A stretch of DNA of 64,000 nt from the NCBI RefSeq assembly GCF_022230885.1, contig NZ_JAKGCT010000004.1:1302001-1366000 (forward strand), given 5' to 3'. Shown here in pieces: positions 1 to 64,000 of this stretch. The position numbers and the translations under genes are program-made. Every line of letters starts with the position of its first letter. Position 1 is the stretch's first letter. The notes beneath the pieces are model-generated. The model had not been told where the DNA came from. It saw nothing but the letters and a program-made list of their open reading frames with translations, and searched no databases. The stretch comes from Paenalcaligenes niemegkensis. GTDB lineage: Bacteria; Pseudomonadota; Gammaproteobacteria; Burkholderiales; Burkholderiaceae_B.

Positions 1-3000
1 TTTCATAAGCGGGGGAACCCAGCCCCACAGCCAGCGCACCCGCAGCGGCCGTACCGCCCCCGGCATGCAGGCTGAGCTGGCCATCCAGCGCCACGCCGTT
101 ATTAGACGTAATACTGATGGCACCGCCCTGGCTGTAGTGCCGATCCAGCTTAGCCCCTGGCATAGCAAACTCGGCAGCAGCGCCACTGGCATCCAGATGA
201 GCGCTATCGGTAATTTCCACAAACAAATGCGGGGCAATCACATCGCCCTGTTCTTCATCAATCGTGCCGCCCACCACGATACTGCCTGCAGCGTAAACCA
301 AACCATAGGGCAAAACCTCACTAGGTAGCACTTGCTTACTGACAGCCGAGCCACCCGACACATCCAGTTCACCACTAATCAAGATAGAACGCGCATGGGG
401 CTCCCCGCCAGAAACTGCCGAGGGATTAGCGTAAAGCTCTGTCAGACTAATATTGCCGCCCTTGGCCTGTAAATGCCCCGCTACGGTCAGTTGGCCAATG
501 CTGCCGATGGCAATGCTTTGCCCTGGGTCCACTGAAACAGTAGCATTCGAATCAATCAAGGCCGTCACATTCCCAGGCTTGGCAAAAACGCCCGCATAAC
601 TGGGTTCGGCTCCGGCATGCAGTGTTAAACTAGCTCCACGGCGTTGACTCAATTGACGACTGCCTGGGTTTTCTACATACAACGATGGCGTCCATAGCGA
701 CAATGCATCGGCTTTATTCACTAAGCTGAATGCCCCTGTTTCTGGTCGCAACACAGGCATTTCTACTGCAAGATGCGTATTAGAAGCGACAGAAAGCCCT
801 TGAGCTCCCGCAACGCTATAACTTGAAAATCCCCGCTGAAACAATGCAGGATCAAGCTGTGTAAAAGCCCCCACGCGTACATCACGGTTCAACTGTGTGC
901 CGGGATTCAACGGACTACCCGCAGAGATCACCACTTTAGTGCTGTCCATTTCCTGCAACAGCTCGGCCGTCAATACCGTGCCAGCGGTCAAACTTTTAGT
1001 GTAGGTGTTATACGTTTCTATGCCTTCGGTCGGAAATACTCCCACAGGCAACACATAACTACCATCTAGAGGGAAACCCCCATTATTTATGCTGACAAGA
1101 GTCCAACCTTTAGGAATAACTACATTTGGATCGGCCTGACTTCCAGCGAAGGGTCTAAATGATTGTTCCTTACCGCTTGGATCTTTAGCCGTTATTACAT
1201 ACCCCCAAAGCCAAGCTCTACCTGGCTCTCCCGTGTCCAACGGAATATTCCAGTCGGCTAACAAGGTGATCGGCCCACCAAAGTCTGTCGCAAGCTGAGC
1301 TAATACAGGCTCACCGGCTTTAATACGGTTAGACTCATACCGATAGGTAGTAGGCAATACACCACCTAAACCTAGCTCAATATCTTCCAGCAGCGTTAAA
1401 CCCAGCTTTAAGGTTTCGCCTGCCTTAAGCACCCCTCTTCAGTTAAAAACCCCGAGCCTATGCCCACCGCCATGCCCGAGGCAATATGCAATTCGCCCCC
1501 ACCGTTGACCCCATAGCCCTGAATATCGCCGTTTAGCGTGAGCATAGATGGACGAGTCGACTGTTCACCAGCCGCCAGAGTGACATTACCGCCCTTGCCG
1601 CCTATTAAACGGCCTTGCTGTATCATGGCTGCCCCCGAGGTCACGTCAATCAGACTACCCGCATTGAGCGTCACCGCGCCACGACTACGAATGGCGATGT
1701 TGCCACCATTGATAAAGGGTTGCACGGCCGCGTGGTCGGGATTCAAATTCAGGTTAGCCCAAAGGCCAGCGGCGTTAAGCACGACGTTGTCGTGAACGGT
1801 GACCGATTCGGCATCCAAGCCATCACTGGCGGAAATCGCCGCGTCATGAAACCCCAGGTTAGATGCATAGCCCTGCACAATATTACCCAGGCTGATGCTG
1901 CCGCTGTGGGCTGTCAGATCGGCCATCACGTCTACTGCACCCGCATGGAGACCGATATGACCGCCATGATTCACCATTAAGGCGCCTTGTACCTGAATAC
2001 TGTCTTGGGCCAGAATCTTGAATTCATCCAAGTTCATGCTGCTCAGTGTGTCGGCATCTAAATAGAGCGAGTTTTGTCGTTCTTCGGGTAAAACCTCGTC
2101 CAGCGTTAACACGTCCGCAATATTATCGACTTGCCCCAAAATAACGTCTTTTAGCGCACTAGTGGCTTCGCCGTAACGCAGCCTGCCCGTATTTTTATCG
2201 TAAACGGGCGTGAAACGCCCTACCCATAACTGGCCACGACGGGCAACGGCGTTTTGTGATTGGTAATAACCATCGGCCAATGCCGCATTGGCTTTTTCTG
2301 TTTGGCGCGCCCCTTGGTAAACATCGCTGATGATGTCACCTTCCAATACCGCGTTGGCGGTAGAGACTATGAACCGTCCGGCATCGCGCCCTACGGTGTA
2401 GCCTTGCTCGAAGCGCTGGCGTGGACCAATTAAAGGATTATAAAAAGTGCGGGTGGCAGTTTCACCCCAGCGTACGTGTTTGTCTTCGTAGCCACGGTAG
2501 AGGCCTTCATACAGCAGATCACCCGGTGCGCGGGAGGCTTCGTATAAGCGGCCATCCGCACCGCGCAGCCAGGTTTGCTGCAGGTAGCCGCTTTGCACAT
2601 CCAGCGTACCACCAGAGAGATTAATACTGGACCCGGCGCGGGTAATCAGCTCGCCGCCGGTAGCCATAATCGTGCCGCCCTGCGCCATCCATTCGCCAGT
2701 GCTGTGGCCTTGGGTTCCAAGGTAACCACTAACTTCCAGCAAACCACCGGCGGTGTACCAACGGTCGGATTCGTAGCCGTTGGTGCCCGCCGCTACATGC
2801 ACCAGCGTGCGGCGGTCTATCCATAAATCGTTGCTGTTGAGTGTGCCGCTGTCGCGGTTGATGGGAGCATCGCGCTGCTCGTTACCCTGCACGTTGATGT
2901 TCAGGTTATTGCTTTCCATGGCTATGCGCACGCCCACAGCACCTGACACATCCAGCGTGGCGCCGGTGTCGATCAAGGTGCGCTTTTTAGCGGCCACGAC

Positions 3001-4530
3001 GATCTGCCCGCCAGTCGCCAGGGTCAGGGAGTCGCCCTGAAACTCGGCAGTGTTGCCGGAGACGATTTCAATGCGTGATAAGTCGCTGCGATCCCAGGCC
3101 GTGCTTAGGTTATCGAAGTTGCCAGTGGCCATTAGGTTATGGCTGCCGCTTAAACTGCCGCCATCCAATGCTTGCAACGCGGCATCACGCTGGCTATCCA
3201 GCCCTGAGGTGATCGATTCATCCAGCACAATGGCGGTGGTACTGCCTTGGGCCAGTGTTACCCGACCATCGCTGTCACTGGCGCTATTCAACAGATGGAT
3301 GGTGCCGCGTATCGCAGTTGAGGTCGTTGCAACAGCGACCCCGGCTTGTGTTACGTCATGCCCAGTCAGGGTGATGTCGCCTGTGGCGGCGGTGATCAGG
3401 CCTGTGTTAAGCACTTTGCCGCTGCTCAGACTATCTGTTTTAAGGTGCGCTGCAACCTCGTTTCCACGGGTGGTGGACTGTTTATTACCTTCGGTACCTA
3501 CCCCTTTACGTATGAAAAAATTATCGCCAGCCGCCAAGGTGGTTTGTCCGCTGGCGGTGGTGATTTGACCGTCGTTATGGATGTCAGACCCCAGCAGTAG
3601 TGCATAACCCCCACCTTGCGTGGCCGAGGTGGGGACGTGAGTCGTGATCTGCGCGCCGCGCTGCACTTCAATTTTGCCGTTTGCGTTGGTAAAAGTGGCG
3701 GCGTTATTTGCGCCATACAGTCCATGATCGCGAAACTGATCATCGCTGATGTTGGCGGCAGCCGCCACCAAATTCCGCACGTTGACCTGACTGCTGCCGC
3801 TAAAAACAACCCCGTTGGCGTTGGCAATCATCACCGTGCCATCGCCCTTGATCTGGCCTTGTATCTGACTAGGACGTGAATTGGGGTCGTTGACACGGTT
3901 AAGCGCTGCCCAGTTGGCTTGTTGCTTGAAATCTACCGTCGTGTTGCGACCAACGTTAAACGTTTCCCAGTTAAGAATGGCTTTGTCGCCGGTTTGCTCA
4001 ATCGCTACATTAGTACGCTCACCATTTTGTGTTTGCACAGGAGCGTTGGCATTGATCCAGGCTTCGCTTAATGGTCGGGTGGCGTCAACTTTTAAACCAC
4101 CTTCAGTCAATCCATCTAGCACCGACGCCGCACTTTGCGCTGTATTTCGCGCCGCCGACTGTGCCGCCTGTTGCGCCGCAATCGCTGCCGCGGCACTGCC
4201 CAGGTTTTCTACCGACCGGTTCAATTTTTGACGTGCTTGCTGTTGCTGTCGCGCTGCCGTGCTGCCGCCAGGCAGCCTGTTCGCCCCGTGCTGGCCTGTG
4301 GCTGCGCCTTTGCCAGCCATCCAGCTACCACTAAAAGGTCGTGCCTGTGCTTGTACAGTGGGTGACAGCAGGCTGCCGCCCGTGATTGCCAATACAGCAA
4401 GCGCCGCCGCCAGCGGTTTTAAGGCGGCTGCAGCGGGTATTTCTTTAACAAGCAAGGGGTTGTTGTTTTCAGAGCTTATGCCTTGAAAGTCTTTTACGAC
4501 TTGCTGCGCTTGCGTTTGACTGGACACCAT
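1..4530 (-). CDS. FhaB-like filamentous haemagglutinin-family exoprotein (frameshifted here, C-terminus outside window)
   Basis: Large secreted protein of the filamentous haemagglutinin type, expected to form a beta-helical surface adhesin. Residues about 36-61 are a hydrophobic signal segment ending VQA; 90-145 are Gln/Ala rich; a haemagglutinin activation (TPS-like) domain lies at about 165-265, with NWETFNVGRNTTVDF and GTVMIANANGVVFSG. Irregular G/N/T/V-rich repeats follow. The first frame stops at 1408, but one base over from the CCCC run at 1432-1435 the same kind of sequence continues open to base 1, so the product exceeds 1,500 residues and is cut by the window edge. The break is probably a missing base. 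No TpsB (FhaC-like) transporter gene is present; upstream on the same strand are a PstS-like gene and a type II secretion operon. The ATG start lacks a strong ribosome binding site. Family assignment is firm, export route is inferred. Confidence 0.82.
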
Positions 4531-4694
4531 GGCCGACTGCCTTTATAGCGAAAAGGTGGAGCGACAGACCTAATTGCCTTGCCGCCAAAATTCTGTATTG
4601 ATGGTCAACGCCCCTTAAGGAAAAGGACGCTGACCGGATGTGACTACTACTTTTGCAGACTATGCTTTGTGACTACCTAGCAAGGTCTTGATTA

Positions 4695-5918
4695 CTACGG
4701 GCGACCAACACCTGGGGCGCAATTACCGATATCCAGGTTATTGCTATCACCCGTTACAAAGGTCGCGAGAATGGCGTCTTTGAAGTCTTGTGGCATAGGG
4801 ATGAAAGCATGATTTTCGATAATCACGTCTTTACCAGTACCGGTTAGCTCAGTCACAAAACCTTTAACTTTGGCTTCTACAGTTTTGTCTTCGTAGCACT
4901 GATTAATCAGCAGGTTGGTGTAACCCACGATGGGGTAACCAGCTGTAGGAAGAACGTCAAAGGTAGGAACCCAAGCCAATGGGTTAAAGCTAGCAGACCC
5001 TTCAGGAGCCGATGCTGTACCCAATGCGTCGATAACCTTCTGTGTTACTGGCATTTCAGCAATATTCGAAGCATTGGCAACTGCCGCTACTTTCAAGCCG
5101 TTGTTCAAGTCAGCCTGGGTGTAGTCAGGGCTAACGTAACCAATGCTGCCATCAGTACTGGTTACCTGAGTAACTACACCACCGCTGCCATCAGCACCTA
5201 CAAAAGTAGCTGGGACTGTATTGTTCACGAACAGCATTTTGAAATCTGATACGGTGGAAAACTTACCGTTGTTTTTCAACGTGCTGCTACCTATGGTGAT
5301 ATCAGCGCAAGCGTTAGTTAAGTAACGTGTGAACAGTTCAGTGGTACCACTGCTATCAAGTCTGTATACAGGCTTAAGTGCACCTGTACGATCGTCGCGC
5401 TCCGTCTCTGGAAGGTCTTCCCAATTGAGGGCAACACCTGCAAAAATTTTGCACATGGAATCACGGCTCAGCTTTACATTACCTGTACCGGGCATGTTGA
5501 AAGGAATGGTTACCGAAGTAGCCACAGCGGGTATCTGAATTAAACGCCCCCAAGAAGATTGATTGCTCATTACATAAGCGCCCAACTCAGTCTGACTTAA
5601 AACCGAATCACTACCCGCAAAATGCACAGACTGTGACGCAGGCCAGTCAGGTTTTACATCTTCTGGAGCAAGTTCGTTCTTAAAGTATCTGCCCTCAGTC
5701 GCCTGCGGGTTGTTGTCTAAGAAAGCCTTTTTACCCGCGCCACTGCCTGTACCGGTGTAGCTGAAGTCGGATGGCAACAAGCCGTCCTTGTACAACAACT
5801 CGGGCAACGTAGCACCACCACCTACAACGACGGATTGTGCAGTTACTGCACTTGCGGCGGCCATCATGCCTAAAGCCAAAGCAGCCGAAACCATTTTCAG
5901 TTGAAAACTTTTGTTCAC
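4695..5918 (-). CDS. PstS/DING-like phosphate-binding protein, exported
   Basis: Exported solute-binding protein of the PstS/DING superfamily, 407 residues. Residues 1-28 are a Sec signal peptide with likely cleavage after AVTA or VTAQ. GGGATLPELLY near the mature N-terminus, GTGSGAGKKAF, and DSSGTTELFTRYL correspond to the segments that wrap phosphate in PstS. The start is GTG with AGGAG seven bases upstream. No pstC, pstA or pstB accompanies it. It sits between gspF and the FhaB-like gene on one strand, so it may be a secreted phosphate scavenger or T2SS cargo rather than the partner of an ABC transporter; that role is inference. A Pho-box-like site lies 166-183 bases upstream of the start codon. 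Confidence 0.85.
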   Translation of the reverse strand: MNKSFQLKMVSAALALGMMAAASAVTAQSVVVGGGATLPELLYKDGLLPSDFSYTGTGSGAGKKAFLDNNPQATEGRYFKNELAPEDVKPDWPASQSVHFAGSDSVLSQTELGAYVMSNQSSWGRLIQIPAVATSVTIPFNMPGTGNVKLSRDSMCKIFAGVALNWEDLPETERDDRTGALKPVYRLDSSGTTELFTRYLTNACADITIGSSTLKNNGKFSTVSDFKMLFVNNTVPATFVGADGSGGVVTQVTSTDGSIGYVSPDYTQADLNNGLKVAAVANASNIAEMPVTQKVIDALGTASAPEGSASFNPLAWVPTFDVLPTAGYPIVGYTNLLINQCYEDKTVEAKVKGFVTELTGTGKDVIIENHAFIPMPQDFKDAILATFVTGDSNNLDIGNCAPGVGRP

Positions 5919-6083
5919 GGTAAAACTCCTTTTACACTTACGACAATACGAAAGGAAAATAACGCAGCCGATTACGCTGTTTGAAATTGAAAGCTAATTT
6001 TTTGCGTTAGCCGATCTTCTGATCGACGTGGTCATTGTGCGTGTTTAAGATGGCAATACTGTTAATTAAACTCGGGAGTTAAG

Positions 6084-6101
6084 GTTTCAGTTTTGTGACA
6101 A
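6084..6101 (-). promoter_or_regulatory. Pho-box-like site upstream of the PstS-like gene
   Basis: Read on the minus strand this is TTGTCACAAAACTGAAAC: two 7-base halves (TTGTCAC, CTGAAAC) separated by AAAA, each matching 5 of 7 bases of the PhoB half-site CTGTCAT. It lies between the end of gspF and the PstS-like gene. A TTTAAT candidate -10 follows 13 bases downstream. The match is imperfect, but the position and the gene it precedes fit PhoB control. Confidence 0.4.
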
Positions 6102-6153
6102 ACACATGAAGTTTCAACGAATTTCTGCTGCTTTTAGGGGCTAAACGACGGTT

Positions 6154-7352
6154 TTACTGGACCATTTGATTGATTTCCATGATGGGCATCATGACGGCCA
6201 GCACGATCACCATGACAACGCCGCCCATGCCTAAAATCATTAATGGCTCTAGCAGGGCCGTCAGGCGAGTGGCTCGTTGTTCTAAATCACGCGATAGGTT
6301 TTGTGCAGCGCGGCTTAGCATGGGTGCCAGCGCACCGGTTTTCTCGCCGCTGGCCACCAGGTGGCATAGTGTTGAGGGGAAAATCTTTTGGGCGCGCAAC
6401 GCGGCAGCCAGGGTTGAGCCTTCTTTCACGCGGCTGACCACGTCCATGGCCCCGGCCCGCAAGCATTCGTTGCCCAGGGTGTCGCGGGCGGCCTCCAGTC
6501 CACGTACCAGATGCACTCCTGCGTCGAGCAAAATAGCCAGGGTCGAGGCAAAGCGGGCGGTGTTTAAGCCCAGCACGAATTTGCCCAGCAAGGGCAGGCG
6601 CAATACCTGCGTGTGCCAGGCCAGTTTGCGTTCCGGGTTGCGTAATAGTCGGCGCCACCCACTAAAGGCCCCGATCAGCACGATGCCAGTCAGCAGCCCC
6701 CAGTGTTGTACATAGTCGCTTAGGTCGAGCATGAGCTGGGTTAATAAGGGTAGGTCTTGGCGGGCTTGTGTGAAAGCACCGACTACCTGCGGGACCACGT
6801 AGGCCAGCAAGAAGATAACGATGCCCACGGCCACGATTGAAACAATCACAGGGTAGATCAGGGCGGTCATTAGCTTGGATCGCAAGGTGCCACGGCTTTC
6901 AAGGTAGTCGGACAATTGCTCCATGACCCGGGCCAGATCACCAGCGTCTTCGGCGGCACTGATCAGAGCCCGGTAGATGTCGGGAAAGTCGCCGGGACGC
7001 TGCGCCAGCGCATCGGCCAGACGCATGCCGCCACGCACATGGTTGCAGACCTCGAGCAGGGACTGGGCGATGTGCTTTTTCTCGGCTTGTTCGATGGTGG
7101 CCATTAAGGCGGCCTCTAGTGGCAAGCTGGCGCTAAGCAGGCTGGCGAGTTCGCGGGTGGCCCAGGTGAGCTCACTATCAGACATGCGGGGGCTAAACCA
7201 CGATACGCTGGCACTGGCCTGTTCGTTAATTTCTAAAGGGGTCAGGCCGCGGCTGCGTAGCACCCGCGCACGGCACGTGGTGAGTCGGCTTCCACACTGC
7301 CCTGCAGCAGTTTGCCGGTTTCGTCGGCCGCTTCGTATCGGAATATCGCCAT
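6154..7352 (-). CDS. gspF: T2SS inner-membrane platform protein GspF (frameshifted near its N-terminus)
   Basis: Polytopic inner-membrane protein of the type II secretion platform that couples the GspE ATPase to the pseudopilus. Two GspF repeats are visible (about residues 60-190 and 265-395 of the restored protein), each with a GLRLADAL-like cytoplasmic stretch, and three membrane segments around VIVSIVAVGIVIFLLAYVV, LLTGIVLIGAF and the C-terminal LMILGMGGVVMVIVLAVMM. The normal N-terminus (MAIFRYEAADETGKLLQGSV) starts at ATG 7352 and runs out of frame at the CCC run 7263-7265; restoring one base gives a typical length of about 400 residues. Last gene of the gsp operon, 30 bases after gspE. 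The break is likely a sequence error. Confidence 0.88.
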
Positions 7353-7382
7353 GGTATTTATCCTGAATGCTTAGCCTTGGTG

Positions 7383-8846
7383 TCAGGCATCACGAGTTAC
7401 GCGCAGGATTTCTTCCTGAGTGGTGATGCCGGCATCGACCCAGCGTTGGCCATCTTCGCGCATGGTACGCATGCCTCCTTCCAGGGCAGCGGCCAGCAGG
7501 GTTTGTTCATCGGCCTGCTGGTTGATCAGACGGCGCAGGTCGTTATTGATCACAAACAGCTCATGCACGCCAGTGCGTCCGCGGTAACCCGATTGGGCAC
7601 AGGCTGGGCAACCCACGGCACGGTATAACTGACGGCCATCGGGGCTTTGCTCTGGCTGTTTGCAATCGGTGCACAAGCAGCGCACCAGTCGCTGGGCAAG
7701 TACCCCCAGCAGTGTGGAGGCCAGAAGAAAAGGCTCCACCCCCATATCGACCACCCGCGTCACCGCCGAGACCGCATTATTGGTGTGTACCGACGTGAGT
7801 ACACCATGCCCGGTCAGCGAGGATTGAATGGCAATTTGCGCGGTTTCCAGGTCGCGGGTTTCACCAATCAGGATGTTGTCGGGGTCCTGGCGCAAGACAG
7901 CTCGCAAGGCCACAGCAAAACTCATTCCGATTTTGGCGTTGACCGGAATCTGGGCAATGCCCGGCAAGTCGTATTCGATGGGGTCTTCTACGGTCATGAT
8001 ATTGTTGGTGCTTTTGTCCAACTGCCCCAGCGCCGAGTACAGGGTGGTGGTTTTGCCGCTACCTGTGGGTCCGGTGACCAGTACAATGCCGTGGGGCTGA
8101 CGTATCAGTTTTGTCAAACCTTCTTGCACTTCGGGTGCCATGCCCAGCGAGGCCAATTGCAGGCGCCCGGCATCTTTAAGCAGTAAGCGCAGCACCACGC
8201 GTTCGCCGTGTGCCGTGGGTACGGTAGAGACGCGAACGTCGATGGCTTTACCGCCCACGCGCAAGCCGATGCGACCATCCTGGGGCAGCCGTTTTTCGGC
8301 GATGTCCAGATGGGCCATGATTTTGATGCGCGAGATTAAGGCGGCATGCAGGGCCTTGCGCGGCGCGACGACTTCACGAAATTGCCCGTCAACCCGGTAG
8401 CGGACGCTGGCATGGGTCTCGAACACCTCGAAGTGAATGTCGCTGGCACCATCGCGTGCGGCCTGAGTGAGCAGCGCATTGATCATTTTTATGACTGGCG
8501 CACCGTCGGTGGCGTCGAGCAGGTCGGTGACTTCCGGAATGTCTTGCATGAGCCGGTCGAGGTCGAGATCGTTTTCGGCGGCACCGACCACCGAGGCCAC
8601 GTCGCCTTCTCGTGCATAGGTGCTTGCCAATAGTGCTTCGACCTGTGTTTCGGTGGTGTTTTGCAAGTGTGCCTGGGGGTAGCGGCGCATAACCTCGCTC
8701 AGTGCCCAGCCCGGCGTTTTCGGGCTGGTGCTGATGCTAATTTGGCCGTCGTCGAGCCGGCTGGCAACGATGCGTTGCGCCCTGGCCCATGCAAAGGGCA
8801 ATGGTGTCCATTCGGTGGCGGCGATTGACGCGTGTGAGCTTGTCAT
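7383..8846 (-). CDS. gspE: T2SS ATPase GspE
   Basis: Cytoplasmic secretion ATPase that powers pseudopilus assembly. The 487-residue protein has an N-terminal GspE domain, a Walker A motif GPTGSGKTTTLYS, the Asp-box and Walker B region ending in ILIGETRDLETA, a His box LTGHGVLTSVHTN, and the tetracysteine zinc site CLCTDC...CPAC that separates GspE from several pilus ATPases. Its ATG overlaps the gspD stop (ATGA), so translation is coupled. The ETRD sequence replaces the common EIRD, a conservative change. Identification is secure. Confidence 0.95.
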   Translation of the reverse strand: MTSSHASIAATEWTPLPFAWARAQRIVASRLDDGQISISTSPKTPGWALSEVMRRYPQAHLQNTTETQVEALLASTYAREGDVASVVGAAENDLDLDRLMQDIPEVTDLLDATDGAPVIKMINALLTQAARDGASDIHFEVFETHASVRYRVDGQFREVVAPRKALHAALISRIKIMAHLDIAEKRLPQDGRIGLRVGGKAIDVRVSTVPTAHGERVVLRLLLKDAGRLQLASLGMAPEVQEGLTKLIRQPHGIVLVTGPTGSGKTTTLYSALGQLDKSTNNIMTVEDPIEYDLPGIAQIPVNAKIGMSFAVALRAVLRQDPDNILIGETRDLETAQIAIQSSLTGHGVLTSVHTNNAVSAVTRVVDMGVEPFLLASTLLGVLAQRLVRCLCTDCKQPEQSPDGRQLYRAVGCPACAQSGYRGRTGVHELFVINNDLRRLINQQADEQTLLAAALEGGMRTMREDGQRWVDAGITTQEEILRVTRDA

Positions 8847-11527
8847 GGCGTAACCACCAGTTCGGGCTGATAACCCAGCTCGCGTATCAGCTGGGTGGCG
8901 TTATCCAAAATGGTGGGGTCGCGTGCCACGTCTACACGGACGACATAGCTTGCCCCACCCGGACCGCTGACGGCATAGGCATCAAGCCCGCTGATGCGAA
9001 CACGCTGGGCGATGCGCGTGGCATCCTGCAGCTCAGCCACTTCGGCAAATTGCACCACACTGACTGGCCTGTTGACTTGGCCATGGAAGGCTTCAGGGTG
9101 TGACGCTAAGTTAACGCCTGTCGGTAAACGCGTGCGGACGACAGGTTCGGAATCGGTGTCGCCCGCAGGGCGAGGCAGTTGCCGCAGTTCGGTGCTGCTG
9201 TGAGTTAAGGGTGGTCTCTGGCCCTGGGTTTGATCCCAGTTTTCCGGGCGCAGGTCGTAGGGCCTGCTGCGGGCACGAGCGAGCGGAAGGTCAATGGGGG
9301 GCAGGATGGGTGTTGATATGTCGCGCAATAAGGGATGTTTGGCTGGTTGGGCCCGCGATTGTGCGCGACGCATGAAGTTATAGCGATCGACTGTCAGGCC
9401 ATAACCGTCGTTGACGTTACGCACCACATAGGGGCGCAGGAAAATCATTAAGTTGGTTTTGACGCGCTGGCGGCTCTCGTAGCGAAACAAGGCACCCAGT
9501 ATGGGGATGGAGCCCAGCACGGGCACCGCTTCGGTACTGCTTTGCACGGTGTCTTCAAGCAGTCCGCCCAGCACCATGATCTGGCCGTCATCCAACAGTA
9601 CACTGGTATCCAGGGCACGTTTGTTGGTGACCACGCCGCCCATGCTGCCCGAGGCGGTGTTATCGAGGCTGCTGACCTCTTGATAGATATCCAGCTTGAC
9701 CGTACCGCCTTCGGATATCTGTGGGCGTATGTTCAGTTTCAGGCCTACGTCTTCGCGCTGGATAGTCTGGAAAGGATTGCTGCTGCCCCCGCCACCGTCA
9801 GTGACATACTGACCGCTAATAAATGGGACCGTCTTGCCCACCATGATTGAAGCCTGTTCGTTATCCAGGGTTAGCAAGTTGGGGGTGGACAATATGTTGG
9901 CCCCGCCCTTGGTTTCGAGTGCACGAGCCAGCACCTTAAGATTTAGAATTTCACCGACTCCGGGTAAATTAACCGAGCCATCGATCACGCCAATGTTTAG
10001 TCCCGAGGGCAGTACATCAAGTGTGGTGCTGGCATTGGCATTAAGCCCCGAGCCCCCGAAACCGGCCCCGCCGAAAAGTCGTCCGTTGCCCGTCATCCAC
10101 TGCACACCTAGCTCGGAGGCGTCGGTTTCTGTGACTTCTACAATCATGCTTTCGACCAATACCTGGGCTCGGCGCTGATCAAGCAGGTCGATGACTTTAC
10201 GCAAGCTGCGATAGATGGGTTCGGGTGCTGAAATAATCAGGGTGTTGGTGCTGACATCGGCTTGTACGGTTACGCCCCCAGCGGAAAAAGCCGATGACTG
10301 GTCGCCATCGATAGCGCTGGTGCCGCTGTTTGCCAGCGATGAACTGCCCAGGCCCCCACCGTTGGCACTAGAACCACTGGCTTCGGCACCCGCACCGCCA
10401 AGCATGCCCCCTGATCCCAGGGCCGCTCGTACTGAATCGCCGCCCGTCAGTGCGCTGGTGGGGGATTCGCCTGTTAACGCCCCACGCAGTACAGTCGCCA
10501 GATGCGTTGCCTGTGCATTGCGCAGGTAGACCACATGCATGTTTCCGGGGTCGGTCTGGACGTTATCGAGCTCGATAATCAGGTTGCGGGCAAGCTCGGT
10601 GCGTTCGGGGCTGCTGGAACGGATGACCACGCTATTTGAGCGCGGGTCGGCCATGACCGCCAGCGTGTCGGTGCCCTGCCCGCCTCCTTCAAGCAAATCG
10701 GAAGCCATTGCCGCAATATCAACGGCCACGCCATTATGGATTTTAATCACGTCGGTATCGAGCGATGTTGGTGTGTCGATGCTTTGAATGATGCGTGCAA
10801 TGCGATTGAGGTTATCAGTGTGGTCGGTGATGACCAATGTGTTGTTGCCGGGGTATGCCGTAAGAGACCCCTCGCCGGCAATCATGGGCTGCAAGACCGG
10901 TACCAGTTTTTCAGCGCTTTCGTAGCTGAGCCTGAAGGTACGAGTGGCTATGCCACCGACCTCGTCCACGGACGGGTTGACTGCGCCACCTTGGGCTTTG
11001 GCATCGGCTGCGGGCACGACGCGACTGACGCCGTCGACATCAACGATGGTGAAACCCTGCATGCGAAGCGCGCCCAACAGCATGTTGTAGGCCGTGCGCT
11101 CGCTGACCTCGCCATCGGATACCAGGGTTAAATTTCCCGTGACCCTGGGGTCGACCAGAAAATTACGCCCGGTAAAGCGTGCCAGGGCACGTAATACCAC
11201 TTGCAGGTCGGCATCAACAAAGTTCAGCGACACGCCTGGTTCGTCGTTATTGGATGGAGCTTGTGCAGCTGCCGCATGGCGGTTAGCGCCCCGGTTGCTG
11301 GTGGACCGAATTACGTGCCGGGTGGTATCGGCGGCGGGCTCGGCTACCGGTGCAGTCATCGCGTCTGAGCCGTTATTTTGGCTTGTGGATGAGGGCACAT
11401 ACATGCCCTCACGCAAAAAGGGTTTTTCGTTAATCGCCGGAGCGACACAGCCTGTAAGGATGAAGCACAAAACCACCGTCACCGGACGCATTAAGCGGGG
11501 AGAGGCGGCATAAGGACTTGTTCGCAT
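8843..11527 (-). CDS. gspD: T2SS lipoprotein secretin GspD with C-terminal SPOR-like domain
   Basis: Outer-membrane secretin, 894 residues, longer than the usual 650-750. The N-terminus carries a lipobox (CFILTGC, Cys27, followed by Val), so it should be an outer-membrane lipoprotein that needs no separate pilotin, like HxcQ of Pseudomonas aeruginosa. N0 to N3 domains follow (VLRALARFTGRNFLVDPRVTG near 120), with a Gly/Ser-rich insert in N3, then the secretin core containing VPVLGSIPILGALFRY. After about residue 700 there is a proline-rich linker and, at about 815-893, a segment (SVVQFAEVAELQDATRIAQR ... SYVVRVDV) with the look of a SPOR peptidoglycan-binding fold. gspM stop and gspD start overlap (TGATG). 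The SPOR call is by eye. Confidence 0.93.
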   Translation of the reverse strand: MRTSPYAASPRLMRPVTVVLCFILTGCVAPAINEKPFLREGMYVPSSTSQNNGSDAMTAPVAEPAADTTRHVIRSTSNRGANRHAAAAQAPSNNDEPGVSLNFVDADLQVVLRALARFTGRNFLVDPRVTGNLTLVSDGEVSERTAYNMLLGALRMQGFTIVDVDGVSRVVPAADAKAQGGAVNPSVDEVGGIATRTFRLSYESAEKLVPVLQPMIAGEGSLTAYPGNNTLVITDHTDNLNRIARIIQSIDTPTSLDTDVIKIHNGVAVDIAAMASDLLEGGGQGTDTLAVMADPRSNSVVIRSSSPERTELARNLIIELDNVQTDPGNMHVVYLRNAQATHLATVLRGALTGESPTSALTGGDSVRAALGSGGMLGGAGAEASGSSANGGGLGSSSLANSGTSAIDGDQSSAFSAGGVTVQADVSTNTLIISAPEPIYRSLRKVIDLLDQRRAQVLVESMIVEVTETDASELGVQWMTGNGRLFGGAGFGGSGLNANASTTLDVLPSGLNIGVIDGSVNLPGVGEILNLKVLARALETKGGANILSTPNLLTLDNEQASIMVGKTVPFISGQYVTDGGGGSSNPFQTIQREDVGLKLNIRPQISEGGTVKLDIYQEVSSLDNTASGSMGGVVTNKRALDTSVLLDDGQIMVLGGLLEDTVQSSTEAVPVLGSIPILGALFRYESRQRVKTNLMIFLRPYVVRNVNDGYGLTVDRYNFMRRAQSRAQPAKHPLLRDISTPILPPIDLPLARARSRPYDLRPENWDQTQGQRPPLTHSSTELRQLPRPAGDTDSEPVVRTRLPTGVNLASHPEAFHGQVNRPVSVVQFAEVAELQDATRIAQRVRISGLDAYAVSGPGGASYVVRVDVARDPTILDNATQLIRELGYQPELVVTP

Positions 11528-12159
11528 CAGTTACTCACGTTATTGAAAGCAGGCATGGCCAGTTCTACATGACCACTTACACGACCCGATACATCGGCGG
11601 GCGACATCGCGCCGCGCCTTAACTGAATATCCAGCACATTTATGCCCAGTGACTCTGGCGTGGACATCAACCAGGCAATCACCTGATAGGCCGGAGCAAC
11701 CGAAACCTGCAAGCGGTACTGCATGCCAGAGCGGGGTTGATCGTTGAGAGCCGACTCGGGTGAATCCAACACGGTCAATGTGCTGACTTCGGCCAAACCG
11801 GCGGCCTCCAGTGTCGCGTTAAGCGCTGCCATGGCCTCATCAGCCGATGCAAGCTGGACCGGCTGCTGTGCAACAGGAGCGACATCTTGCAAAATGCTTT
11901 CCAGCTCGTGCGCCTGGGCCTGCAAGCGAGGTATTTCAGTCTGCAAGCGAGGTATTTCAGTCTGCCAGCGCTGTATGGTTTGCAGCGCTGGCTTAAGCAG
12001 CAGTATCCAGGCTGCGCCCAAAACAACAGCAAGTAGGGTCAGGCGTAAAAGATGGCGTTCGCGGGTTGAAAAACCTTGCCACTGCGCCAGCAGCGGTGCG
12101 CCCAAGCTTCGCGCACGAGTGTCAATGACGCGATAATGTTTACGTAGGCGGGGAATCAT
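11527..12159 (-). CDS. gspM: T2SS protein GspM
   Basis: Bitopic inner-membrane protein that partners GspL. I chose the ATG at 12159 (MIPRLRKHYRVIDTR), giving 210 residues; longer reading upstream would overlap gspL further. One membrane segment (LLRLTLLAVVLGAAWILLL) is followed by a periplasmic coiled-coil rich in Gln and Leu and an alpha/beta domain. A perfect 21-base tandem duplication doubles TEIPRLQ in the coiled coil. The gene overlaps both gspL and gspD. Assigned mainly from topology, size and position, as GspM sequences are poorly conserved. Confidence 0.82.
   Translation of the reverse strand: MIPRLRKHYRVIDTRARSLGAPLLAQWQGFSTRERHLLRLTLLAVVLGAAWILLLKPALQTIQRWQTEIPRLQTEIPRLQAQAHELESILQDVAPVAQQPVQLASADEAMAALNATLEAAGLAEVSTLTVLDSPESALNDQPRSGMQYRLQVSVAPAYQVIAWLMSTPESLGINVLDIQLRRGAMSPADVSGRVSGHVELAMPAFNNVSN
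11921..11962. repeat. 21-base perfect tandem duplication inside gspM
   Basis: The unit tgcaagcgaggtatttcagt plus c occurs twice back to back (11921-11941 and 11942-11962), with three more matching bases after. It keeps frame and duplicates the heptad TEIPRLQ in the GspM coiled coil, just after the membrane segment. Confidence 0.93.
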
Positions 12160-13329
12160 CCGCGCCCCCGGACGTAGCCGATGACACAGTAGCCGTGCCC
12201 GGATCAGGGTTGGTGTCGGTATCTGCGTGCGCCGACACGACCCAGCCCGATGGGCTGGATTCAATAATCAGACCGGCGGCGTCGGCCTGCTGCGCCAGTG
12301 CCCCTAGCCGCTCATCGGATGGCAGGCTTCCCCCGCGTAATTCGATGTGTAGTTTTCCATTGTAGTAACGCAGCAGTTCGACCTGCCCGGTCAACTCGTT
12401 TAACAGCTTCGCCGATACGCGCAGCATGTGTTGAAACGGGGGAGATTGCGCGTCGCTAAGGCCGCTTAGCCGTAAGTCCCGCTGTTGTTTGGCCTGCTGC
12501 AACGGATTAATCACAATGGGAATCTCGGGAAACACCGACTTCACCCGTGCGCGCATTTGCGTTTGTAGTTGCGTACCCTGTTCGGCCAGCCTTGAGGCGT
12601 AAACATTCAAACCGATTAGCCATATCAAGGCGGCCAGAACTGCGGTAATACCGGCTATACCCCAGCCTTTGCGCCCCTGCACCGCACCGGCTTGCGCAGA
12701 CTGAAAGGCTAGAAACCACGATGGCACCTGCCCTGCCCAAAGCATGTCAGCCGAGTTTTGATCTGGCGCCTTTGTCTGTGGATTAGCCGCTGCGCCATCG
12801 TTAAATGACACTGGCTGAATAAAGCCGCTATCGCTACCCTTACGCACTACCGTCCATTGATCAATAAGTGTGCTGGTTTGGCCGGTGTCGGACAAGGCCA
12901 GAAAAAGGGGGCCGGGTAAAAGCGCAGCGCGGGCAGCACGACCCCCTGCCCTTGCAAGACATCATGAACATAGGCCAGGCTTTCGCGAGGCAGCCACGCC
13001 AACGTCACGTCGCCAGAGGGCGAGCGCGGCCCATAAGCAATGGACAACTGATCAACGTCGTCAAGCGCTAAGGGCTCGATCTGAGCCAAGACCGCCGTGC
13101 GACGGTGTTTTTCGGACAGGGGCGGCATGCTTGTGGTGACGAGGGTTGTGTCTGCAGGATGTAGACCCACTTCCAGCAGTCGCGGCTGGTATTGCGACAA
13201 GATCGTGGTGAGCGAGGTCGGTTCGCCCACGTGCCAGACACCGGCCTGCTTATAGGCAAACGCGGTGACTGCAGTGGACGTCAGGTCGTGAATACTGGGC
13301 AGCCTAAGGCGAAGCGTATCGACTTTCAT
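12140..13329 (-). CDS. gspL: T2SS protein GspL (frameshifted)
   Basis: Inner-membrane T2SS assembly protein; its actin-like cytoplasmic part binds GspE and its periplasmic part binds GspM. The first part (MKVDTLRLRLPSIHDL...) is read from ATG 13329; the frame is lost at the A5 run 12902-12906 (T5 on the coding strand), and one extra T restores APFFLALSDTGQTSTLIDQ. The membrane helix IAGITAVLAALIWLIGLNVY and a ferredoxin-like periplasmic domain follow, with a low-complexity Thr/Asp/Ser tail, for about 396 residues. The start overlaps the gspK stop (ATGA). Likely intact in the organism. Confidence 0.85.
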
Positions 13330-14333
13330 GCGCCTTCTCGCAGCCAGACTGTTCTTGGACTGGTTTGTCGGTCGTTGTACACAAGCGCTGTCATGATACT
13401 GACCACCCCTTGGTGCTCGACCACGCCCTTAACTAAAAACCAACTGCTTTGCGATGCAATGGGAAGGCTCAGGCGGTGTAGTTCGGGCATTTGCAAGCGA
13501 TTGATAAAATCGCCCTGGTGGATAATCCATTGCCCCTGATCGCGCTGCCTGATAACCTGCCGTGCCTTTTCGAGTGATAGCCCGGGGACGCGAGCGGCCA
13601 GAACTTCTGGGCTGCTGGTATTGGCATTGATCCAGGTGCGGGAGGGAAGAATGGTGGCGTGCGGTGTCAGCCGCGCAATAAATTCGTGATTTACGCCCTC
13701 GACACCCAACAGATCATTTAAGGTGCGCGGTAAATTCATTTGTGCACGCGTGGGCAGGCCGGTAGCAAAGCCCAGTGTTTGGGCCGCCACTAGAGAGGCC
13801 TCGTACTGTGCCAGATTTGCGGCATTACCGACGGGCGGGCTATCTGAGCCGGAAAATGACAGCACAATACGCCGCATGATGGCATCGGCTGTGACTGGCG
13901 GAATTTGCAGCAGACTGCAGAGGCGACGAAAGGCGTCAATTTCACCGGGCACGACTTCACCGCCCCATTCGAGGTTGCGCAGATTGAATTTGCCTTGTTC
14001 ATCGGTGATTTCGCCAGAGAAGGCGGCAAAGCGTGTATCACCCGGGGCCGCCACCGCCAACCCTAGTACCGGTTGGTTCCAGATGCCATCTGGACGGGTC
14101 GCGTATTCACGTTGCGCCGCTACTTGAATAATCGTTTTAGCCCACGTTACGCCGCCCCGCAGCAACCAACGTGCTTGCACACGATTTTGTTCAGTTTGTA
14201 CCGAGCGAACGTAGCCCGTCTGCCGGGCCAGGATACCGGCCGCCATGGTGGCGACGATAGCAACAATGAGCAAGGCGCTAAGGGCAGCCATCCCTCGTTG
14301 TTGAGGGGCGCGCGCCGATACTCGCCAGGCCAT
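13326..14333 (-). CDS. gspK: T2SS minor pseudopilin GspK
   Basis: Minor pseudopilin thought to cap the pseudopilus tip. The prepilin site is RGMAALSALLIVAIVATMAAG, with Gly before the cleavage point and, as usual for GspK, no Glu at mature position 5. The long body (335 residues) with the alpha-helical insert (EIDAFRRLCSLLQIPPVTA) and the helix-hairpin-helix like WINANTSSPEVLAARVPG is characteristic. It lies two bases after gspG. The usual intervening gspH, gspI and gspJ genes are absent here. Confidence 0.92.
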   Translation of the reverse strand: MAWRVSARAPQQRGMAALSALLIVAIVATMAAGILARQTGYVRSVQTEQNRVQARWLLRGGVTWAKTIIQVAAQREYATRPDGIWNQPVLGLAVAAPGDTRFAAFSGEITDEQGKFNLRNLEWGGEVVPGEIDAFRRLCSLLQIPPVTADAIMRRIVLSFSGSDSPPVGNAANLAQYEASLVAAQTLGFATGLPTRAQMNLPRTLNDLLGVEGVNHEFIARLTPHATILPSRTWINANTSSPEVLAARVPGLSLEKARQVIRQRDQGQWIIHQGDFINRLQMPELHRLSLPIASQSSWFLVKGVVEHQGVVSIMTALVYNDRQTSPRTVWLREGA

Positions 14334-14335
14334 GG

Positions 14336-14797
14336 CTAGAGTTGCCAGGAGCCGATATCGGCATTATTGCCTTCGCCACCGGGCTCGCCATCGGCACCAA
14401 GCGAAAACACATCGATATCGGCATAGTTGCCCGGATTTAGATAGTGATAGGGGTTGCCCCAGGGATCGTCAGGCAAGCGCTCGAGGTATGAGCGCCAGTT
14501 GTTGGGCGTCCTTCCGGTGCTAGGCTTTACGACCAGTGCGCTAAGCCCTTGTTCATTGTCCGGATAGCTGCCGTTATCTAAGCGGTATAGCTTTAAGGCC
14601 TGCATGATGGATGCCACATCCTGACGCGCCGCCGTGGCACGTGCCTGATCGGGTCTATCCATTAGGTTGGGAACAATCAGCACCGCCATGATGCTCATGA
14701 TGACGACAACGACCATGATCTCGATCAACGAGAAACCGGCCTGATTTTTCGATAGGGAACAACGCGCCGACAGGGCGCCAATAGATCGGGCCTTCAT
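14336..14797 (-). CDS. gspG: T2SS major pseudopilin GspG
   Basis: Major pseudopilin, 153 residues, first gene of the T2SS operon. The leader is basic and ends AG|FSLIEIMVVVVIMSIMAVL, with Gly at -1, Phe at +1 and Glu at +5 as required by prepilin peptidase. The C-terminal part (YPDNEQGLSALV, WGNPYHYLNPG, SLGADGEPGGEG) carries the calcium-site loop of GspG proteins. AGCCTCC on the minus strand upstream of the ATG gives a weak ribosome binding site. A Pho-box-like element lies 161-178 bases upstream. Confidence 0.95.
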   Translation of the reverse strand: MKARSIGALSARCSLSKNQAGFSLIEIMVVVVIMSIMAVLIVPNLMDRPDQARATAARQDVASIMQALKLYRLDNGSYPDNEQGLSALVVKPSTGRTPNNWRSYLERLPDDPWGNPYHYLNPGNYADIDVFSLGADGEPGGEGNNADIGSWQL

Positions 14798-14957
14798 TTC
14801 AGCCTCCAGAGCACATCAACTAGATTTGTTTACCCACCATGTTCGGATAACTCTATTGCAGATAGATTTATTATTATCGGGAGGTTTTTTAGCTGTTTAG
14901 TATTTGAAGAAATGTGCTGAATCGCGGTCTAAGTGGCGATTTCCATATCACGTTAAG

Positions 14958-14975
14958 ATGACAATAAGAAGTCAG
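14958..14975 (-). promoter_or_regulatory. Pho-box-like site upstream of the gspG-F operon
   Basis: On the minus strand this reads CTGACTTCTTATTGTCAT: half-sites CTGACTT (5 of 7) and TTGTCAT (6 of 7) to the PhoB half-site CTGTCAT, with a 4-base spacer. The 18-base architecture is that of a Pho box. A poor -10 (TATGGA) starts 10 bases downstream, the spacing seen in PhoB-dependent promoters. Confidence 0.45.
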
Positions 14976-15012
14976 GGAGACGTTTTTCGTGCTTTTAAAA
15001 AATACGCATTAA

Positions 15013-15063
15013 AACAACAAAATTATGCCATTGAGTTATTGAAACCTCATAAATTTTGTTGTT
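15013..15063. repeat. Inverted repeat, 12-base arms
   Basis: Arms AACAACAAAATT (15013-15024) and AATTTTGTTGTT (15052-15063) are perfect complements separated by 27 bases. It lies upstream of both gspG and the prepilin peptidase gene and could be an operator or an AT-rich terminator-like structure. Confidence 0.5.
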
Positions 15064-15297
15064 AGAATCATAGTCGGGTTGCTCATGGTCTCTGGCCTGC
15101 ATGTCAGGCAACACACACACGACACAGGGGCATCATGAGCAGCCCACCCTGCTTTCTTCAAAGCGGCACACCAGACAGAATAGCTCACCCCATCACGCCC
15201 TTCTCCGTCGCTGACCCGTCATTCATACGGCTGCAACATAAAAACCGGATCATTCTCTACTGAACCCGTTTTAGATTCATTCGTCTTGGTGCCGTGC

Positions 15298-16007
15298 ATG
15301 CCATTCTCCATTACCTCAAACTTGCCTATCGCCACGCTGGCTATGCTCGTCATCGGCCTGGGCATAGGGTATCTGGTGCTTCGCATCGCCTTCTTTTATC
15401 GCGTGGGCATCCACGAAGACAAGGCTCCCGATCGCAGCTTGCTTTCGTCCAGTTTGGCATTGGCTTTATCCAGACGGAAAATCGACAGCTCAGCTCGCCG
15501 AAAACACGTGGTGTGCCTTGCCTTTTGCCTGCTTTTTTATGGATACTAATACAATACGGTGCCACTCCCCGAACGATAGCAATCAGCATCGCCTGCACTC
15601 TGCTGGCCTTAGCCGCTTTAATTGACAACGATACGGGGTTCTTGCCCGACACGCTGACGATACCCCTGATCGGATTGGGCTTGCTTCTTTCCTGGGCCCA
15701 ATGGATTCCCATTTCGTTATACAGCGCAACCATTGGAGCCTGCCTTACCTACGCCGCCATGTGGCTGCTAAATGTCTTTTATCGAGAGCTTAGAGGTTTG
15801 GACGGTATGGGTGGCGGCGACGCGAAGCTCGCCAGCGGCATCGGCGCCTGGCTCGGACTACCCGATGTGCTTTGGGTGCTAAGTCTGGCTTGCCTGCTGG
15901 GCATTATCGTGGCGGCTGTCAGTTCGGGCCGCTACAACGGCAAACAATCGCTGCGCTTTGGGCCGTACCTGGCGGCTAGTGCGATTGTCTGGATGGTAGG
16001 CGGATGA
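15298..16007 (+). CDS. Prepilin peptidase, short form (frameshifted)
   Basis: Integral-membrane aspartyl protease that cleaves type IV prepilin-like leaders, here probably GspG and GspK. Both catalytic aspartate motifs are clear in the distal frame: ALIDNDTGFLPDTLTIPL and GMGGGDAKL, among several hydrophobic helices. The N-terminus (MPFSITSNLPIATLAMLVIG) is read from ATG 15298 in another frame; the switch needs one missing base somewhere at about 15390-15480 and cannot be placed exactly. The zinc-binding Cys pairs of the full-length PilD methyltransferase domain are not seen, so this is a short, possibly cleavage-only form. Divergent from the gsp operon; gspO would be the functional name. Confidence 0.8.
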
Positions 16008-16099
16008 GGCTAGAGTAGTCAGGCCTACCCAGATGTAAGGCCTCGTACACTCCTGGCGTAATAGCCAGAATTTATCGAGATGGTAGAATGCCCCTCTTT

Positions 16100-16116
16100 C
16101 GCCGTATAATACGGCG
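16100..16116. promoter_or_regulatory. Perfect TATAAT -10 inside a 17-base palindrome, promoter of yhhQ-queC
   Basis: The sequence CGCCGTATAATACGGCG is a perfect palindrome (8-base arms around a central A) and contains TATAAT at 16105-16110. The -35 region is weak. The expected start near 16117 is just ahead of the riboswitch at 16131. The palindrome over the -10 could be a repressor operator. Confidence 0.55.
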
Positions 16117-16130
16117 CTCACATTTGTTCC

Positions 16131-16162
16131 ATGGGTTCCCTAACCCCATCCACTAAAAAGGC
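16131..16162 (+). promoter_or_regulatory. preQ1-I riboswitch controlling yhhQ-queC
   Basis: P1 is ATGGG (16131-16135) paired with CCCAT (16145-16149). The loop TTCCCTAAC ends in the TAAC segment whose C contacts preQ1 in the class, and the A-rich tail CCACTAAAAAGG follows. CCT (16139-16141) can pair with AGG (16159-16161), forming the P2 pseudoknot and covering the ribosome binding site AAGG, seven bases before the yhhQ ATG. It aligns nearly base for base with the Thermoanaerobacter tengcongensis preQ1-I aptamer. Ligand binding should turn translation off. Confidence 0.8.
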
Positions 16163-16167
16163 TCATT

Positions 16168-16836
16168 ATGACCTCGACACCTGTCCCGCAATCCCGGGTA
16201 TCGTTCTATCTTGCCCTGCTGGTCGCATTCCACATCGCCATCATCATCTCCAGCAACTATCTCGTGCAGTTGCCTATCAATCTGTTCGGCTTTCACAGCA
16301 CGTGGGGAGCCTTCAGTTTCCCCTTTGTTTTCCTGGCCACAGACCTGACGGTTCGCCTGATTGGCAAAAGCGAAGCCCGCAGCGTGATCGCGCGAGCAAT
16401 GATTCCGGCATTGATAGCCTCATACATTGTGTCGGTACTGTTCCATGAGGGCCAGTTCAATGGCTTTGGCACACTGGGCGAATTCAATAGTTTCGTGTTC
16501 CGCATCGCCTTTGCCAGTTTTGCTGCTTATGTGCTGGGTCAGCTACTGGACGTGCAAGTGTTCGACCGTATGCGTCGTAACCATATACAGTGGTGGGTAG
16601 CTCCGGCGGCAGCTTCTGTGTTCGGACAGGCGCTGGATACGGCCGCCTTCTTCAGCATCGCCTTTTGGCGTAGCAGTAACCCCTTCATGGCTGCAAACTG
16701 GGGAGAAATCGCCGTCGTGGACTACGTAATCAAACTGGCCGTCAGCCTGCTGTTGTTCGTGCCCATGTACGGCGTTGCCCTGAACGCCATCATCCGAGTC
16801 ATGAAACAGCGTGAAGCCACGTTGGCTGAGGCATGA
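16168..16836 (+). CDS. yhhQ: Queuosine precursor transporter YhhQ
   Basis: Inner-membrane transporter of the VUT/YhhQ family, which takes up preQ0 and preQ1 for queuosine synthesis. The 222-residue protein has about six hydrophobic helices and the family stretches [32 protein letters not shown] and [12 protein letters not shown] preQ1-I riboswitch precedes it and its stop overlaps the start of queC (ATGA), giving a two-gene queuosine operon where uptake and biosynthesis share one control. Confidence 0.93.
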
Positions 16837-17576
16837 CGATACCCTGGCAACCCCAGCGCCGTGCCCTGGTCTTGTTTTCCGGCGGCCAGGACTCCGCTAC
16901 TTGCCTGGCCTGGGCGTTGGCGCATTACGGTCATGTAGAAACGATTGGTTTTGATTACGGCCAGCGCCATCAGGCTGAACTTGACTGTCGCATTACACTT
17001 CGCCGCAACCTGCCTGCACTGCAACCCGACTGGGCTTCGCGTTTGGGCGATGATCACCTGTTGGATGTGAATGTACTCGGACAGTTAGGCACATCGGCCA
17101 TGACTGACGACGTGGCCATTGCCATGCAAGCCGATGGTTTGCCTAATACCTTCGTGCCAGGACGCAATCTGCTGTTTTTCACCCTGGCCGCCGCCTTGGC
17201 CTATAGGCGTGGGCTCGACGTACTGGTAGGAGGGATGTCGCAGACAGATTACTCCGGCTACCCGGATTGTCGCGATAATACTCTCAAAGCCTTGCAGGTG
17301 GCGCTGAGCCTGGGTATTGATCGCCCCCTGACACTCGAAACCCCATTGATGTGGATGGACAAGGCCGACAGCTGGGAACTCGCCCAACAACTTGGCGGCC
17401 AGGCACTCGTCGAGTTAGTACGGACTGACACCCACACCTGTTATCTAAACACCCGTGACTCTCTGCACGACTGGGGTTACGGCTGCGGAGAATGCCCAGC
17501 CTGCACGCTACGTGCGCAGGGGTATCGGGAATGGTCAGCTTTAAAATCAGCTTCAACCCAAAGGGTTAATCCCTAG
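16833..17576 (+). CDS. queC: 7-cyano-7-deazaguanine synthase QueC
   Basis: ATP-dependent enzyme that converts 7-carboxy-7-deazaguanine to preQ0 in queuosine biosynthesis. The PP-loop [12 protein letters not shown] is at residues 14-25, [10 protein letters not shown] and the zinc-binding [10 protein letters not shown] near the C-terminus are diagnostic. 247 residues, a normal length. The ATG overlaps the yhhQ stop, so both respond to the upstream riboswitch. Confidence 0.96.
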
Positions 17577-17600
17577 CCATGTAGCACTAGGCTATTACCA

Positions 17601-17659
17601 CCGGCTCCCCTGTCAGAGCACAATAATGACAACAATGCTCATTATTTTCAGGGAGCCGG
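17601..17659 (+). promoter_or_regulatory. Nested hairpin covering the gloA ribosome binding site
   Basis: An outer stem pairs CCGGCTCCC (17601-17609) with the GGGAGCCGG at 17651-17659, and an inner stem pairs AATAATGA (17622-17629) with TCATTATT (17639-17646). The right outer arm contains GGGAG, the ribosome binding site of the next gene, so folding would hide it. It may also end queC transcription, but there is no T run. Confidence 0.55.
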
Positions 17660-17660
17660 A

Positions 17661-18050
17661 ATGGCAAAACTTATACACACCATGATTCGAATTTCGAATC
17701 TAGACATCTCCATCAAGTTCTACCGCGATGCGCTTGGCCTGCACGAAAAACACAGGCTTGATTTCCCTACCTTCACTCTTGTGTATTTGGGAAATGAAGA
17801 AAGCCCGGCAGAAATAGAGCTTACCTACAACAAAAACCAGAGTGAGCCGTACGAGCACGGTACTGCCTATGGTCATGTCGCTTTTTCAGTGGAGAATCTT
17901 GAAGCCTCGCACTCCGCTCTGGAGTCGATGGGTCTTTCACCTACGCCTATTAAGCAGCTTGAGCAAAACGGGCACGCAGCACGTTTCTTCTTCTTGACTG
18001 ATCCTGATGGCTACAAGATTGAAGTCCTGCAAAGTGGGGGACATTACTAA
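17661..18050 (+). CDS. gloA: Lactoylglutathione lyase (glyoxalase I)
   Basis: Metalloenzyme that isomerises the methylglyoxal-glutathione hemithioacetal to S-lactoylglutathione. The 129-residue protein is a double VOC domain with the four expected metal ligands: His in KLIHTMIRI, Glu in EIELTYN, His in YGHVAFSV and Glu in YKIEVLQ. FYRDALGL and DPDGYKIE are typical of GloA. GGGAG sits ten bases before the ATG, inside a hairpin. It stands alone between queC and a dehydrogenase pair. Confidence 0.9.
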   Translation: MAKLIHTMIRISNLDISIKFYRDALGLHEKHRLDFPTFTLVYLGNEESPAEIELTYNKNQSEPYEHGTAYGHVAFSVENLEASHSALESMGLSPTPIKQLEQNGHAARFFFLTDPDGYKIEVLQSGGHY

Positions 18051-18088
18051 GGCATCAAGCCATTAATAATTATTCCAGGAGGAACAAC

Positions 18089-18670
18089 ATGAAAGACACG
18101 CTAAAAATAATTTCTTTGCCTAAAGCGCGTGATGTAAAAAACGGGAGACGACAATTTCTCAAGGGTTCTATCGTACTGACCGGGCTCTTAAGCAGCGGTT
18201 CAATGCTTGCCGTGCTGGCCCCCTCAAGGTCCTGGGCTCTGACAGCGCAGCATCTGAACGCTGAACAAGCCAATGCCCTTCTGCTCATGGCCAAACGCCT
18301 TTATCCACACAAAAATCTCTCAGATGCCGTCTATGCCGTGCTGGTCAAGGATATTGACGCTGCCTGTGCAGACCCGGCAAATAACAAACTCGTCACTGAC
18401 GGTATCGACAAACTGAATGCCGCTACGCAAGGAGACTGGGCAGGTTCGACAGCGGCCGAACAGGTGGCAGCATTAAAGACCATGGAGTCAGATCCTTTTT
18501 TTCAGATGATACGTGGTCAATGTATCCACTCCCTCTATGACAATGAAATGGCCTATGCGCATTTTGGCTACGAAGGTGAGTCATGGAGCAAAGGTGGCTA
18601 TTTAAGGCGTGGCTTTAGCGATCTGACCTGGCTCCCAAACCCGTCTGAAGCCGCCAGTCCATCACTGTAG
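18089..18670 (+). CDS. Tat-exported small subunit of a GMC dehydrogenase (gluconate 2-dehydrogenase subunit 3 family)
   Basis: Small partner subunit of a periplasmic FAD dehydrogenase. Residues 20-25 are a twin-arginine motif (RRQFLKG) followed by a hydrophobic stretch to about residue 50, so the folded complex is probably exported by Tat, carrying the GMC subunit, which has no signal of its own. The rest (about 140 residues, helical) fits the gluconate 2-dehydrogenase subunit 3 family. CAGGAGG is a strong ribosome binding site. The flavoprotein gene follows after 50 bases. Substrate unknown. Confidence 0.82.
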   Translation: MKDTLKIISLPKARDVKNGRRQFLKGSIVLTGLLSSGSMLAVLAPSRSWALTAQHLNAEQANALLLMAKRLYPHKNLSDAVYAVLVKDIDAACADPANNKLVTDGIDKLNAATQGDWAGSTAAEQVAALKTMESDPFFQMIRGQCIHSLYDNEMAYAHFGYEGESWSKGGYLRRGFSDLTWLPNPSEAASPSL

Positions 18671-18720
18671 AACCCCAGAAGTCATATAAATCATATAAAA
18701 AATCAGCTGAGGAGATCATT

Positions 18721-20289
18721 ATGAAAGAGTATGAACATACCGACGACAGTGTGGTCGTCATCATCGGCTCAGGTGCGGGCGGCGGGACACTAGCCAATGA
18801 ACTCTGCCAGAAAGGCATTAGTGTTGTATTACTTGAAGCAGGCGCACGACAAAGCCCAGCCACCTTCATTCAAGACGAATGGAAGTCATTTGCACAATTA
18901 GCATGGCTCGATAATCGAATCAGCTCGGGTTCATTTCGTCTAAGCAAAGACTTCCCTAATCTTCCCGCCTGGATCTGCAAGACAGTGGGTGGCACAACCA
19001 CACATTGGGCTGGTGCATCATTACGTTTCCCTGAACATGGGTTCAAAGCGCTCAGTACTTATGGCGAAGTTCAGGGTGCCAACCTGCTGGACTGGCCTAT
19101 TAGCCTATCCGACATGGCGCCCTATTATGAACGTGCCGAAAAGAAAATGGGGGTGACCCGCACCAATGGCTTGCCAGGGCTGCCCGGTAATAATAATTTC
19201 AAGGTTATGTACGACGGGGCCACTAAGCTGGGCTATAAGGAAGTCAGTACCGGACACATGGCTATTAACAGCGTCGTCAATGACGAACGCTCTGCCTGTA
19301 CCCAGCAGGGTTTCTGTTTTCAGGGATGCAAGATGGGCGCTAAATGGTCTACGCTTTATACCGAAATCCCCCATGCCGAGCGCACTGGCAAGCTAGAGCT
19401 ACGTTCCGAATGCCACGTTTCACAAATCGAACACGGCAACGATGGGAAAGCCAACGCTGTTGTTTATTTTGACAAAGACGGTAAAGAACAACGGCAAGCA
19501 GCCCGCGTTGTCTGTGTGGCCGGCAACTCCATCGAGACACCACGTCTATTACTGTTGTCAGAATCAGGCAAATTTAAAGATGGACTGGCAAACAGCTCTG
19601 GTCAGGTAGGGCGCAACTACATGCGCCATACAACGGGTTCGGTCTACGCTGTCTTTGATGAACCTGTACATATGTACCGGGGCACGACGATGGCTGGTAT
19701 TGTGCAAGACGAAGCGATTCATGACCCTTCTCGCGGCTTTGTAGGCGGCTACGAACTGGAAACCATTAGTTTGGGCCTGGCTTTTTATGCTGCATTTCTT
19801 GATCCAGGCGCATGGGGCGAAGAATTCGCCTCGTACATGGACGACTACACCCATACAGCAGGTTTATGGATAGTAGGAGAAGACATGGCACAGGAAAGCA
19901 ATCGAATTACCCTAGACCCCGAGGCCAAAGATCAGTACGGATTGCCAGCGGCAAATGTCCATTACGATGACCATCCCAACGATATTGCCATGAGAAATCA
20001 CGCTTTCAAGCAAAGCACGGCGCTTTACGAAGCGGCGGGGGCCAAACGTTCGTTTCAAACGCCTCCCTATCCCTCAACACACAATTTGGGCTCTTGCCGA
20101 ATGAGCGAGAACGCGAGCGACGGTGTTTGCAACAAGCATGGGCAAACACATGATGTCGCTAATCTGTTTATTTCAGATGGCAGCCAGTTCACCAGCAGTG
20201 CTGCCGAAAACCCGACCTTGACCATTGTGTCACTTGCCATCCGGCAAGCAGAATTCATTGCCGACAGCATGGCGCAAAAAGAACTTTGA
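18721..20289 (+). CDS. GMC-family FAD-dependent dehydrogenase, large subunit
   Basis: Flavoprotein that oxidises an alcohol or sugar, 522 residues. The FAD-binding GSGAGGGTLANEL is at residues 16-28, TVGGTTTHWAGASLRFPEH is the family's second signature, and HNLGSCRMS with SAAENPTLTIVSLAIRQ near the end carries the catalytic His/Asn region. Cys192, Cys198 and Cys202 (CTQQGFCFQGC) form a cluster that could hold an iron-sulfur centre, as in bacterial FAD glucose dehydrogenases; this is inference. No cytochrome c subunit gene follows, so the electron acceptor is unclear. GAGGAG precedes the ATG. Confidence 0.87.
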   Translation: MKEYEHTDDSVVVIIGSGAGGGTLANELCQKGISVVLLEAGARQSPATFIQDEWKSFAQLAWLDNRISSGSFRLSKDFPNLPAWICKTVGGTTTHWAGASLRFPEHGFKALSTYGEVQGANLLDWPISLSDMAPYYERAEKKMGVTRTNGLPGLPGNNNFKVMYDGATKLGYKEVSTGHMAINSVVNDERSACTQQGFCFQGCKMGAKWSTLYTEIPHAERTGKLELRSECHVSQIEHGNDGKANAVVYFDKDGKEQRQAARVVCVAGNSIETPRLLLLSESGKFKDGLANSSGQVGRNYMRHTTGSVYAVFDEPVHMYRGTTMAGIVQDEAIHDPSRGFVGGYELETISLGLAFYAAFLDPGAWGEEFASYMDDYTHTAGLWIVGEDMAQESNRITLDPEAKDQYGLPAANVHYDDHPNDIAMRNHAFKQSTALYEAAGAKRSFQTPPYPSTHNLGSCRMSENASDGVCNKHGQTHDVANLFISDGSQFTSSAAENPTLTIVSLAIRQAEFIADSMAQKEL

Positions 20290-20324
20290 CCCATCAGCCG
20301 CACGTTGTTTTGCTACTATGGATA

Positions 20325-20357
20325 TGCACATACGTTCATAAGACGAGCGTATGTGCA
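20325..20357. repeat. Inverted repeat between the GMC dehydrogenase and the RHH gene
   Basis: Arms TGCACATACG (20325-20334) and CGTATGTGCA (20348-20357) are perfect complements with a 13-base loop, followed by ATATAAAAAAC. It may be a weak terminator of the dehydrogenase operon or an operator for the RHH protein gene that starts 44 bases later. Confidence 0.6.
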
Positions 20358-20400
20358 CATATAAAAAACTATCGCTCGACCAGGGCGTTCTGGAGGCAAT

Positions 20401-20736
20401 ATGTGTCACATCTACTCTCACGCCGACCCCATCATGTACGAGTCCCGTAGCCGCTCGGTGCGCATCTCTAAAGTTGTCACCAGTATTAAGCTGGAAAACT
20501 TATTCTGGGATACCCTGGCCGAACTGGCAACCGAAGGCAACGTCACCACTAACGAACTTATAGCAACTCTGCACGACGAGGTGTTTGCCTTTCGCGGTGA
20601 AACGTCTAACTTCGCATCGTTTCTACGAGTTACCTGTATGCGCTATTTAGAACTCAGGACTCAATCACATCAACACGTACAATACGCATTGCGCAAACCC
20701 GCCAAAATAATACAAAAAGCCCCCTGCGCCAGCTAA
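20401..20736 (+). CDS. Ribbon-helix-helix domain protein (RHH_4 family)
   Basis: Small protein of the RHH_4 type, 111 residues. The segment SRSVRISKVVTSIKLENLFW and the following helix pair matches this family, common in Alcaligenaceae and Rhizobiales and often misnamed aryl-sulfate sulfotransferase. RHH folds usually bind DNA as dimers; no target is known, though an inverted repeat lies just upstream. GGAGG at good spacing supports the ATG. The C-terminal 25 residues are basic and look disordered. Confidence 0.8.
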   Translation: MCHIYSHADPIMYESRSRSVRISKVVTSIKLENLFWDTLAELATEGNVTTNELIATLHDEVFAFRGETSNFASFLRVTCMRYLELRTQSHQHVQYALRKPAKIIQKAPCAS

Positions 20737-20999
20737 GGCAGCCGGTAACCCGTTCGCGCCGCGACGTACTCTTTTACAGAATCCATACATAAATGCATTA
20801 AATGGTATAGTAATGTATCATTTCAAATTGCCATTCAAAACAAGATTACTGATAACTATTCTTGGCGACATCGGCAAGAGTCCGAAGGTTGAAAAAACAA
20901 TTCAATACAATCCGGCCATGAGTCGTTCAGCAAACCTCCTTTTCCTATCGGTCACAGAGCAAGCAGCTGTTATATGCGGTGACAGGACACTTGCCAACT

Positions 21000-21953
21000 A
21001 TGCACAAACTCTGGATAGAATACAAAGATAGCCGCTTATCAGGGATACTAGGACCCGGAGCAGACATAGCATTAGCCCCGCTGGCAGCGCCCGAAATCAA
21101 ACGTCGAGTCCTGATTGCGCATCTGGCTGAGCGCTACCGCCATGCTGTTCAGCGATACGCTGGATTCCCGCTAGGGCGTCTGGCTTTTCACCGCTGGATG
21201 CATAACAAGGCAGGAAAACACCACGTTGAATCCTTCGGCCTGCCACGCCACATTGTCGAGGAAGTGCTGGGCGACGCCGCTCTAACCTTGCATGTCGATC
21301 CACGCAAGCTAATTCGAATCACTGCACATGCTCCGCGCAGCGTTGAAAAACGTCCGTCGTCGCTTGCCTTCATTTGGAACGGCACTTGGGATCAGCGCCG
21401 GGAAGACTTGCGCTTCGGTTCACGTTATAAGCTGATACGCGATCTGGACAAAAACCGCGATCAGCTAGAATGCACCGAACGTTTCCAGGAACTAATGGCT
21501 CTTATCGAAAGCGGCAAGCCACGGAGGTCTCATCAACAAGGTGTATGCCTCAATACGCCTGAAAAAATTCATGCTTATCTGAACATTTATATCGGCTTCC
21601 TGGACGACATGGCCACCAATGGCTTTGATCCAACGCGTGGCAAAGACCCATTAGGTGTGGCCATCTCCAGCGAAGGCCGTATTTTGAAGATCAATCGCGG
21701 ATTGCACCGTCTGGCCATGGCGCAGCATATCGGCTTGCCGTCAATTCCGGTCCGGGTACGCGCTGTACACAGACTATGGTGGGATCGCGTAACCGAAGGT
21801 AGTACGGGCGCCGCTGCTCTAGAGAAGGTATGCCTGGCTTTGCCTCAGTGCCTGCCTGAAGAATCGCCAGGTCTCTTTGATGACGTGCCGGAGCAATCGC
21901 TACTAGACGATTTTTGGCCAGCACCGCTGCCCCCCAGCCAATCCTGTTCATAG
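21000..21953 (+). CDS. Uncharacterised protein with a ParB/Srx-like segment
   Basis: I do not recognise the family. About 317 residues from ATG 21000 (MHKLWIEYKDSRLSG); a GTG at 20979 would add seven residues. It is soluble-looking, rich in Arg and His, with no signal peptide or membrane helix. Near residues 220-255 the run DPLGVAISSEGRILKINRGL then HRLAMAQHIGLPSIPVRVRA resembles the HRLAAA-LG-IPVRV pattern of ParB/sulfiredoxin-like domains, which bind or cleave nucleotides. Similar motifs occur in glycan-related loci. No operon partners; the 260 bases downstream contain only a short open frame. Function not proposed. Confidence 0.65.
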   Translation: MHKLWIEYKDSRLSGILGPGADIALAPLAAPEIKRRVLIAHLAERYRHAVQRYAGFPLGRLAFHRWMHNKAGKHHVESFGLPRHIVEEVLGDAALTLHVDPRKLIRITAHAPRSVEKRPSSLAFIWNGTWDQRREDLRFGSRYKLIRDLDKNRDQLECTERFQELMALIESGKPRRSHQQGVCLNTPEKIHAYLNIYIGFLDDMATNGFDPTRGKDPLGVAISSEGRILKINRGLHRLAMAQHIGLPSIPVRVRAVHRLWWDRVTEGSTGAAALEKVCLALPQCLPEESPGLFDDVPEQSLLDDFWPAPLPPSQSCS

Positions 21954-22212
21954 GTTTTTAGTCAATACAGCAGCCGCATTGAGATTATCTGGCGCCAATT
22001 TCGAACATGATAATGCGCCTGAAGCTAACACAGCTTTGCTGCACGAGGACATGTTCAGACGCGGGCGCAGCCTGTTTCGTCAATCCTGGGTCATTGCGCC
22101 AGCTAATGATCGTGAGGCCCTGCTCCGCTACCTCGAATCAATATGATCTCTCTGTCAGGCAAGGCGGTTGCAGGCCTTAGCCTGACAGAAGACTGGTGCA
22201 ATCCGTGGATAA

Positions 22213-22824
22213 TTAACCCAGCGCAGCTTGGTAACGGCGCTCAACTTCGGGCCAGTCAATGACATTATAAAAAGCAGCAATGTAGTCGGGGCGACGGTTT
22301 TGATACTTCAGATAATAAGCATGTTCCCAGACATCCAGGCCCAGAACAGGTGTATTGCCGTTCATAAGCGGGCTGTCTTGGTTAGCGGTGCTTTCGACAA
22401 GCAATTTCTTCTGTGGCGTTACACTCAACCAGGCCCAACCGCTGCCAAAGCGTGTCAGCGCCGCCTTGGTGAAGTCCTCTTTGAATTTTTCCAGACCGCC
22501 CAGTTCGTTCTCAATCGCCGAGGCGATATCGCCAGATGGTTTCCCGCCTCCCTCCGGCGACATCACCGTCCAGAACAAACTGTGATTGGCATGGCCGCCG
22601 CCGTTGTTGCGCACAGCAGCTTGGACTGATTCCGGCAGGCTACTGATATCGGCCACCAGTTCTTCCACTGGAGGAAATGCCAATCCTTCGCCCTCTAGGG
22701 CTGCATTCACATTATTGATGTAGGTCTGATGGTGTTTGGTGTAATGGATTTCCATTGTCTGCGCATCAATATTTGGCTCGAGTGCATCATAGGCATACGG
22801 CAATGGGGGCAATGTATAAGACAT
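22213..22824 (-). CDS. sodA: Superoxide dismutase, Mn type
   Basis: Cytoplasmic enzyme converting superoxide to peroxide and oxygen, 203 residues. Metal ligands are visible: His in [13 protein letters not shown], His in [12 protein letters not shown], and Asp/His in [19 protein letters not shown]. The [10 protein letters not shown] signature favours manganese over iron. CGGAGT precedes the ATG. A Fur-box-like palindrome lies about 260 bases upstream, which would fit iron-linked control of sodA, though distance makes that tentative. Confidence 0.95.
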
Positions 22825-23345
22825 AGGACAACTCCGTTTGGAAGTTCAAGTGAGCAAGGGACAAAATAGTCTGAGAACAGGCGCCAACAAACATGCGCCC
22901 GGTGTATTAGCGTTCTGAAGATCATTGTCTGCGCTGCTCGCGTGTAGATCCGGCTGCGCCTAAACCCACGTATGGCGCATGCGTGCAGATCGTCCGGGGT
23001 GACGTTTCATAAAACGTGTCAACTCGGCATAGGTGCGGCGGCTGTGACGCCCTCCAATAAAGGTGGCTCCCCCATCTTAATCACAAATGATAAGCATTTG
23101 TATTTATAAATGTAAATATAACCTTCTACTTGGTTATAAAGACAAAGCCTTTCAAAACTCATTTCATACAGCTTCTTTATCAAGAGAGCCACTTGCAGGT
23201 GGACATCATGCTTTTGCAGTACGATTTGATTCAAAAATCCTGCCTGGGCCTATAACTTATCGCTGCTATGGGCTGGGCGGCCAACACAATGTGGAGCGTA
23301 AACGCTAAGATTGAAGCTTGAATACTTACATGCTGCAAATTTCAG
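22825..23345. other. Divergent intergenic region sodA / lytic transglycosylase
   Basis: About 520 bases with no supported gene. The only recognisable element is a Fur-box-like palindrome at 23083-23101. Short open frames here lack coding character. Confidence 0.6.
23083..23101. promoter_or_regulatory. Fur-box-like palindrome
   Basis: ACAAATGATAAGCATTTGT matches 12 of 19 positions of the Fur consensus and is itself a palindrome (CAAATG, five bases, CATTTG). It lies between divergent genes; sodA on the minus strand is the more likely target because Fur commonly controls Mn-SOD. Confidence 0.4.
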
Positions 23346-24041
23346 ATGAAATTCACAACAGTCCTGCACCCAGCCCATTCGCAACCGAAGCACCGATTTT
23401 ACCAAGGCCATCAAACCCAGCCCCTATTTTCAGCCTTCGCTATTCCTGCCTTGCCTGGCAGGAAGTTGTGCATCTTTACGATGCTGGCCTTACTTCTGCT
23501 CGTTACCGGCTGCGCCACCGTGCCACCCGGCAACCCTGAAAACATCTGTGAGATCTTTCGCGAAAAGTCCGGCTGGCACCGGGCCGCCAAGAAAACGCAG
23601 AAAAAATGGGGCGTGCCGCCTCAGGTAGCACTGTCTGTGGTGTATCAGGAATCCAGCTTCAAGCACGACGCCCTGCCACCGCGCCGCTATATCCTGGGCT
23701 TCATTCCCTGGGGTCGTGTTAGCTCAGCCTACGGCTACGCTCAGGCTAAAGACGAGACCTGGGCTGACTATAAGCGCGAGACAAATGCCTGGTTAGTCAG
23801 CCGCGATAACTTTGGCGATGCTCTGGATTTCATGGGTTGGTACATGAGCAAGGCTCAAAGGCTGAATGGCACGTCCAAATGGGATGCCTACGGGCAGTAT
23901 CTGAATTATCACGAAGGCTGGACGGGCTATCGCAACCGCAGCTATGACCGCAAGCCATGGCTAAAAGGGGTTGCCGCCAAAGTGCAGGAAAGAGCCGAAC
24001 GCTTCGGTGCCCAATACCGAAGTTGCGAAAGCACCCTCTAA
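23346..24041 (+). CDS. Lytic transglycosylase-like lipoprotein (SLT domain)
   Basis: Predicted outer-membrane lipoprotein that cleaves peptidoglycan glycan strands. A lipobox LLVTGC follows the hydrophobic stretch near residues 42-55, so the first 40 residues from the chosen ATG may not be translated; ATG 23481 is an alternative but leaves a short signal. The SLT-like core has the catalytic Glu in [13 protein letters not shown], and [17 protein letters not shown] plus [17 protein letters not shown]. Stands alone; the next gene starts 145 bases on. Confidence 0.82.
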
Positions 24042-24186
24042 AATCGCAGTACAACGGATTCAATACCTGCCATTCACGCCAGCAATCGTTAAACTGGCCA
24101 AGACGAAGATTCAGGATGGTATGCCGAACACGATTGCCCTTATCTACGTTAGGATAGTTTGGCCCCCCTTAAGAAAGGAGTTGAAC

Positions 24187-24666
24187 ATGGTTGCAAATGT
24201 TGAGAGTCGTCCGCCCCTGCCACCGTTTACACGTGAAACGGCAATACAAAAAGTACGTCTTGCAGAAGATGGCTGGAATACCCGTGACCCGCAACGCGTT
24301 GCTTTGGCTTACACCTCAGAAAGCGTGTGGCGTAATCGTTCAGAGTTCGTTACTGGCAGGCAACAAATTGTGGATTTTCTGACGCGAAAATGGACTAAAG
24401 AGCTGGAATACCGGCTGATTAAAGAGCTTTGGGCTTTTGAAGGTTCAAGAATTGCGGTACGGTTTGCCTACGAATGGTGCGATGACTCAGCTAACTGGTG
24501 CCGTTCGTATGGCAACGAAAACTGGGAATTTAACGATCAAGGCTTAATGCAGTTGCGCTACGCCAGCATTAATGATCTTCCTATACACGAAGCGGATCGC
24601 AAGTTTCACTGGCATCAAGGACGTCGCCCCGACGACCACCCGGGCCTGAGCGAGCTTGGACTCTAA
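24187..24666 (+). CDS. SnoaL-like / nuclear transport factor 2 fold protein (DUF1348 family)
   Basis: Small alpha+beta cone-fold protein of 160 residues, DUF1348 type. The start at 24187 follows AAAGGAG at ideal spacing. Typical stretches are [57 protein letters not shown] and [19 protein letters not shown]. Enzymatic activity is not established for the family. It precedes pntAA by 34 bases and may be co-transcribed. Confidence 0.88.
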
Positions 24667-24700
24667 CTGCACATCGACTCTGACCATTAAACATAAAACT

Positions 24701-25819
24701 ATGCGAATCGGAATTCCAAAGGAAACAGCGGCAGGGGAAACCCGAGTGGCAGCCACACCTGAAACGGTGAAAAAGCTCGTCACTGCCAAGCACACCGTCT
24801 TCGTTGAACGCGCAGCAGGAGAAGCCGCTCGCTACAGCGATGATGCATACGAACAAGCCGGCGCCCAAATGGTCGACGCTTCTCAAGCTTTTAGCACTGA
24901 GCTTGTATTAAAAGTACGCGCCCCCGACAGCAATGAGCTGCCATACATGACATCGGGCTCGGTTCTGGTGGGCATGCTTGATCCCTACAACGCCGAAGGC
25001 CTAAGGGCGCTCGCATCCGCCGGACTCACCTCTTTTGCACTAGAGGCTGCTCCACGCACGACTCGCGCCCAAAGCCTGGACGTCTTGTCGTCGCAGGCCA
25101 ACCTGGCGGGTTATAAAGCCGTACTGTTGGCCGCGAATCATTACGGCCGGCTCATGCCCATGATGATGACAGCGGCCGGAACAGTCAAAGCCGCTCGTGT
25201 CGTCGTGCTCGGTGTAGGCGTCGCCGGCCTGCAAGCCATTGCTACCGCTCGACGGCTGGGCGCAATCGTAGAAGCCTCTGACGTACGTCCTGCCGCCAAG
25301 GAACAAGTGGAATCGTTGGGCGCGAAGTTCATTGACGTTCCTTTCGAGACCGATGAAGAACGCGAGATCGCCCAAGGTGTGGGTGGCTATGCCCGTGCCA
25401 TGCCCGAGTCCTGGATGGCCCGGCAGTCCGTGCTGGTTTCAGAACGCTGCAAGCAAGCTGATATCGTGATTTCTACGGCGTTGATTCCAGGGCGCCCTGC
25501 TCCAACGTTAATTACGGCCGACACCGTCCAGGCCATGAAGCCCGGTTCCGTCATTGTGGATCTGGCGGTTGAGCGTGGCGGCAATTGCCCGCTCTCCGAA
25601 AAAGACCACGTTGTAGAAAAACACGGCGTTACCCTGATCGGGCTGTCAAACCTTCCTGCTTTACTGGCAACAGACGCCTCAGCGCTGTATGCGCGTAATG
25701 TGCTGGATTTTTTGAAACTGATCATCAATGCGGAGGGCAATCTTGCCATCCCCCAAGACGACGATATTGTCGTCGCCTGCCAGGTCACTACAGATGGCCA
25801 CGTCACCAGGAGCGCCTAA
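24701..25819 (+). CDS. pntAA: NAD(P) transhydrogenase subunit alpha, part 1 (PntAA)
   Basis: NAD(H)-binding domain I of the proton-translocating transhydrogenase. Start at ATG 24701 (MRIGIPKETAAGETRVAATP), 372 residues. RIGIPKE is the family N-terminus and VVVLGVGVAGLQAIATARRLGA is the Rossmann GxGxxG. The stop overlaps the start of pntAB (TAATG), the usual three-gene arrangement of alpha- and betaproteobacteria. Confidence 0.95.
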   Translation: MRIGIPKETAAGETRVAATPETVKKLVTAKHTVFVERAAGEAARYSDDAYEQAGAQMVDASQAFSTELVLKVRAPDSNELPYMTSGSVLVGMLDPYNAEGLRALASAGLTSFALEAAPRTTRAQSLDVLSSQANLAGYKAVLLAANHYGRLMPMMMTAAGTVKAARVVVLGVGVAGLQAIATARRLGAIVEASDVRPAAKEQVESLGAKFIDVPFETDEEREIAQGVGGYARAMPESWMARQSVLVSERCKQADIVISTALIPGRPAPTLITADTVQAMKPGSVIVDLAVERGGNCPLSEKDHVVEKHGVTLIGLSNLPALLATDASALYARNVLDFLKLIINAEGNLAIPQDDDIVVACQVTTDGHVTRSA

Positions 25820-26127
25820 TGGACGTAGTTAGCCCTACTCTCATCAATTTCATTATTTTCGTGCTGGCTATTTACGTCGGTTTCCATGTGGTCTGGAACG
25901 TCACCCCTGCATTGCACACGCCCCTGATGGCAGTCACTAACGCTATTTCTGCCATCGTGATCGTGGGCGCCATGCTGGCTGCCGCCTTGACTGAAAGCAG
26001 CCTCTCCCGCTATATGGGGGTGTTCGCCGTGGCGCTGGCTGCCGTCAATGTGTTCGGCGGTTTTCTGGTCACTCGCCGCATGCTTGAAATGTTCAAGAAG
26101 AAAGATCGCAAGGGAGCTCAACAATGA
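25819..26127 (+). CDS. pntAB: NAD(P) transhydrogenase subunit alpha, part 2 (PntAB)
   Basis: Short membrane subunit (102 residues) forming part of the proton channel. Three hydrophobic helices and PLMAVTNAISAIVIVGAML, the conserved Thr-Asn-Ala motif of this subunit. Overlaps pntAA upstream and pntB downstream by a few bases. Confidence 0.95.
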   Translation: MDVVSPTLINFIIFVLAIYVGFHVVWNVTPALHTPLMAVTNAISAIVIVGAMLAAALTESSLSRYMGVFAVALAAVNVFGGFLVTRRMLEMFKKKDRKGAQQ

Positions 26128-27560
26128 TCTCCATGAACCTGGTCACACTGTTTTACCTGATCGCCTCAGTCTGCTTTATCCAGGCACTGAAAGGGCTCTC
26201 ACACCCAACTACCTCACGTCGCGGAAATGCATTCGGCATGGCAGGGATGGGTATTGCCATTGTAACGACAGCGGTACTGATCATCGGTCTGGCTCGCGAA
26301 GGGGCGGCTGGTATAGGTTTAGTCTGGGTACTAATAGGCTTACTGGTGGGCGGCAGCATTGGCACAATCATGGCCAAGCGCGTCGAAATGACGAAAATGC
26401 CCGAGCTCGTTGCCTTCATGCACAGCATGATCGGCCTGGCTGCAGTAGCCATTGCCATTGCCATCATCGGTGAGCCTACCGCCTTTGGCATTGCCAATCC
26501 TGACGGCAGCATCCCTCTAGGCAACCGCCTCGAGCTATTTATTGGTACCTTCGTTGGGGCAATCACTTTTTCGGGCTCGGTTATTGCTTTTGGCAAGCTG
26601 TCTGGCAAGTATAAGTTTCGCCTGTTTCAAGGCGCACCCGTGGTTTTTTCAGGCCAGCATATTCTGAACCTGCTCTTGGGTATTGCCATGGTGGCTGCAG
26701 GTATCTGGTTTATTGCCACACAGCAATGGACACCGTTCATCATCATGACGGTTATCGCCTTTGTACTGGGCGTACTGATCATCATCCCTATCGGTGGCGC
26801 GGATATGCCGGTGGTGGTATCCATGCTTAACAGCTATTCGGGCTGGGCAGCGGCAGGCATCGGCTTTTCGTTAAATAACCCCATGCTGATCATTGCCGGT
26901 TCACTGGTGGGTTCGTCAGGCGCTATTCTGTCGTACATCATGTGCAAAGCCATGAATCGCTCGTTCTTCAATGTAATCCTGGGTGGCTTCGGTGCAGAAG
27001 CAGGCGTAGCCGGTCAGGCCTCGCAGGAGCAGCGCAATGTTAAATCCGGCAGTGCAGATGATGCGGCGTTCATGCTCAGCAACGCTGATACGGTCACCAT
27101 TGTGCCCGGTTATGGCCTGGCCGTGGCCCGTGCACAGCATGCGCTAAAAGAACTCACGGATAAGCTCACCGAGCAGGGTATCACGGTAAAGTACGCCATT
27201 CACCCCGTTGCTGGCCGGATGCCTGGTCATATGAATGTGCTGCTTGCCGAAGCCGAGGTGTCCTACGATCAGGTCTTTGAGATGGACGACATCAACAGTG
27301 AGTTTTCCCAGACTGATGTGGTGCTGGTCTTAGGTGCCAACGATGTCGTCAACCCCGCCGCCAAGAACGATCCGCAGTCGCCCATCGCTGGCATGCCCAT
27401 TCTGGAAGCGTACAAGGCACGTACCATTATTGTAAATAAACGCTCAATGGCCGCTGGCTACGCGGGTCTGGATAACGAGCTGTTTTATATGGACAAAACC
27501 ATGATGGTCTTTGGTGATGCCAAGAAGGTATTGGAAGATATGGTCAAGGCGGTAGAGTAG
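26124..27560 (+). CDS. pntB: NAD(P) transhydrogenase subunit beta (PntB)
   Basis: Subunit with the rest of the membrane channel and the NADP(H)-binding domain III, 478 residues. About eight hydrophobic helices precede a soluble C-terminal third containing VPGYGLAVARAQHALKELT and VLVLGANDVVNPAAKNDPQSP, the NADP-binding loop. Together with PntAA and PntAB it uses the proton gradient to make NADPH. Confidence 0.96.
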   Translation: MISMNLVTLFYLIASVCFIQALKGLSHPTTSRRGNAFGMAGMGIAIVTTAVLIIGLAREGAAGIGLVWVLIGLLVGGSIGTIMAKRVEMTKMPELVAFMHSMIGLAAVAIAIAIIGEPTAFGIANPDGSIPLGNRLELFIGTFVGAITFSGSVIAFGKLSGKYKFRLFQGAPVVFSGQHILNLLLGIAMVAAGIWFIATQQWTPFIIMTVIAFVLGVLIIIPIGGADMPVVVSMLNSYSGWAAAGIGFSLNNPMLIIAGSLVGSSGAILSYIMCKAMNRSFFNVILGGFGAEAGVAGQASQEQRNVKSGSADDAAFMLSNADTVTIVPGYGLAVARAQHALKELTDKLTEQGITVKYAIHPVAGRMPGHMNVLLAEAEVSYDQVFEMDDINSEFSQTDVVLVLGANDVVNPAAKNDPQSPIAGMPILEAYKARTIIVNKRSMAAGYAGLDNELFYMDKTMMVFGDAKKVLEDMVKAVE

Positions 27561-27574
27561 ACAGGAACCATGAC

Positions 27575-28513
27575 TTAAAGCAGGGGAAGCACCTCTTCGC
27601 CAAGCTCTTGTATCACATCGCGTACGGGCCGTTCATTTCTGGCCAGGTTAATCAGAACGTGCCCTACGCCTAAAGCCTCGAGACGGCGCAGGTAATCCAG
27701 AAGCGCATTCCGCCCACATCGCAGCCCTAAGTTTATGGGTTCAGCCGCCGCAACAGGATCTTGAAGCAAATCAAGCTGTAGTGACTGCACAAAAGGCTTT
27801 GGGCTTCCTTCTGCACGTTGCTCAAGCGCCTGTTGCCACATTCTGATACGGCCCTGCTGCCGCTCTTCCAGCCTATGATAAGTTGCCCACGCATCGGCAT
27901 GCTCGGCAATCCATTGTATAGACTGACGTGCCGAACCCACTGCCATCATTGGAATCCGGAATTCAGGAATCGCCATCAGCTCGTAGCCTCCGGTAGCCTC
28001 CAACAATGAAGCACGTTCCTCAACCATCGGGGACAGCGCCGCTCGCAACAAAGACCAGCCGTTGCTGAAGGCTTCTTTACGCGACTCAAGATCGGCGCCA
28101 AACGGGTCAAACTCTTCAGGCCTGTCGCCCGAACCCAGCCCCAGGATAAAGCGGCCAGAACTCAATCGATCCAGTGTCAGCGCTGCCTTGGCTACATGTA
28201 AAGGATGCCGTAGGGGCAGCACAATTGCCGCCGCGCCCATTGCAATTCTTTGCGTAGCACCCGCCAGCCCCGCCAGCCACAAGAAAGGGTCATCGAGGGC
28301 ACTGACCATATTATCGTGGCCCTGAGGAATCATCAGCGGAACATCACGCGCCCATAGCGCCGCAAAATTGAGATCGTCTGCAAGCGCCGCCAACTCCAGC
28401 GCCTCGTCCGGATGCGCCATTTGCCCACGCAACTGAGCAAACGGAGTCATCAGCCCCAGGGTTAGGCGTCCTGATCTAAATGTTTTTGCGTAAGCTGCAT
28501 TGAAACCAGACAT
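27575..28513 (-). CDS. LLM-class flavin-dependent oxidoreductase
   Basis: Luciferase-like TIM-barrel protein that would use FMN or F420, 312 residues. GLMTPFAQLRGQ at the start, LAGLAGATQRIAMGAAAIVLPLRHPLHVAK and SGRFILGLGSGDRPEEFDPFG are typical of the family. Convergent with pntB with 14 bases between. Substrate unknown; the family spans monooxygenases and reductases. Confidence 0.85.
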   Translation of the reverse strand: MSGFNAAYAKTFRSGRLTLGLMTPFAQLRGQMAHPDEALELAALADDLNFAALWARDVPLMIPQGHDNMVSALDDPFLWLAGLAGATQRIAMGAAAIVLPLRHPLHVAKAALTLDRLSSGRFILGLGSGDRPEEFDPFGADLESRKEAFSNGWSLLRAALSPMVEERASLLEATGGYELMAIPEFRIPMMAVGSARQSIQWIAEHADAWATYHRLEERQQGRIRMWQQALEQRAEGSPKPFVQSLQLDLLQDPVAAAEPINLGLRCGRNALLDYLRRLEALGVGHVLINLARNERPVRDVIQELGEEVLPLL

Positions 28514-28720
28514 TCATATACCTTTAAAGACGCAATCACGGGTCTGCTTTTCGGCCCCGCTTGATGTCGTCCTTTATAGCATTAAGCCATGCCTGGATCT
28601 GGGTGTGACTTAACCGTCTAACATTAAGGCAAAAGGTAACTCTTTTTAGAACGAGTAGGGTTATAGACATAAAACGGCTTGAAAGCGCCCTCCAGCTTGA
28701 ATGAACAGCTTCTAGGCTGA

Positions 28721-30055
28721 TCAGGGCGTATCAATAACTCGCTGGGCATTCAGACAACCGGTGGGGTCAAGTACCTGTTTAAGTTCACGCATCAGCGCGA
28801 GTTCACTTTCACTGCGGCTGTATTTCAAGAATGCCTTTTTTACCCTGCCTATACCATGCTCGGCTGATATGCTGCCCTGCACTTTCTGAACCGCACGATA
28901 GACTAACTCTTCGACCGCAACAATATTTTCAGGAGCGTGCGGACCCGTGGACAAATGAAGATTGCCATCGCCCAAGTGCCCGAACAGCAGGCTTCGAGCC
29001 TCCGGCCAGGTTTGGGAAAGCTCTGCGGTTACTGAATCAATGAATGCGGGCAGAGCCGGTAATGAAATACCCACGTCAAAGGCCACGTAAGGCTGCATAT
29101 CGCGCAAGATCTCACCGATAGCATCCCGGAATTTCCAAAGCTGAGCCGCCTGCTCTTCATTTTGAGGAACGATAATATCCTGCACCAGCTCCGCTTCGAG
29201 CAGCTCGCCCAAAAAATCCTGTATTTTTGCGGCCTCTTCAGGGCTGTTCCTGCCTTCTGTCTCAAGCAGAATGTATAGGGGGAAACTTGCATTAAACGGC
29301 GGCGTCTTATCGAGGGCCGCAGCAGCCGCCTGCAGGTAGTCTTTCCACATCACCTCAAAAGACGAAAGCTCGGGAAGTGACCCTCGCGCGCGCTTAAGAA
29401 TTTTTGTAAGCTGCTCGAAGGTATCCAATGCCAGCAAGGCGCTGTAGCGCCGCTCTGGTTTGGGAAACAGGCGCAAGACGACGCGCGTAATGACACCAAG
29501 CGTCCCTTCCGAGCCAATAAAGAGGTGCTTTAGGTCAATACCCGTATTGTTCTTCAAACCCTGATTCAGCATGGTAAGCACAGTGCCATCTGCCCGTACG
29601 ACCTCGAGCCCCAGCACAAGCTCACGCATTGTTCCATAGCGCAGGACACGGTTACCTCCGGCATTGGTTGCCACGTTTCCGCCTATCTGGCACGAGCCGC
29701 GGGCACCGCAATCCAGCGGAAAATACCATCCCTGCTCTTCCACCAAAGCACATAGTGTTTCCAGTACCATCCCAGCCTGGACGGTCGCGGTGCCGCCCAC
29801 GGTATCAAAATCCTCGAGCCGATTCATCTGGGCTAACGAAATAACAACGTCACCCGGAGCTGGCACAGCGCCACCAGCCAATCCGGTAAGCCCTCCCTGA
29901 ATCGTCAGGGCCCGGCCCTCAGCAGTGCAGGCCCGCACAATGTCGGCTACCTGCTCGGTCGTTGCAGGGCGAAACACCATGGATGGATCAGCCGAACTGC
30001 ACAGCCCGCTGGCATCCCCAAATAGGCCTGCAGGCCGTCTTGCGGCAACAGGCAT
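28721..30055 (-). CDS. FAD-binding 2-hydroxyacid dehydrogenase (GlcD / D-2-hydroxyglutarate dehydrogenase type)
   Basis: Flavoenzyme with a PCMH FAD domain and a FAD-oxidase C-terminal domain, 444 residues. FRPATTEQVADIVRACTAEG and TIQGGLTGLAGGAVP are the FAD pyrophosphate loop; GSEGTLGVITRVVLRLFPKP closes that domain; LLFGHLGDGNLHLS carries conserved active-site His/Asp and SAEHGIGRVKK ends the substrate domain. Probably oxidises a D-2-hydroxy acid. Lies downstream of the ABC transporter and CoA genes on the same strand and may belong to that catabolic set. Confidence 0.88.
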   Translation of the reverse strand: MPVAARRPAGLFGDASGLCSSADPSMVFRPATTEQVADIVRACTAEGRALTIQGGLTGLAGGAVPAPGDVVISLAQMNRLEDFDTVGGTATVQAGMVLETLCALVEEQGWYFPLDCGARGSCQIGGNVATNAGGNRVLRYGTMRELVLGLEVVRADGTVLTMLNQGLKNNTGIDLKHLFIGSEGTLGVITRVVLRLFPKPERRYSALLALDTFEQLTKILKRARGSLPELSSFEVMWKDYLQAAAAALDKTPPFNASFPLYILLETEGRNSPEEAAKIQDFLGELLEAELVQDIIVPQNEEQAAQLWKFRDAIGEILRDMQPYVAFDVGISLPALPAFIDSVTAELSQTWPEARSLLFGHLGDGNLHLSTGPHAPENIVAVEELVYRAVQKVQGSISAEHGIGRVKKAFLKYSRSESELALMRELKQVLDPTGCLNAQRVIDTP

Positions 30056-30158
30056 GACACTGTGGTGCTCAGGGACTTAAGATCAGGAAACATAAATCAG
30101 ACTCACATGTGTGGATTGGCGCTCAGGTTTTGAGCCTCCGGAATTCATAAGCAAAAGC

Positions 30159-31010
30159 TCAGGCAACGACCTCATCGACGGTGGGAGCCGCATCCCGGCT
30201 CCAAAAGGCATTTCTATCGAAATAATTTTGCAAAAACAGCTTTAAGCGGGGCTGCTCGGCATCATGAAAAATGTCCTCTGGAGCGCCGCTCGCTGCTATC
30301 TCGCCTTTGTCGATAAAGATCACCCGGTCAGCAACCTGCGCTGCAAAGCCCATTTCGTGGGTCACCACCACCATGGTCATTCCCTCACGCGCCAGATCCT
30401 TCATCACTTGAAGAACTTCACCGACAAGTTCTGGATCAAGTGCGGACGTGGGCTCATCAAACAGCATGATATGCGGCTCCATGGCCAGCGCCCTGGCTAT
30501 AGCCACGCGCTGCTGCTGCCCGCCAGACAGCCGTATCGGATAGCTATCAGCTTTTTCCGCCAGCCCGACTTTTTCGAGCATGGCGTAAGCCTTTCCACGA
30601 GCCTGCGTACGGGACATCTTCTTGACCCTGATCAGAGCCTCAGCCACATTACCCAAAGCCGTCATGTGAGGCCATAGGTTAAATTGCTGAAAGACCATAC
30701 CTACATGACGGCGCACACGATTGAGTTCAGACAGGGACGCTTTCTCGCGACGCCCGCCCTTGTCAACGTACCCAAGAAGTTCACCCTCAATCAGGACGTC
30801 TCCGCTGTCATATTCTTCGAGAAATGCCAGGGAGCGCAGCAAGGTGCTCTTTCCTGAGCCAGAAGGACCAATAATGCAGGTCACCTCCGACTTGCGCACG
30901 CCCATCGAGATACCTTTCAACACCTGAGTCTGACCGTAATGCTTGCTGACGGCACGGGCTTCGATGAGATATTCAGATGCCCCGCTGGCCTGAGTGGTGT
31001 TCGTATTCAT
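30159..31010 (-). CDS. Polar amino acid type ABC transporter, ATP-binding protein
   Basis: Cytoplasmic ATPase of an importer, 283 residues from ATG 31010, chosen because AGGAG lies eight bases upstream. Walker [11 protein letters not shown]-loop [11 protein letters not shown], signature [15 protein letters not shown], Walker [15 protein letters not shown] and the His switch VVTHEMGF are all present. Belongs to the GlnQ/HisP group. Last transporter gene of a four-gene set. Confidence 0.92.
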
Positions 31011-31047
31011 AGCGACTCCTGTTTCATTCCTACAAGCATACAGCGCC

Positions 31048-31710
31048 TTAACGCGCCAGATAATGGCTCGCCCGCTGCTCTGCCCAACGGCCAAAGCGCT
31101 GGGTAATGGCGACCAACAACAAATAGCATGCACACAAGATAAGCGTAGTCTCCATGTACAAGAACTGCTCGGTTCCAATTTGGGTGAGCACAGCAGTAAG
31201 CTCGGGCACAGTCACAATAGATAAAATCGATGTTTCTTTACTGAGAATAATGACCATGTTGATCAAGGCTGGTGTGATGATGACCAGCATTTGCGGAAAC
31301 TGCACCCGCCACACTACCGTCAGGCGCGAAAACCCAAGACACTGTGCCGCTTCTAGCTGCCCCTTGGAAACCGATATGAACCCGGCACGAAATATCTCCG
31401 CAAAATAGGCGCTGCCATAAATGGCCAGTGCAAATACGCCTGCAGACATGGCACTTAGTTCCAGGCCAAGACTGGGTCCGCCGTAATACAGTATGAATAA
31501 CTGTATCAAAAAGGGGGTGGTACGCAGCACTTCGATATACACGCGCAAAACACCGCGTACCCATCGTCCGCCATACAATTGCAATACCGCTATAAAAAAC
31601 CCCAACAGCAGACCCAGTAACACTGCGCCCATCCACGTGGCAATCGTAATAAAAAAGCCGCTCAGGATATCCGGCCAATAATCAGCAATATCAGAGAAAT
31701 TAAGATTCAT
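31048..31710 (-). CDS. Polar amino acid type ABC transporter, permease
   Basis: Inner-membrane permease of the HisMQ group, 220 residues, about five helices. Conserved features are [18 protein letters not shown] near residue 65 and the EAA loop [21 protein letters not shown], which contacts the ATPase. Four bases from the second permease gene. Confidence 0.92.
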
Positions 31711-31713
31711 GTC

Positions 31714-32364
31714 CTACGACCTTCCGAAGCGACGCTCAGCGAAATAGCCAGCGATGGACAATAATCCATTAATAATTAAATAGACGAAGCCTGCAGCAAG
31801 GTAGATCTCAAGCGGTGTAAACGTGGTGGCCACAATGTTTTGGGCCGTGCGTGTGATTTCCGCTACCCCCACCACAGAAATGAGTGATGAGGCCTTGACG
31901 AGTAAAATCATTTCATTGATCAGTGAGGGGGTGGTCAGCTTCAAAGCCTGGGGGACCTGAACTCTTGTCAGCGTACTGAAGCGAGAGAAGCCCAACAATT
32001 GGGTAGCCTCCATTTGACCGCGTGGAATACCCATAAATCCGCCCCGCAATATCTCGCCCAGATAAGCCCCTTCACACAAGGAAATAGCAATGATGGCCGC
32101 CACAATGGGCGCGACATTGACACCAATAAACGGCAGAAAATAATAGGCAAGCATCAGCTGCACGATGAGCGGGACGCCGCGGAAGAAAAAAACGTAGAAG
32201 TTTCCCAAGTGCCTGAGACTGGCCGCCGATGACATGCAGGCGCTGGCCACACCAATTGCAATGATGAAGCCCACCAGCAGCCCTACCGCCGAGACGTAAA
32301 TCGTCATTTGCGCGGCTTGGAGCAGCAGGGGGAATGCCCCGAAAGCAGACTGATAATCAAACAT
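31714..32364 (-). CDS. Polar amino acid type ABC transporter, permease
   Basis: Second permease of the importer, 216 residues. FFFRGVPLIVQLMLAYYFLP and the EAA loop EATQLLGFSRFSTLTRVQVPQ mark the HisMQ fold. Paired with the neighbouring permease as a heterodimer. A GC-rich stem-loop separates it from the upstream binding-protein gene. Confidence 0.92.
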   Translation of the reverse strand: MFDYQSAFGAFPLLLQAAQMTIYVSAVGLLVGFIIAIGVASACMSSAASLRHLGNFYVFFFRGVPLIVQLMLAYYFLPFIGVNVAPIVAAIIAISLCEGAYLGEILRGGFMGIPRGQMEATQLLGFSRFSTLTRVQVPQALKLTTPSLINEMILLVKASSLISVVGVAEITRTAQNIVATTFTPLEIYLAAGFVYLIINGLLSIAGYFAERRFGRS

Positions 32365-32445
32365 GGACGCTCTTGCTAAAGGGCCCCGATCTCAATCAAA
32401 ACGTAATTGATATGAGAGGCCAAATACTGGGAGCCGCGTTTGCCC

Positions 32446-32471
32446 GGGGCGCCGATGCGTCGGCGGGCCCC
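32446..32471 (-). promoter_or_regulatory. GC-rich stem-loop between binding-protein and permease genes
   Basis: CGCCGA (32450-32455) pairs with TCGGCG (32460-32465) around a 4-base loop; an outer GGGG/CCCC stem extends it past a two-base bulge. Such intercistronic hairpins often protect the upstream binding-protein mRNA or reduce read-through. No T run. Confidence 0.4.
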
Positions 32472-32487
32472 CGCGGCCTCGGCAGAT

Positions 32488-33314
32488 TTAAACGGTAGGA
32501 ACGAAAGTTTCAGTGGGAACTTCCATTTCCATGCCAAACCATTTCTGTTGCAATGCAGCCAGACGGCCGTCTTTGTGCATGGCTAGAATCACCTCATCTA
32601 TCGCTTTAAGCAATGACTGGCTGTCCTCGGTCTTCTGGCCCATATAGGCAAAATAAACCTTATTGCCAAACGGCGGCTGCAACACGGCAAACATTTCGGG
32701 ACGCTGTTGTGCCACATAAGCAATATTCGTAATCGAGTTACCGACTGCCACGATACGTCCAGCAGCCAAGTCAGCGTAGGCCTGATTGTTATCGATGTAC
32801 TCCTTGATCTCTGGACGTGGCGAGAGCGTGTCTACGTACTGCTTCGTTTGCTCAAGTTGAGAGGACCCTCTACCGGCACCTATGACTTTGCCTGCAACCT
32901 GACTGGAATCAGTCAGCTCTGTGTTCTTGGCGCTTTTTAGAAACGCGACAGTGCCGTCCGCAACCGGAAGCGTAAAGGTATAACGCTCCATCCGAGCCTT
33001 CGTCACATTTAACGGGCCGCCCACCAGGTCAAATTTCTTGGCTTCCAGACCGGGCAAGACACTGGCCCAGGGCAGATCGATAAAGCGGATCTTTACGCCC
33101 AGCGCCTCGCCTACTTCAGCAAAAAATCCTTGTTAAAACCGGTCTGCTTGCCGTTCTCCATGAAATCGAAAGGCGCGAACTGCATTTCAGTGCCGACCAC
33201 AAGCTCACCCGCTTGCTTGATACGATCGAGCTGGTCTGCTGCATAGGCTGGCATGGCCAATGCAGCGAGACAGGCCGTAGCCAAACATAATTTCAGGGTT
33301 TGGAAAAAGCGCAT
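32488..33314 (-). CDS. Polar amino acid type ABC transporter, substrate-binding protein (frameshifted)
   Basis: Periplasmic binding protein, about 275 residues when restored. Signal peptide MRFFQTLKLCLATACLAALA with cleavage near AYAA, then LDRIKQAGELVVGTEMQFAPF, the family's N-terminal strand. The frame breaks at the A6 run 33121-33126 (T6 coding); one extra T gives KDFFAEVGEALGVKIRFIDL and continues to GRIVAVGNSITNIAYVAQ and LQQKWFGMEM. Probably intact in the organism. A good sigma70 promoter lies at 33420-33447. The ligand cannot be read from sequence. Confidence 0.85.
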
Positions 33315-33419
33315 CTTGTACTCCTCAATTTAGGCGATACACAAGACCGGTGAAACCGGCTTTCAATATGCAGCACCACTTGTTTTAATTAGCAGGGCTT
33401 TTTTATATGACTCAGTAAA

Positions 33420-33447
33420 AGTATATACATTAGCTTTTGGCTGTCAA
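33420..33447 (-). promoter_or_regulatory. sigma70 promoter of the ABC transporter operon
   Basis: On the minus strand: TTGACA (33442-33447), a 16-base spacer, and TATACT (33420-33425). Perfect -35 and 5 of 6 in the -10. About 105 bases upstream of the binding-protein ATG. Confidence 0.6.
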
Positions 33448-33515
33448 CGATTGAGAATCACAATCAGGGCACGCCCCTATAAAACTAGGGAAAATACCTG
33501 TAATGCACGCCCCCC

Positions 33516-34657
33516 TTAGCCAAGAACCGAGCGTGCAATAACGGTACGCTGAATCTCCGAAGATCCTTCATAGATACGCATAATGCGCGCGTCGCGCGCA
33601 TAACGTTCCAGCGGCAACTCACGGCTGAATCCATAGCCTCCATGGATCTGCAGCGCCGTATCGGTGATGAAACCCGCCGCTTCCGAGGCATACAACTTGG
33701 CCATAGACGCTTCAAGCGTAAAGCGCTTAGCTTCCATACGCAGTGCAAGTGCCTGCAGGGTCAGCCCCAAGCTGCCTCAAGACGAACTTTCATGTCTGCC
33801 AGCATCCACTGAATGCCCTGCTTGCTCGATAAAGGTTCACCGCCTATCTGGCGCTGCCTGGCCCATTCGACCGCTGCCTCAAAGGCTGCTTCTGCAATAC
33901 CCAAGCTGCTCGCCGCCACATCAAGACGGCTGTTATCCAAAACCTTCATGGCCAGAAGAAAACCCGTTCCCTCGTCCCCGAGCCGGTTCCCGGATGGAAC
34001 CTCACAATCGAGTGCCAGTTCAAAAGCGTGGCCTCCTCGTATCCCCATCAATTTTTCATGTGAAGACACTTGAACACCAGGCGAATTCCGGTCGAGTACA
34101 AAGGCACTAATGCCTCGGTGACCTGCCTGAGTGTCTGTTTTTGCATAGACAACGATGAAGTCCGCCTCATCAGCATTGGAGATGAAATGCTTCACCCCGC
34201 TTAGCCGGTAGGATTCACCCTGGCGTATAGCCCGGGTCGACATATCTGCCGGATTTGAACCCGCTCTGGGTTCAGTCAAGGCAAAAGCACCAAGTCGCGC
34301 TCCTGTGGCGGCATCAGGTAAGTAACGCTTTTTGATGTCGTCGTTACCACTCAGCAAAATCGAGTCAGTAGCCAGATAATGCGCGCCGACCATCGAGGCT
34401 GTGGACGCACATCGCTTCGCTATTTCTGCCAGTGACAGCACCAGGGCAACCGGACTAATTCCCGGACCACCCCACGTTTCTGGCAAGTTCATCCCCATTA
34501 CCCCTAACGCTGCCAAGCCAGGAACATAGCGCACCGTCGATATCTCGTCCTCATCAACCTGCTGCGCATACGGCCCCAGCTCAGTCTCGGCATAGCGCCC
34601 GACTGCCGCGGCGATCTCCAGATCTTCCTCGGTCACACCTAAACGTTTTTTTGTCAT
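33516..34657 (-). CDS. Acyl-CoA dehydrogenase (frameshifted)
   Basis: FAD enzyme introducing the alpha,beta double bond into an acyl-CoA, about 380 residues when restored. FALTEPRAGSNPADMST is the first family signature, QIHGGYGFSRELPLERYARD the second, and the catalytic Glu is in RIYEGSSEIQRTVIARS. The frame breaks at the CCCC run 33765-33768 (GGGG coding), where one extra G joins RLEAAW to GLTLQALALRMEAKRF. It follows the CaiB-type CoA-transferase gene and is probably co-transcribed with it under the divergent LysR regulator. Substrate unknown. Confidence 0.87.
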
Positions 34658-34743
34658 GTTCGCTCTCTATATGAAGACATAATCGGTAAACGGTTACAGA
34701 AATAACTTGTAGCTCTCAGGCGATAAGTCCCAGTCCACGGCCT

Positions 34744-35948
34744 TCAGCCCGCAGCTCCAAAAGCGCCAGCGGCACGCAACTCTTCGATGCGTGACTGAGC
34801 CAGGCCCAGCAACTCCCCCAGAGTCGCGTCAGTATGCTCACCCAGCCCCGGCGCACGTGTAACGCGATTGCCGTCATAGGCTGAGAACTTGACCGGCTGA
34901 GAAGGCAGCTTCATTCCTGGAAGGTTAGGATCGTCAACCGGGGACAAGACGCCCCTGTATACACTTTGCTCTGACGCGAGGGCCTGTCGTACGTTCCAGA
35001 TCGGAGCGACCGGAATATGTGCCGTCTCAAGGATTTCGCAGACTTCCTCTACGCTGAACTGCGTTGCCCAGCTTTCAATACAAGCGCGCAATTGGGGTTC
35101 GTGTGCAGAACGTGCCACATCGTCGGCAAAACGGGGATCGTCAATAAACTCCGGGTGCCCAATGAATGCAACAAACTGATGAAATAGCTTGTTATTCAGA
35201 ATGGCCAGCACGAAGTATCCGTCACGGGCTCGGTAAGCTCCGAACGGTGCCGATAACGGATGTCGGTTGCCTACGCGGTGGGCGTCCTGCCCGGTAAATA
35301 CGAACCGTGATACCGATGTTGCGGCAAAGGCCAGTGTCGAATCAAACATCGAAACATCTACGTGTGTGCCCAAGCCCGTACGCTCGCGAGAGTACAGTGC
35401 CACCAACGTGCCCCACGAAGCAAACAAACCGCTCAATACATCTGAGATAGCCTCGCCGATCAAGGTGGGCGGGCCATCTGGAAAGCCCGTTGCATCCATC
35501 ATCCCGCTCATGGCCTGGATAATGATGTCGTAAGCGGGCCGATGCGCTGCAGGCCCGTCCTGTCCAAAGCCAGAGACACTCACGTAAATGAGTTTGGGGT
35601 TAATGGCCTTCAAGGCTTCGTAGCCAATACCCAGTTTATCGGCGACACCAGGCCTGAAATTTTCAACCACCACATCAACTTGCCCGGCAATCTGGCGCGC
35701 CAGTGCGAGGCCGTCAGGGTGCTTCAGGTCCAGTGCGATACTTTTTTATTTCGGTTCATAACCGTAAATAATGCACTGGCCCCATTTTTCATAGGTCCGA
35801 TTGCCCGGTAATCATCGCCTTGTGGTGGCTCGATCTTGATGACCTCTGCACCCAGATCGCCCAGGAGCGCCGTACAGAACGGGCCCGCCAGAACCCGTGT
35901 GAAATCGGCGATACGCACGCCAGTTAGCGGCCGCTGTACGTCATCCAT
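34744..35948 (-). CDS. CaiB/BaiF family CoA-transferase (frameshifted)
   Basis: Family III CoA-transferase, about 400 residues, moving CoA between carboxylic acids. Start at ATG 35948, which follows AGGAG. N-terminal signature [19 protein letters not shown] and [18 protein letters not shown]; the catalytic Asp region is in the [15 protein letters not shown] part. The frame breaks at the T6 run 35742-35747 (A6 coding), where one more A gives [16 protein letters not shown]. With the acyl-CoA dehydrogenase it suggests activation and oxidation of an organic acid imported by the nearby ABC system (inference). Confidence 0.87.
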
Positions 35949-36081
35949 ACTATTCTCCTGATTCTGCAACGCTGTTGAGGTGTAGAACGCACACTGAACT
36001 AATCAGCACATTGAAGATAAATACTAGCCACTGTTCTGTATAATTAAAAATACTAAAAACTGATCATATGAATTAATTATT

Positions 36082-37026
36082 TTGATTCAATTCTCACTTC
36101 GCCAGCTAGAGTATTTTGTTGCCGCTGCCCAGCAGGGCGGCACGCTACAGGCTGCACGCTTCTTACACGTGTCGCAACCTTCGATTTCCAACGCCATCAG
36201 CGCCCTCGAAACCTTATGGCAAACCCGGCTGTTTGTACGTTTGCATGCCCAGGGGATGCAACTTACCGCTGACGGCGTAAAAAGATACAGGCGTGCCCGG
36301 CGTATTTTGCAGCAGGCGCAAGCCCTTAGCCAGAAAAGCGAATTGGATATCGCTGGCGAGCTTAAGATAGGGTGCTTCTCTACATTAGGCCCCAGGTATT
36401 TCCCGGGGTTGGTGCGGGCCTGCCAAAAGGCTTACCCACAAATAAAAGTCAGGCTATTTGAAGCCGATACTGAAACCTTGCTTGACCGTATCGAGCGCGA
36501 CACGCTTGATCTGGCATTGATGTACGACACCGGTATCGCTGGCCGCGTCACACTGCATCTGCTTGATGAGCATGTACCTTATGTCTTGTTGCCTCTGGAT
36601 CATTATTTGGCCGGTCAGGAAAGTGTCCACGTCTCCGAACTTGATCAGGAACCTTTCATCCTGATCAATCTGCCCCATAGCCGGGAATACTTTCTCTCTA
36701 TTCTTGATTTCGACGGCGTCAAGCCTAATATCGTGGCCGAGACCAGCTCGCTGGAAATGGTGCGCTCCATGGTGGCCAATGGCCATGGCGTATCCATACT
36801 CGTCACCCGGCCAAACAGCGATATCACTTACGACGGCAAGGCCATTGTCTGCAAACCTTTGCTCGGCCGTTTTCCCACACAAAAAATGGTGCTTGCCGCC
36901 ACGCGTGAGCACGCTCTTACACCTGCGGGCGCAGCGTTTCTTGATATCGCCAGACGCCATCTGCAACACCCGGAATCTGAAGTAGTACAGCAAGATTTTC
37001 CAAGTAGCCCCGCCCCACCCACATAG
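36082..37026 (+). CDS. LysR-family transcriptional regulator
   Basis: DNA-binding regulator of 314 residues with N-terminal winged helix (FSLRQLEYFVAAAQQGGTLQ, SQPSISNAISALE) and a substrate-binding effector domain (GELKIGCFSTLGPRYFPGLV). The frame begins at TTG 36082, as no ATG is available in frame. Divergent from the CoA-transferase gene with 133 bases between, the classic layout for a LysR regulator of the neighbouring catabolic operon. The intergenic region is AT rich. Confidence 0.88.
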   Translation: MIQFSLRQLEYFVAAAQQGGTLQAARFLHVSQPSISNAISALETLWQTRLFVRLHAQGMQLTADGVKRYRRARRILQQAQALSQKSELDIAGELKIGCFSTLGPRYFPGLVRACQKAYPQIKVRLFEADTETLLDRIERDTLDLALMYDTGIAGRVTLHLLDEHVPYVLLPLDHYLAGQESVHVSELDQEPFILINLPHSREYFLSILDFDGVKPNIVAETSSLEMVRSMVANGHGVSILVTRPNSDITYDGKAIVCKPLLGRFPTQKMVLAATREHALTPAGAAFLDIARRHLQHPESEVVQQDFPSSPAPPT

Positions 37027-37076
37027 CCAAAAACTTATTATCTATAACAGGCCAGACAACATGAAAACAGGGCACC

Positions 37077-37687
37077 ATGGAGACGCATAAACAGCTTTTT
37101 GATCAGCTTTCCCAGCATAGCTGGGCATGCTCAGACGATGTAATCGAGCCCGCCCTGCACGAAGGACTATTTCAGTATTGCAATACAGTCTGGTCCAGCA
37201 ATCGCTTTCAACCTGCTCGCGTGGGTTACGAGCACAGCCCAGCTGCCGTCGCCAGCATCCGGGGGATGCCATCTCGTGGCTGGACAATAGCGATCCCGCA
37301 TCCAGCGCAAGCGAGTTCCTAGAATGGGCCCGAAAACTGCGCCTGGAACTGAACGCTGCCTTCTATACCGGCCTGAAAAGCGAGGAATTCCACTTTGCAC
37401 GCTATGCAGTCGGGCAGGGATACACCACGCATATGGATCAGCATCGGGGCAACCCACATCGGCGTATCTCTCTGGTTTTGTATTTAAACCGGAATTGGGG
37501 TCCTGAAGATGGAGGTGAACTCTGCCTGTATTCACCCGACGACCCAAGTCTTGAAATTCATCGCATATTGCCCCAGCCAGGCCGCTTGGTGCTTTTTCGC
37601 AGCGATGTGTTTCCTCATGCCGTACTGCCCGCCAACAAACCACGTCTTAGCCTGAGCGGCTGGTTTAGAACTGACGAGCGGAACTAA
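37077..37687 (+). CDS. 2-oxoglutarate/Fe(II) oxygenase, prolyl 4-hydroxylase-like (frameshifted)
   Basis: Predicted Fe(II) and 2-oxoglutarate dioxygenase, about 203 residues, related to SM-20/EGLN-like hydroxylases. The iron triad is visible: His and Asp in TTHMDQHRG, the distal His in VFPHAVLP, and the 2OG-binding Arg in LSLSGWFRTDE. The N-terminus METHKQLFDQL is in another frame; one extra G in the G5 run 37261-37265 joins SIRG to DAISWLDNSD. Substrate unknown; bacterial members hydroxylate proteins such as elongation factor Tu. Confidence 0.83.
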
Positions 37688-37697
37688 AGCCAGCCTG

Positions 37698-38578
37698 TTA
37701 GCCCAACGCCGTATCCAGAATCATCATAAGCACAAAGCCGAGCATGAGACCCACCGTCGCATAGGCTTCGTGCCCTTGCCGATGGGATTCGGGGATGATT
37801 TCGTGGCTGATCACAAACAGCATGGCCCCCGCTGCACCGGCGAGTCCCCACGGCAAAAAGTTGGACGACAAGCCAATGACCGCCACACCGAGCACAGCGG
37901 CTAAAGGCTCAACCAGCCCCGACAAAACAGCTACCGCAACGGCAACGCTGCGGCTGTAGCCTACTGCACTCAGAGCCAGGGCAACGACCATGCCCTCGGG
38001 GATGTCCTGAATTGATATCCCCAATGCGAGCGCCTTTGCACCGACGGCATCTGGTCCGGCAAACGCAACCCCAATCGCCAGCCCCTCAGGCAGGTTATGG
38101 AGACTAATGGCAAGCACAAAAAGCCATACACGCTTGAGCTTTTTCCCTTGCACTCCTTCGCGACCTTTCACAAAATGCTCGTGCGGGACCAGCCTGTCAA
38201 TCAGCAGCAAAAGAAACGCACCAATCAAAATACCAGTTCCGACAAGAGCACCGGCGCCCCATGGGCCAGCGCCTTGCTCCTGTGCTACGGACAGAGCCGG
38301 AAGAATCAGGGAGAAAGAACTGGCTGCGAGCATGACTCCGGCACCGAAACCGAGCAGGCTGTCATAGACACGCTGAGAAAACCGAAACGCAAGGACAACA
38401 GGAAAGGTGCCCAGCGCAGTAGCCAAAGCAGCCATTGAACCACCCACCAGGGCCCCCACATCTGAGGGTCCCTGCGTCCCCAATCGGCATGTATCGCAGC
38501 CAGCAACAACACAGCAAGAATCGAGACAATGGACAGCCCGATCACATAATGCGATCTTAACCCTTCAGCTCTATACAT
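37698..38578 (-). CDS. ZIP family divalent metal transporter (frameshifted)
   Basis: Inner-membrane metal importer of the ZIP/ZupT-GufA type, about 293 residues. Helices IV and V hold the metal path in ISLHNLPEGLAIGVAFAG and ISIQDIPEGMVVAL; a His loop LVPHEHF is cytoplasmic. The N-terminal helix (MYRAEGLRSHYVIGLSIVSI) is out of frame; one extra base in the CCCC run 38478-38481 joins IHADWG to TQGPSDVGALVGG. Zinc or iron is the probable cargo. Convergent with the 2OG oxygenase gene. Confidence 0.87.
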
Positions 38579-38756
38579 AGTTCGTCACTCAACCCAATAC
38601 ACGCCAGCTTCTCATCGTACAGAAATATGCGCTTCCCGGGTTGTAGAAAACACCCGAATGCGGCTTAGAAAAAATGTATTCCCCGGATCTGCTGATCTTA
38701 ATGGACTCACTTGGATTCGCCCAGGCAATACGGGTAGAATTTGAATTCAACGCGAG

Positions 38757-38975
38757 ATGACTATGAAACACCTTATGCGCTATGTGCGACAGCTTAACCA
38801 GCGACGCATGACAGCATTCCATTTGCTGCCCCAGAGCAATGACGAAAAACAAGCCGTCTTGCACGGACAGCTACGTCTGGAGAGTTTCGCTCCGATCGCA
38901 GACCGGCCGCGCTCACTGCGTGAAATGTTCGCCGATACCGAGTACGAGAACGAGAACGACGACGATCAGCCATAG
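38757..38975 (+). CDS. Small hypothetical protein
   Basis: A 72-residue frame (MTMKHLMRYVRQLNQRRM...) with a basic N-terminal helix and a very acidic tail (EYENENDDDQP). No known domain. The ribosome binding site is weak and a second ATG lies two codons in. It ends just before a terminator shared with the gene on the other strand. Codon use looks plausible; treat as probable, not certain. Confidence 0.5.
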   Translation: MTMKHLMRYVRQLNQRRMTAFHLLPQSNDEKQAVLHGQLRLESFAPIADRPRSLREMFADTEYENENDDDQP

Positions 38976-38978
38976 GGG

Positions 38979-39006
38979 AAAAAAGCCCAACCGATGAAGG
39001 TTGGGC
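38979..39006 (-). terminator. Rho-independent terminator of the DUF3597 gene
   Basis: GCCCAACC (38985-38992), loop GATGAA, GGTTGGGC (38999-39006); on the minus strand the stem is followed by a run of six T. Confidence 0.85.
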
Positions 39007-39047
39007 CTGGCACAGCTGCTGCGCTTCTTTCTGGCAAGATAAGCCGT

Positions 39048-39494
39048 TTAGACGTTGTGACCTAAATCGGCTGGCAGCTGACCATTATTTTCTGCAAGCT
39101 TTCGCATCACTTCCTTATGCAGCCAAATATTCATAGTGGCAGAATCTTCAGTGCTTCCGGCGTAACCGAGTTCGGCGGCAAGTTGCTTGCGTGCAGCAAG
39201 GCTGCTGTCCAGACCCAGCAATTTCAAAAGGTCGACAATTGACGTTTGCCAGTTCAGCTGCTCCGGGTGCTTGGACTGCATTTCGCTAAGCACCATCGTG
39301 ACATCCACCCTTTGTGCCGCTGCTCGAGCTACCTCTTGCTGGGCCGATGGGTTTACGCTGCCTGTTGAAGGCGGAACATCAGAAGCTGCGGGATTAATAG
39401 AATCTGAGCTTGTGGCCGCAGAGGTGGAGGCAGGATTTTCCTCCGGTTTGTCTGAAGGAAAAATCTTGGCCAAAATATTCTTGAAAATCGACAT
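39048..39494 (-). CDS. DUF3597 domain protein
   Basis: Protein of unknown function, 148 residues from ATG 39494 (MSIFKNILAKIF), picked because AAGGAG lies eight bases upstream. A Pro/Ser/Ala-rich linker (about 17-60) precedes the DUF3597 core (NWQTSIVDLLKLLGLDSSLA, AAELGYAGSTEDSATMNIWL), predicted helical and resembling peptidoglycan- or LysM-associated proteins in context elsewhere. It has its own terminator. Confidence 0.87.
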   Translation of the reverse strand: MSIFKNILAKIFPSDKPEENPASTSAATSSDSINPAASDVPPSTGSVNPSAQQEVARAAAQRVDVTMVLSEMQSKHPEQLNWQTSIVDLLKLLGLDSSLAARKQLAAELGYAGSTEDSATMNIWLHKEVMRKLAENNGQLPADLGHNV

Positions 39495-39661
39495 CGGCTG
39501 ACTCCTTGATGAGTGATCGAATGCGCATAGCGCTGCTTTATCATAGCAAGAACTGTGCCCGACAAAATTAACTTTCATTCACTCACATAACGGCAGACCC
39601 GTACACAAAGTGCAGAGCTGGCGTAAAATTTCTACACAACTCAGGCATGCCAGACTATCAC

Positions 39662-40594
39662 CTAGCATGCATCCTTCATCGACTGAGCGATTTTCCGGGC
39701 ACTCTCGGCGAGCAATTGTTTCTCGGACTCGGACAAATGCGGTGTCAACCTGCGCACAATACCCTGACGGCCAACGATACTGGGCACCGAAAGAGTGGTT
39801 CCGTACTCAGGAACGTGCGATCCCACCGGCAGCACCAATCGTTCATCGTAGAGTATTGCCCGGGTCAACCGTGCCGCCACCACACCGATGCCCAACTGAC
39901 TCGCGCCAGTTCCTTCGATAATGGTGATGTTGGCATGACGTACTTCTTCCTCTATTTCCTTCTGGAATTTCTCACACTGCTCTTCGCCGTAGCCCAGCAC
40001 ATCCATTAGCGGAATTCCTGCTATTCGTACACTAGACCAGACAAAAACCTGAGAGGTGCCATGTTCGCCAAGCACGAGTCCCTCTACAGCGCTTGCATGT
40101 ACGCCCAAATAGCGCGCCACATGAAACTTCAAACGCTGGGTATCCAGAAAAGTTCCGCTGCTGACGACTTTGTCGTGTCCGGCAAGATTCAAGGCCAGCT
40201 CGGCTAGCGGGTCGGGTGGGTCCGTTACCACCAGCAGCACGGCGTCAGGCGCAGCCGCAACAATCTGCGGGACGATGTCCCTATAGACTTTCGCATTTTC
40301 CTCAAGCAATCGCAGGCGGCCATCAGTGTCGTCACGATCGGTCGCGCCACCGTCTTTTTCATTGACACCTGCAGTAATCAGGACTACATCAGCGCCCTTA
40401 AGGTCGGCATAGTCGCCGGCAGTCAGGTCGACTGTTGTCCCCAGGGTTGCGCCGTACTGCAGATCCGCCACCATTCCTTCGGCTCGTGCACGCGTACGGT
40501 TCACAAGGACGATTTCCCGTGCTACCTGTCCTGTCACAAGCGATAGCAGGCATGCACTGCCTACTGCTCCGGCACCTATAATTCCAACTTTCAT
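39662..40594 (-). CDS. ldh: L-lactate dehydrogenase
   Basis: NAD-dependent enzyme interconverting pyruvate and L-lactate, 310 residues from ATG 40594 (MKVGIIGAGAVGSACLL), with AAGGGG as ribosome binding site. The Rossmann GxGxxG is at residues 7-12; the Asp-Arg pair is in DTQRLKFHVA and the catalytic His in VLGEHGTSQVFVWSS. The usual TNP motif reads TDPPDPL. Malate dehydrogenase is excluded less strictly, since the substrate loop (TDRDDTDGRLRLLEEN) is divergent; L-LDH is preferred by overall similarity. Confidence 0.85.
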   Translation of the reverse strand: MKVGIIGAGAVGSACLLSLVTGQVAREIVLVNRTRARAEGMVADLQYGATLGTTVDLTAGDYADLKGADVVLITAGVNEKDGGATDRDDTDGRLRLLEENAKVYRDIVPQIVAAAPDAVLLVVTDPPDPLAELALNLAGHDKVVSSGTFLDTQRLKFHVARYLGVHASAVEGLVLGEHGTSQVFVWSSVRIAGIPLMDVLGYGEEQCEKFQKEIEEEVRHANITIIEGTGASQLGIGVVAARLTRAILYDERLVLPVGSHVPEYGTTLSVPSIVGRQGIVRRLTPHLSESEKQLLAESARKIAQSMKDAC

Positions 40595-40874
40595 TATGCT
40601 GCCCCTTATCTTTAGTGTCCTGACCTTGACTCTGTAAGTTAATAGAATTCGGCCGAGAAGACAATGCACGCTCACTTTGATCGTTCAAGGGTAAATGTCT
40701 TGCAAAAAAACGTAACGTCTCTTTTATGCCGGCGAGCCCTTTTTCTGAACGCTAAAAAGTTATAATTTCAACGTTGGAAAAGCGTTAAGGCGAAAGCAGC
40801 ACGTCATTGACCGGCTGCAGGCGCTCAGACAAGTTACGCTACCACTATCGAATCACGAGTAAAGGAGCATTCCA

Positions 40875-43304
40875 TTGAACTCACCCCTTAAACCCAAGCT
40901 GGGCATTGGCCGAATCTGGCTCTATGTTTTAGCACTTGGTTTGCTTGCTGCCGGCCTGTTTCTGGTCATTGGCGGCGGTACACTCATATCGCGCGGAGGC
41001 AGCTGGTACTTCTTGATCGCTGGTGCTGTGATCAGTGCATCTGCCATAGAAATAGCGCGTGGCCGCTCTACCGGGGCGTGGCTGTTCCTGGCTGTTTTCG
41101 CAGGCACTGTGGTCTGGGCTCTGGCAGATGTTGGTCTGGACTACTGGGGCCTGATTTCACGCTTGCTCGCCATGACATTTCTGGCTGCCGTAGTCGCAAT
41201 CACCCTGCCCTTGCTGCGCAAGGCCGAAGGCAGCAGCGCTTCAGGCAAGCCCGGTGTCCTTCTTGGTGTTGTACTGGGTATTCTGGGGCTAGTGGGCTTT
41301 GGCTCTATGTTCAGCAGTCACCCCGAAGTTATTGCCACAACCCCGGCCAGTCGCCAAATAGCTGTCGCACCAGAGCAGGAACAAAAGAACTGGGCTCACT
41401 ACGGTAACGATGCTGGCACTGGCCGCTTTGCCGCACTGGACCAAATCAATGTCGGCAACGTCAATGAGCTTGAACAGGCGTGGGTGTTCCAAACGGGCGA
41501 CATCCCCGAGTCAACGGGTTCCGGTGCTGAAGACCAGCTGACCCCCATGCAAATTGGTGACAAGCTATTTTTGTGCACACCTAAGAATAACGTTATTGCA
41601 TTAGATGTTGACAGCGGCGAACAGCTTTGGAGACGCGACTTTAATGCTAACGTAGGCGGCGTTTGGGAGCGTTGTCGTGGATTGGCGTATTTTGATGCGG
41701 AAGCTCCTTTGGTTCAGCCGACGGTGCCCGGCTCTACCCCGGTCCCGCCCGTCACCCTGGCCGCCAACAGCAGTTGCCAGCGCCGCGTGCTGATGAACAC
41801 CATTGATTCACGTCTGGTAGCCATTAATGCTGACAATGGCGAGATGTGCGACGACTTCGGCGACAACGGCATTGTCGACCTGAAGGCTAACATTGGCCCC
41901 ATCGCCAACGAGGCCTTCTACACCATGACGGCCGCTCCGACCGTAGCGGGCACAACCGTGGTGGTCGGGGGACGCATTGCCGATAACGTGCAGGTAGACA
42001 TGCCTGGTGGCGTTGTGCGGGGTTTTGATGTCATTACCGGCGAAATGCGCTGGCACTTTGACCCGGGCGCCGACGATCCCAATGCGTCTTTGGGCGACAA
42101 CGACACCTACCAGCGCTCCACACCGAATGTATGGGCTGGAATCTCCTATAATGCAGACATGAACACCGTGTTCCTGCCGCTAGGGTCACCCTCGGTGGAT
42201 CTGTACGGCGCGACTCGCACCGCTCTCGACAGGAAATATGGCGCCACTATACTGGCACTTGACGCTAGCACTGGCAAAGAAAAATGGCACTTCCAGACTG
42301 TGCACAACGATCTGTGGGATTTCGACGTACCCATGGCGCCAGCGCTCATCGACTTCCCTGAAGCAAATGGAAGCAAAGTGCCCGCGGTGGTGGTAGCTAC
42401 CAAAGCTGGACAAATTTTCGTGCTTGACCGCCTGACAGGCCAACCGCTGACCGAAGTCGAAGAACGCGAGGTGCTGCCGGCCAGCATCCCCAACGAAGAT
42501 TACGCCAAGACTCAGCCTGTTTCTGTAGGCATGCCGCAAATTGGTACGCAGACACTAACCGAATCTGATATGTGGGGCGCCACGCTGTTCGATCAGCTCC
42601 TTTGCCGCAATGACTTCAAGGCCATGCGCTACGAAGGCTTGTTCACGGCACCCGATACCGACGTTTCCCTCTCGTTTCCCGGTTCGCTGGGTGGCATGAA
42701 CTGGGGTGGGATTTCGCATGACCCCAACAACGATCTCATCTTCCTGAACGACATGCGCCTGGGGCTGTGGATACGCATGGTCCCACAACAGGCTGGCGAT
42801 CAGATGTCAGACGGCGGCGAAGCCCCCAACACTGGCATGGGACAAGTACCATTGGGCGGCACGCCTTACTCGGTCATCAAGGATCGATTCCTGTCGCCGC
42901 TGGGTATTCCGTGCCAAAAACCGCCCTTTGGCACCATGACAGCCGTGGACCTGAAGACTCAACAAGTCGCTTGGCAAGTTCCTGTTGGCACCGTGAAAGA
43001 CACCGGCCCCATGGGCATCAAAATAGGCTTGCCCTTCGAAGTGGGCATGCCCACCCTGGGCGGCTCGCTGGCCACACAGGGTGGACTGCTGTTCTTTGCA
43101 GGTACCCAGGACTACTATCTGCGAGCTTTCGACACCGCAAATGGTAAAGAGGTGTGGAAAGAACGACTGCCTGTTGGAAGCCAAGGCAGCCCCATCACCT
43201 TCAAGTCGCCTAAAACCGGCAAACAATATGTGGTTATTTCAGCGGGCGGCGCACGACAATCGCCTGACCGTGGCGATTACGTGATCGCCTACAGCCTGCC
43301 CTAA
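40875..43304 (+). CDS. Membrane-bound PQQ-dependent dehydrogenase, glucose/quinate/shikimate family
   Basis: Quinoprotein that oxidises a polyol or sugar in the periplasm and passes electrons to ubiquinone, 809 residues. Start is TTG with AAAGGAG upstream. Five N-terminal membrane helices (about 1-145) are followed by an eight-bladed propeller with tryptophan-docking repeats (NALDVDSGEQLWRRDF, LALDASTGKEKWHFQTVHND, AVDLKTQQVAWQVPVGT). VHNDLWDFDVPMAPAL is the PQQ-site signature. Substrate could be glucose, quinate or shikimate; the pcaIJF genes nearby make quinate/shikimate attractive but unproved. No pqq biosynthesis genes in the window; a PqqU-like receptor faces it. Confidence 0.93.
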   Translation: MNSPLKPKLGIGRIWLYVLALGLLAAGLFLVIGGGTLISRGGSWYFLIAGAVISASAIEIARGRSTGAWLFLAVFAGTVVWALADVGLDYWGLISRLLAMTFLAAVVAITLPLLRKAEGSSASGKPGVLLGVVLGILGLVGFGSMFSSHPEVIATTPASRQIAVAPEQEQKNWAHYGNDAGTGRFAALDQINVGNVNELEQAWVFQTGDIPESTGSGAEDQLTPMQIGDKLFLCTPKNNVIALDVDSGEQLWRRDFNANVGGVWERCRGLAYFDAEAPLVQPTVPGSTPVPPVTLAANSSCQRRVLMNTIDSRLVAINADNGEMCDDFGDNGIVDLKANIGPIANEAFYTMTAAPTVAGTTVVVGGRIADNVQVDMPGGVVRGFDVITGEMRWHFDPGADDPNASLGDNDTYQRSTPNVWAGISYNADMNTVFLPLGSPSVDLYGATRTALDRKYGATILALDASTGKEKWHFQTVHNDLWDFDVPMAPALIDFPEANGSKVPAVVVATKAGQIFVLDRLTGQPLTEVEEREVLPASIPNEDYAKTQPVSVGMPQIGTQTLTESDMWGATLFDQLLCRNDFKAMRYEGLFTAPDTDVSLSFPGSLGGMNWGGISHDPNNDLIFLNDMRLGLWIRMVPQQAGDQMSDGGEAPNTGMGQVPLGGTPYSVIKDRFLSPLGIPCQKPPFGTMTAVDLKTQQVAWQVPVGTVKDTGPMGIKIGLPFEVGMPTLGGSLATQGGLLFFAGTQDYYLRAFDTANGKEVWKERLPVGSQGSPITFKSPKTGKQYVVISAGGARQSPDRGDYVIAYSLP

Positions 43305-43337
43305 AGCCGCTAATCGTACATCTGTAATTTGATATTC

Positions 43338-43368
43338 AGCCCCGGCGCTCAAACGTCGGGGCTTTTTT
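43338..43368 (+). terminator. Rho-independent terminator of the PQQ dehydrogenase gene
   Basis: AGCCCCG (43338-43344) pairs with CGGGGCT (43357-43363), extended by two more pairs, then six T. It also lies 25 bases after the pqqU stop on the other strand and may serve both. Confidence 0.85.
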
Positions 43369-43393
43369 ATAGTCGGCCCGTCGGGCTGCTGAC

Positions 43394-45594
43394 TTAAAAC
43401 TGATACGAAGCACTAAGCCCGGCTATCCAGTTCCGGCCCGGAGCTGGTTCGTAATAGCGGCGAAAGCCCGCATTGATGATAGCCGAGCCTGCGTAGTTAC
43501 GATCAAAAACGTTATCTACCCGGGCAAAGGCATTTACTTTCCAGCTGTCCAGCTGCCACAAATAGCCCGCATGCACCGCCGCTGTAAAATAGCCCGGTGC
43601 CGCCTCATCGTTGGCATCGTTCACATGAAATTTACTTAATAAGCGACCTTCCACACCTGCACGCCAGCCCTGCGGAGGCGCCCAGTCAAGCGAAGCGAAC
43701 AGGGCTTGCCTGGCAATGCCTGGGATTTGATTACCCGAAGGGATCAGGTTGGCAGCTTCTGTGGCACCGCTATAAAAATCATCTCGATATTTCGCATCCA
43801 GGAAGGTGTAGGCAAAGGCACCATGCCAGTGAGGCGCGACCTCTCCCATCCAGCTAAGCTCAAGACCATTGCGGCGGGTACGCCCGGCATTACGATAAGT
43901 AGTGCGGCCTCCATTGGCTTCCGCATTGATTATTTCATCGTCAGTGCGTGTCTGAAATACAGCGGCTGTAAAGAGGCCATCGCCAAGCTTGGCCTTTGCG
44001 CCGACTTCCACGCTGGTATTGACCGAGGGCTGCAGGTCAAAATTAAGTCCTGGCAACTGATCAGAGCGATACGAGATTTCGTTAAAGGTAGGCGTTTCGA
44101 AACCTCGTCCGGCCGTGGCGTACAGATTAAGACCCGGCGTAGCCTGATAGCGCAAAGCGGCCATAGGTAACGCTTTGCTGTAGCGAGCAGAGCCACTGTC
44201 GTCGCCATTGCCAGCGGTAATGTAACGATCATCCGATTTGAAACGCACAGTGCTGTACCGCAGGCCGGCATCCAGCGTCCACTGCTCTGCAAACTGCCAG
44301 GATGCCTGCAGATAGGGGTCTATGTTCCATAGTTCGTTGCTTTCCTTGCGCCGCAACTGACCTTTAACGCCCAGCTGTTCGGTGGCGCCACTGCCGGTGA
44401 AATTCTCATAGCCTCGCCGATCTTCCTTCAAGGCATCGTAGGCAACCCCGGCAATCACAGTCAGGGGCCGGTCGGCAAAGGACAAACGTGAGGTCCAGCG
44501 CGCATCGACTCCGCCATAATCACGGCCCAGATTAATGACTCCCCGGCGTGGCCTTCCGGAGCCTGGGTTGACACCGGAATCGCCTGAAACTGCTCGGTCT
44601 TGCGCTGACCGTAATAGCCCATCACGCGCAAGTCATTATCGGCATTGATGCGCTGCTCGTATACAAGCCCACCCTGAGTCTGCTTGACAGTTTTACGGGT
44701 ATTGAATGTCAGGGCGTTCGGCGCTGCGTTGCGCGGGCTATTCCTGAACTCATCGTACGTTAAGCCCTGGGGATCATCCGCACTGATATCTACGCTATTG
44801 AGAACCACCGTTAGCCTGCTGTCGTTATCAAGCTCCAGGCCCAGTTTGGCATTCGCCAGGTTCTTTCTAGCCGAACTGTGATCGCGATAACCTTCTGTGG
44901 TGTAGCGGCTGGTGCTCAGAACATAATCCATATCACCAGCCTGGGTGCCCGTTGCACCGCTGGCCTTCACGCCATAGCGATACTGGCTATCGCTGCCCAT
45001 GGTAAAGCTCGGGGTAATCGTCAGCGGTCCGCTGCCATCCTCAGTAAATGCCTGAATCACTCCCCCGGACGAATTACCGTATAAAGCTGAGAACGGCCCG
45101 CGCAATACTTCCACCCTGTCTAAGGAGGCGATATCAATATTGGATGTCTGTCCTTGCCCATCAGGCATCGTGGCCGGAATGCCATCCACATACAAGCGAA
45201 TTCCGCGCACACCGAAGGTAGAGCGCGAGCCAAAACCTCGCACGGAAATCTGTAGATCCTGAGCAAAATTCTGCCGGTTCTGAATGAGCATGCCCGGTAC
45301 ACCGCCCAGGCCTTCGGACAGATTGACCTGCATCTGGCCTTCGCGCATCATTGCGCCGTCGATCAGATTAACTGAGGCCGGTACTTCGAAAATTGGACGT
45401 TCGATTTGGGTACTGGTTACGACCACGGGTTTAAGCGTACTGATAACGGGCTCAGCCGTTATAGATGCAGCATCGGGAGCCCCTGAAGGAGCCGACGTCT
45501 GGGCAGCGACAGGGGTAGAAGCAACCAGGGAAGCCGCCGCCATGAGAAAACTATATTTCCGGCTCAGGCGAGCTTTGAGCATGCAAGTAGACAT
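43394..45594 (-). CDS. pqqU: TonB-dependent receptor, PqqU/YncD type (frameshifted)
   Basis: Outer-membrane beta-barrel receptor, about 730 residues when restored. After a signal peptide ending PVAAQ comes the plug domain, where NLSEGLGGVPGMLIQNRQNF, DLQISVRGFGSRSTFGVRG, RLYVDGIPATMPDGQGQTSN and VLRGPFSALYGNSSGGVIQ match E. coli YncD almost residue for residue; barrel segments (LWNIDPYLQASWQF, GNGDDSGSARYSK, YYEPAPGRNW) do too. YncD was shown to import PQQ and renamed PqqU. The frame breaks at the CCCC run 44541-44544; one extra G joins EGHAG to GVINLGRDYGGVDAR. It is convergent with a PQQ enzyme gene, so uptake of external PQQ for that enzyme is a natural reading. Confidence 0.87.
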
Positions 45595-45741
45595 GGGGAA
45601 ACGTCCAAATTGAAGAATAACAGGAGACGCCGTACTGGCAGGCGTAAGCAGAACAGGGACCTACACCCCGTTGCGAAAGAATATCATGTATGCCGTGACA
45701 GACGGCGCTAAGCCCCATGCTAAATAGGGCTGCGCCTCGTT

Positions 45742-46395
45742 TCAGAGCCCGCTATCTCTTCGCCACTCACCCGGAAGCAGCCCATCCAGCGACCACGGCC
45801 CGATACTGACACGTACCAAACGCAAGGTTGGTAGGCCCACCGCAGCGGTCATGCGACGCACCTGCCTGTTTCTTCCTTCAGTAATAACGAGCTCCAGCCA
45901 CGAGGTGGGTATCTGCGCCCGAAATCGTACAGGAGGATTCCGCGGCCAAAGCTTAGGCTCATCAAGTAGCCTGACTTTTGAGGCTAAGGTCAATCCATCG
46001 CTAAGCCTCACCCCGCTTTCCAGCAAATGAAGATGCTCAGGAAGCACCGTCCCTTCAACCTGTACCCAGTATGTTTTAGGCATTTTGTACCTAGGCTCAG
46101 CAATTCGGGCTTGCAGCCGGCCATCGTTAGTCAGCAAAAGCAGGCCTTCGCTGTTGCGGTCCAGCCGTCCGGCGGGATAGACGCCCGGCACATCAACATA
46201 ATCTTTTAAGGTGCTACGCCCCGCCTCGTCGGTGAACTGGGTCAACACATCATAGGGCTTATTGAGCACAATAAGCATTGAGGTGCCCACCGTATCGGGC
46301 TTTGCCTGCATGGCCTTATGCCTTGCATTCGATGAGGGTGCAGTTCTTTGTGTACGAGCATGGGGCGAGGCGCTGCGCCGGGGAGCTGAAGACAT
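45742..46395 (-). CDS. rluE: 23S rRNA pseudouridine synthase RluE-like
   Basis: RsuA-family pseudouridine synthase, about 217 residues. YPAGRLDRNSEGLLLLTNDG contains the catalytic Asp; KPYDVLTQFTDE and VITEGRNRQVRRMTAAVGLPTLRLVRVSIGPW are family blocks. No S4 domain, and a basic, disordered N-terminus (SSAPRRSASPHARTQR) as in E. coli RluE. Start codon is uncertain: ATG 46395 is used, TTG 46413 or ATG 46278 are possible. Confidence 0.88.
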   Translation of the reverse strand: MSSAPRRSASPHARTQRTAPSSNARHKAMQAKPDTVGTSMLIVLNKPYDVLTQFTDEAGRSTLKDYVDVPGVYPAGRLDRNSEGLLLLTNDGRLQARIAEPRYKMPKTYWVQVEGTVLPEHLHLLESGVRLSDGLTLASKVRLLDEPKLWPRNPPVRFRAQIPTSWLELVITEGRNRQVRRMTAAVGLPTLRLVRVSIGPWSLDGLLPGEWRRDSGL

Positions 46396-46534
46396 GGGAT
46401 CAAGAGCAATCAAAAAGAAAGAGTAACGGCATACTGAGAGTGTACTTGCTTGGAGACTGACTGTTTATACCCATCCCCTCTATTCTCCGATGAAGCCAAA
46501 ATCACGCAAGGCATCGCTAAGCCAAGACCAAAAA

Positions 46535-46551
46535 CGTCCGTTAGACGGACG
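46535..46551. promoter_or_regulatory. Palindrome upstream of the pcaIJF promoter, possible activator site
   Basis: CGTCCGTTAGACGGACG has perfect 6-base arms around TTAGA. Its right end is 38 bases before the -35 box, a position typical for an upstream activator. The pca genes are often controlled by IclR- or LysR-type activators; which one acts here is not shown. Confidence 0.4.
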
Positions 46552-46588
46552 AACAAAAGACTGCATTCTCACTGTACGTTCTATTTTA

Positions 46589-46617
46589 TTGACAATAAAA
46601 AAGCTCATACCTACTAT
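46589..46617 (+). promoter_or_regulatory. sigma70 promoter of pcaIJF
   Basis: TTGACA (46589-46594), 17-base spacer, TACTAT (46612-46617). Perfect -35 and best spacing. Leaves a leader of about 105 bases before pcaI. Confidence 0.6.
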
Positions 46618-46727
46618 ATTTTCATCATCGTAAGTAAAGAATCTACCTAAGGCGTCCGCAGCACTACTGCCTTTATCATTAATCCGGCGGCTATCGTAGA
46701 TATAGCCTCTATGTGCGAGAAACGAAA

Positions 46728-47417
46728 ATGATTAACAAAATTTGCCAGACAGCGGCAGAGGCCGTTGCTCCGGTTCACGACGGCGCCACCGTTATGATTG
46801 GTGGCTTTGGTCTGGCCGGTATGCCTGCTCAATTGATTGACGCTCTTATCGATAATGGGGCCGGCAACCTAACCATTATCAACAACAACGCCGGCAACGG
46901 TGATACAGGGCTGGCTGCGCTATTAAAAGCAAAGCGTGTACGTAAAATAATTTGCTCTTTTCCGAGGCAAAGCGACTCGTATGTTTTTGATGAACTCTAC
47001 CATGCCCGGGAAATCGAGCTTGAACTGGTACCTCAAGGCACTCTGGCTGAGCGCATACGTGCTGCAGGGGCAGGCATAGGCGGCTTCTTTACTCCAACAG
47101 CCTATGGTACCTTGCTGGCCGAAGGTAAAGAAACACGTGAAATTGACGGTAAGCACTATGTTCTGGAAGCCCCTTTACATGCCGACTTTGCACTGATCAA
47201 AGCGCATCGTGCCGACCGCTGGGGCAATCTGGTGTATAGAAAAACCGCACGCAATTTCGGTCCTATCATGGCTACTGCCGCCAAGACCACCATTGTACAA
47301 GTCACTGATATTGTCGAGCTGGGTGAACTTGACCCGGAAAGCATCGTGACGCCCAGCTTATTTGTAAATCGGGTTGTAGCACTTGCTTCCGCAGGAGATT
47401 CCAATGAAAAAGCTTAG
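46728..47417 (+). CDS. pcaI: 3-oxoadipate CoA-transferase subunit A
   Basis: Alpha subunit of a family I CoA-transferase that moves CoA from succinyl-CoA to 3-oxoadipate, 229 residues from ATG 46728. GATVMIGGFGLAGMPAQLIDAL is the glycine-rich signature, and LTIINNNAGNGDTGLAALL and SFPRQSDSYVFDELYH follow. It overlaps the beta-subunit start. The neighbouring pcaF thiolase identifies the pathway as beta-ketoadipate; by sequence alone acetoacetate transferase (AtoD/ScoA) would also fit. Confidence 0.88.
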   Translation: MINKICQTAAEAVAPVHDGATVMIGGFGLAGMPAQLIDALIDNGAGNLTIINNNAGNGDTGLAALLKAKRVRKIICSFPRQSDSYVFDELYHAREIELELVPQGTLAERIRAAGAGIGGFFTPTAYGTLLAEGKETREIDGKHYVLEAPLHADFALIKAHRADRWGNLVYRKTARNFGPIMATAAKTTIVQVTDIVELGELDPESIVTPSLFVNRVVALASAGDSNEKA

Positions 47418-48065
47418 TCGAAATGAAATGGCCGCTCTTGTAGCAGCTGATATCCCGGAAGGTGCTATTGTGAACCTGGGCATCGGGATGCCAACCATGG
47501 TGATTAATCACCTTGAGGCCGATCGGGAAGTCCTGTTGCACAGCGAGAACGGTGTTCTGGGCATGGGTCCCGAGCCGGCCAAGGGTGAAGAAGACGAAGA
47601 CCTCATCAACGCCGGAAAGCAATATGTGACACTCTTGGATGGTGGCGCTTATTTTCATCATGCTGACTCCTTCGCCATGATGCGGGGGGCCACATAGACA
47701 TCTGTGTGCTCGGCGCATTTCAAATCTCTGTCACTGGCGATCTAGCCAACTGGAGTACAGGTGCACCTGACGCTATTCCCGCCGTCGGTGGGGCAATGGA
47801 TCTGGCTATCGGCGCCAGGAAAGTCTATGTGATGACCGAGCATTTAACCAAGAAAGGCGAAAGCAAACTGGTCAATAGCTGCTCTTACCCCGTCACAGGG
47901 GTAGGCTGCGTAGATCGCATTTATACAGACCTTGCTATCATTGATGTAACTGATACTGGCTTGGCCGTCAGACAGATTTTCGCCGATCTGAGCTTTGACG
48001 AGCTACAAAAGCTCAGTGGTGTGCACATGCGCTATGAGCCTCTAACACAAACCGGAGCCGTTTAA
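47404..48065 (+). CDS. pcaJ: 3-oxoadipate CoA-transferase subunit B (frameshifted)
   Basis: Beta subunit with the catalytic Glu in LLHSENGVLGMGPEP, 220 residues when restored. ATG 47404 follows GCAGGAG. The frame breaks at the G6 run 47684-47689; one more G joins SFAMMRGGHI to the DICVLGAFQIS continuation, which proceeds through GGAMDLAIGARKVYVMTEH and VDRIYTDLAIIDV. Its stop overlaps the pcaF start (TAATG). Confidence 0.88.
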
Positions 48066-49267
48066 TGTCTGATGCTTATATTTGTGATGCTATCCGTACC
48101 CCTTTTGGTAAATATGGTGGCGCACTTTCGCAGGTACGTACTGATGACCTAGGTGCTGTGCCTATTAAAGCGCTGATTGAGCGTAACCCTGATGTAGACT
48201 GGAACGCCGTTGACGATGTGCTGTACGGCTGTGCAAACCAGGCCGGCGAAGACAATCGAAATGTAGCCAGAATGTCATCGTTACTAGCCGGATTGCCCAC
48301 CAGCGTGGCCGGTTCCACCCTTAACCGCTTATGTGGTTCCGGCCTGGACGCCATCGGCAGCGCAGCGCGTGCCATCCGCACCGGAGAAGCCAGCCTGATT
48401 ATTGCCGGAGGCGTAGAGAGCATGAGCCGTGCTCCCTTCGTTGTAGGCAAAGCCACCAGCGCCTTTGCGCGGACTCAGACCATGGAGGACACAACCATGG
48501 GCTGGCGCTTTGTCAACAAGGCTCTAAAGGCCGCTTATGGCGTCGACAGCATGCCGGAAACCGCCGAGACTGTGGCTACTGAATATAAAATCAGCCGCGC
48601 CGATCAAGACGCCTTCGCCTTACGCAGTCAGGAAAAAGCCGCCCTTGCACAACAGGAAGGCATTTTCGCCAAGGAAATCACTTCCGTCTGGGTTCCCCAG
48701 CGACGCGCCGATCCTATCGAAGTTCGCAATGACGAGCACCTGCGCAGCACGAGCTTGGAAGCGCTCGCGAAACTACGCGGCGTTGTCTCCCCAGAAGGAA
48801 GCGTGACAGCCGGCAATGCATCCGGCATTAATGACGGTGCGGTTGCGCTACTGCTGGCTGACTCGAAATCTGCCGAGAAATATGGTCTGCGCAAGCGGGC
48901 ACGCGTATTAGGAATGGCGACTATTGGCGTCGAACCGCGTATCATGGGTATAGGTCCGGCTCCGGCCACCCAAAAACTGCTGGCCCAGCTAAACATGAGC
49001 CTCGATCAGTTTGACGTGATTGAACTGAATGAAGCATTTGCCAGCCAGGGCCTGGCCGTCTTGCGCATGTTGGGTATCGCCGATGACGATCCTCGCGTGA
49101 ACCCAAATGGCGGTGCCATTGCCCTGGGTCATCCCCTGGGAGCCAGCGGAGCCCGACTGGTCACCACCGCTTTATACCAGCTTGAACGAACACAGGGCCG
49201 CTATGCATTGTGTACCATGTGTATTGGAGTAGGCCAAGGAATTGCCCTGGCCATCGAACGGCTGTAG
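48065..49267 (+). CDS. pcaF: 3-oxoadipyl-CoA thiolase
   Basis: Thiolase that splits 3-oxoadipyl-CoA to succinyl-CoA and acetyl-CoA, last step of the beta-ketoadipate pathway. 400 residues, the exact size of PcaF. Catalytic Cys in [14 protein letters not shown] (about residue 90), His in [16 protein letters not shown] and the second Cys in [30 protein letters not shown] is the typical PcaF/PaaJ N-terminus. Confidence 0.93.
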
Positions 49268-49310
49268 ACCCAAAGCCCTTCGTAGTCCTCTAAAGCGTTA
49301 AGGTAGTACG

Positions 49311-49387
49311 CCACCACTATATGGCGATTCATCAGGCTCAGACCCTAAGCTGCTCCTGATGAATCGTCTTTATAGCGGTGGTTTTTT
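49311..49387. terminator. Long compound hairpin, bidirectional terminator of pcaF and the NlpD-like gene
   Basis: Inner arms CGATTCATCAGG (49325-49336) and CCTGATGAATCG (49355-49366) are perfect complements; outer arms CCACC (49311-49315) and GGTGG (49377-49381) with TATA/TATA pairing extend it. GTTTTTT follows on the plus strand. It sits between convergent genes. Confidence 0.75.
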
Positions 49388-50088
49388 ATTTCTTGGGTAA
49401 ATAGCGAAGCGCATCTACCGGTTTGCCGTTATATCGCAACTCGAAATAAAGCTGCACGGCATTGGTGTCGGTATTTCCCATCTCGGCGATAGATTGCCCC
49501 TGCTTCACGCTTTGCCCCTCTGAGACAAGCAGCTTTTGGTTATGGGCATAGACACTTAAAAAATTAGCGTCGTGATTTAAAATCAGCATATTGCCATAAC
49601 CTCGCAAGCTATTGCCGGAGTAAATGACCTTACCTGCCGCGGCGGCTTTAACGGGAGCACCGGCTGAACCTGCAATATAAACACCCTGAGAATGCGAGGC
49701 CGACACCCCGCGCCTGGATGTTCCCGCAGCAGGCCACACCAGGTTGATACTACGTGGCGCGGCCACCGAAGCTGACGAAGCCTGTGGCGCAGGCAAAGCT
49801 GCGGTACTGCCTGCCCCCCGCCGGAGCCGCTGTCGATGAAGCTCCGCCTTTCACTTTCAGTACTTGCCCCGCCTTAATTTGATTTGGATTGCGTATGCTG
49901 TTCATGCTCATTAGCGCTGATACGCTTTGACCGTGCTGACGGGCTATTTTTGTTAAGGTGTCACCTTTCTGAACACGGTACTGGCCCTCGGGCACCGACT
50001 TCGTGGTGCCACACGCTGCCAATATGACGATCAGGGACATCACTGAAATACGACGTAGGAAAGAAACAGTAGTGGATAGCGTTAGCAT
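49386..50088 (-). CDS. NlpD-like LysM/LytM lipoprotein (frameshifted)
   Basis: Outer-membrane lipoprotein, about 234 residues. Lipobox LIVILAACG; LysM domain YRVQKGDTLTKIARQHGQSV to QIKAGQVLKVKGG binding peptidoglycan; LytM (M23) domain at the C-terminus. The zinc ligands are degenerate (SQGVYIAG where active enzymes have HxGxD), so it probably activates amidases, as NlpD and EnvC do. The frame breaks at the C6 run 49814-49819; one extra G joins TAAPAGG to AGSTAALPAP. Confidence 0.87.
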
Positions 50089-50338
50089 GAAGGCAGTAAT
50101 TTAAGCGGCATCCGACGATGAGCGCGGGTTGTATCACAAAAAGATAATGATAATTGAACACATCCAGCTTAGCTTGCCAAGTGCAAGTCCCGCTTATAAA
50201 AAAGCAATCCCGCAAAAAACGGTATAAGGCCCTGATTTCCGGCAACAATATAAAAGACCGGGCAATGCAACAGATTGTAGGCTTTGTTCAAAAACACGGC
50301 ACTACGGTCGCATCGCCCCAAAAGCTTCTTATCGCTGC

Positions 50339-51364
50339 CTAGGTGCGCTGGGCAAGGAGTCCGTTAAAAAAGCTGACCGCATTTTCGGCAAGAGTCTCCA
50401 CATGATAGCCGCCTTCCTGTACCACCACGGTGGGCAGGTTTAAAGCCCGAATCGATGATCCCAGACGCTCAAAGCCTTCAGTAGAAACCGCCACCAAAGA
50501 CTGTGGGTCGTGCTCATAAATATCGAAACCTAGCGACAGCACCAGGGCGTCAGCACCAAAAGACTCAATAGCATGCATAGCTGTCTCGAGTTTTTCAAAA
50601 AACACCCGTTCGCTGGAATGATGAGGAATACATAAATTCAGGTTATAGCCCTCTCCTTTGCCTGCACCTCGCTCATCTTCGAAACCCGCCACTACGGGAT
50701 AAAAATTCTCCGGATCACCGTGGATCGATATGTAATAAACGTCATCCCGGTCATAGAATATTTCTTGAATTCCCTGTCCATGGTGCATATCTGTGTCGAG
50801 CACCACCACGCGCTGGTATCGCTGACGTAATTCCTGGGCCACAATCGCTGCGTTATTCAAATAACAAAAACCACCCGCCGCATCCTTACGCGCATGATGC
50901 CCGGGAGGCCTGCATCCCGCATAAGCAAATCGCTCGCCTGCGAGCACTTCACGACTTGCCGCAATTGCGCATTGCGCTGACCAATAAGCAGCCTCCCATG
51001 TGTGCGCTCCCACCGGACAGCTGCCATCAGCCAGGTAATACGCCGCCCTGGCTAATACACCTCGTAACGCATGCGGTGTGCGAACAAATATATTCGACAC
51101 TACCTCTTCACCCCAGTCATCGGGCAATGCTTTCCAATCTGTATGTGCTTCCTGGAGAAAACGCAAATAATCTGAAGTGTGCACAGCCAATAAGGGCTCA
51201 CTCCCTGCATCTGCGGGTTCACTTACGATCAGGCCAGAAAGCGCGGAGGCGCTACGCAACTCAAGCACCCGCTCAGGCACTTCCTGCGGTATACGCATTT
51301 TGCCCCGAGAAAAATAAGTCAATGGTCGATGCCTCAACTGCTCATCGTGAAAAAAAGCCTTCAT
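50339..51364 (-). CDS. Acetylpolyamine amidohydrolase (class II histone deacetylase fold)
   Basis: Zinc hydrolase removing acetyl groups from polyamines, 341 residues, matching the Mycoplana APAH length. CRPPGHHARKDAAGGFCYLN has the active-site His pair, VLDTDMHHGQG the zinc Asp and His, SLGFDIYEHDP the second zinc Asp, and EGGYHVETLAEN the catalytic Tyr. Start is ATG 51364. A histone deacetylase-like activity on other acyl groups is possible. Confidence 0.9.
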   Translation of the reverse strand: MKAFFHDEQLRHRPLTYFSRGKMRIPQEVPERVLELRSASALSGLIVSEPADAGSEPLLAVHTSDYLRFLQEAHTDWKALPDDWGEEVVSNIFVRTPHALRGVLARAAYYLADGSCPVGAHTWEAAYWSAQCAIAASREVLAGERFAYAGCRPPGHHARKDAAGGFCYLNNAAIVAQELRQRYQRVVVLDTDMHHGQGIQEIFYDRDDVYYISIHGDPENFYPVVAGFEDERGAGKGEGYNLNLCIPHHSSERVFFEKLETAMHAIESFGADALVLSLGFDIYEHDPQSLVAVSTEGFERLGSSIRALNLPTVVVQEGGYHVETLAENAVSFFNGLLAQRT

Positions 51365-51683
51365 TCTTGTCTCCCTTGTATCCTTTGCTGAATAATGGTT
51401 TTTTCTGGAATGCTGTGTCGCTAACGACAGAAAACGCTGTGCCTCCCCTTGCCAAAATACTCTAATACAGCTATAGTCATCCTCTTTGGTTATTCACGCT
51501 TAGGTCCATCGTCTTTTTAAAGCACTTTTGTGAAACCAGCGAGCTTAACTAAATAATATAAGCTAAAAAAACAAGCTACAGAAAACAGCAAGTTCCATAG
51601 CATGCAAATGCTAAGCGCTAAGCTGAAAAAAGTCAGCGCAAACAGCTTAAAAGCGCATCGCCAACTAAAGTGATGCAACAATT
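51365..51683. other. Intergenic region before tRNA-Cys
   Basis: About 320 bases, AT rich, with no supported gene or clear element. It should hold the promoters for the amidohydrolase gene (minus) and for tRNA-Cys (plus). Confidence 0.5.
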
Positions 51684-51757
51684 GGCGCAATGGCAGAGTG
51701 GTTATGCACCGGATTGCAAATCCGTGTAGGTCGGTTCGATTCCGGCTTGCGCCTCCA
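51684..51757 (+). tRNA. tRNA-Cys (GCA)
   Basis: 74 bases including encoded CCA. Acceptor GGCGCAA pairs with TTGCGCC (51747-51753), T is the discriminator, and CCA is at 51755-51757. The anticodon arm CGGATTGCAAATCCG places GCA in the loop; the T loop is TTCGATT. It aligns closely with E. coli tRNA-Cys. Confidence 0.97.
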
Positions 51758-51763
51758 GATACT

Positions 51764-51796
51764 AAAAAAAGCCGTTTTAATGAAAACGGCTTTTTT
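51764..51796 (+). terminator. Terminator after tRNA-Cys
   Basis: GCCGTTTT (51771-51778), loop AATG, AAAACGGC (51783-51790), followed by six T and preceded by seven A, so it could work in both directions. Confidence 0.9.
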
Positions 51797-51827
51797 GTGC
51801 GCGAAAGCTTTAGCTTACCGCCTGCGA

Positions 51828-52116
51828 TTACTTCCCATATCGCCAGCTAACATTTATTTTCGCACTGCGACCGCGACCTTGCCATGAGCTCGGATTATTC
51901 ACAGCATAACCTGCTTGCGGATCGGTGTAGGCTTTATCGAACAGATTATCAATACCAAAAGCTATGGTGGTGGCCTTGGTCGGCCGCCAACGTTAACGCC
52001 CAGACTTTTTAGCGGAGCGTTATTCAAGGGACGGCCATCGAAAGTATCTGCAGAGGTTAAAGAACCGTTTAAACGCGCATAATGTCTTTAGATCTGAAGG
52101 GGTACCGCTAAATCCA
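51828..52116 (-). pseudogene. C-terminal remnant of a TonB-dependent receptor
   Basis: On the minus strand the last residues of a TonB receptor can be read: FGIDNLFDKAYTDPQAGYAV then PSSWQGRGRSAKINVSWRYG followed by a stop at 51828. Upstream, in a frame one base off, ARLNGSLTSADTFDGRPLNN leads into it. No barrel or plug sequence is found further up; at about 52117 recognisable sequence stops, next to a hairpin. Only about 95 residues of a receptor of some 700 remain, so this is gene debris rather than a sequencing fault alone. Confidence 0.75.
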
Positions 52117-52121
52117 TGTAC

Positions 52122-52149
52122 ACGTCCCCGTTCGCTAAAACGGGGACGT
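52122..52149. repeat. Stem-loop with 11-base perfect arms
   Basis: ACGTCCCCGTT (52122-52132) and AACGGGGACGT (52139-52149) enclose a six-base loop; TATTTTCTT follows on the plus strand. It resembles a terminator but no gene on the plus strand ends here. It marks the edge of the TonB receptor remnant. Confidence 0.6.
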
Positions 52150-52243
52150 TATTTTCTTGAGATTGTGACACACCGGAAAACCATCCTGGCACTCCGCTAT
52201 ACTGATGGCTATACCCTGAACATGCTCAAAGAACCCAGACCCC

Positions 52244-52852
52244 ATGGACAAACTCGTACATGCTGCGCTTAAAAAATGGCCGAACGTTCCTGCCATTTAT
52301 AATCGGCTACATCTGTCAGCGCGTGGTCAGTGGCATCTTTTTGACTCGGATCACGGTAAGCCCACGCCCGATACCGTGGTTAGCTCGTCAACCATGTTGC
52401 AGTTCATCAGCCGCAACTATGCCGCAGATGAGCAGGGCAACTGGTATTTCCAGAATGGCCCGCAACGCGTCTATGTGCAGCTAGAAAAGGCTCCCTATAT
52501 TGCCTATCTTGATCATGAAACCAGGCTTCACACTCATACCCAACAGCCTATCGCATCGGTCTCGTCATGGTGGCTCACCGATCTGGGCGAGCTGTATGCA
52601 AACGGGAACCTTGGAACAGCGTTAGTATCCAGCCAGGACGTAGAGCAGGTTTGCGCAAATTTGCATACCGGGGACGGACGGAATATTCTTGAGTTGCTTC
52701 CCATAAAACATAATGAGCATTTGTCTGCCACCCACTTATTATGGGGAGGAAAAGGCCTGGACTTTCCCCGCAGTGCTCCCTTTTGTTTTACTCTAGACAG
52801 CAAACTGCCACAGCAACTCGCATTCACCCGATACCCTTGCCCTGCAGCGTAA
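52244..52852 (+). CDS. Conserved protein of unknown function (betaproteobacterial DUF)
   Basis: 202 residues, cytoplasmic, without signal or membrane helix. KKWPNVPAIYNRLHLSARGQ at the start and LQFISRNYAADEQGNWYFQNGPQRVYVQLE in the middle are strongly conserved stretches that I associate with a numbered DUF family of Burkholderiales; I am unsure of its number. The second half contains SSWWLTDLGELY. No function is proposed. Stands alone upstream of the NUDIX gene. Confidence 0.75.
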   Translation: MDKLVHAALKKWPNVPAIYNRLHLSARGQWHLFDSDHGKPTPDTVVSSSTMLQFISRNYAADEQGNWYFQNGPQRVYVQLEKAPYIAYLDHETRLHTHTQQPIASVSSWWLTDLGELYANGNLGTALVSSQDVEQVCANLHTGDGRNILELLPIKHNEHLSATHLLWGGKGLDFPRSAPFCFTLDSKLPQQLAFTRYPCPAA

Positions 52853-52872
52853 CCACGTAAAGAATTTCCCTC

Positions 52873-53466
52873 ATGACTTCCCCCTTCAAATTTTTATTTT
52901 CCTGCTCCACGCGCTCAAGCCTTTTGCAGTCAATGTGCACACCCTTTAACTCGCCTCATTCCCCCGGACGATAATCGCGTCCGTGACGTTTGCGAAAGCT
53001 GTGGGGCCGTGCATTATCAGAATCCAAGAAATGTAGTGGGTGTATTGCCAATATGGGAAGGAAAAATCTTGCTTTGCCGACGCGCCATTCATCCCCGGCA
53101 CGGATGGTGGACATTACCCGCGGGTTTCATGGAACTCAACGAAACCACTGTTGAAGGTGCTTTGCGCGAAACGGATGAAGAAGCGGGTGCGCAACTCGAC
53201 TTAGGCCCCCTCTATACGATTATTGATGTCCCTTACGCCCAACAGGTACACTTTTATTACTTAGGCTACCTGCGTAATGACGAGCTCAACCCCGGACCAG
53301 AAACTTCTGAAACCATGTTTGTATCACCCGATGAGATTCCATGGGACGAACTGGCTTTCAGAACCGTCAGCACCACTTTGGAGCACTATTGCGAAGACTT
53401 AAAAAAGGGGTATTCGAACCTCATTACTATGCCTTGGCCACGGGTGATCTTTCGAAGAAGGGATGA
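52873..53466 (+). CDS. NUDIX hydrolase with N-terminal zinc ribbon (frameshifted at both ends)
   Basis: Predicted nucleotide diphosphate hydrolase. The zinc ribbon FCSQCAHPLTRLIPPDD...VCESCG is readable from 52922, then VVGVLPIWEGKILLCRRAI and the Nudix box GFMELNETTVEGALRETDEE then AG. The natural start is unclear: ATG 52873 is out of frame with the ribbon and two missing bases (C5 and T5 runs nearby) would link them. Near the end, one extra base in A6/G4 at 53401-53410 gives KKGVFEPHYYALATGDLSKK and a stop at 53466 that overlaps the aat start, a much better end than the uncorrected frame, which runs deep into aat. Confidence 0.77.
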
Positions 53467-54226
53467 TGGAATTCAGCATCGCTTTCTTAGAGAAAGACAC
53501 GCCTTTTCCAGATACAGCGCTTGCCTCAGAAGATGGATTGCTGGCTGTAGGAGGAGACCTGTCCCTAGCCCGCCTGCTGGATGCCTATCATCAGGGTATA
53601 TTTCCGTGGTATAGCCCGGGAGATCCGATTTTGTGGTGGAGCCCTGACCCCAGGATGGTCCTCGATTGCAATAGCCTCAAGGTGTCGCGTTCGCTGGCAA
53701 AGCGCTGTCGTCAAATAGCCAGGAACGAACATTTGGCCGATGCTGACACACAGATACTGACCAACACCAGCTTTCTGCACGTCATTATGCAATGTGCCGC
53801 TACCCGGATTCGAAACGAAGGTACGTGGATAACTCCTGAAATTATTCGCGCCTACTTCAATCTTCATCAGGCAGGCTACGCACACAGTGTCGAGACATGG
53901 AGCAACGGCAAGTTGGTCGGTGGTCTATACGGAGTTTGCATAGGCCGATTCTTTTTGGTGAGTCGATGTTTGCCTCGCAAACCGACGCCAGCAAGGTCGC
54001 CCTGTACTATTTGGTGCAGTTCCTGAAAAAGAATCAAATCTCGCACGTAGATTGCCAGCAGGAAACCCGGCATCTTTCAAGTTTGGGAGCGGAGTCCATT
54101 CCTCGTTCTCAATTTAATCAGCTTCTGGCAAAGCACAAGAATCTACCCTCTCCGGTTTGGAAGCCAGGGCAACTTTTGGCCAACGGAGACCTTGCCCCAA
54201 TCGACGACCAATCCCATAATAAATAA
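53463..54226 (+). CDS. aat: Leucyl/phenylalanyl-tRNA-protein transferase (frameshifted)
   Basis: Enzyme that adds Leu or Phe to N-terminal Arg/Lys of proteins, marking them for ClpAP (bacterial N-degron pathway). About 254 residues when restored. LLAVGGDLSLARLLDAYHQG, IFPWYSPGDPILWWSPDPRM and GTWITPEIIRAYFNLHQAGY are signature blocks; the break is at T5 53952-53956, where one more T gives GRFFFGESMFASQTDASKVA. Overlaps the NUDIX stop and lies 34 bases before bpt. Confidence 0.9.
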
Positions 54227-54260
54227 TAGACCGTAGCCTTACGAGTCTTATGGAGGATTA

Positions 54261-54986
54261 ATGAGTCATCCCACCGACATTAAGCCGCAAGCCATCCAGT
54301 TCTATTCGACAGCAAGCTACGCCTGCAGTTATCTGGAAAACGAACAGGCACGCTCGATGGTTGCGGCGCCCTCGCATCTGGTCGATGCCAAAACATACTC
54401 CCAACTTGTAGACCAAGGTTTCAGACGTAGTGGCACCTTCACTTATAAGCCCTATTGTGACGACTGCCAGGCCTGCATTCCCATTCGTATCGATGTCGCC
54501 AACTTTAGCGCCGATCGAAGCCAACGCCGTATTTTAAGACGCTTGGCCGGTATGCAAGGCCGTATTTTACCGCTGCAGTGGAATGACGAACACTACGTCC
54601 TTTACCGCCGCTATCAGCAGAAGCGCCACCCAGGATCGGGGATGGATGAGGATACCGCGTCGCAGTACTCGCAATTCTTGCTTTCAAGTCACGTGGACTC
54701 CAGGCTGATTGAGTTTCGAGATGAAAACCACAAACTACAGATTGTCGCAATTATTGATCTCCTGGATAACGGGGTCTCGGCGGTCTACACATTTTTCAAC
54801 CCGGAGTCCAAAGCAAGTCTAGGGACATACGCCATTTTGTGGCAAATACAGATGTGCCATAATTTAGGCCTGCCGTGGCTGTATCTAGGCTATTGGATAG
54901 AAGAAAGCCGTAAAATGGCATACAAAACTCGCTTCATCCCGTATCAGCTCTTAGAGCGAGGTAAGTGGTCCGCCCCAAGCCTTTGA
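54261..54986 (+). CDS. bpt: Aspartate/glutamate leucyltransferase Bpt (ATE family)
   Basis: Second N-degron transferase, moving Leu onto N-terminal Asp/Glu, 241 residues. IQFYSTASYACSYLENEQAR carries the N-terminal Cys, GFRRSGTFTYKPYCDDCQAC the CxxC, and TYAILWQIQMCHNLGLPWLY the C-terminal acyltransferase part. GGAGG precedes the ATG. Next to aat, so both classes of acidic and basic N-termini can be converted to Leu/Phe degrons in this organism. Confidence 0.93.
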   Translation: MSHPTDIKPQAIQFYSTASYACSYLENEQARSMVAAPSHLVDAKTYSQLVDQGFRRSGTFTYKPYCDDCQACIPIRIDVANFSADRSQRRILRRLAGMQGRILPLQWNDEHYVLYRRYQQKRHPGSGMDEDTASQYSQFLLSSHVDSRLIEFRDENHKLQIVAIIDLLDNGVSAVYTFFNPESKASLGTYAILWQIQMCHNLGLPWLYLGYWIEESRKMAYKTRFIPYQLLERGKWSAPSL

Positions 54987-55000
54987 TTTATTTTTAATTT

Positions 55001-56046
55001 ATGTCCATTTTATTAAGCAGCTATGCAGTCGTGCGTCCATTATTATTTTCAATGGACGCAGAGCGGGCACACGAGTTCACGTTGAAAGGGCTTAATACTG
55101 TCCATCAAAGCAAGCTAGGCAAACAACTTCTGCCTAAGGCGCCCGTAGCAAACCCCTTTAGCCTCATGGGTCTGAGCTGTCGTAATCGCGTCGGTCTAGC
55201 AGCCGGTCTGGACAAAAACGGCGCCTACATAGACGCGCTCGGAAGCCTTGGGTTCGGCTTCCTGGAAGTAGGTACAGTCACTCCCCTTCCCCAGCCGGGT
55301 AACCCCAAACCCAGATTATTCAGGTTGCCTCAGCGACAGTCGCTGATTAACCGTTTTGGTTTTAACAACGACGGGCTGAACATCTTTCTTGATAACGTAA
55401 AAGATAATGCCTGGCGAAAAAACGGTGGAATACTAGGCTTGAATATTGGCAAAAATGCGCTAACCCCCATGGAAGCCGCCGTCGAAGACTATCTGCTAGG
55501 CTTAGCTGGCGTGTACGAGCATGCTGATTACATTACGATCAATATCTCATCACCCAACACGCAGAATTTGCGCGAATTACAGGGTGAGGATCAATTAGGC
55601 GGTCTGCTGGCTACGCTGAACGAAAAGCGCAAGCAGCTTAGCGACCAGCATCAGCGCTATGTACCAATTGCCGTCAAAATTGCACCTGATCTTAGTCAGG
55701 AACAAGTCAAGATCATTGCGGATGTCTTAATCCAAAACGATATTGACGGCGTGATCGCCACTAACACCACCCTAAGCCGCGCTTCAGTAGAAGGTTTAGC
55801 ACATGCTCAAGAGCAAGGTGGCCTGTCAGGCCCCCCGTCCATGCATTATCTCTGGAAGTCATACGGGGCTTACGAAAGCAGTTGGGAAGCAGCTTTCCTG
55901 TTATTGGCGTTGGCGGTATTAACTCGGCGCAGGATGCCGTAGAAAAAATCGAGGCCGGCGCGTGCGCAGTACAGCTTTACACCGGGCTTATTTATCAAGG
56001 CCCAAAACTGGTGCATGACTGCATACACGCACTGAATCAAATATAA
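55001..56046 (+). CDS. pyrD: Dihydroorotate dehydrogenase (quinone), class 2 (frameshifted)
   Basis: Membrane-associated flavoenzyme of pyrimidine synthesis, about 347 residues. The N-terminal helix, [32 protein letters not shown] and [17 protein letters not shown] are class 2 markers. The frame breaks at C6 55831-55836; one extra C gives [20 protein letters not shown] and later [20 protein letters not shown], ending at 56046. As the gene is needed for growth without uracil, the break is almost surely an error. It follows bpt by 14 bases and a strong terminator comes after. Confidence 0.92.
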
Positions 56047-56048
56047 AG

Positions 56049-56083
56049 AACGCCTCTTAATCATTCAATGATTAAGAGGCGTT
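56049..56083. terminator. Perfect 35-base palindrome, bidirectional terminator of pyrD and phaP
   Basis: AACGCCTCTTAATCATT (56049-56065) and AATGATTAAGAGGCGTT (56067-56083) are perfect complements around a single C. Short T runs flank both sides. It lies between convergent genes. Confidence 0.8.
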
Positions 56084-56124
56084 TAAAAACTACGCTCAGA
56101 CAGCGCTGTGGATCTTGTATCGAC

Positions 56125-56724
56125 CTACGAAGCGGTGCGAGGCTGTGATGCCGCAGTGGCTGCGCGAGCAATGGTTTTCTCTACCGCACCCGCTGCTTGC
56201 TGGCTAACATTAGCCGCAGCACTGCTTGCCGCTGCTACATTTGACTCAGTAGCCTCGGTAAACTGACGCGTGGCTTTAACCACTCCGTCTGCGGCATTGG
56301 TCGCATTCAAGACACTCGCTTTAAATAGCGCAAAAAAGCTTTCGCTACCAGCAGGAGCGCTTTTTTCGGCCTGTTCGACCAATTGAGTAATTTGCTGTTG
56401 ATTTTGAGTAATTTGTGCTTCTGCAATTTGTCCCAGGTCACGCTGTACACCAGACACGATATCGAAAAGCTGCTTGCCATAGTGCAGGGCCTGATCAGAT
56501 GAAGGCTTAGCAAGACCGATAGCGAATTGATTAGCCTGCTCGACGTCATTTAGAGAAGCGACTTGCTGAGTTTTTTCCGCAATGTCATCCAAAGACGACT
56601 TAAACGCCTGAAGATTCAGGTCAACTAACTGTTCAAAACCAGAAAACAAACGGTTTTGAGCAGCGACGATATTATTTAGATTGGCCTGGTTGTTTGCAAA
56701 AAACGGCTGTTGTGATGAGCTCAT
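56125..56724 (-). CDS. phaP: Phasin family protein
   Basis: Granule-associated protein that coats polyhydroxyalkanoate inclusions, 199 residues. Phasin pattern: NQANLNNIVAAQNRLFSGFE, LVDLNLQAFKSSLDDIAEKT, then amphipathic helices rich in Ala and Gln and an Ala-rich tail. AAGGGG precedes the ATG. Two adjoining palindromes 89-121 bases upstream look like regulator sites. PHA synthase genes are not in the window. Confidence 0.9.
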   Translation of the reverse strand: MSSSQQPFFANNQANLNNIVAAQNRLFSGFEQLVDLNLQAFKSSLDDIAEKTQQVASLNDVEQANQFAIGLAKPSSDQALHYGKQLFDIVSGVQRDLGQIAEAQITQNQQQITQLVEQAEKSAPAGSESFFALFKASVLNATNAADGVVKATRQFTEATESNVAAASSAAANVSQQAAGAVEKTIARAATAASQPRTAS

Positions 56725-56812
56725 AAAATACCCCTTGATAATGTCTACAACAAAAATAAGGACAACGACTATGAAGGCTGAGCGATTAAGCTACACAACG
56801 GCTGAACCCTCT

Positions 56813-56829
56813 ATGTTGCGGTGCAACAT
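56813..56829. promoter_or_regulatory. PhaR-like operator upstream of phaP
   Basis: ATGTTGCGGTGCAACAT: 7-base perfect arms around GGT, with the TGC/GCA core known for PhaR repressor sites. It is 89 bases before the phaP ATG, where PhaR would sense granules. Confidence 0.55.
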
Positions 56830-56845
56830 ACGGTAATTTTACCGT
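56830..56845. promoter_or_regulatory. Second palindrome directly adjoining the PhaR-like site
   Basis: ACGGTAATTTTACCGT, perfect 7-base arms around TT, begins at the base after the first palindrome. Unknown regulator; it may be a separate operator. Confidence 0.45.
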
Positions 56846-57029
56846 TAAGCGCCATTAGGTCAAGGCTTAGTTAGCTAGAAGCAACTCGTTTGTGATTATA
56901 AAGAGACTAAAGTAATCAAATACTTATATTGCTTGTACGTGGATAGCTCGCCAACCGGAAAGCTCGGAAAATCAACAGAGCAGAGGCAACGCTACCCACA
57001 GCATAGGCACTGAATATGACACCCATAAG

Positions 57030-57062
57030 AAAAAGCGAGTTCAACGTGACCTCGCTTTTTTT
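57030..57062. terminator. Terminator after the IclR-family gene
   Basis: AAAAAGCGAG (57030-57039) pairs with CTCGCTTTTT (57051-57060), with T runs on both strands. On the minus strand it follows the IclR gene stop by 22 bases. Confidence 0.8.
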
Positions 57063-57084
57063 ATGAAACAAAACAAAGCACCTG

Positions 57085-57891
57085 CTACATGTCGTAGCCC
57101 AGCGCCTCGGATATCTGTCTGGCGGTTTTCTGTAATAGCGGGATCCAGTCGTCACGCAGGCGTTCAGCCGGTGCTGACAGTGATAAGCCTGCCAGCAATT
57201 TCCCGGTATCGTCGTGTATGCCCGCTGCAATACAGCGTACCCCGAGTTCCAGCTCTTCGTTATCACGGGCGTAACCATGGCGACGCACCAAAGCCAGTTC
57301 ACGCTCAAGATCAACAACCTGCGTAATACTGTTGCGGGTCGTTCCGGCCAGACCGGTACGCATCACATAGGCACGAACCTGCCTGGGCTCCCATTCGGAT
57401 AAAAACAGCTTACCAGTGGAGGTTAAATGCAAAGGAGCATGGCCACCAATGGCCCGTACCACCTGCATACCAGAATTTTCACTCCAGGAACGTTCTACGT
57501 AGACAATCTCGTCAGCCTGCTGTAGCGACAGATTTACTGTCTGACCTGTTACCTTGTGCAGCTCACGCATAGGCTCAATTGCCACTGCACGTACATTCAG
57601 TCTGCCTTTTACCAGGGAGCCCAGCTCTAGCAAACGCATACCGAGACGATAGAGTCCGCTATCAACCCTTTCAACATAACGACCCACGACCAGGTCATTC
57701 AGAATTCGATGGGTAGTGGAGGTGTGGAGTCCCGTTGATTTGGCGAGGTCTTTTAGCGCGACAGGTTCAGATTGCCGTGCCAGCTCGTCGAGCAGGATCA
57801 TGGCACGCTCGAGGACCTGAATAGTAATAAGCCCTGCACCAAATGGTGAGACGGGAACAGTAGGAATAGTAGGAGTGGTTATACTTGACAT
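57085..57891 (-). CDS. IclR-family transcriptional regulator
   Basis: DNA-binding regulator, 268 residues from ATG 57891 (MSSITTPTIPTVP); a longer start at 57945 is possible. N-terminal winged helix (LAKSTGLHTSTTHRILNDLV) and IclR effector domain (LTSTGKLFLSEWEPRQVRAY, GYARDNEELELGVRCIAAGI). The target operon is unknown; pcaIJF lies 8 kb away and IclR proteins often control pca genes, but this is only suggestive. Confidence 0.9.
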   Translation of the reverse strand: MSSITTPTIPTVPVSPFGAGLITIQVLERAMILLDELARQSEPVALKDLAKSTGLHTSTTHRILNDLVVGRYVERVDSGLYRLGMRLLELGSLVKGRLNVRAVAIEPMRELHKVTGQTVNLSLQQADEIVYVERSWSENSGMQVVRAIGGHAPLHLTSTGKLFLSEWEPRQVRAYVMRTGLAGTTRNSITQVVDLERELALVRRHGYARDNEELELGVRCIAAGIHDDTGKLLAGLSLSAPAERLRDDWIPLLQKTARQISEALGYDM

Positions 57892-57955
57892 AGTCTTATT
57901 TGACGCGGCGCAACAATTCCATAATATGAAATATCCTGTGTTCAATCAAGTGATT

Positions 57956-58765
57956 TTATATTGCGCTGAGTTCTCCGCCCAGACGCAGCACTTCATCCCG
58001 CAAAAACCGCAGCGCTGGCACCGTCGCCTGCGCATCCCCTTTGACCCCTAACTCGATATGCGGCCGATCGCCTGCTTCGCCCACACTAGGCAAGCTAAAA
58101 GCTTTTACTCCGGGCCATTTCAGCTCAAGCTCTTCCAAAGCGGGCGTAATCCTGGATTCTGGCATCGCAAAAACCAGAAATGAATGTTCAACCGTAGGCT
58201 CGCGGTGATGCCACTGCTTATAGCGCTCGTCCAGGGTCCACTGCATCATGGGCCATGCCATCACTGGAAAACCAGGGGTAAAGGTATGATTCTTAATATA
58301 AAAACCAGGTATTTTATTAAATGGATTAGGAACAATTTCTGCGCCGTCAGGGAACATACCCATTTGTAGGCGCTGCTGATTCTCTGGCAATGACATGTCA
58401 GCGCTTCCTTGACCCGCACGCTCGTTGTCGGCACAACGCTCGGCAATCAAGGCTGCAGCGTCAGGATGCAGGACAAGCGGCAAATCAAGGGCTATGGCTG
58501 CGGACTGACGGGTCTGATCATCAGGTGTCGCACCAATGCCACCACAGCAAAAAACAATATCGCTGGTGGCAAAACTGCGTTTCAGCGTAGCGGTAATATC
58601 CACGGGATCATCTGAAATGATTTCAGCTGCAGAAAGTCGCATCCCTCTTTGTGACAGCATTTCAACCAGGCTGGAAAAATGTTTATCCTGGCGCCGCCCC
58701 GATAAGATTTCATCCCCAATAATTATCAAACGTATAGCGGGCACAGGGTCTACAGAAATGGGCAT
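57956..58765 (-). CDS. CinA-like molybdopterin-binding (MoCF) domain protein
   Basis: 269-residue protein with the MoaB/Mog-like domain at the N-terminus: LIIIGDEILSGRRQDKHFSS, DIVFCCGGIGATPDDQTRQS and PNPFNKIPGFYIKN. In CinA this domain has ADP-ribose pyrophosphatase activity; the amidase domain of CinA is absent. Close upstream of the EI24 gene's stop and 64 bases before the IclR start, possibly in one transcript. Function in this organism is not known. Confidence 0.85.
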   Translation of the reverse strand: MPISVDPVPAIRLIIIGDEILSGRRQDKHFSSLVEMLSQRGMRLSAAEIISDDPVDITATLKRSFATSDIVFCCGGIGATPDDQTRQSAAIALDLPLVLHPDAAALIAERCADNERAGQGSADMSLPENQQRLQMGMFPDGAEIVPNPFNKIPGFYIKNHTFTPGFPVMAWPMMQWTLDERYKQWHHREPTVEHSFLVFAMPESRITPALEELELKWPGVKAFSLPSVGEAGDRPHIELGVKGDAQATVPALRFLRDEVLRLGGELSAI

Positions 58766-58770
58766 ACGAC

Positions 58771-59577
58771 TTAATCCTTTTCAATTAGCTCGACATGGGG
58801 TACTACAGCGGGAATTTCCGAACGAATCAATTCCAGTTGCCTAAGTGAAAAATGCCCAAATACCAACGCTGAGAATACAGGCATTATGAGCCAGGCCGGC
58901 GGCAACAAGCTTAAAAGAGCCATCACGATACCCAGTGCCCAGTAGTCTCGACGGTATCGCTTACGCAGCACCATACGTTCATTTTTAGTGGCATGCTCTA
59001 CCATTGAATCGATACGCAATATTTTCGTAAAAGCGTAAGCCCACCAAAAAACGGGTAACAACACACCGAGAAATGGGACTAACCAGAAAGGCAGAGTCAC
59101 CAGCCAGCCAATGACAAAACACAAACCTACCCAGCAGGCATTTGTGGCGCTTAATACAGTAGAGTTTTCACCTGCCCGCCTAAGCTGTGGATAACTTCGT
59201 TTCTGAATATGCTGCAACACAATGGGCATGACAAACACAGCTGCAATAATCAGACCCAGCACCCCAGACGAAGGAAACACTATCAAGGCGACGACAATGG
59301 GCACGATATAGGCTTTAAGCGAGAATAGGCCCACGTCAATCATCCACTGATCCGCGCGCTCGATAAGCCCTACGTCTCCAAGCACCACCAGCAACCAGTT
59401 GCTCAGGGGCGTCCAGAACAGCCACACCAGCACAAAGGCACCTGCCAGTGCGATCAACAAAGGCAAAAGCAGTGCAGCCAACATCTTAGGGTGCAACTGT
59501 GACAGGGCCGCCCGCTTCAAAGCGATGCCTACGCGCTGAATGATGTTTTCAGAATAAGTAGAGGAGTACACATCCAT
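58771..59577 (-). CDS. EI24 / CysZ-like integral membrane protein
   Basis: 268 residues with about five to six hydrophobic helices; PVFWWAYAFTKILRIDSMVE and FSLKAYIVPIVVALIVFPSS fit the EI24 domain family. CysZ members import sulfate; this protein is more distant, so a transport role is only possible. Stop is five bases from the CinA-like gene start. Divergent from the thioredoxin-like gene. Confidence 0.82.
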   Translation of the reverse strand: MDVYSSTYSENIIQRVGIALKRAALSQLHPKMLAALLLPLLIALAGAFVLVWLFWTPLSNWLLVVLGDVGLIERADQWMIDVGLFSLKAYIVPIVVALIVFPSSGVLGLIIAAVFVMPIVLQHIQKRSYPQLRRAGENSTVLSATNACWVGLCFVIGWLVTLPFWLVPFLGVLLPVFWWAYAFTKILRIDSMVEHATKNERMVLRKRYRRDYWALGIVMALLSLLPPAWLIMPVFSALVFGHFSLRQLELIRSEIPAVVPHVELIEKD

Positions 59578-59651
59578 AGCGATATATGCTTTATTTTTAC
59601 TAGACAGCGCTATGATAAAGGCAATCTTGCCTTAAGCCTTAATTTACTGAC

Positions 59652-60047
59652 ATGACTACATATAACCTGCCCGACTCGTTAGACTCGCTTCACCTCACCT
59701 TACAAGAACAAGCCGACGACTCACTAACCATCGTTTGTTACTGTGCTGCATGGTGCAACACTTGTAAAGCCTACCAGCCACAATTTGACGAATTATCGGC
59801 TCTACACCCCCAACATTGCTTTGTATGGGTAGATATTGAAGAAAACGAAGAGCTACTGGGCGATGAGGATGTGGATAATTTCCCCACTGTCTTGATACAA
59901 AACAAAAAAGGGACCTTGTTTTTTGGTCCCTTATTGCCCCATATCGAGCATTTACAGCGCCTGCTGGAACATGCTGCTGAAACCCCGGTTCAGCATAACA
60001 TCGGCCCTGGCGACTTTAAGGCATTAGTAGCTGCCGCCGCCCAATAA
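59652..60047 (+). CDS. Thioredoxin-fold protein
   Basis: 131-residue cytoplasmic thioredoxin-like protein. Active site is CAAWCNTCKAY (WCNTC, two redox Cys), followed by VDIEENEELLGDEDVDNFPT, which includes the cis-Pro after Phe. The two Cys suggest a disulfide reductase. Its 3' end overlaps the rhlE stop on the other strand by 24 bases. Confidence 0.88.
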   Translation: MTTYNLPDSLDSLHLTLQEQADDSLTIVCYCAAWCNTCKAYQPQFDELSALHPQHCFVWVDIEENEELLGDEDVDNFPTVLIQNKKGTLFFGPLLPHIEHLQRLLEHAAETPVQHNIGPGDFKALVAAAAQ

Positions 60048-61391
60048 CACCCCGACCGAACGTTTTTTAGTGCCGCCATTTGCAGGCCGGCTGCTACGCG
60101 GCGTAGTATTGGCACCTGCCGATGGCTCGTAGGGTTTTAAAAAGAATTCGTCAATCGGCTGCTTAGAACCACTGTGGCTATAAGATGAACGACGAGCCGG
60201 GCGTGCCCTGACCGGAGCCGGAGCGGGAGCAACGTGCAGCTCGCCCCGCGTAATTTTATTACCTATAAGCTTTTCTACTGCCTCAAGCAAATGCAGTTCT
60301 TCGGGTGCATACAGAGCGATGGCTTCCCCACTGGCACCGGCGCGGCCTGTACGTCCGATACGATGCACGTAATCTTCGGCATTAAACGGCAGATCAACGT
60401 TAATAACGCATGGCACACCCGCTACATCCAGGCCACGTGCCGCTACATCTGTAGCCACGAGAACCTCGAGCTCATCAGCCTTGAACGCATCCAGCACCTT
60501 CATGCGTTCCAGCTGACTTTTATTACCATGTATGGACTCGGCCTTCAGGCCATCACGCTCAAGCTCACGAGCCAGACGCGCAGCGCCCGCCTTCGTGTTG
60601 GTAAAGACAATTACCTGACGCAGCTTTTTGGATTTAACAATATGCAGTACGGCCGCACGCTTTGCATCGCCCTTTGCCTGATAGGCAATCTGGCTGACGT
60701 TTTCGGCGGTAGCATTACGTGCTGCGACTTCCAGGCTGATAGGATTCTGCAGGAAATTGGAGGCCAGCTTGCGGATATCAGGACTAAAAGTAGCCGAGAA
60801 AAGCAAACTTTGCCGCTGCTTGGGAAGCAAACGGACAATACGGTCCAGATCCGGCATGAAACCCATATCGAGCATACGATCGGCTTCATCCAGAACCAAA
60901 ATACCCACCTGGGATAAATTGACGTTACGTTGTTCGATGTGGTCAAGCAGCCGGCCAGGCGTTGCAATTAAAATTTCGCAACCGCGACGTAATTGTTCTC
61001 GCTGGGGGCCAATATCGACACCGCCAAATACTACCGTTGAACGCAACGGCGTCTTTTTGGCGTAGAGCTCGATGCTATTTGCCACCTGATCAGCAAGCTC
61101 GCGCGTGGGTGTCAGTACGAGCGCACGCACCGGGTGTCTGGCAGGCGATGCGCTGCTGTTAGCCATCGGCATTAAACGGTGCAAGATTGGCAACGAAAAC
61201 GCAGCAGTTTTACCCGTGCCTGTCTGGGCCGCCCCCATGACGTCGCGCCCTTCCATAACTGGCGGAAGCGCTTGAGCTTGAATGGGAGTAGGAGTGCTGT
61301 AACCGGCGGCCAGCACCGATGCAAGAATGTCAGGATGTAACCCGAAATCCGCAAAACTATGATTTACTTCAGAGGTATTTGTTTCTTTCAT
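60024..61391 (-). CDS. rhlE: DEAD-box RNA helicase RhlE
   Basis: ATP-dependent RNA helicase, 455 residues. Q motif FADFGLHPDILASVLAAGY, motif I AQTGTGKT, Ia PTRELADQV, II DEAD, III SAT, V ARGLDVAGV and VI HRIGRTGRAG are all present. The C-terminal tail is basic and ends in LLGGGSY. Acts in ribosome assembly and mRNA turnover in related organisms. Confidence 0.95.
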   Translation of the reverse strand: MKETNTSEVNHSFADFGLHPDILASVLAAGYSTPTPIQAQALPPVMEGRDVMGAAQTGTGKTAAFSLPILHRLMPMANSSASPARHPVRALVLTPTRELADQVANSIELYAKKTPLRSTVVFGGVDIGPQREQLRRGCEILIATPGRLLDHIEQRNVNLSQVGILVLDEADRMLDMGFMPDLDRIVRLLPKQRQSLLFSATFSPDIRKLASNFLQNPISLEVAARNATAENVSQIAYQAKGDAKRAAVLHIVKSKKLRQVIVFTNTKAGAARLARELERDGLKAESIHGNKSQLERMKVLDAFKADELEVLVATDVAARGLDVAGVPCVINVDLPFNAEDYVHRIGRTGRAGASGEAIALYAPEELHLLEAVEKLIGNKITRGELHVAPAPAPVRARPARRSSYSHSGSKQPIDEFFLKPYEPSAGANTTPRSSRPANGGTKKRSVGVLLGGGSY

Positions 61392-61465
61392 TGAAAAAGC
61401 TTTAAGCCCGATATTAGCAATTACCGAGCGTTTGCAACAAGGCTGTGTATGCAGCCCTACGAAGA

Positions 61466-61485
61466 CGGTCTCGCGATTGAGACCG
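61466..61485 (-). terminator. Possible terminator after azlD
   Basis: CGGTCTC (61466-61472) and GAGACCG (61479-61485) form a 7-base stem with a six-base loop, 19 bases after the azlD stop on the minus strand. The T run is poor. Confidence 0.4.
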
Positions 61486-61504
61486 ATGGGGTTGCATAAT
61501 GTAG

Positions 61505-61842
61505 CTAGCCGATGAGCGCCTTAAGTATCCAAAGCGAGACCATTCCGGAGACAATAACCAGCACAGTGCTTCGTGTACGCATATAAACCAGTACGGCAAC
61601 AAATGCGGCGATAATTCTGATATCGAACACAGGTTCAGTACCCGCTTTCCAAGGCAGCAGCTCTGGCACAATGATAGCAATTAACGCAGCGACAGGTGCA
61701 TAACGTAGTGCTCGACGCACTGAATCAGGCAATGGCAGATAATCGCCAAATAGCAAGTAGCCTGCGCGCGTTAAAAACTACAGAGGGTTAATAACCCAAT
61801 GGCACCTAACAGGTACCAATCATACTGCCAATAGGCATTCAT
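61505..61842 (-). CDS. azlD: AzlD family branched-chain amino acid exporter subunit (frameshifted)
   Basis: Small membrane subunit (about 112 residues) of the AzlCD exporter. ATG 61842 overlaps the azlC stop (ATGA). N-terminal MNAYWQYDWYLLGAIGLLTL is separated from LLFGDYLPLPDSVRRALRYA by the A5 run 61773-61777; one more T on the coding strand gives CSFLTRAGYLLFGDYL, the conserved AzlD segment. Confidence 0.88.
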
Positions 61843-62605
61843 GGGGCTTTCCTTTTGCGTTGCAGTTGTTCAGCTACCACGCCCGCGGTCACTCCGCCTA
61901 TAACTGCCGCCACTAAACCCAGCCGTAGCGGTAACAACTGTCCGAACCATCCGATGACTCCTGCCACCATTAAGCAAATCAGCAACGGGCGCGTCACCAC
62001 CAAGGGCAACAGAATAGCTAACAAGGCCAAGACAGCAGCATATTCAAGCGACCAGGAGTCTGGGACGATGGAGCCAAAATACACGCCAGCCAGCGACGAT
62101 ATCTGCCAGGACAGCCAACCGGGGACCACTACCCCCAAAAATACCAGACATGTTTTGAAGAGCGGCGCTCCGGACTGTCGGCATAACGCCCCATAAACAA
62201 GACAAAAACAATATCACTCGTGATGTAACCAAGCAGCAACCGTTTTCGCCATGCCATATGCCTGAAAAAGGGATGCAAGGCTGCACCAAAGATAATAAAG
62301 CGTATATTGACAATAAAGCCCGCTGCGAAGATTAACCACAGTGGCGCCCCCGACTCGATTAGCGGTAGCGCGGTCAACTGAGCAGAGCCTGCATACACCA
62401 GCAACGTCATTAAGGTCGCCATGGAGTCGCTCAAACCCGATTTCAACATGGCCACGCCGGTAACAAAACCCCAAACGGTGGTCGCCACCAGAGTGGGCAT
62501 CAGATCGCGAAAGCCCAACGCAAAATCACCCCGCTGCTCTGGTGTTGGCAAACGGTGGGCCAAACCTGCCTTAAAGCGCTCGATCACTGATGCAAACACT
62601 CCCAA
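61839..62605 (-). CDS. azlC: AzlC family branched-chain amino acid exporter subunit (frameshifted)
   Basis: Membrane protein of about 255 residues exporting branched-chain amino acids together with AzlD. ALGFRDLMPTLVATTVWGFV, VYAGSAQLTALPLIESGAPL and NIRFIIFGAALHPFFRHMAW are typical. The frame breaks at the A5 run 62137-62141 (T5 coding); one more T joins KHVWYF to LGVVVPGWLSWQ. Start uncertain: TTG 62605 or a GTG six bases further in. Confidence 0.88.
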
Positions 62606-62621
62606 TCATTGAGAATCATTC
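62602..62621. promoter_or_regulatory. Weak Fur-box-like sequence at the azlC start
   Basis: TTGAGAATCATTCGC within this stretch resembles the right half of a Fur box (10 of 13 core bases). It overlaps the possible azlC start codon and is about 170 bases before the zf-CHCC gene. Weak evidence. Confidence 0.22.
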
Positions 62622-62791
62622 GCTTCAAATGGTAGCGCACTTAACAGTACTTATGGCAATGTTTAGCGGGGCTTTGTCACCTATGCACAAAAGCTGGGCA
62701 TGTAATCTGCATTGATGCGCATTTCCTACGGTGAGCTTGCTACAATTGGGCTTGAAATTAAGAAACAATCTTGTTTGTTACAGGACATCAA

Positions 62792-63004
62792 ATGAGCAGC
62801 GCAAGTGAAAAAAACGTTCCCCAAATCGATATCATCGAATTAAGTGCGGACGATCTACCCGTGTATTGCCCTGGCCCTCATGCCCCATTATGGAGCATGC
62901 ACCCCCGCGTTTATATCGACATCAGCAAGACAGGTATGGGCAGCTGTCCCTACTGCAGTGCCACCTATAAACTAAAAGAAGGTGAGAAGCTGCATAGCCA
63001 TTAA
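62792..63004 (+). CDS. Zinc-finger protein, zf-CHCC (NDUFS6-like) family
   Basis: 70-residue protein. Cys in VYCPGPHAPLWSMHPRVYID, the His there, and Cys-x-x-Cys in GSCPYCSATYKL give the CHCC zinc site shared with the mitochondrial complex I subunit NDUFS6. ATG 62792 follows AGGACA. Bacterial members are widespread, single and of unknown role. Confidence 0.88.
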   Translation: MSSASEKNVPQIDIIELSADDLPVYCPGPHAPLWSMHPRVYIDISKTGMGSCPYCSATYKLKEGEKLHSH

Positions 63005-63076
63005 GTCGATCAGTCCAGCCTTCGCAGCCGACTACCCACATCCACTTAATTATCTATTTTATGCCTCAATCGATTC

Positions 63077-64000
63077 GTGACCGCTAAGATCGATTTATCT
63101 CCCTGCCCTGTTCCTGTCTGGCTGCCCGGTGGTCACGCACAGACCATTTATGCCGCCTATTTTGCCCGTCATCACCGTATTGCTTTCGTACGCGAACGCG
63201 TGGATACCCCTGACGGCGACTTCCTTGATCTGGACTGGACAGGCCCGGGGCTGTTTGCCGACCGTCTAGCTAATGGTGCCAGTGCAGTACGAGACGCACA
63301 CTTGAACCAGACAGCGGCCCGCCGATGGATGCAGGACGACGACTGGTCCAGCCTTCCGCAATCAGCCGATACTCAAGCCCTGATACTGTTTCATGGGCTT
63401 GAAGGCAGTAGCCGGAGCCATTACGCCCAGGCTATTGCACAGTACTTCCGGGCGCGGGGGTGGGTTGTAGTGGTGGCTCATTTTCGGGGATGCTCAGGCT
63501 TTCCTAATCGAATGGCCCGTGCTTACTACTCAGGCGATAGCGAAGAAATTGCTTTCTGCCTTGATTCGGTACGTAGCCGCCTTCCCAACGCACGCTGGTA
63601 TTGTGCCGGCGTTTCACTGGGGGCAATGCCATGCTTAAATATTTGGGCGAACAGGGGGCCAACTGCGACTGGATCACTGCCAGCGCAGCTATATCAGTAC
63701 CCACCGACCTTGTGGCCTGCGGAGAGCTTCTTTCTAACAGCCGCTTTGGCCGCCGAGTTTATTGCCGTCATTTTTTGCGTAGCATGAAGATAAAGATCTT
63801 CGACAAATCACGTCGTTTCCCCGGGATGATCGACGTTTTGCGTTTAGGTCAGGCCTGTACCCTACGCGACTTTGATGACATTTATACCGCTCCGATGCAT
63901 GGTTTCAAACATGCTTTAGATTACTGGACAAAAGCCTCAAGCAAGCAGTTTCTAAAAGACGTAGCTGTACCTACCCTTGTACTCAACGCAAAGAACGATC
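63077..64000 (+). CDS. YheT-type alpha/beta hydrolase (frameshifted; C-terminus outside window)
   Basis: Predicted serine hydrolase of the YheT/ABHD1-3 family, GTG start at 63077. VPVWLPGGHAQTIYAAYFAR is the family N-terminus, LILFHGLEGSSRSHYAQAIA the oxyanion loop, and the nucleophile elbow is AGVSLG. At the G5 run 63619-63623 the frame is lost; one extra G gives SLGGNAMLKYLGEQGANCDW, and the frame stays open to the window end (VPTLVLNAKND). The acid and His residues lie at or beyond the edge. Confidence 0.87.

Follow-up and report, generated by a model that had tools for sequence, protein, structure and literature searches.

A PqqU-type receptor gene beside a QuiA-branch quinoprotein dehydrogenase gene in Paenalcaligenes niemegkensis, in a genome that also carries PQQ biosynthesis genes

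Does a membrane quinoprotein gene that faces the gene of a PQQ receptor mark an organism that depends on PQQ from its surroundings? The question is raised by a 64,000-nucleotide stretch of the Paenalcaligenes niemegkensis genome (hereafter, the window), in which an initial annotation had recognised such a pair, compared it with E. coli PqqU and the glucose dehydrogenase that it helps to load, and suggested that this organism, too, relies on external PQQ. The arrangement itself is as that annotation described, with the dehydrogenase and receptor genes convergent, stop to stop, and 89 bp between the stops (Table 1).

Table 1. Features of the locus, in window positions
Feature	Position	Strand	Basis and remarks
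Membrane-bound PQQ-dependent dehydrogenase, QuiA branch of the glucose/quinate/shikimate family	40875-43304	+	809 aa, intact; profiles and tree
Terminator-like hairpin between the convergent stops	43338-43363	.	10 pairs, T-rich tail; reads as a terminator on the + strand
PqqU, beta-barrel piece (second frame)	43394-44485	-	363 aa from the first in-frame start codon; NF041535, 6v81
PqqU, N-terminal part, plug and first barrel part (first frame)	44461-45594	-	377 aa; NF041535, 6v81
CoA-transferase subunits (the second split over two frames) and thiolase, putatively pcaIJF-like	46713-49267	+	PF01144, PF00108/PF02803

The dehydrogenase gene has an uninterrupted reading frame, and in profile searches its product scored 1022 bits against TIGR03074 (curated cut-off 832.65) and 705 bits against PF01011. 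E. coli Gcd shares with it both the TIGR03074 family and the residues equivalent to Gcd R266, D354, W404, D466, K493, N607 and D730, which we take to be catalytic positions and which are all preserved in the alignment. The two enzymes nevertheless differ: they are 39% identical, and at positions 262 and 775, which we assume to be markers of the glucose type, Gcd H262 is replaced by W and H775 falls in an alignment gap. The window enzyme sits instead in a separate tree branch of 60 rows (SH-aLRT 100%) together with QuiA-type enzymes of Acinetobacter, with which it shares 60-61% identity over ~795 residues; these reference enzymes, not including the ADP1 protein, are encoded at Acinetobacter loci flanked by qui-type genes, and their link to qui operons rests on the tree and the neighbour genes of one locus (L178). 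Together, these differences rule out a glucose dehydrogenase of the Gcd type, and the parallel with the E. coli enzyme drawn by the initial annotation is not supported. From its placement, the enzyme would be predicted to act on quinate or shikimate.

The receptor gene is not a single continuous open frame but is divided into two pieces by a frame shift near 44.54 kb. In phmmer searches, the plug piece aligned with residues 34-325 of E. coli YncD/PqqU (PDB 6v81) at E 1e-109 and the barrel piece with residues 349-699 at E 9e-107, which bears out the proposed match across plug and barrel, an architecture common to both receptors (6v81, 9c4o); identities to K-12 PqqU are 180/342 and 167/356 (47-53%). 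Against NF041535 the pieces scored 430 and 494 bits, covering profile positions 9-299 and 323-675 of 676, and extending the second frame upstream brings its coverage to 298-675. Since the two matches are nearly contiguous, almost no receptor sequence is missing, and the homology to E. coli PqqU is full length.

Overall similarity has been described as a poor guide for assigning TonB receptors (PMC12124388), and it could be argued that this receptor imports some other ligand, its position beside a quinoprotein gene being incidental; the NF041535 score does fall below the curated cut-off of 1200 bits. The same cut-off, however, was reached in none of the 91 and none of the 250 related genomes searched, while E. 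coli passes it, and it therefore seems narrow. Of the 11 PQQ-binding residues that we compared, 10 are conserved (Q84, Q121, K274, R304, Q308 and Q310 in the plug piece; R365, N477, Y481 and R536 in the barrel piece) and Y99 is replaced by F. The published PqqU signature (Y/F/W at 99, R304 and R365) accepts F at that position (PMC12124388), and the window receptor carries it complete, as F, R and R over the two pieces, unlike the family's more distant receptors of genus g34, in which neither R536 nor an aromatic side chain at 99 is present. With the repeated linkage to quinoproteins described below, another ligand becomes very improbable. Both homology and the published signature of binding residues thus support the identification of the receptor as PqqU, and chance is excluded for both gene identities.

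According to PMC12124388, E. coli has no PQQ biosynthesis genes; the genome that hosts the window does. Profile searches found pqqA, B, C, D and E on contig C2, near mxaFJGI, with bit scores that exceed the cut-offs for PqqA (42.7 vs 20), PqqC (334 vs 240), PqqD (107.6 vs 101) and PqqE (522 vs 381), all four in open frames, and with PqqB detected as two pieces in two frames. MxaF (in two pieces), MxaJ, MxaG and MxaI make up an MxaFI methanol dehydrogenase cluster. Contamination as a source of the pqq genes is unsupported, as the composition of C2 resembles that of contig C4: in seven sampled C2 stretches the GC content is 0.50-0.52 and tetranucleotide usage correlates at 0.90-0.96 with that averaged over five C4 stretches, compared with 0.96-0.98 for six C4 stretches, five of which contribute to that mean. 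By gene content the organism does not look like a PQQ auxotroph, and it presumably synthesises the cofactor. All five genes that the initial annotation had proposed to look for are present, pqqB in two frames; their presence is one half of what that annotation named as refuting it, and its suggestion of dependence on external PQQ is not supported.

The break in pqqU, which E. coli pqqU does not share and which the initial annotation did not mention, could mean that the gene is a true pseudogene, import having become dispensable once pqq and mxa genes were in place. All five of the other split window genes tested, housekeeping genes included, are interrupted in the same way. Split genes of this assembly include those for dihydroorotate dehydrogenase and leucyl/phenylalanyl-tRNA transferase, and pqqB and mxaF are split as well. 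Because the five other split genes break alike, the receptor break is more likely an error of assembly than a sign of decay; it is probably such an error, as frame breaks in this assembly would generally be. Apart from the break, the receptor is complete in length and its binding residues are conserved. Even with the family-wide avoidance discussed below counted in its favour, we consider decay of pqqU unlikely.

We favour, with reasonable confidence, the interpretation that the pair serves PQQ supply, by import or recapture of PQQ alongside the organism's own synthesis. Judging from homology, PqqU would capture extracellular PQQ and carry it across the outer membrane, and the imported PQQ would load the periplasmic apo-dehydrogenase of the QuiA branch, which would then pass electrons to ubiquinone. 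Given the presence of pqqABCDE near the MxaFI cluster, import would most likely be a top-up, combining recapture of lost PQQ with opportunistic uptake, rather than the sole source, and the pair is not proof of dependence.

We then asked how far the arrangement extends in 250 genomes of the family. Receptor and dehydrogenase genes occur together in 52 genomes, and in 17 of these less than 1 kb separates them, where ~0.11 would be expected; the linked pairs span 8 of 19 genera in four arrangements. Linked branches force at least seven label changes on the dehydrogenase tree and at least six on the PqqU tree. The adjacency of PqqU and membrane quinoproteins therefore recurs in this family far above chance; in E. 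coli, by contrast, pqqU is flanked by mcbR and yncE. Genomes of 7 of the 17 linked pairs, that of the window pair included, carry pqqE, and the pair is consequently not diagnostic of auxotrophy. Hence, what endures of the proposed PQQ-scavenging pair is the identity of PqqU and its recurrent linkage to quinoproteins, and not the auxotrophy. Profile searches found no receptor, dehydrogenase or pqqE in any of the 10 other genomes of the window's genus that were covered, which makes the pair either recent or prone to loss.

The counts depend on how borderline matches were treated. For the dehydrogenase, we excluded five genomes with matches below the cut-off (G038, G046, G167, G202 and G225; 228-647 bits), along with the divergent second copies found in six others (G144, G163, G173, G188, G244 and G248), and retained three enzymes below the cut-off, that of G137 (770 bits) and the second copies of G020 and G226 (~790), giving 66 genomes compared with 65 over the cut-off. 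A partial PqqE of G129, also below the cut-off, was retained (55 genomes compared with 54), and PqqU was counted once in G275, its second copy being left out. As 14 of 99 whole receptors (13 of genus g34 and that of G149) have no aromatic residue at 99, profile matches alone over-count PqqU.

The dehydrogenase was found in 52 of 89 genomes with signature-positive PqqU, compared with 14 of 161 others. PqqU is present in 42 of the 52 dehydrogenase genomes that lack pqqE, and in 10 of the 14 that have it. The first figure would suit an organism unable to make PQQ, with PqqU as its sole source, as would the split pqqB and the pqqE-less Acinetobacter genomes described below. For the window host, however, such obligate scavenging is highly unlikely: the frames of pqqA, C, D and E are uninterrupted, their products score above the cut-offs and they lie near the methanol dehydrogenase genes, split genes are common in this assembly, and pqqE accompanies 7 of the 17 linked pairs.

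Signature-positive PqqU (89 genomes) and pqqE (55 genomes) occur together in 10 genomes (odds ratio 0.33, p 0.002, ignoring relatedness). With PqqU called by profile only, 22 genomes have both and there is no association (odds ratio 0.94, p 0.88); the association turns negative once receptors without the signature are removed. In genus g13, where four genomes bear the dehydrogenase, PqqU is found in two and pqqE in the other two, so that no genome combines them. This avoidance is what a receptor decaying after pqq gain might leave behind; against that account, six g40 and three g28 genomes retain PqqU together with pqqE.

Outside the family, PqqU was found in the flanks of 3 among the 80 named dehydrogenase loci listed, namely those of Acinetobacter sp. 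ANC 4910 (L178), ANC 4178 (L176) and ANC 4173 (L177). As in the window, a dehydrogenase of the QuiA branch neighbours PqqU in these loci, but the two genes lie on the same strand, whereas the window pair is convergent, and PqqE was not found in the three genomes, unlike that of the window. At L178, the only one of these loci for which gene families were assigned, PqqU is preceded in order by a carboxymuconolactone decarboxylase, two dioxygenase subunits, a dehydroquinase, a NosD-like protein, an OprB porin and the dehydrogenase.

In A. baylyi ADP1, QuiA is a membrane quinate dehydrogenase encoded in a pcaI-quiA operon (PMC4213383). The putative pcaIJF-like genes of the window, 3.4 kb from the pair, hinted at a quinate pathway, although they may be no more than neighbours. 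No qui genes were recognised adjoining the window dehydrogenase, in contrast to its Acinetobacter relatives. In the genome, which is 94.6% complete, we found no match to type I dehydroquinase (PF01487) or to the protocatechuate 3,4-dioxygenase beta subunit (TIGR02422); a search for relatives of the Acinetobacter QuiC-like protein, run without a positive control, found none either. A quinate pathway is therefore unsupported in this genome.

That PqqU imports PQQ is already known, and such import is widespread. What our survey adds is a rule of gene order, in that pqqU directly adjoins membrane quinoprotein genes both within this family and, at least once, in Acinetobacter; its limit is that the pair cannot separate PQQ producers from scavengers. 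The survey in PMC12124388, in the part available to us, tested colocation of PqqU with biosynthesis genes only, and titles and abstract openings of the papers listed on PqqU/yncD, quinate and glucose dehydrogenase and PQQ TonB receptors make no mention of a pqqU-dehydrogenase linkage. It is tempting to propose, as an idea about which we remain somewhat hesitant, that pqqU is a portable cofactor-supply gene that was placed independently, several times, beside glucose-type, QuiA-type and other quinoprotein branches, that trades places with PQQ biosynthesis in some lineages, and that recaptures leaked PQQ where pqq and methanol dehydrogenase genes coexist. If so, the cofactor route of a quinoprotein, to make or to import, could switch within a genus. 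The linkage can also guide the annotation of orphan TonB receptors as PQQ importers. Genus g13, as well as the pqqE-less linked Acinetobacter compared with A. baylyi ADP1, which has pqq genes, offers natural contrasts for the make-or-import choice of a costly cofactor.

Finally, the interval between the two stops (43305-43393) has an RNA fold with a z of -2.78, and around its terminator-like hairpin we found one match to a terminator consensus, where 0.3 were expected.

We found that the dehydrogenase gene of the window converges on a minus-strand gene for a TonB-dependent receptor; the two stop codons face each other across 89 bp that contain a hairpin. TIGR03074, the family to which the dehydrogenase belongs, comprises membrane-bound glucose/quinate/shikimate quinoproteins. 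Searched against the PDB, the receptor matches E. coli YncD/PqqU, the TonB-dependent PQQ importer, both in its plug piece (6v81, E 1e-109; 9c4o, E 4e-109; runner-up 7e-10) and in its barrel piece (6v81, E 9e-107; 9c4o, E 1e-106; runner-up 5e-11). The pairing of a PQQ dehydrogenase with a PqqU-type receptor proposed in the initial annotation is thus real, and its parts are members of known families. Munder et al. 2025 (PMC12124388) recognised PqqU by Y/F/W99, R304 and R365. In the window receptor these positions are F, R and R, and equivalents of Q84, Q121, K274, Q308, Q310, N477, Y481 and R536 are present as well; all 23 related receptors compared carry R304 and R365, with F or Y at position 99. 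In the wider set from the family, the signature is present in 85 of 99 whole receptors; it is discriminating, since 13 receptors of genus g34 and that of genome G149 fall outside it.

Coordinates of the features discussed
Feature	Location	Strand	Remarks
Membrane quinoprotein dehydrogenase	window 40875-43304	+	intact, 809 aa, above TIGR03074 curated cut-off
Small protein with signal-like start, then GMC-type oxidoreductase	window 18089-20289		by eye like gluconate 2-dehydrogenase subunits
Split-gene sites	window 33519-36002, 47380-48062, 53448-54223, 54998-56043		
Further split-gene sites	window about 12.1-13.4, 32.5-33.3, 61.8-62.6 kb		by eye
Third quinoprotein	C4:229-231 kb		methanol/ethanol type, split
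Start of contig C5	G000:C5:1-20000 (L099)		GC 0.61
PqqU near pqqE	G069:C5:217599-221241 (L063)		another family of the order
g34 receptors	L279-L291		G110, G133, G154, G172, G187, G201, G224, G232, G238, G243, G247, G255, G259

The g34 receptors score 511-555 bits with the PqqU profile and keep R304 and R365, with Ser at 99 and without R536. PqqE is encoded in 12 of these 13 genomes, in seven of them 40-63 kb from the receptor on the same contig. The ligand of these receptors may be a modified quinone or some other compound than PQQ.

The pairing recurs well beyond this genome. Our survey of 250 genomes from the family, the window genome included, gave 103 with a receptor profile match (E up to 1e-60), 66 with the dehydrogenase and 55 with PqqE. 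Receptor and dehydrogenase lie less than 1 kb apart in 17 of the 52 genomes having both, spread over 8 of 19 genera, as against 0.11 genomes expected from random placement with rounded genome sizes. The arrangement is convergent in the window and in genomes G164 and G181, divergent in G019, and elsewhere tandem in both orders. Starred branches force the linked state to change, by gain or loss, at least seven times on the dehydrogenase tree and at least six times on that of PqqU. Within 5 kb of pqqE we found pqqU in none of 22 family genomes and the dehydrogenase in none of 14. Outside the family, PqqU was present in the fetched flank (up to 7 kb) at three of the best 80 named dehydrogenase relatives; the three are Acinetobacter loci, closely related to one another, in which the two genes stand in tandem.

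The initial annotation took the pair to suggest that the organism depends on external PQQ. The window genome (3.67 Mb, 7 contigs, 94.6% complete) carries, on contig C2, pqqA, pqqB, pqqC, pqqD and pqqE in this order, which by sequence amounts to the full operon that the initial annotation had named as counting against its view, although pqqB (matching TIGR02108) is in two pieces; pqqA encodes 24 aa and scores 42.7 bits with TIGR02107 against a cut-off of 20. The methanol dehydrogenase genes mxaF (two pieces), mxaJ, mxaG and mxaI lie some 6 to 9 kb from the pqq genes, C2 resembles the window's contig C4 in base composition, and C4 holds a third quinoprotein. The pair is more general than the initial annotation could see, but its central inference, dependence on external PQQ, is not supported for this organism. 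As the best reading, PqqU would import PQQ and supply the quinoprotein encoded next to it, which faces the periplasm, while the genome carries PQQ synthesis genes as well. The sequences establish gene identity, signature and repeated linkage, whereas transport, loading of the enzyme and its substrate are inferred. Producers use systems against diffusive PQQ loss, according to a passage of Munder et al. (PMC12124388). Separately, the first 20 kb of C5, with GC 0.61 and a tetranucleotide correlation of 0.77 to C4, differ from the other sampled stretches (GC 0.50-0.53), which suggests a foreign replicon or contamination.

As a marker of auxotrophs, the pair is only loose. PqqE was not found in the three Acinetobacter genomes with linked quiA-pqqU, nor, in the same search, in seven other Acinetobacter genomes or Comamonas JUb58; the positive controls, Serratia and Enterobacter, both matched. 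Seven of the 17 linked family pairs share their genome with pqqE, six of them in genus g40 and the seventh being that of the window. Counting signature-positive receptors only (89 of 250 genomes) and with statistics that ignore relatedness, the dehydrogenase occurs in 52/89 PqqU genomes vs 14/161 others, and pqqE in 10/89 vs 45/161 (odds ratio 0.33, p 0.002); among dehydrogenase genomes, PqqU occurs in 10/14 with pqqE vs 42/52 without (p 0.47). Two of the four dehydrogenase genomes of genus g13 have PqqU without pqqE, and two have pqqE without PqqU. Munder et al. give, in a passage, 23% of PqqU genomes with biosynthesis genes (PMC12124388). In genus g4 (27 receptor genomes surveyed), 24 have a signature-positive PqqU but lack both pqqE and any TIGR03074 dehydrogenase counted in the survey.

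A feature overlooked in the initial annotation is that the receptor gene lies in two frames, plug half and barrel half, with the changeover near 44.54 kb; the plug half covers positions 9-299 and the barrel half 323-675 of the 676 in NF041535. This break could represent true decay of the receptor gene. However, pqqU is one of nine split genes spotted by eye in the window, and in all five tested of the other eight (acyl-CoA dehydrogenase, CoA-transferase III, dihydroorotate dehydrogenase, leucyl/phenylalanyl-tRNA transferase and a CoA-transferase subunit) the same Pfam domain carries on in the second frame. Because these genes, as well as pqqB and mxaF outside the window, are split too, assembly indel error is likelier than decay, and the frame breaks would then be harmless. 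Split genes, housekeeping ones included, are numerous, and frame-dependent claims on this assembly call for care.

A tree of 135 members built by a quick method places the window dehydrogenase with the enzymes of G147 (84% identity) and Comamonas JUb58 (69%). The three belong to a branch of 60 rows, supported by an SH-aLRT of 100, that includes the Acinetobacter enzymes (60-61%). In contrast, the E. coli glucose dehydrogenase Gcd is 39% identical and placed elsewhere. The equivalents of Gcd R266, D354, W404, D466, K493, N607 and D730 are kept, whereas the window enzyme departs from Gcd at position 262, which is W, and at position 775, which falls in a gap. In Acinetobacter sp. ANC 4910 (locus L178), the dehydrogenase is preceded by genes for a carboxymuconolactone decarboxylase, two dioxygenase subunits, a type I dehydroquinase, a NosD-like protein and an OprB porin, the last two of which go by the names QuiC and QuiX. 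QuiA of A. baylyi ADP1, a membrane quinate dehydrogenase, is encoded in a pcaI-quiA operon (PMC4213383). Neither type I dehydroquinase nor the protocatechuate 3,4-dioxygenase beta subunit was found in the 94.6% complete window genome, nor was a relative of the NosD-like protein, in a search without positive control, which speaks against a quinate role in this organism.

Munder et al. tested the synteny of PqqU against biosynthesis genes, and the sections and passages of that paper considered here contain no PqqU-dehydrogenase synteny (PMC12124388). About 550 bp separate PqqU from pqqE at locus L063, which resembles in this the four Burkholderiales cases that the same paper mentions.
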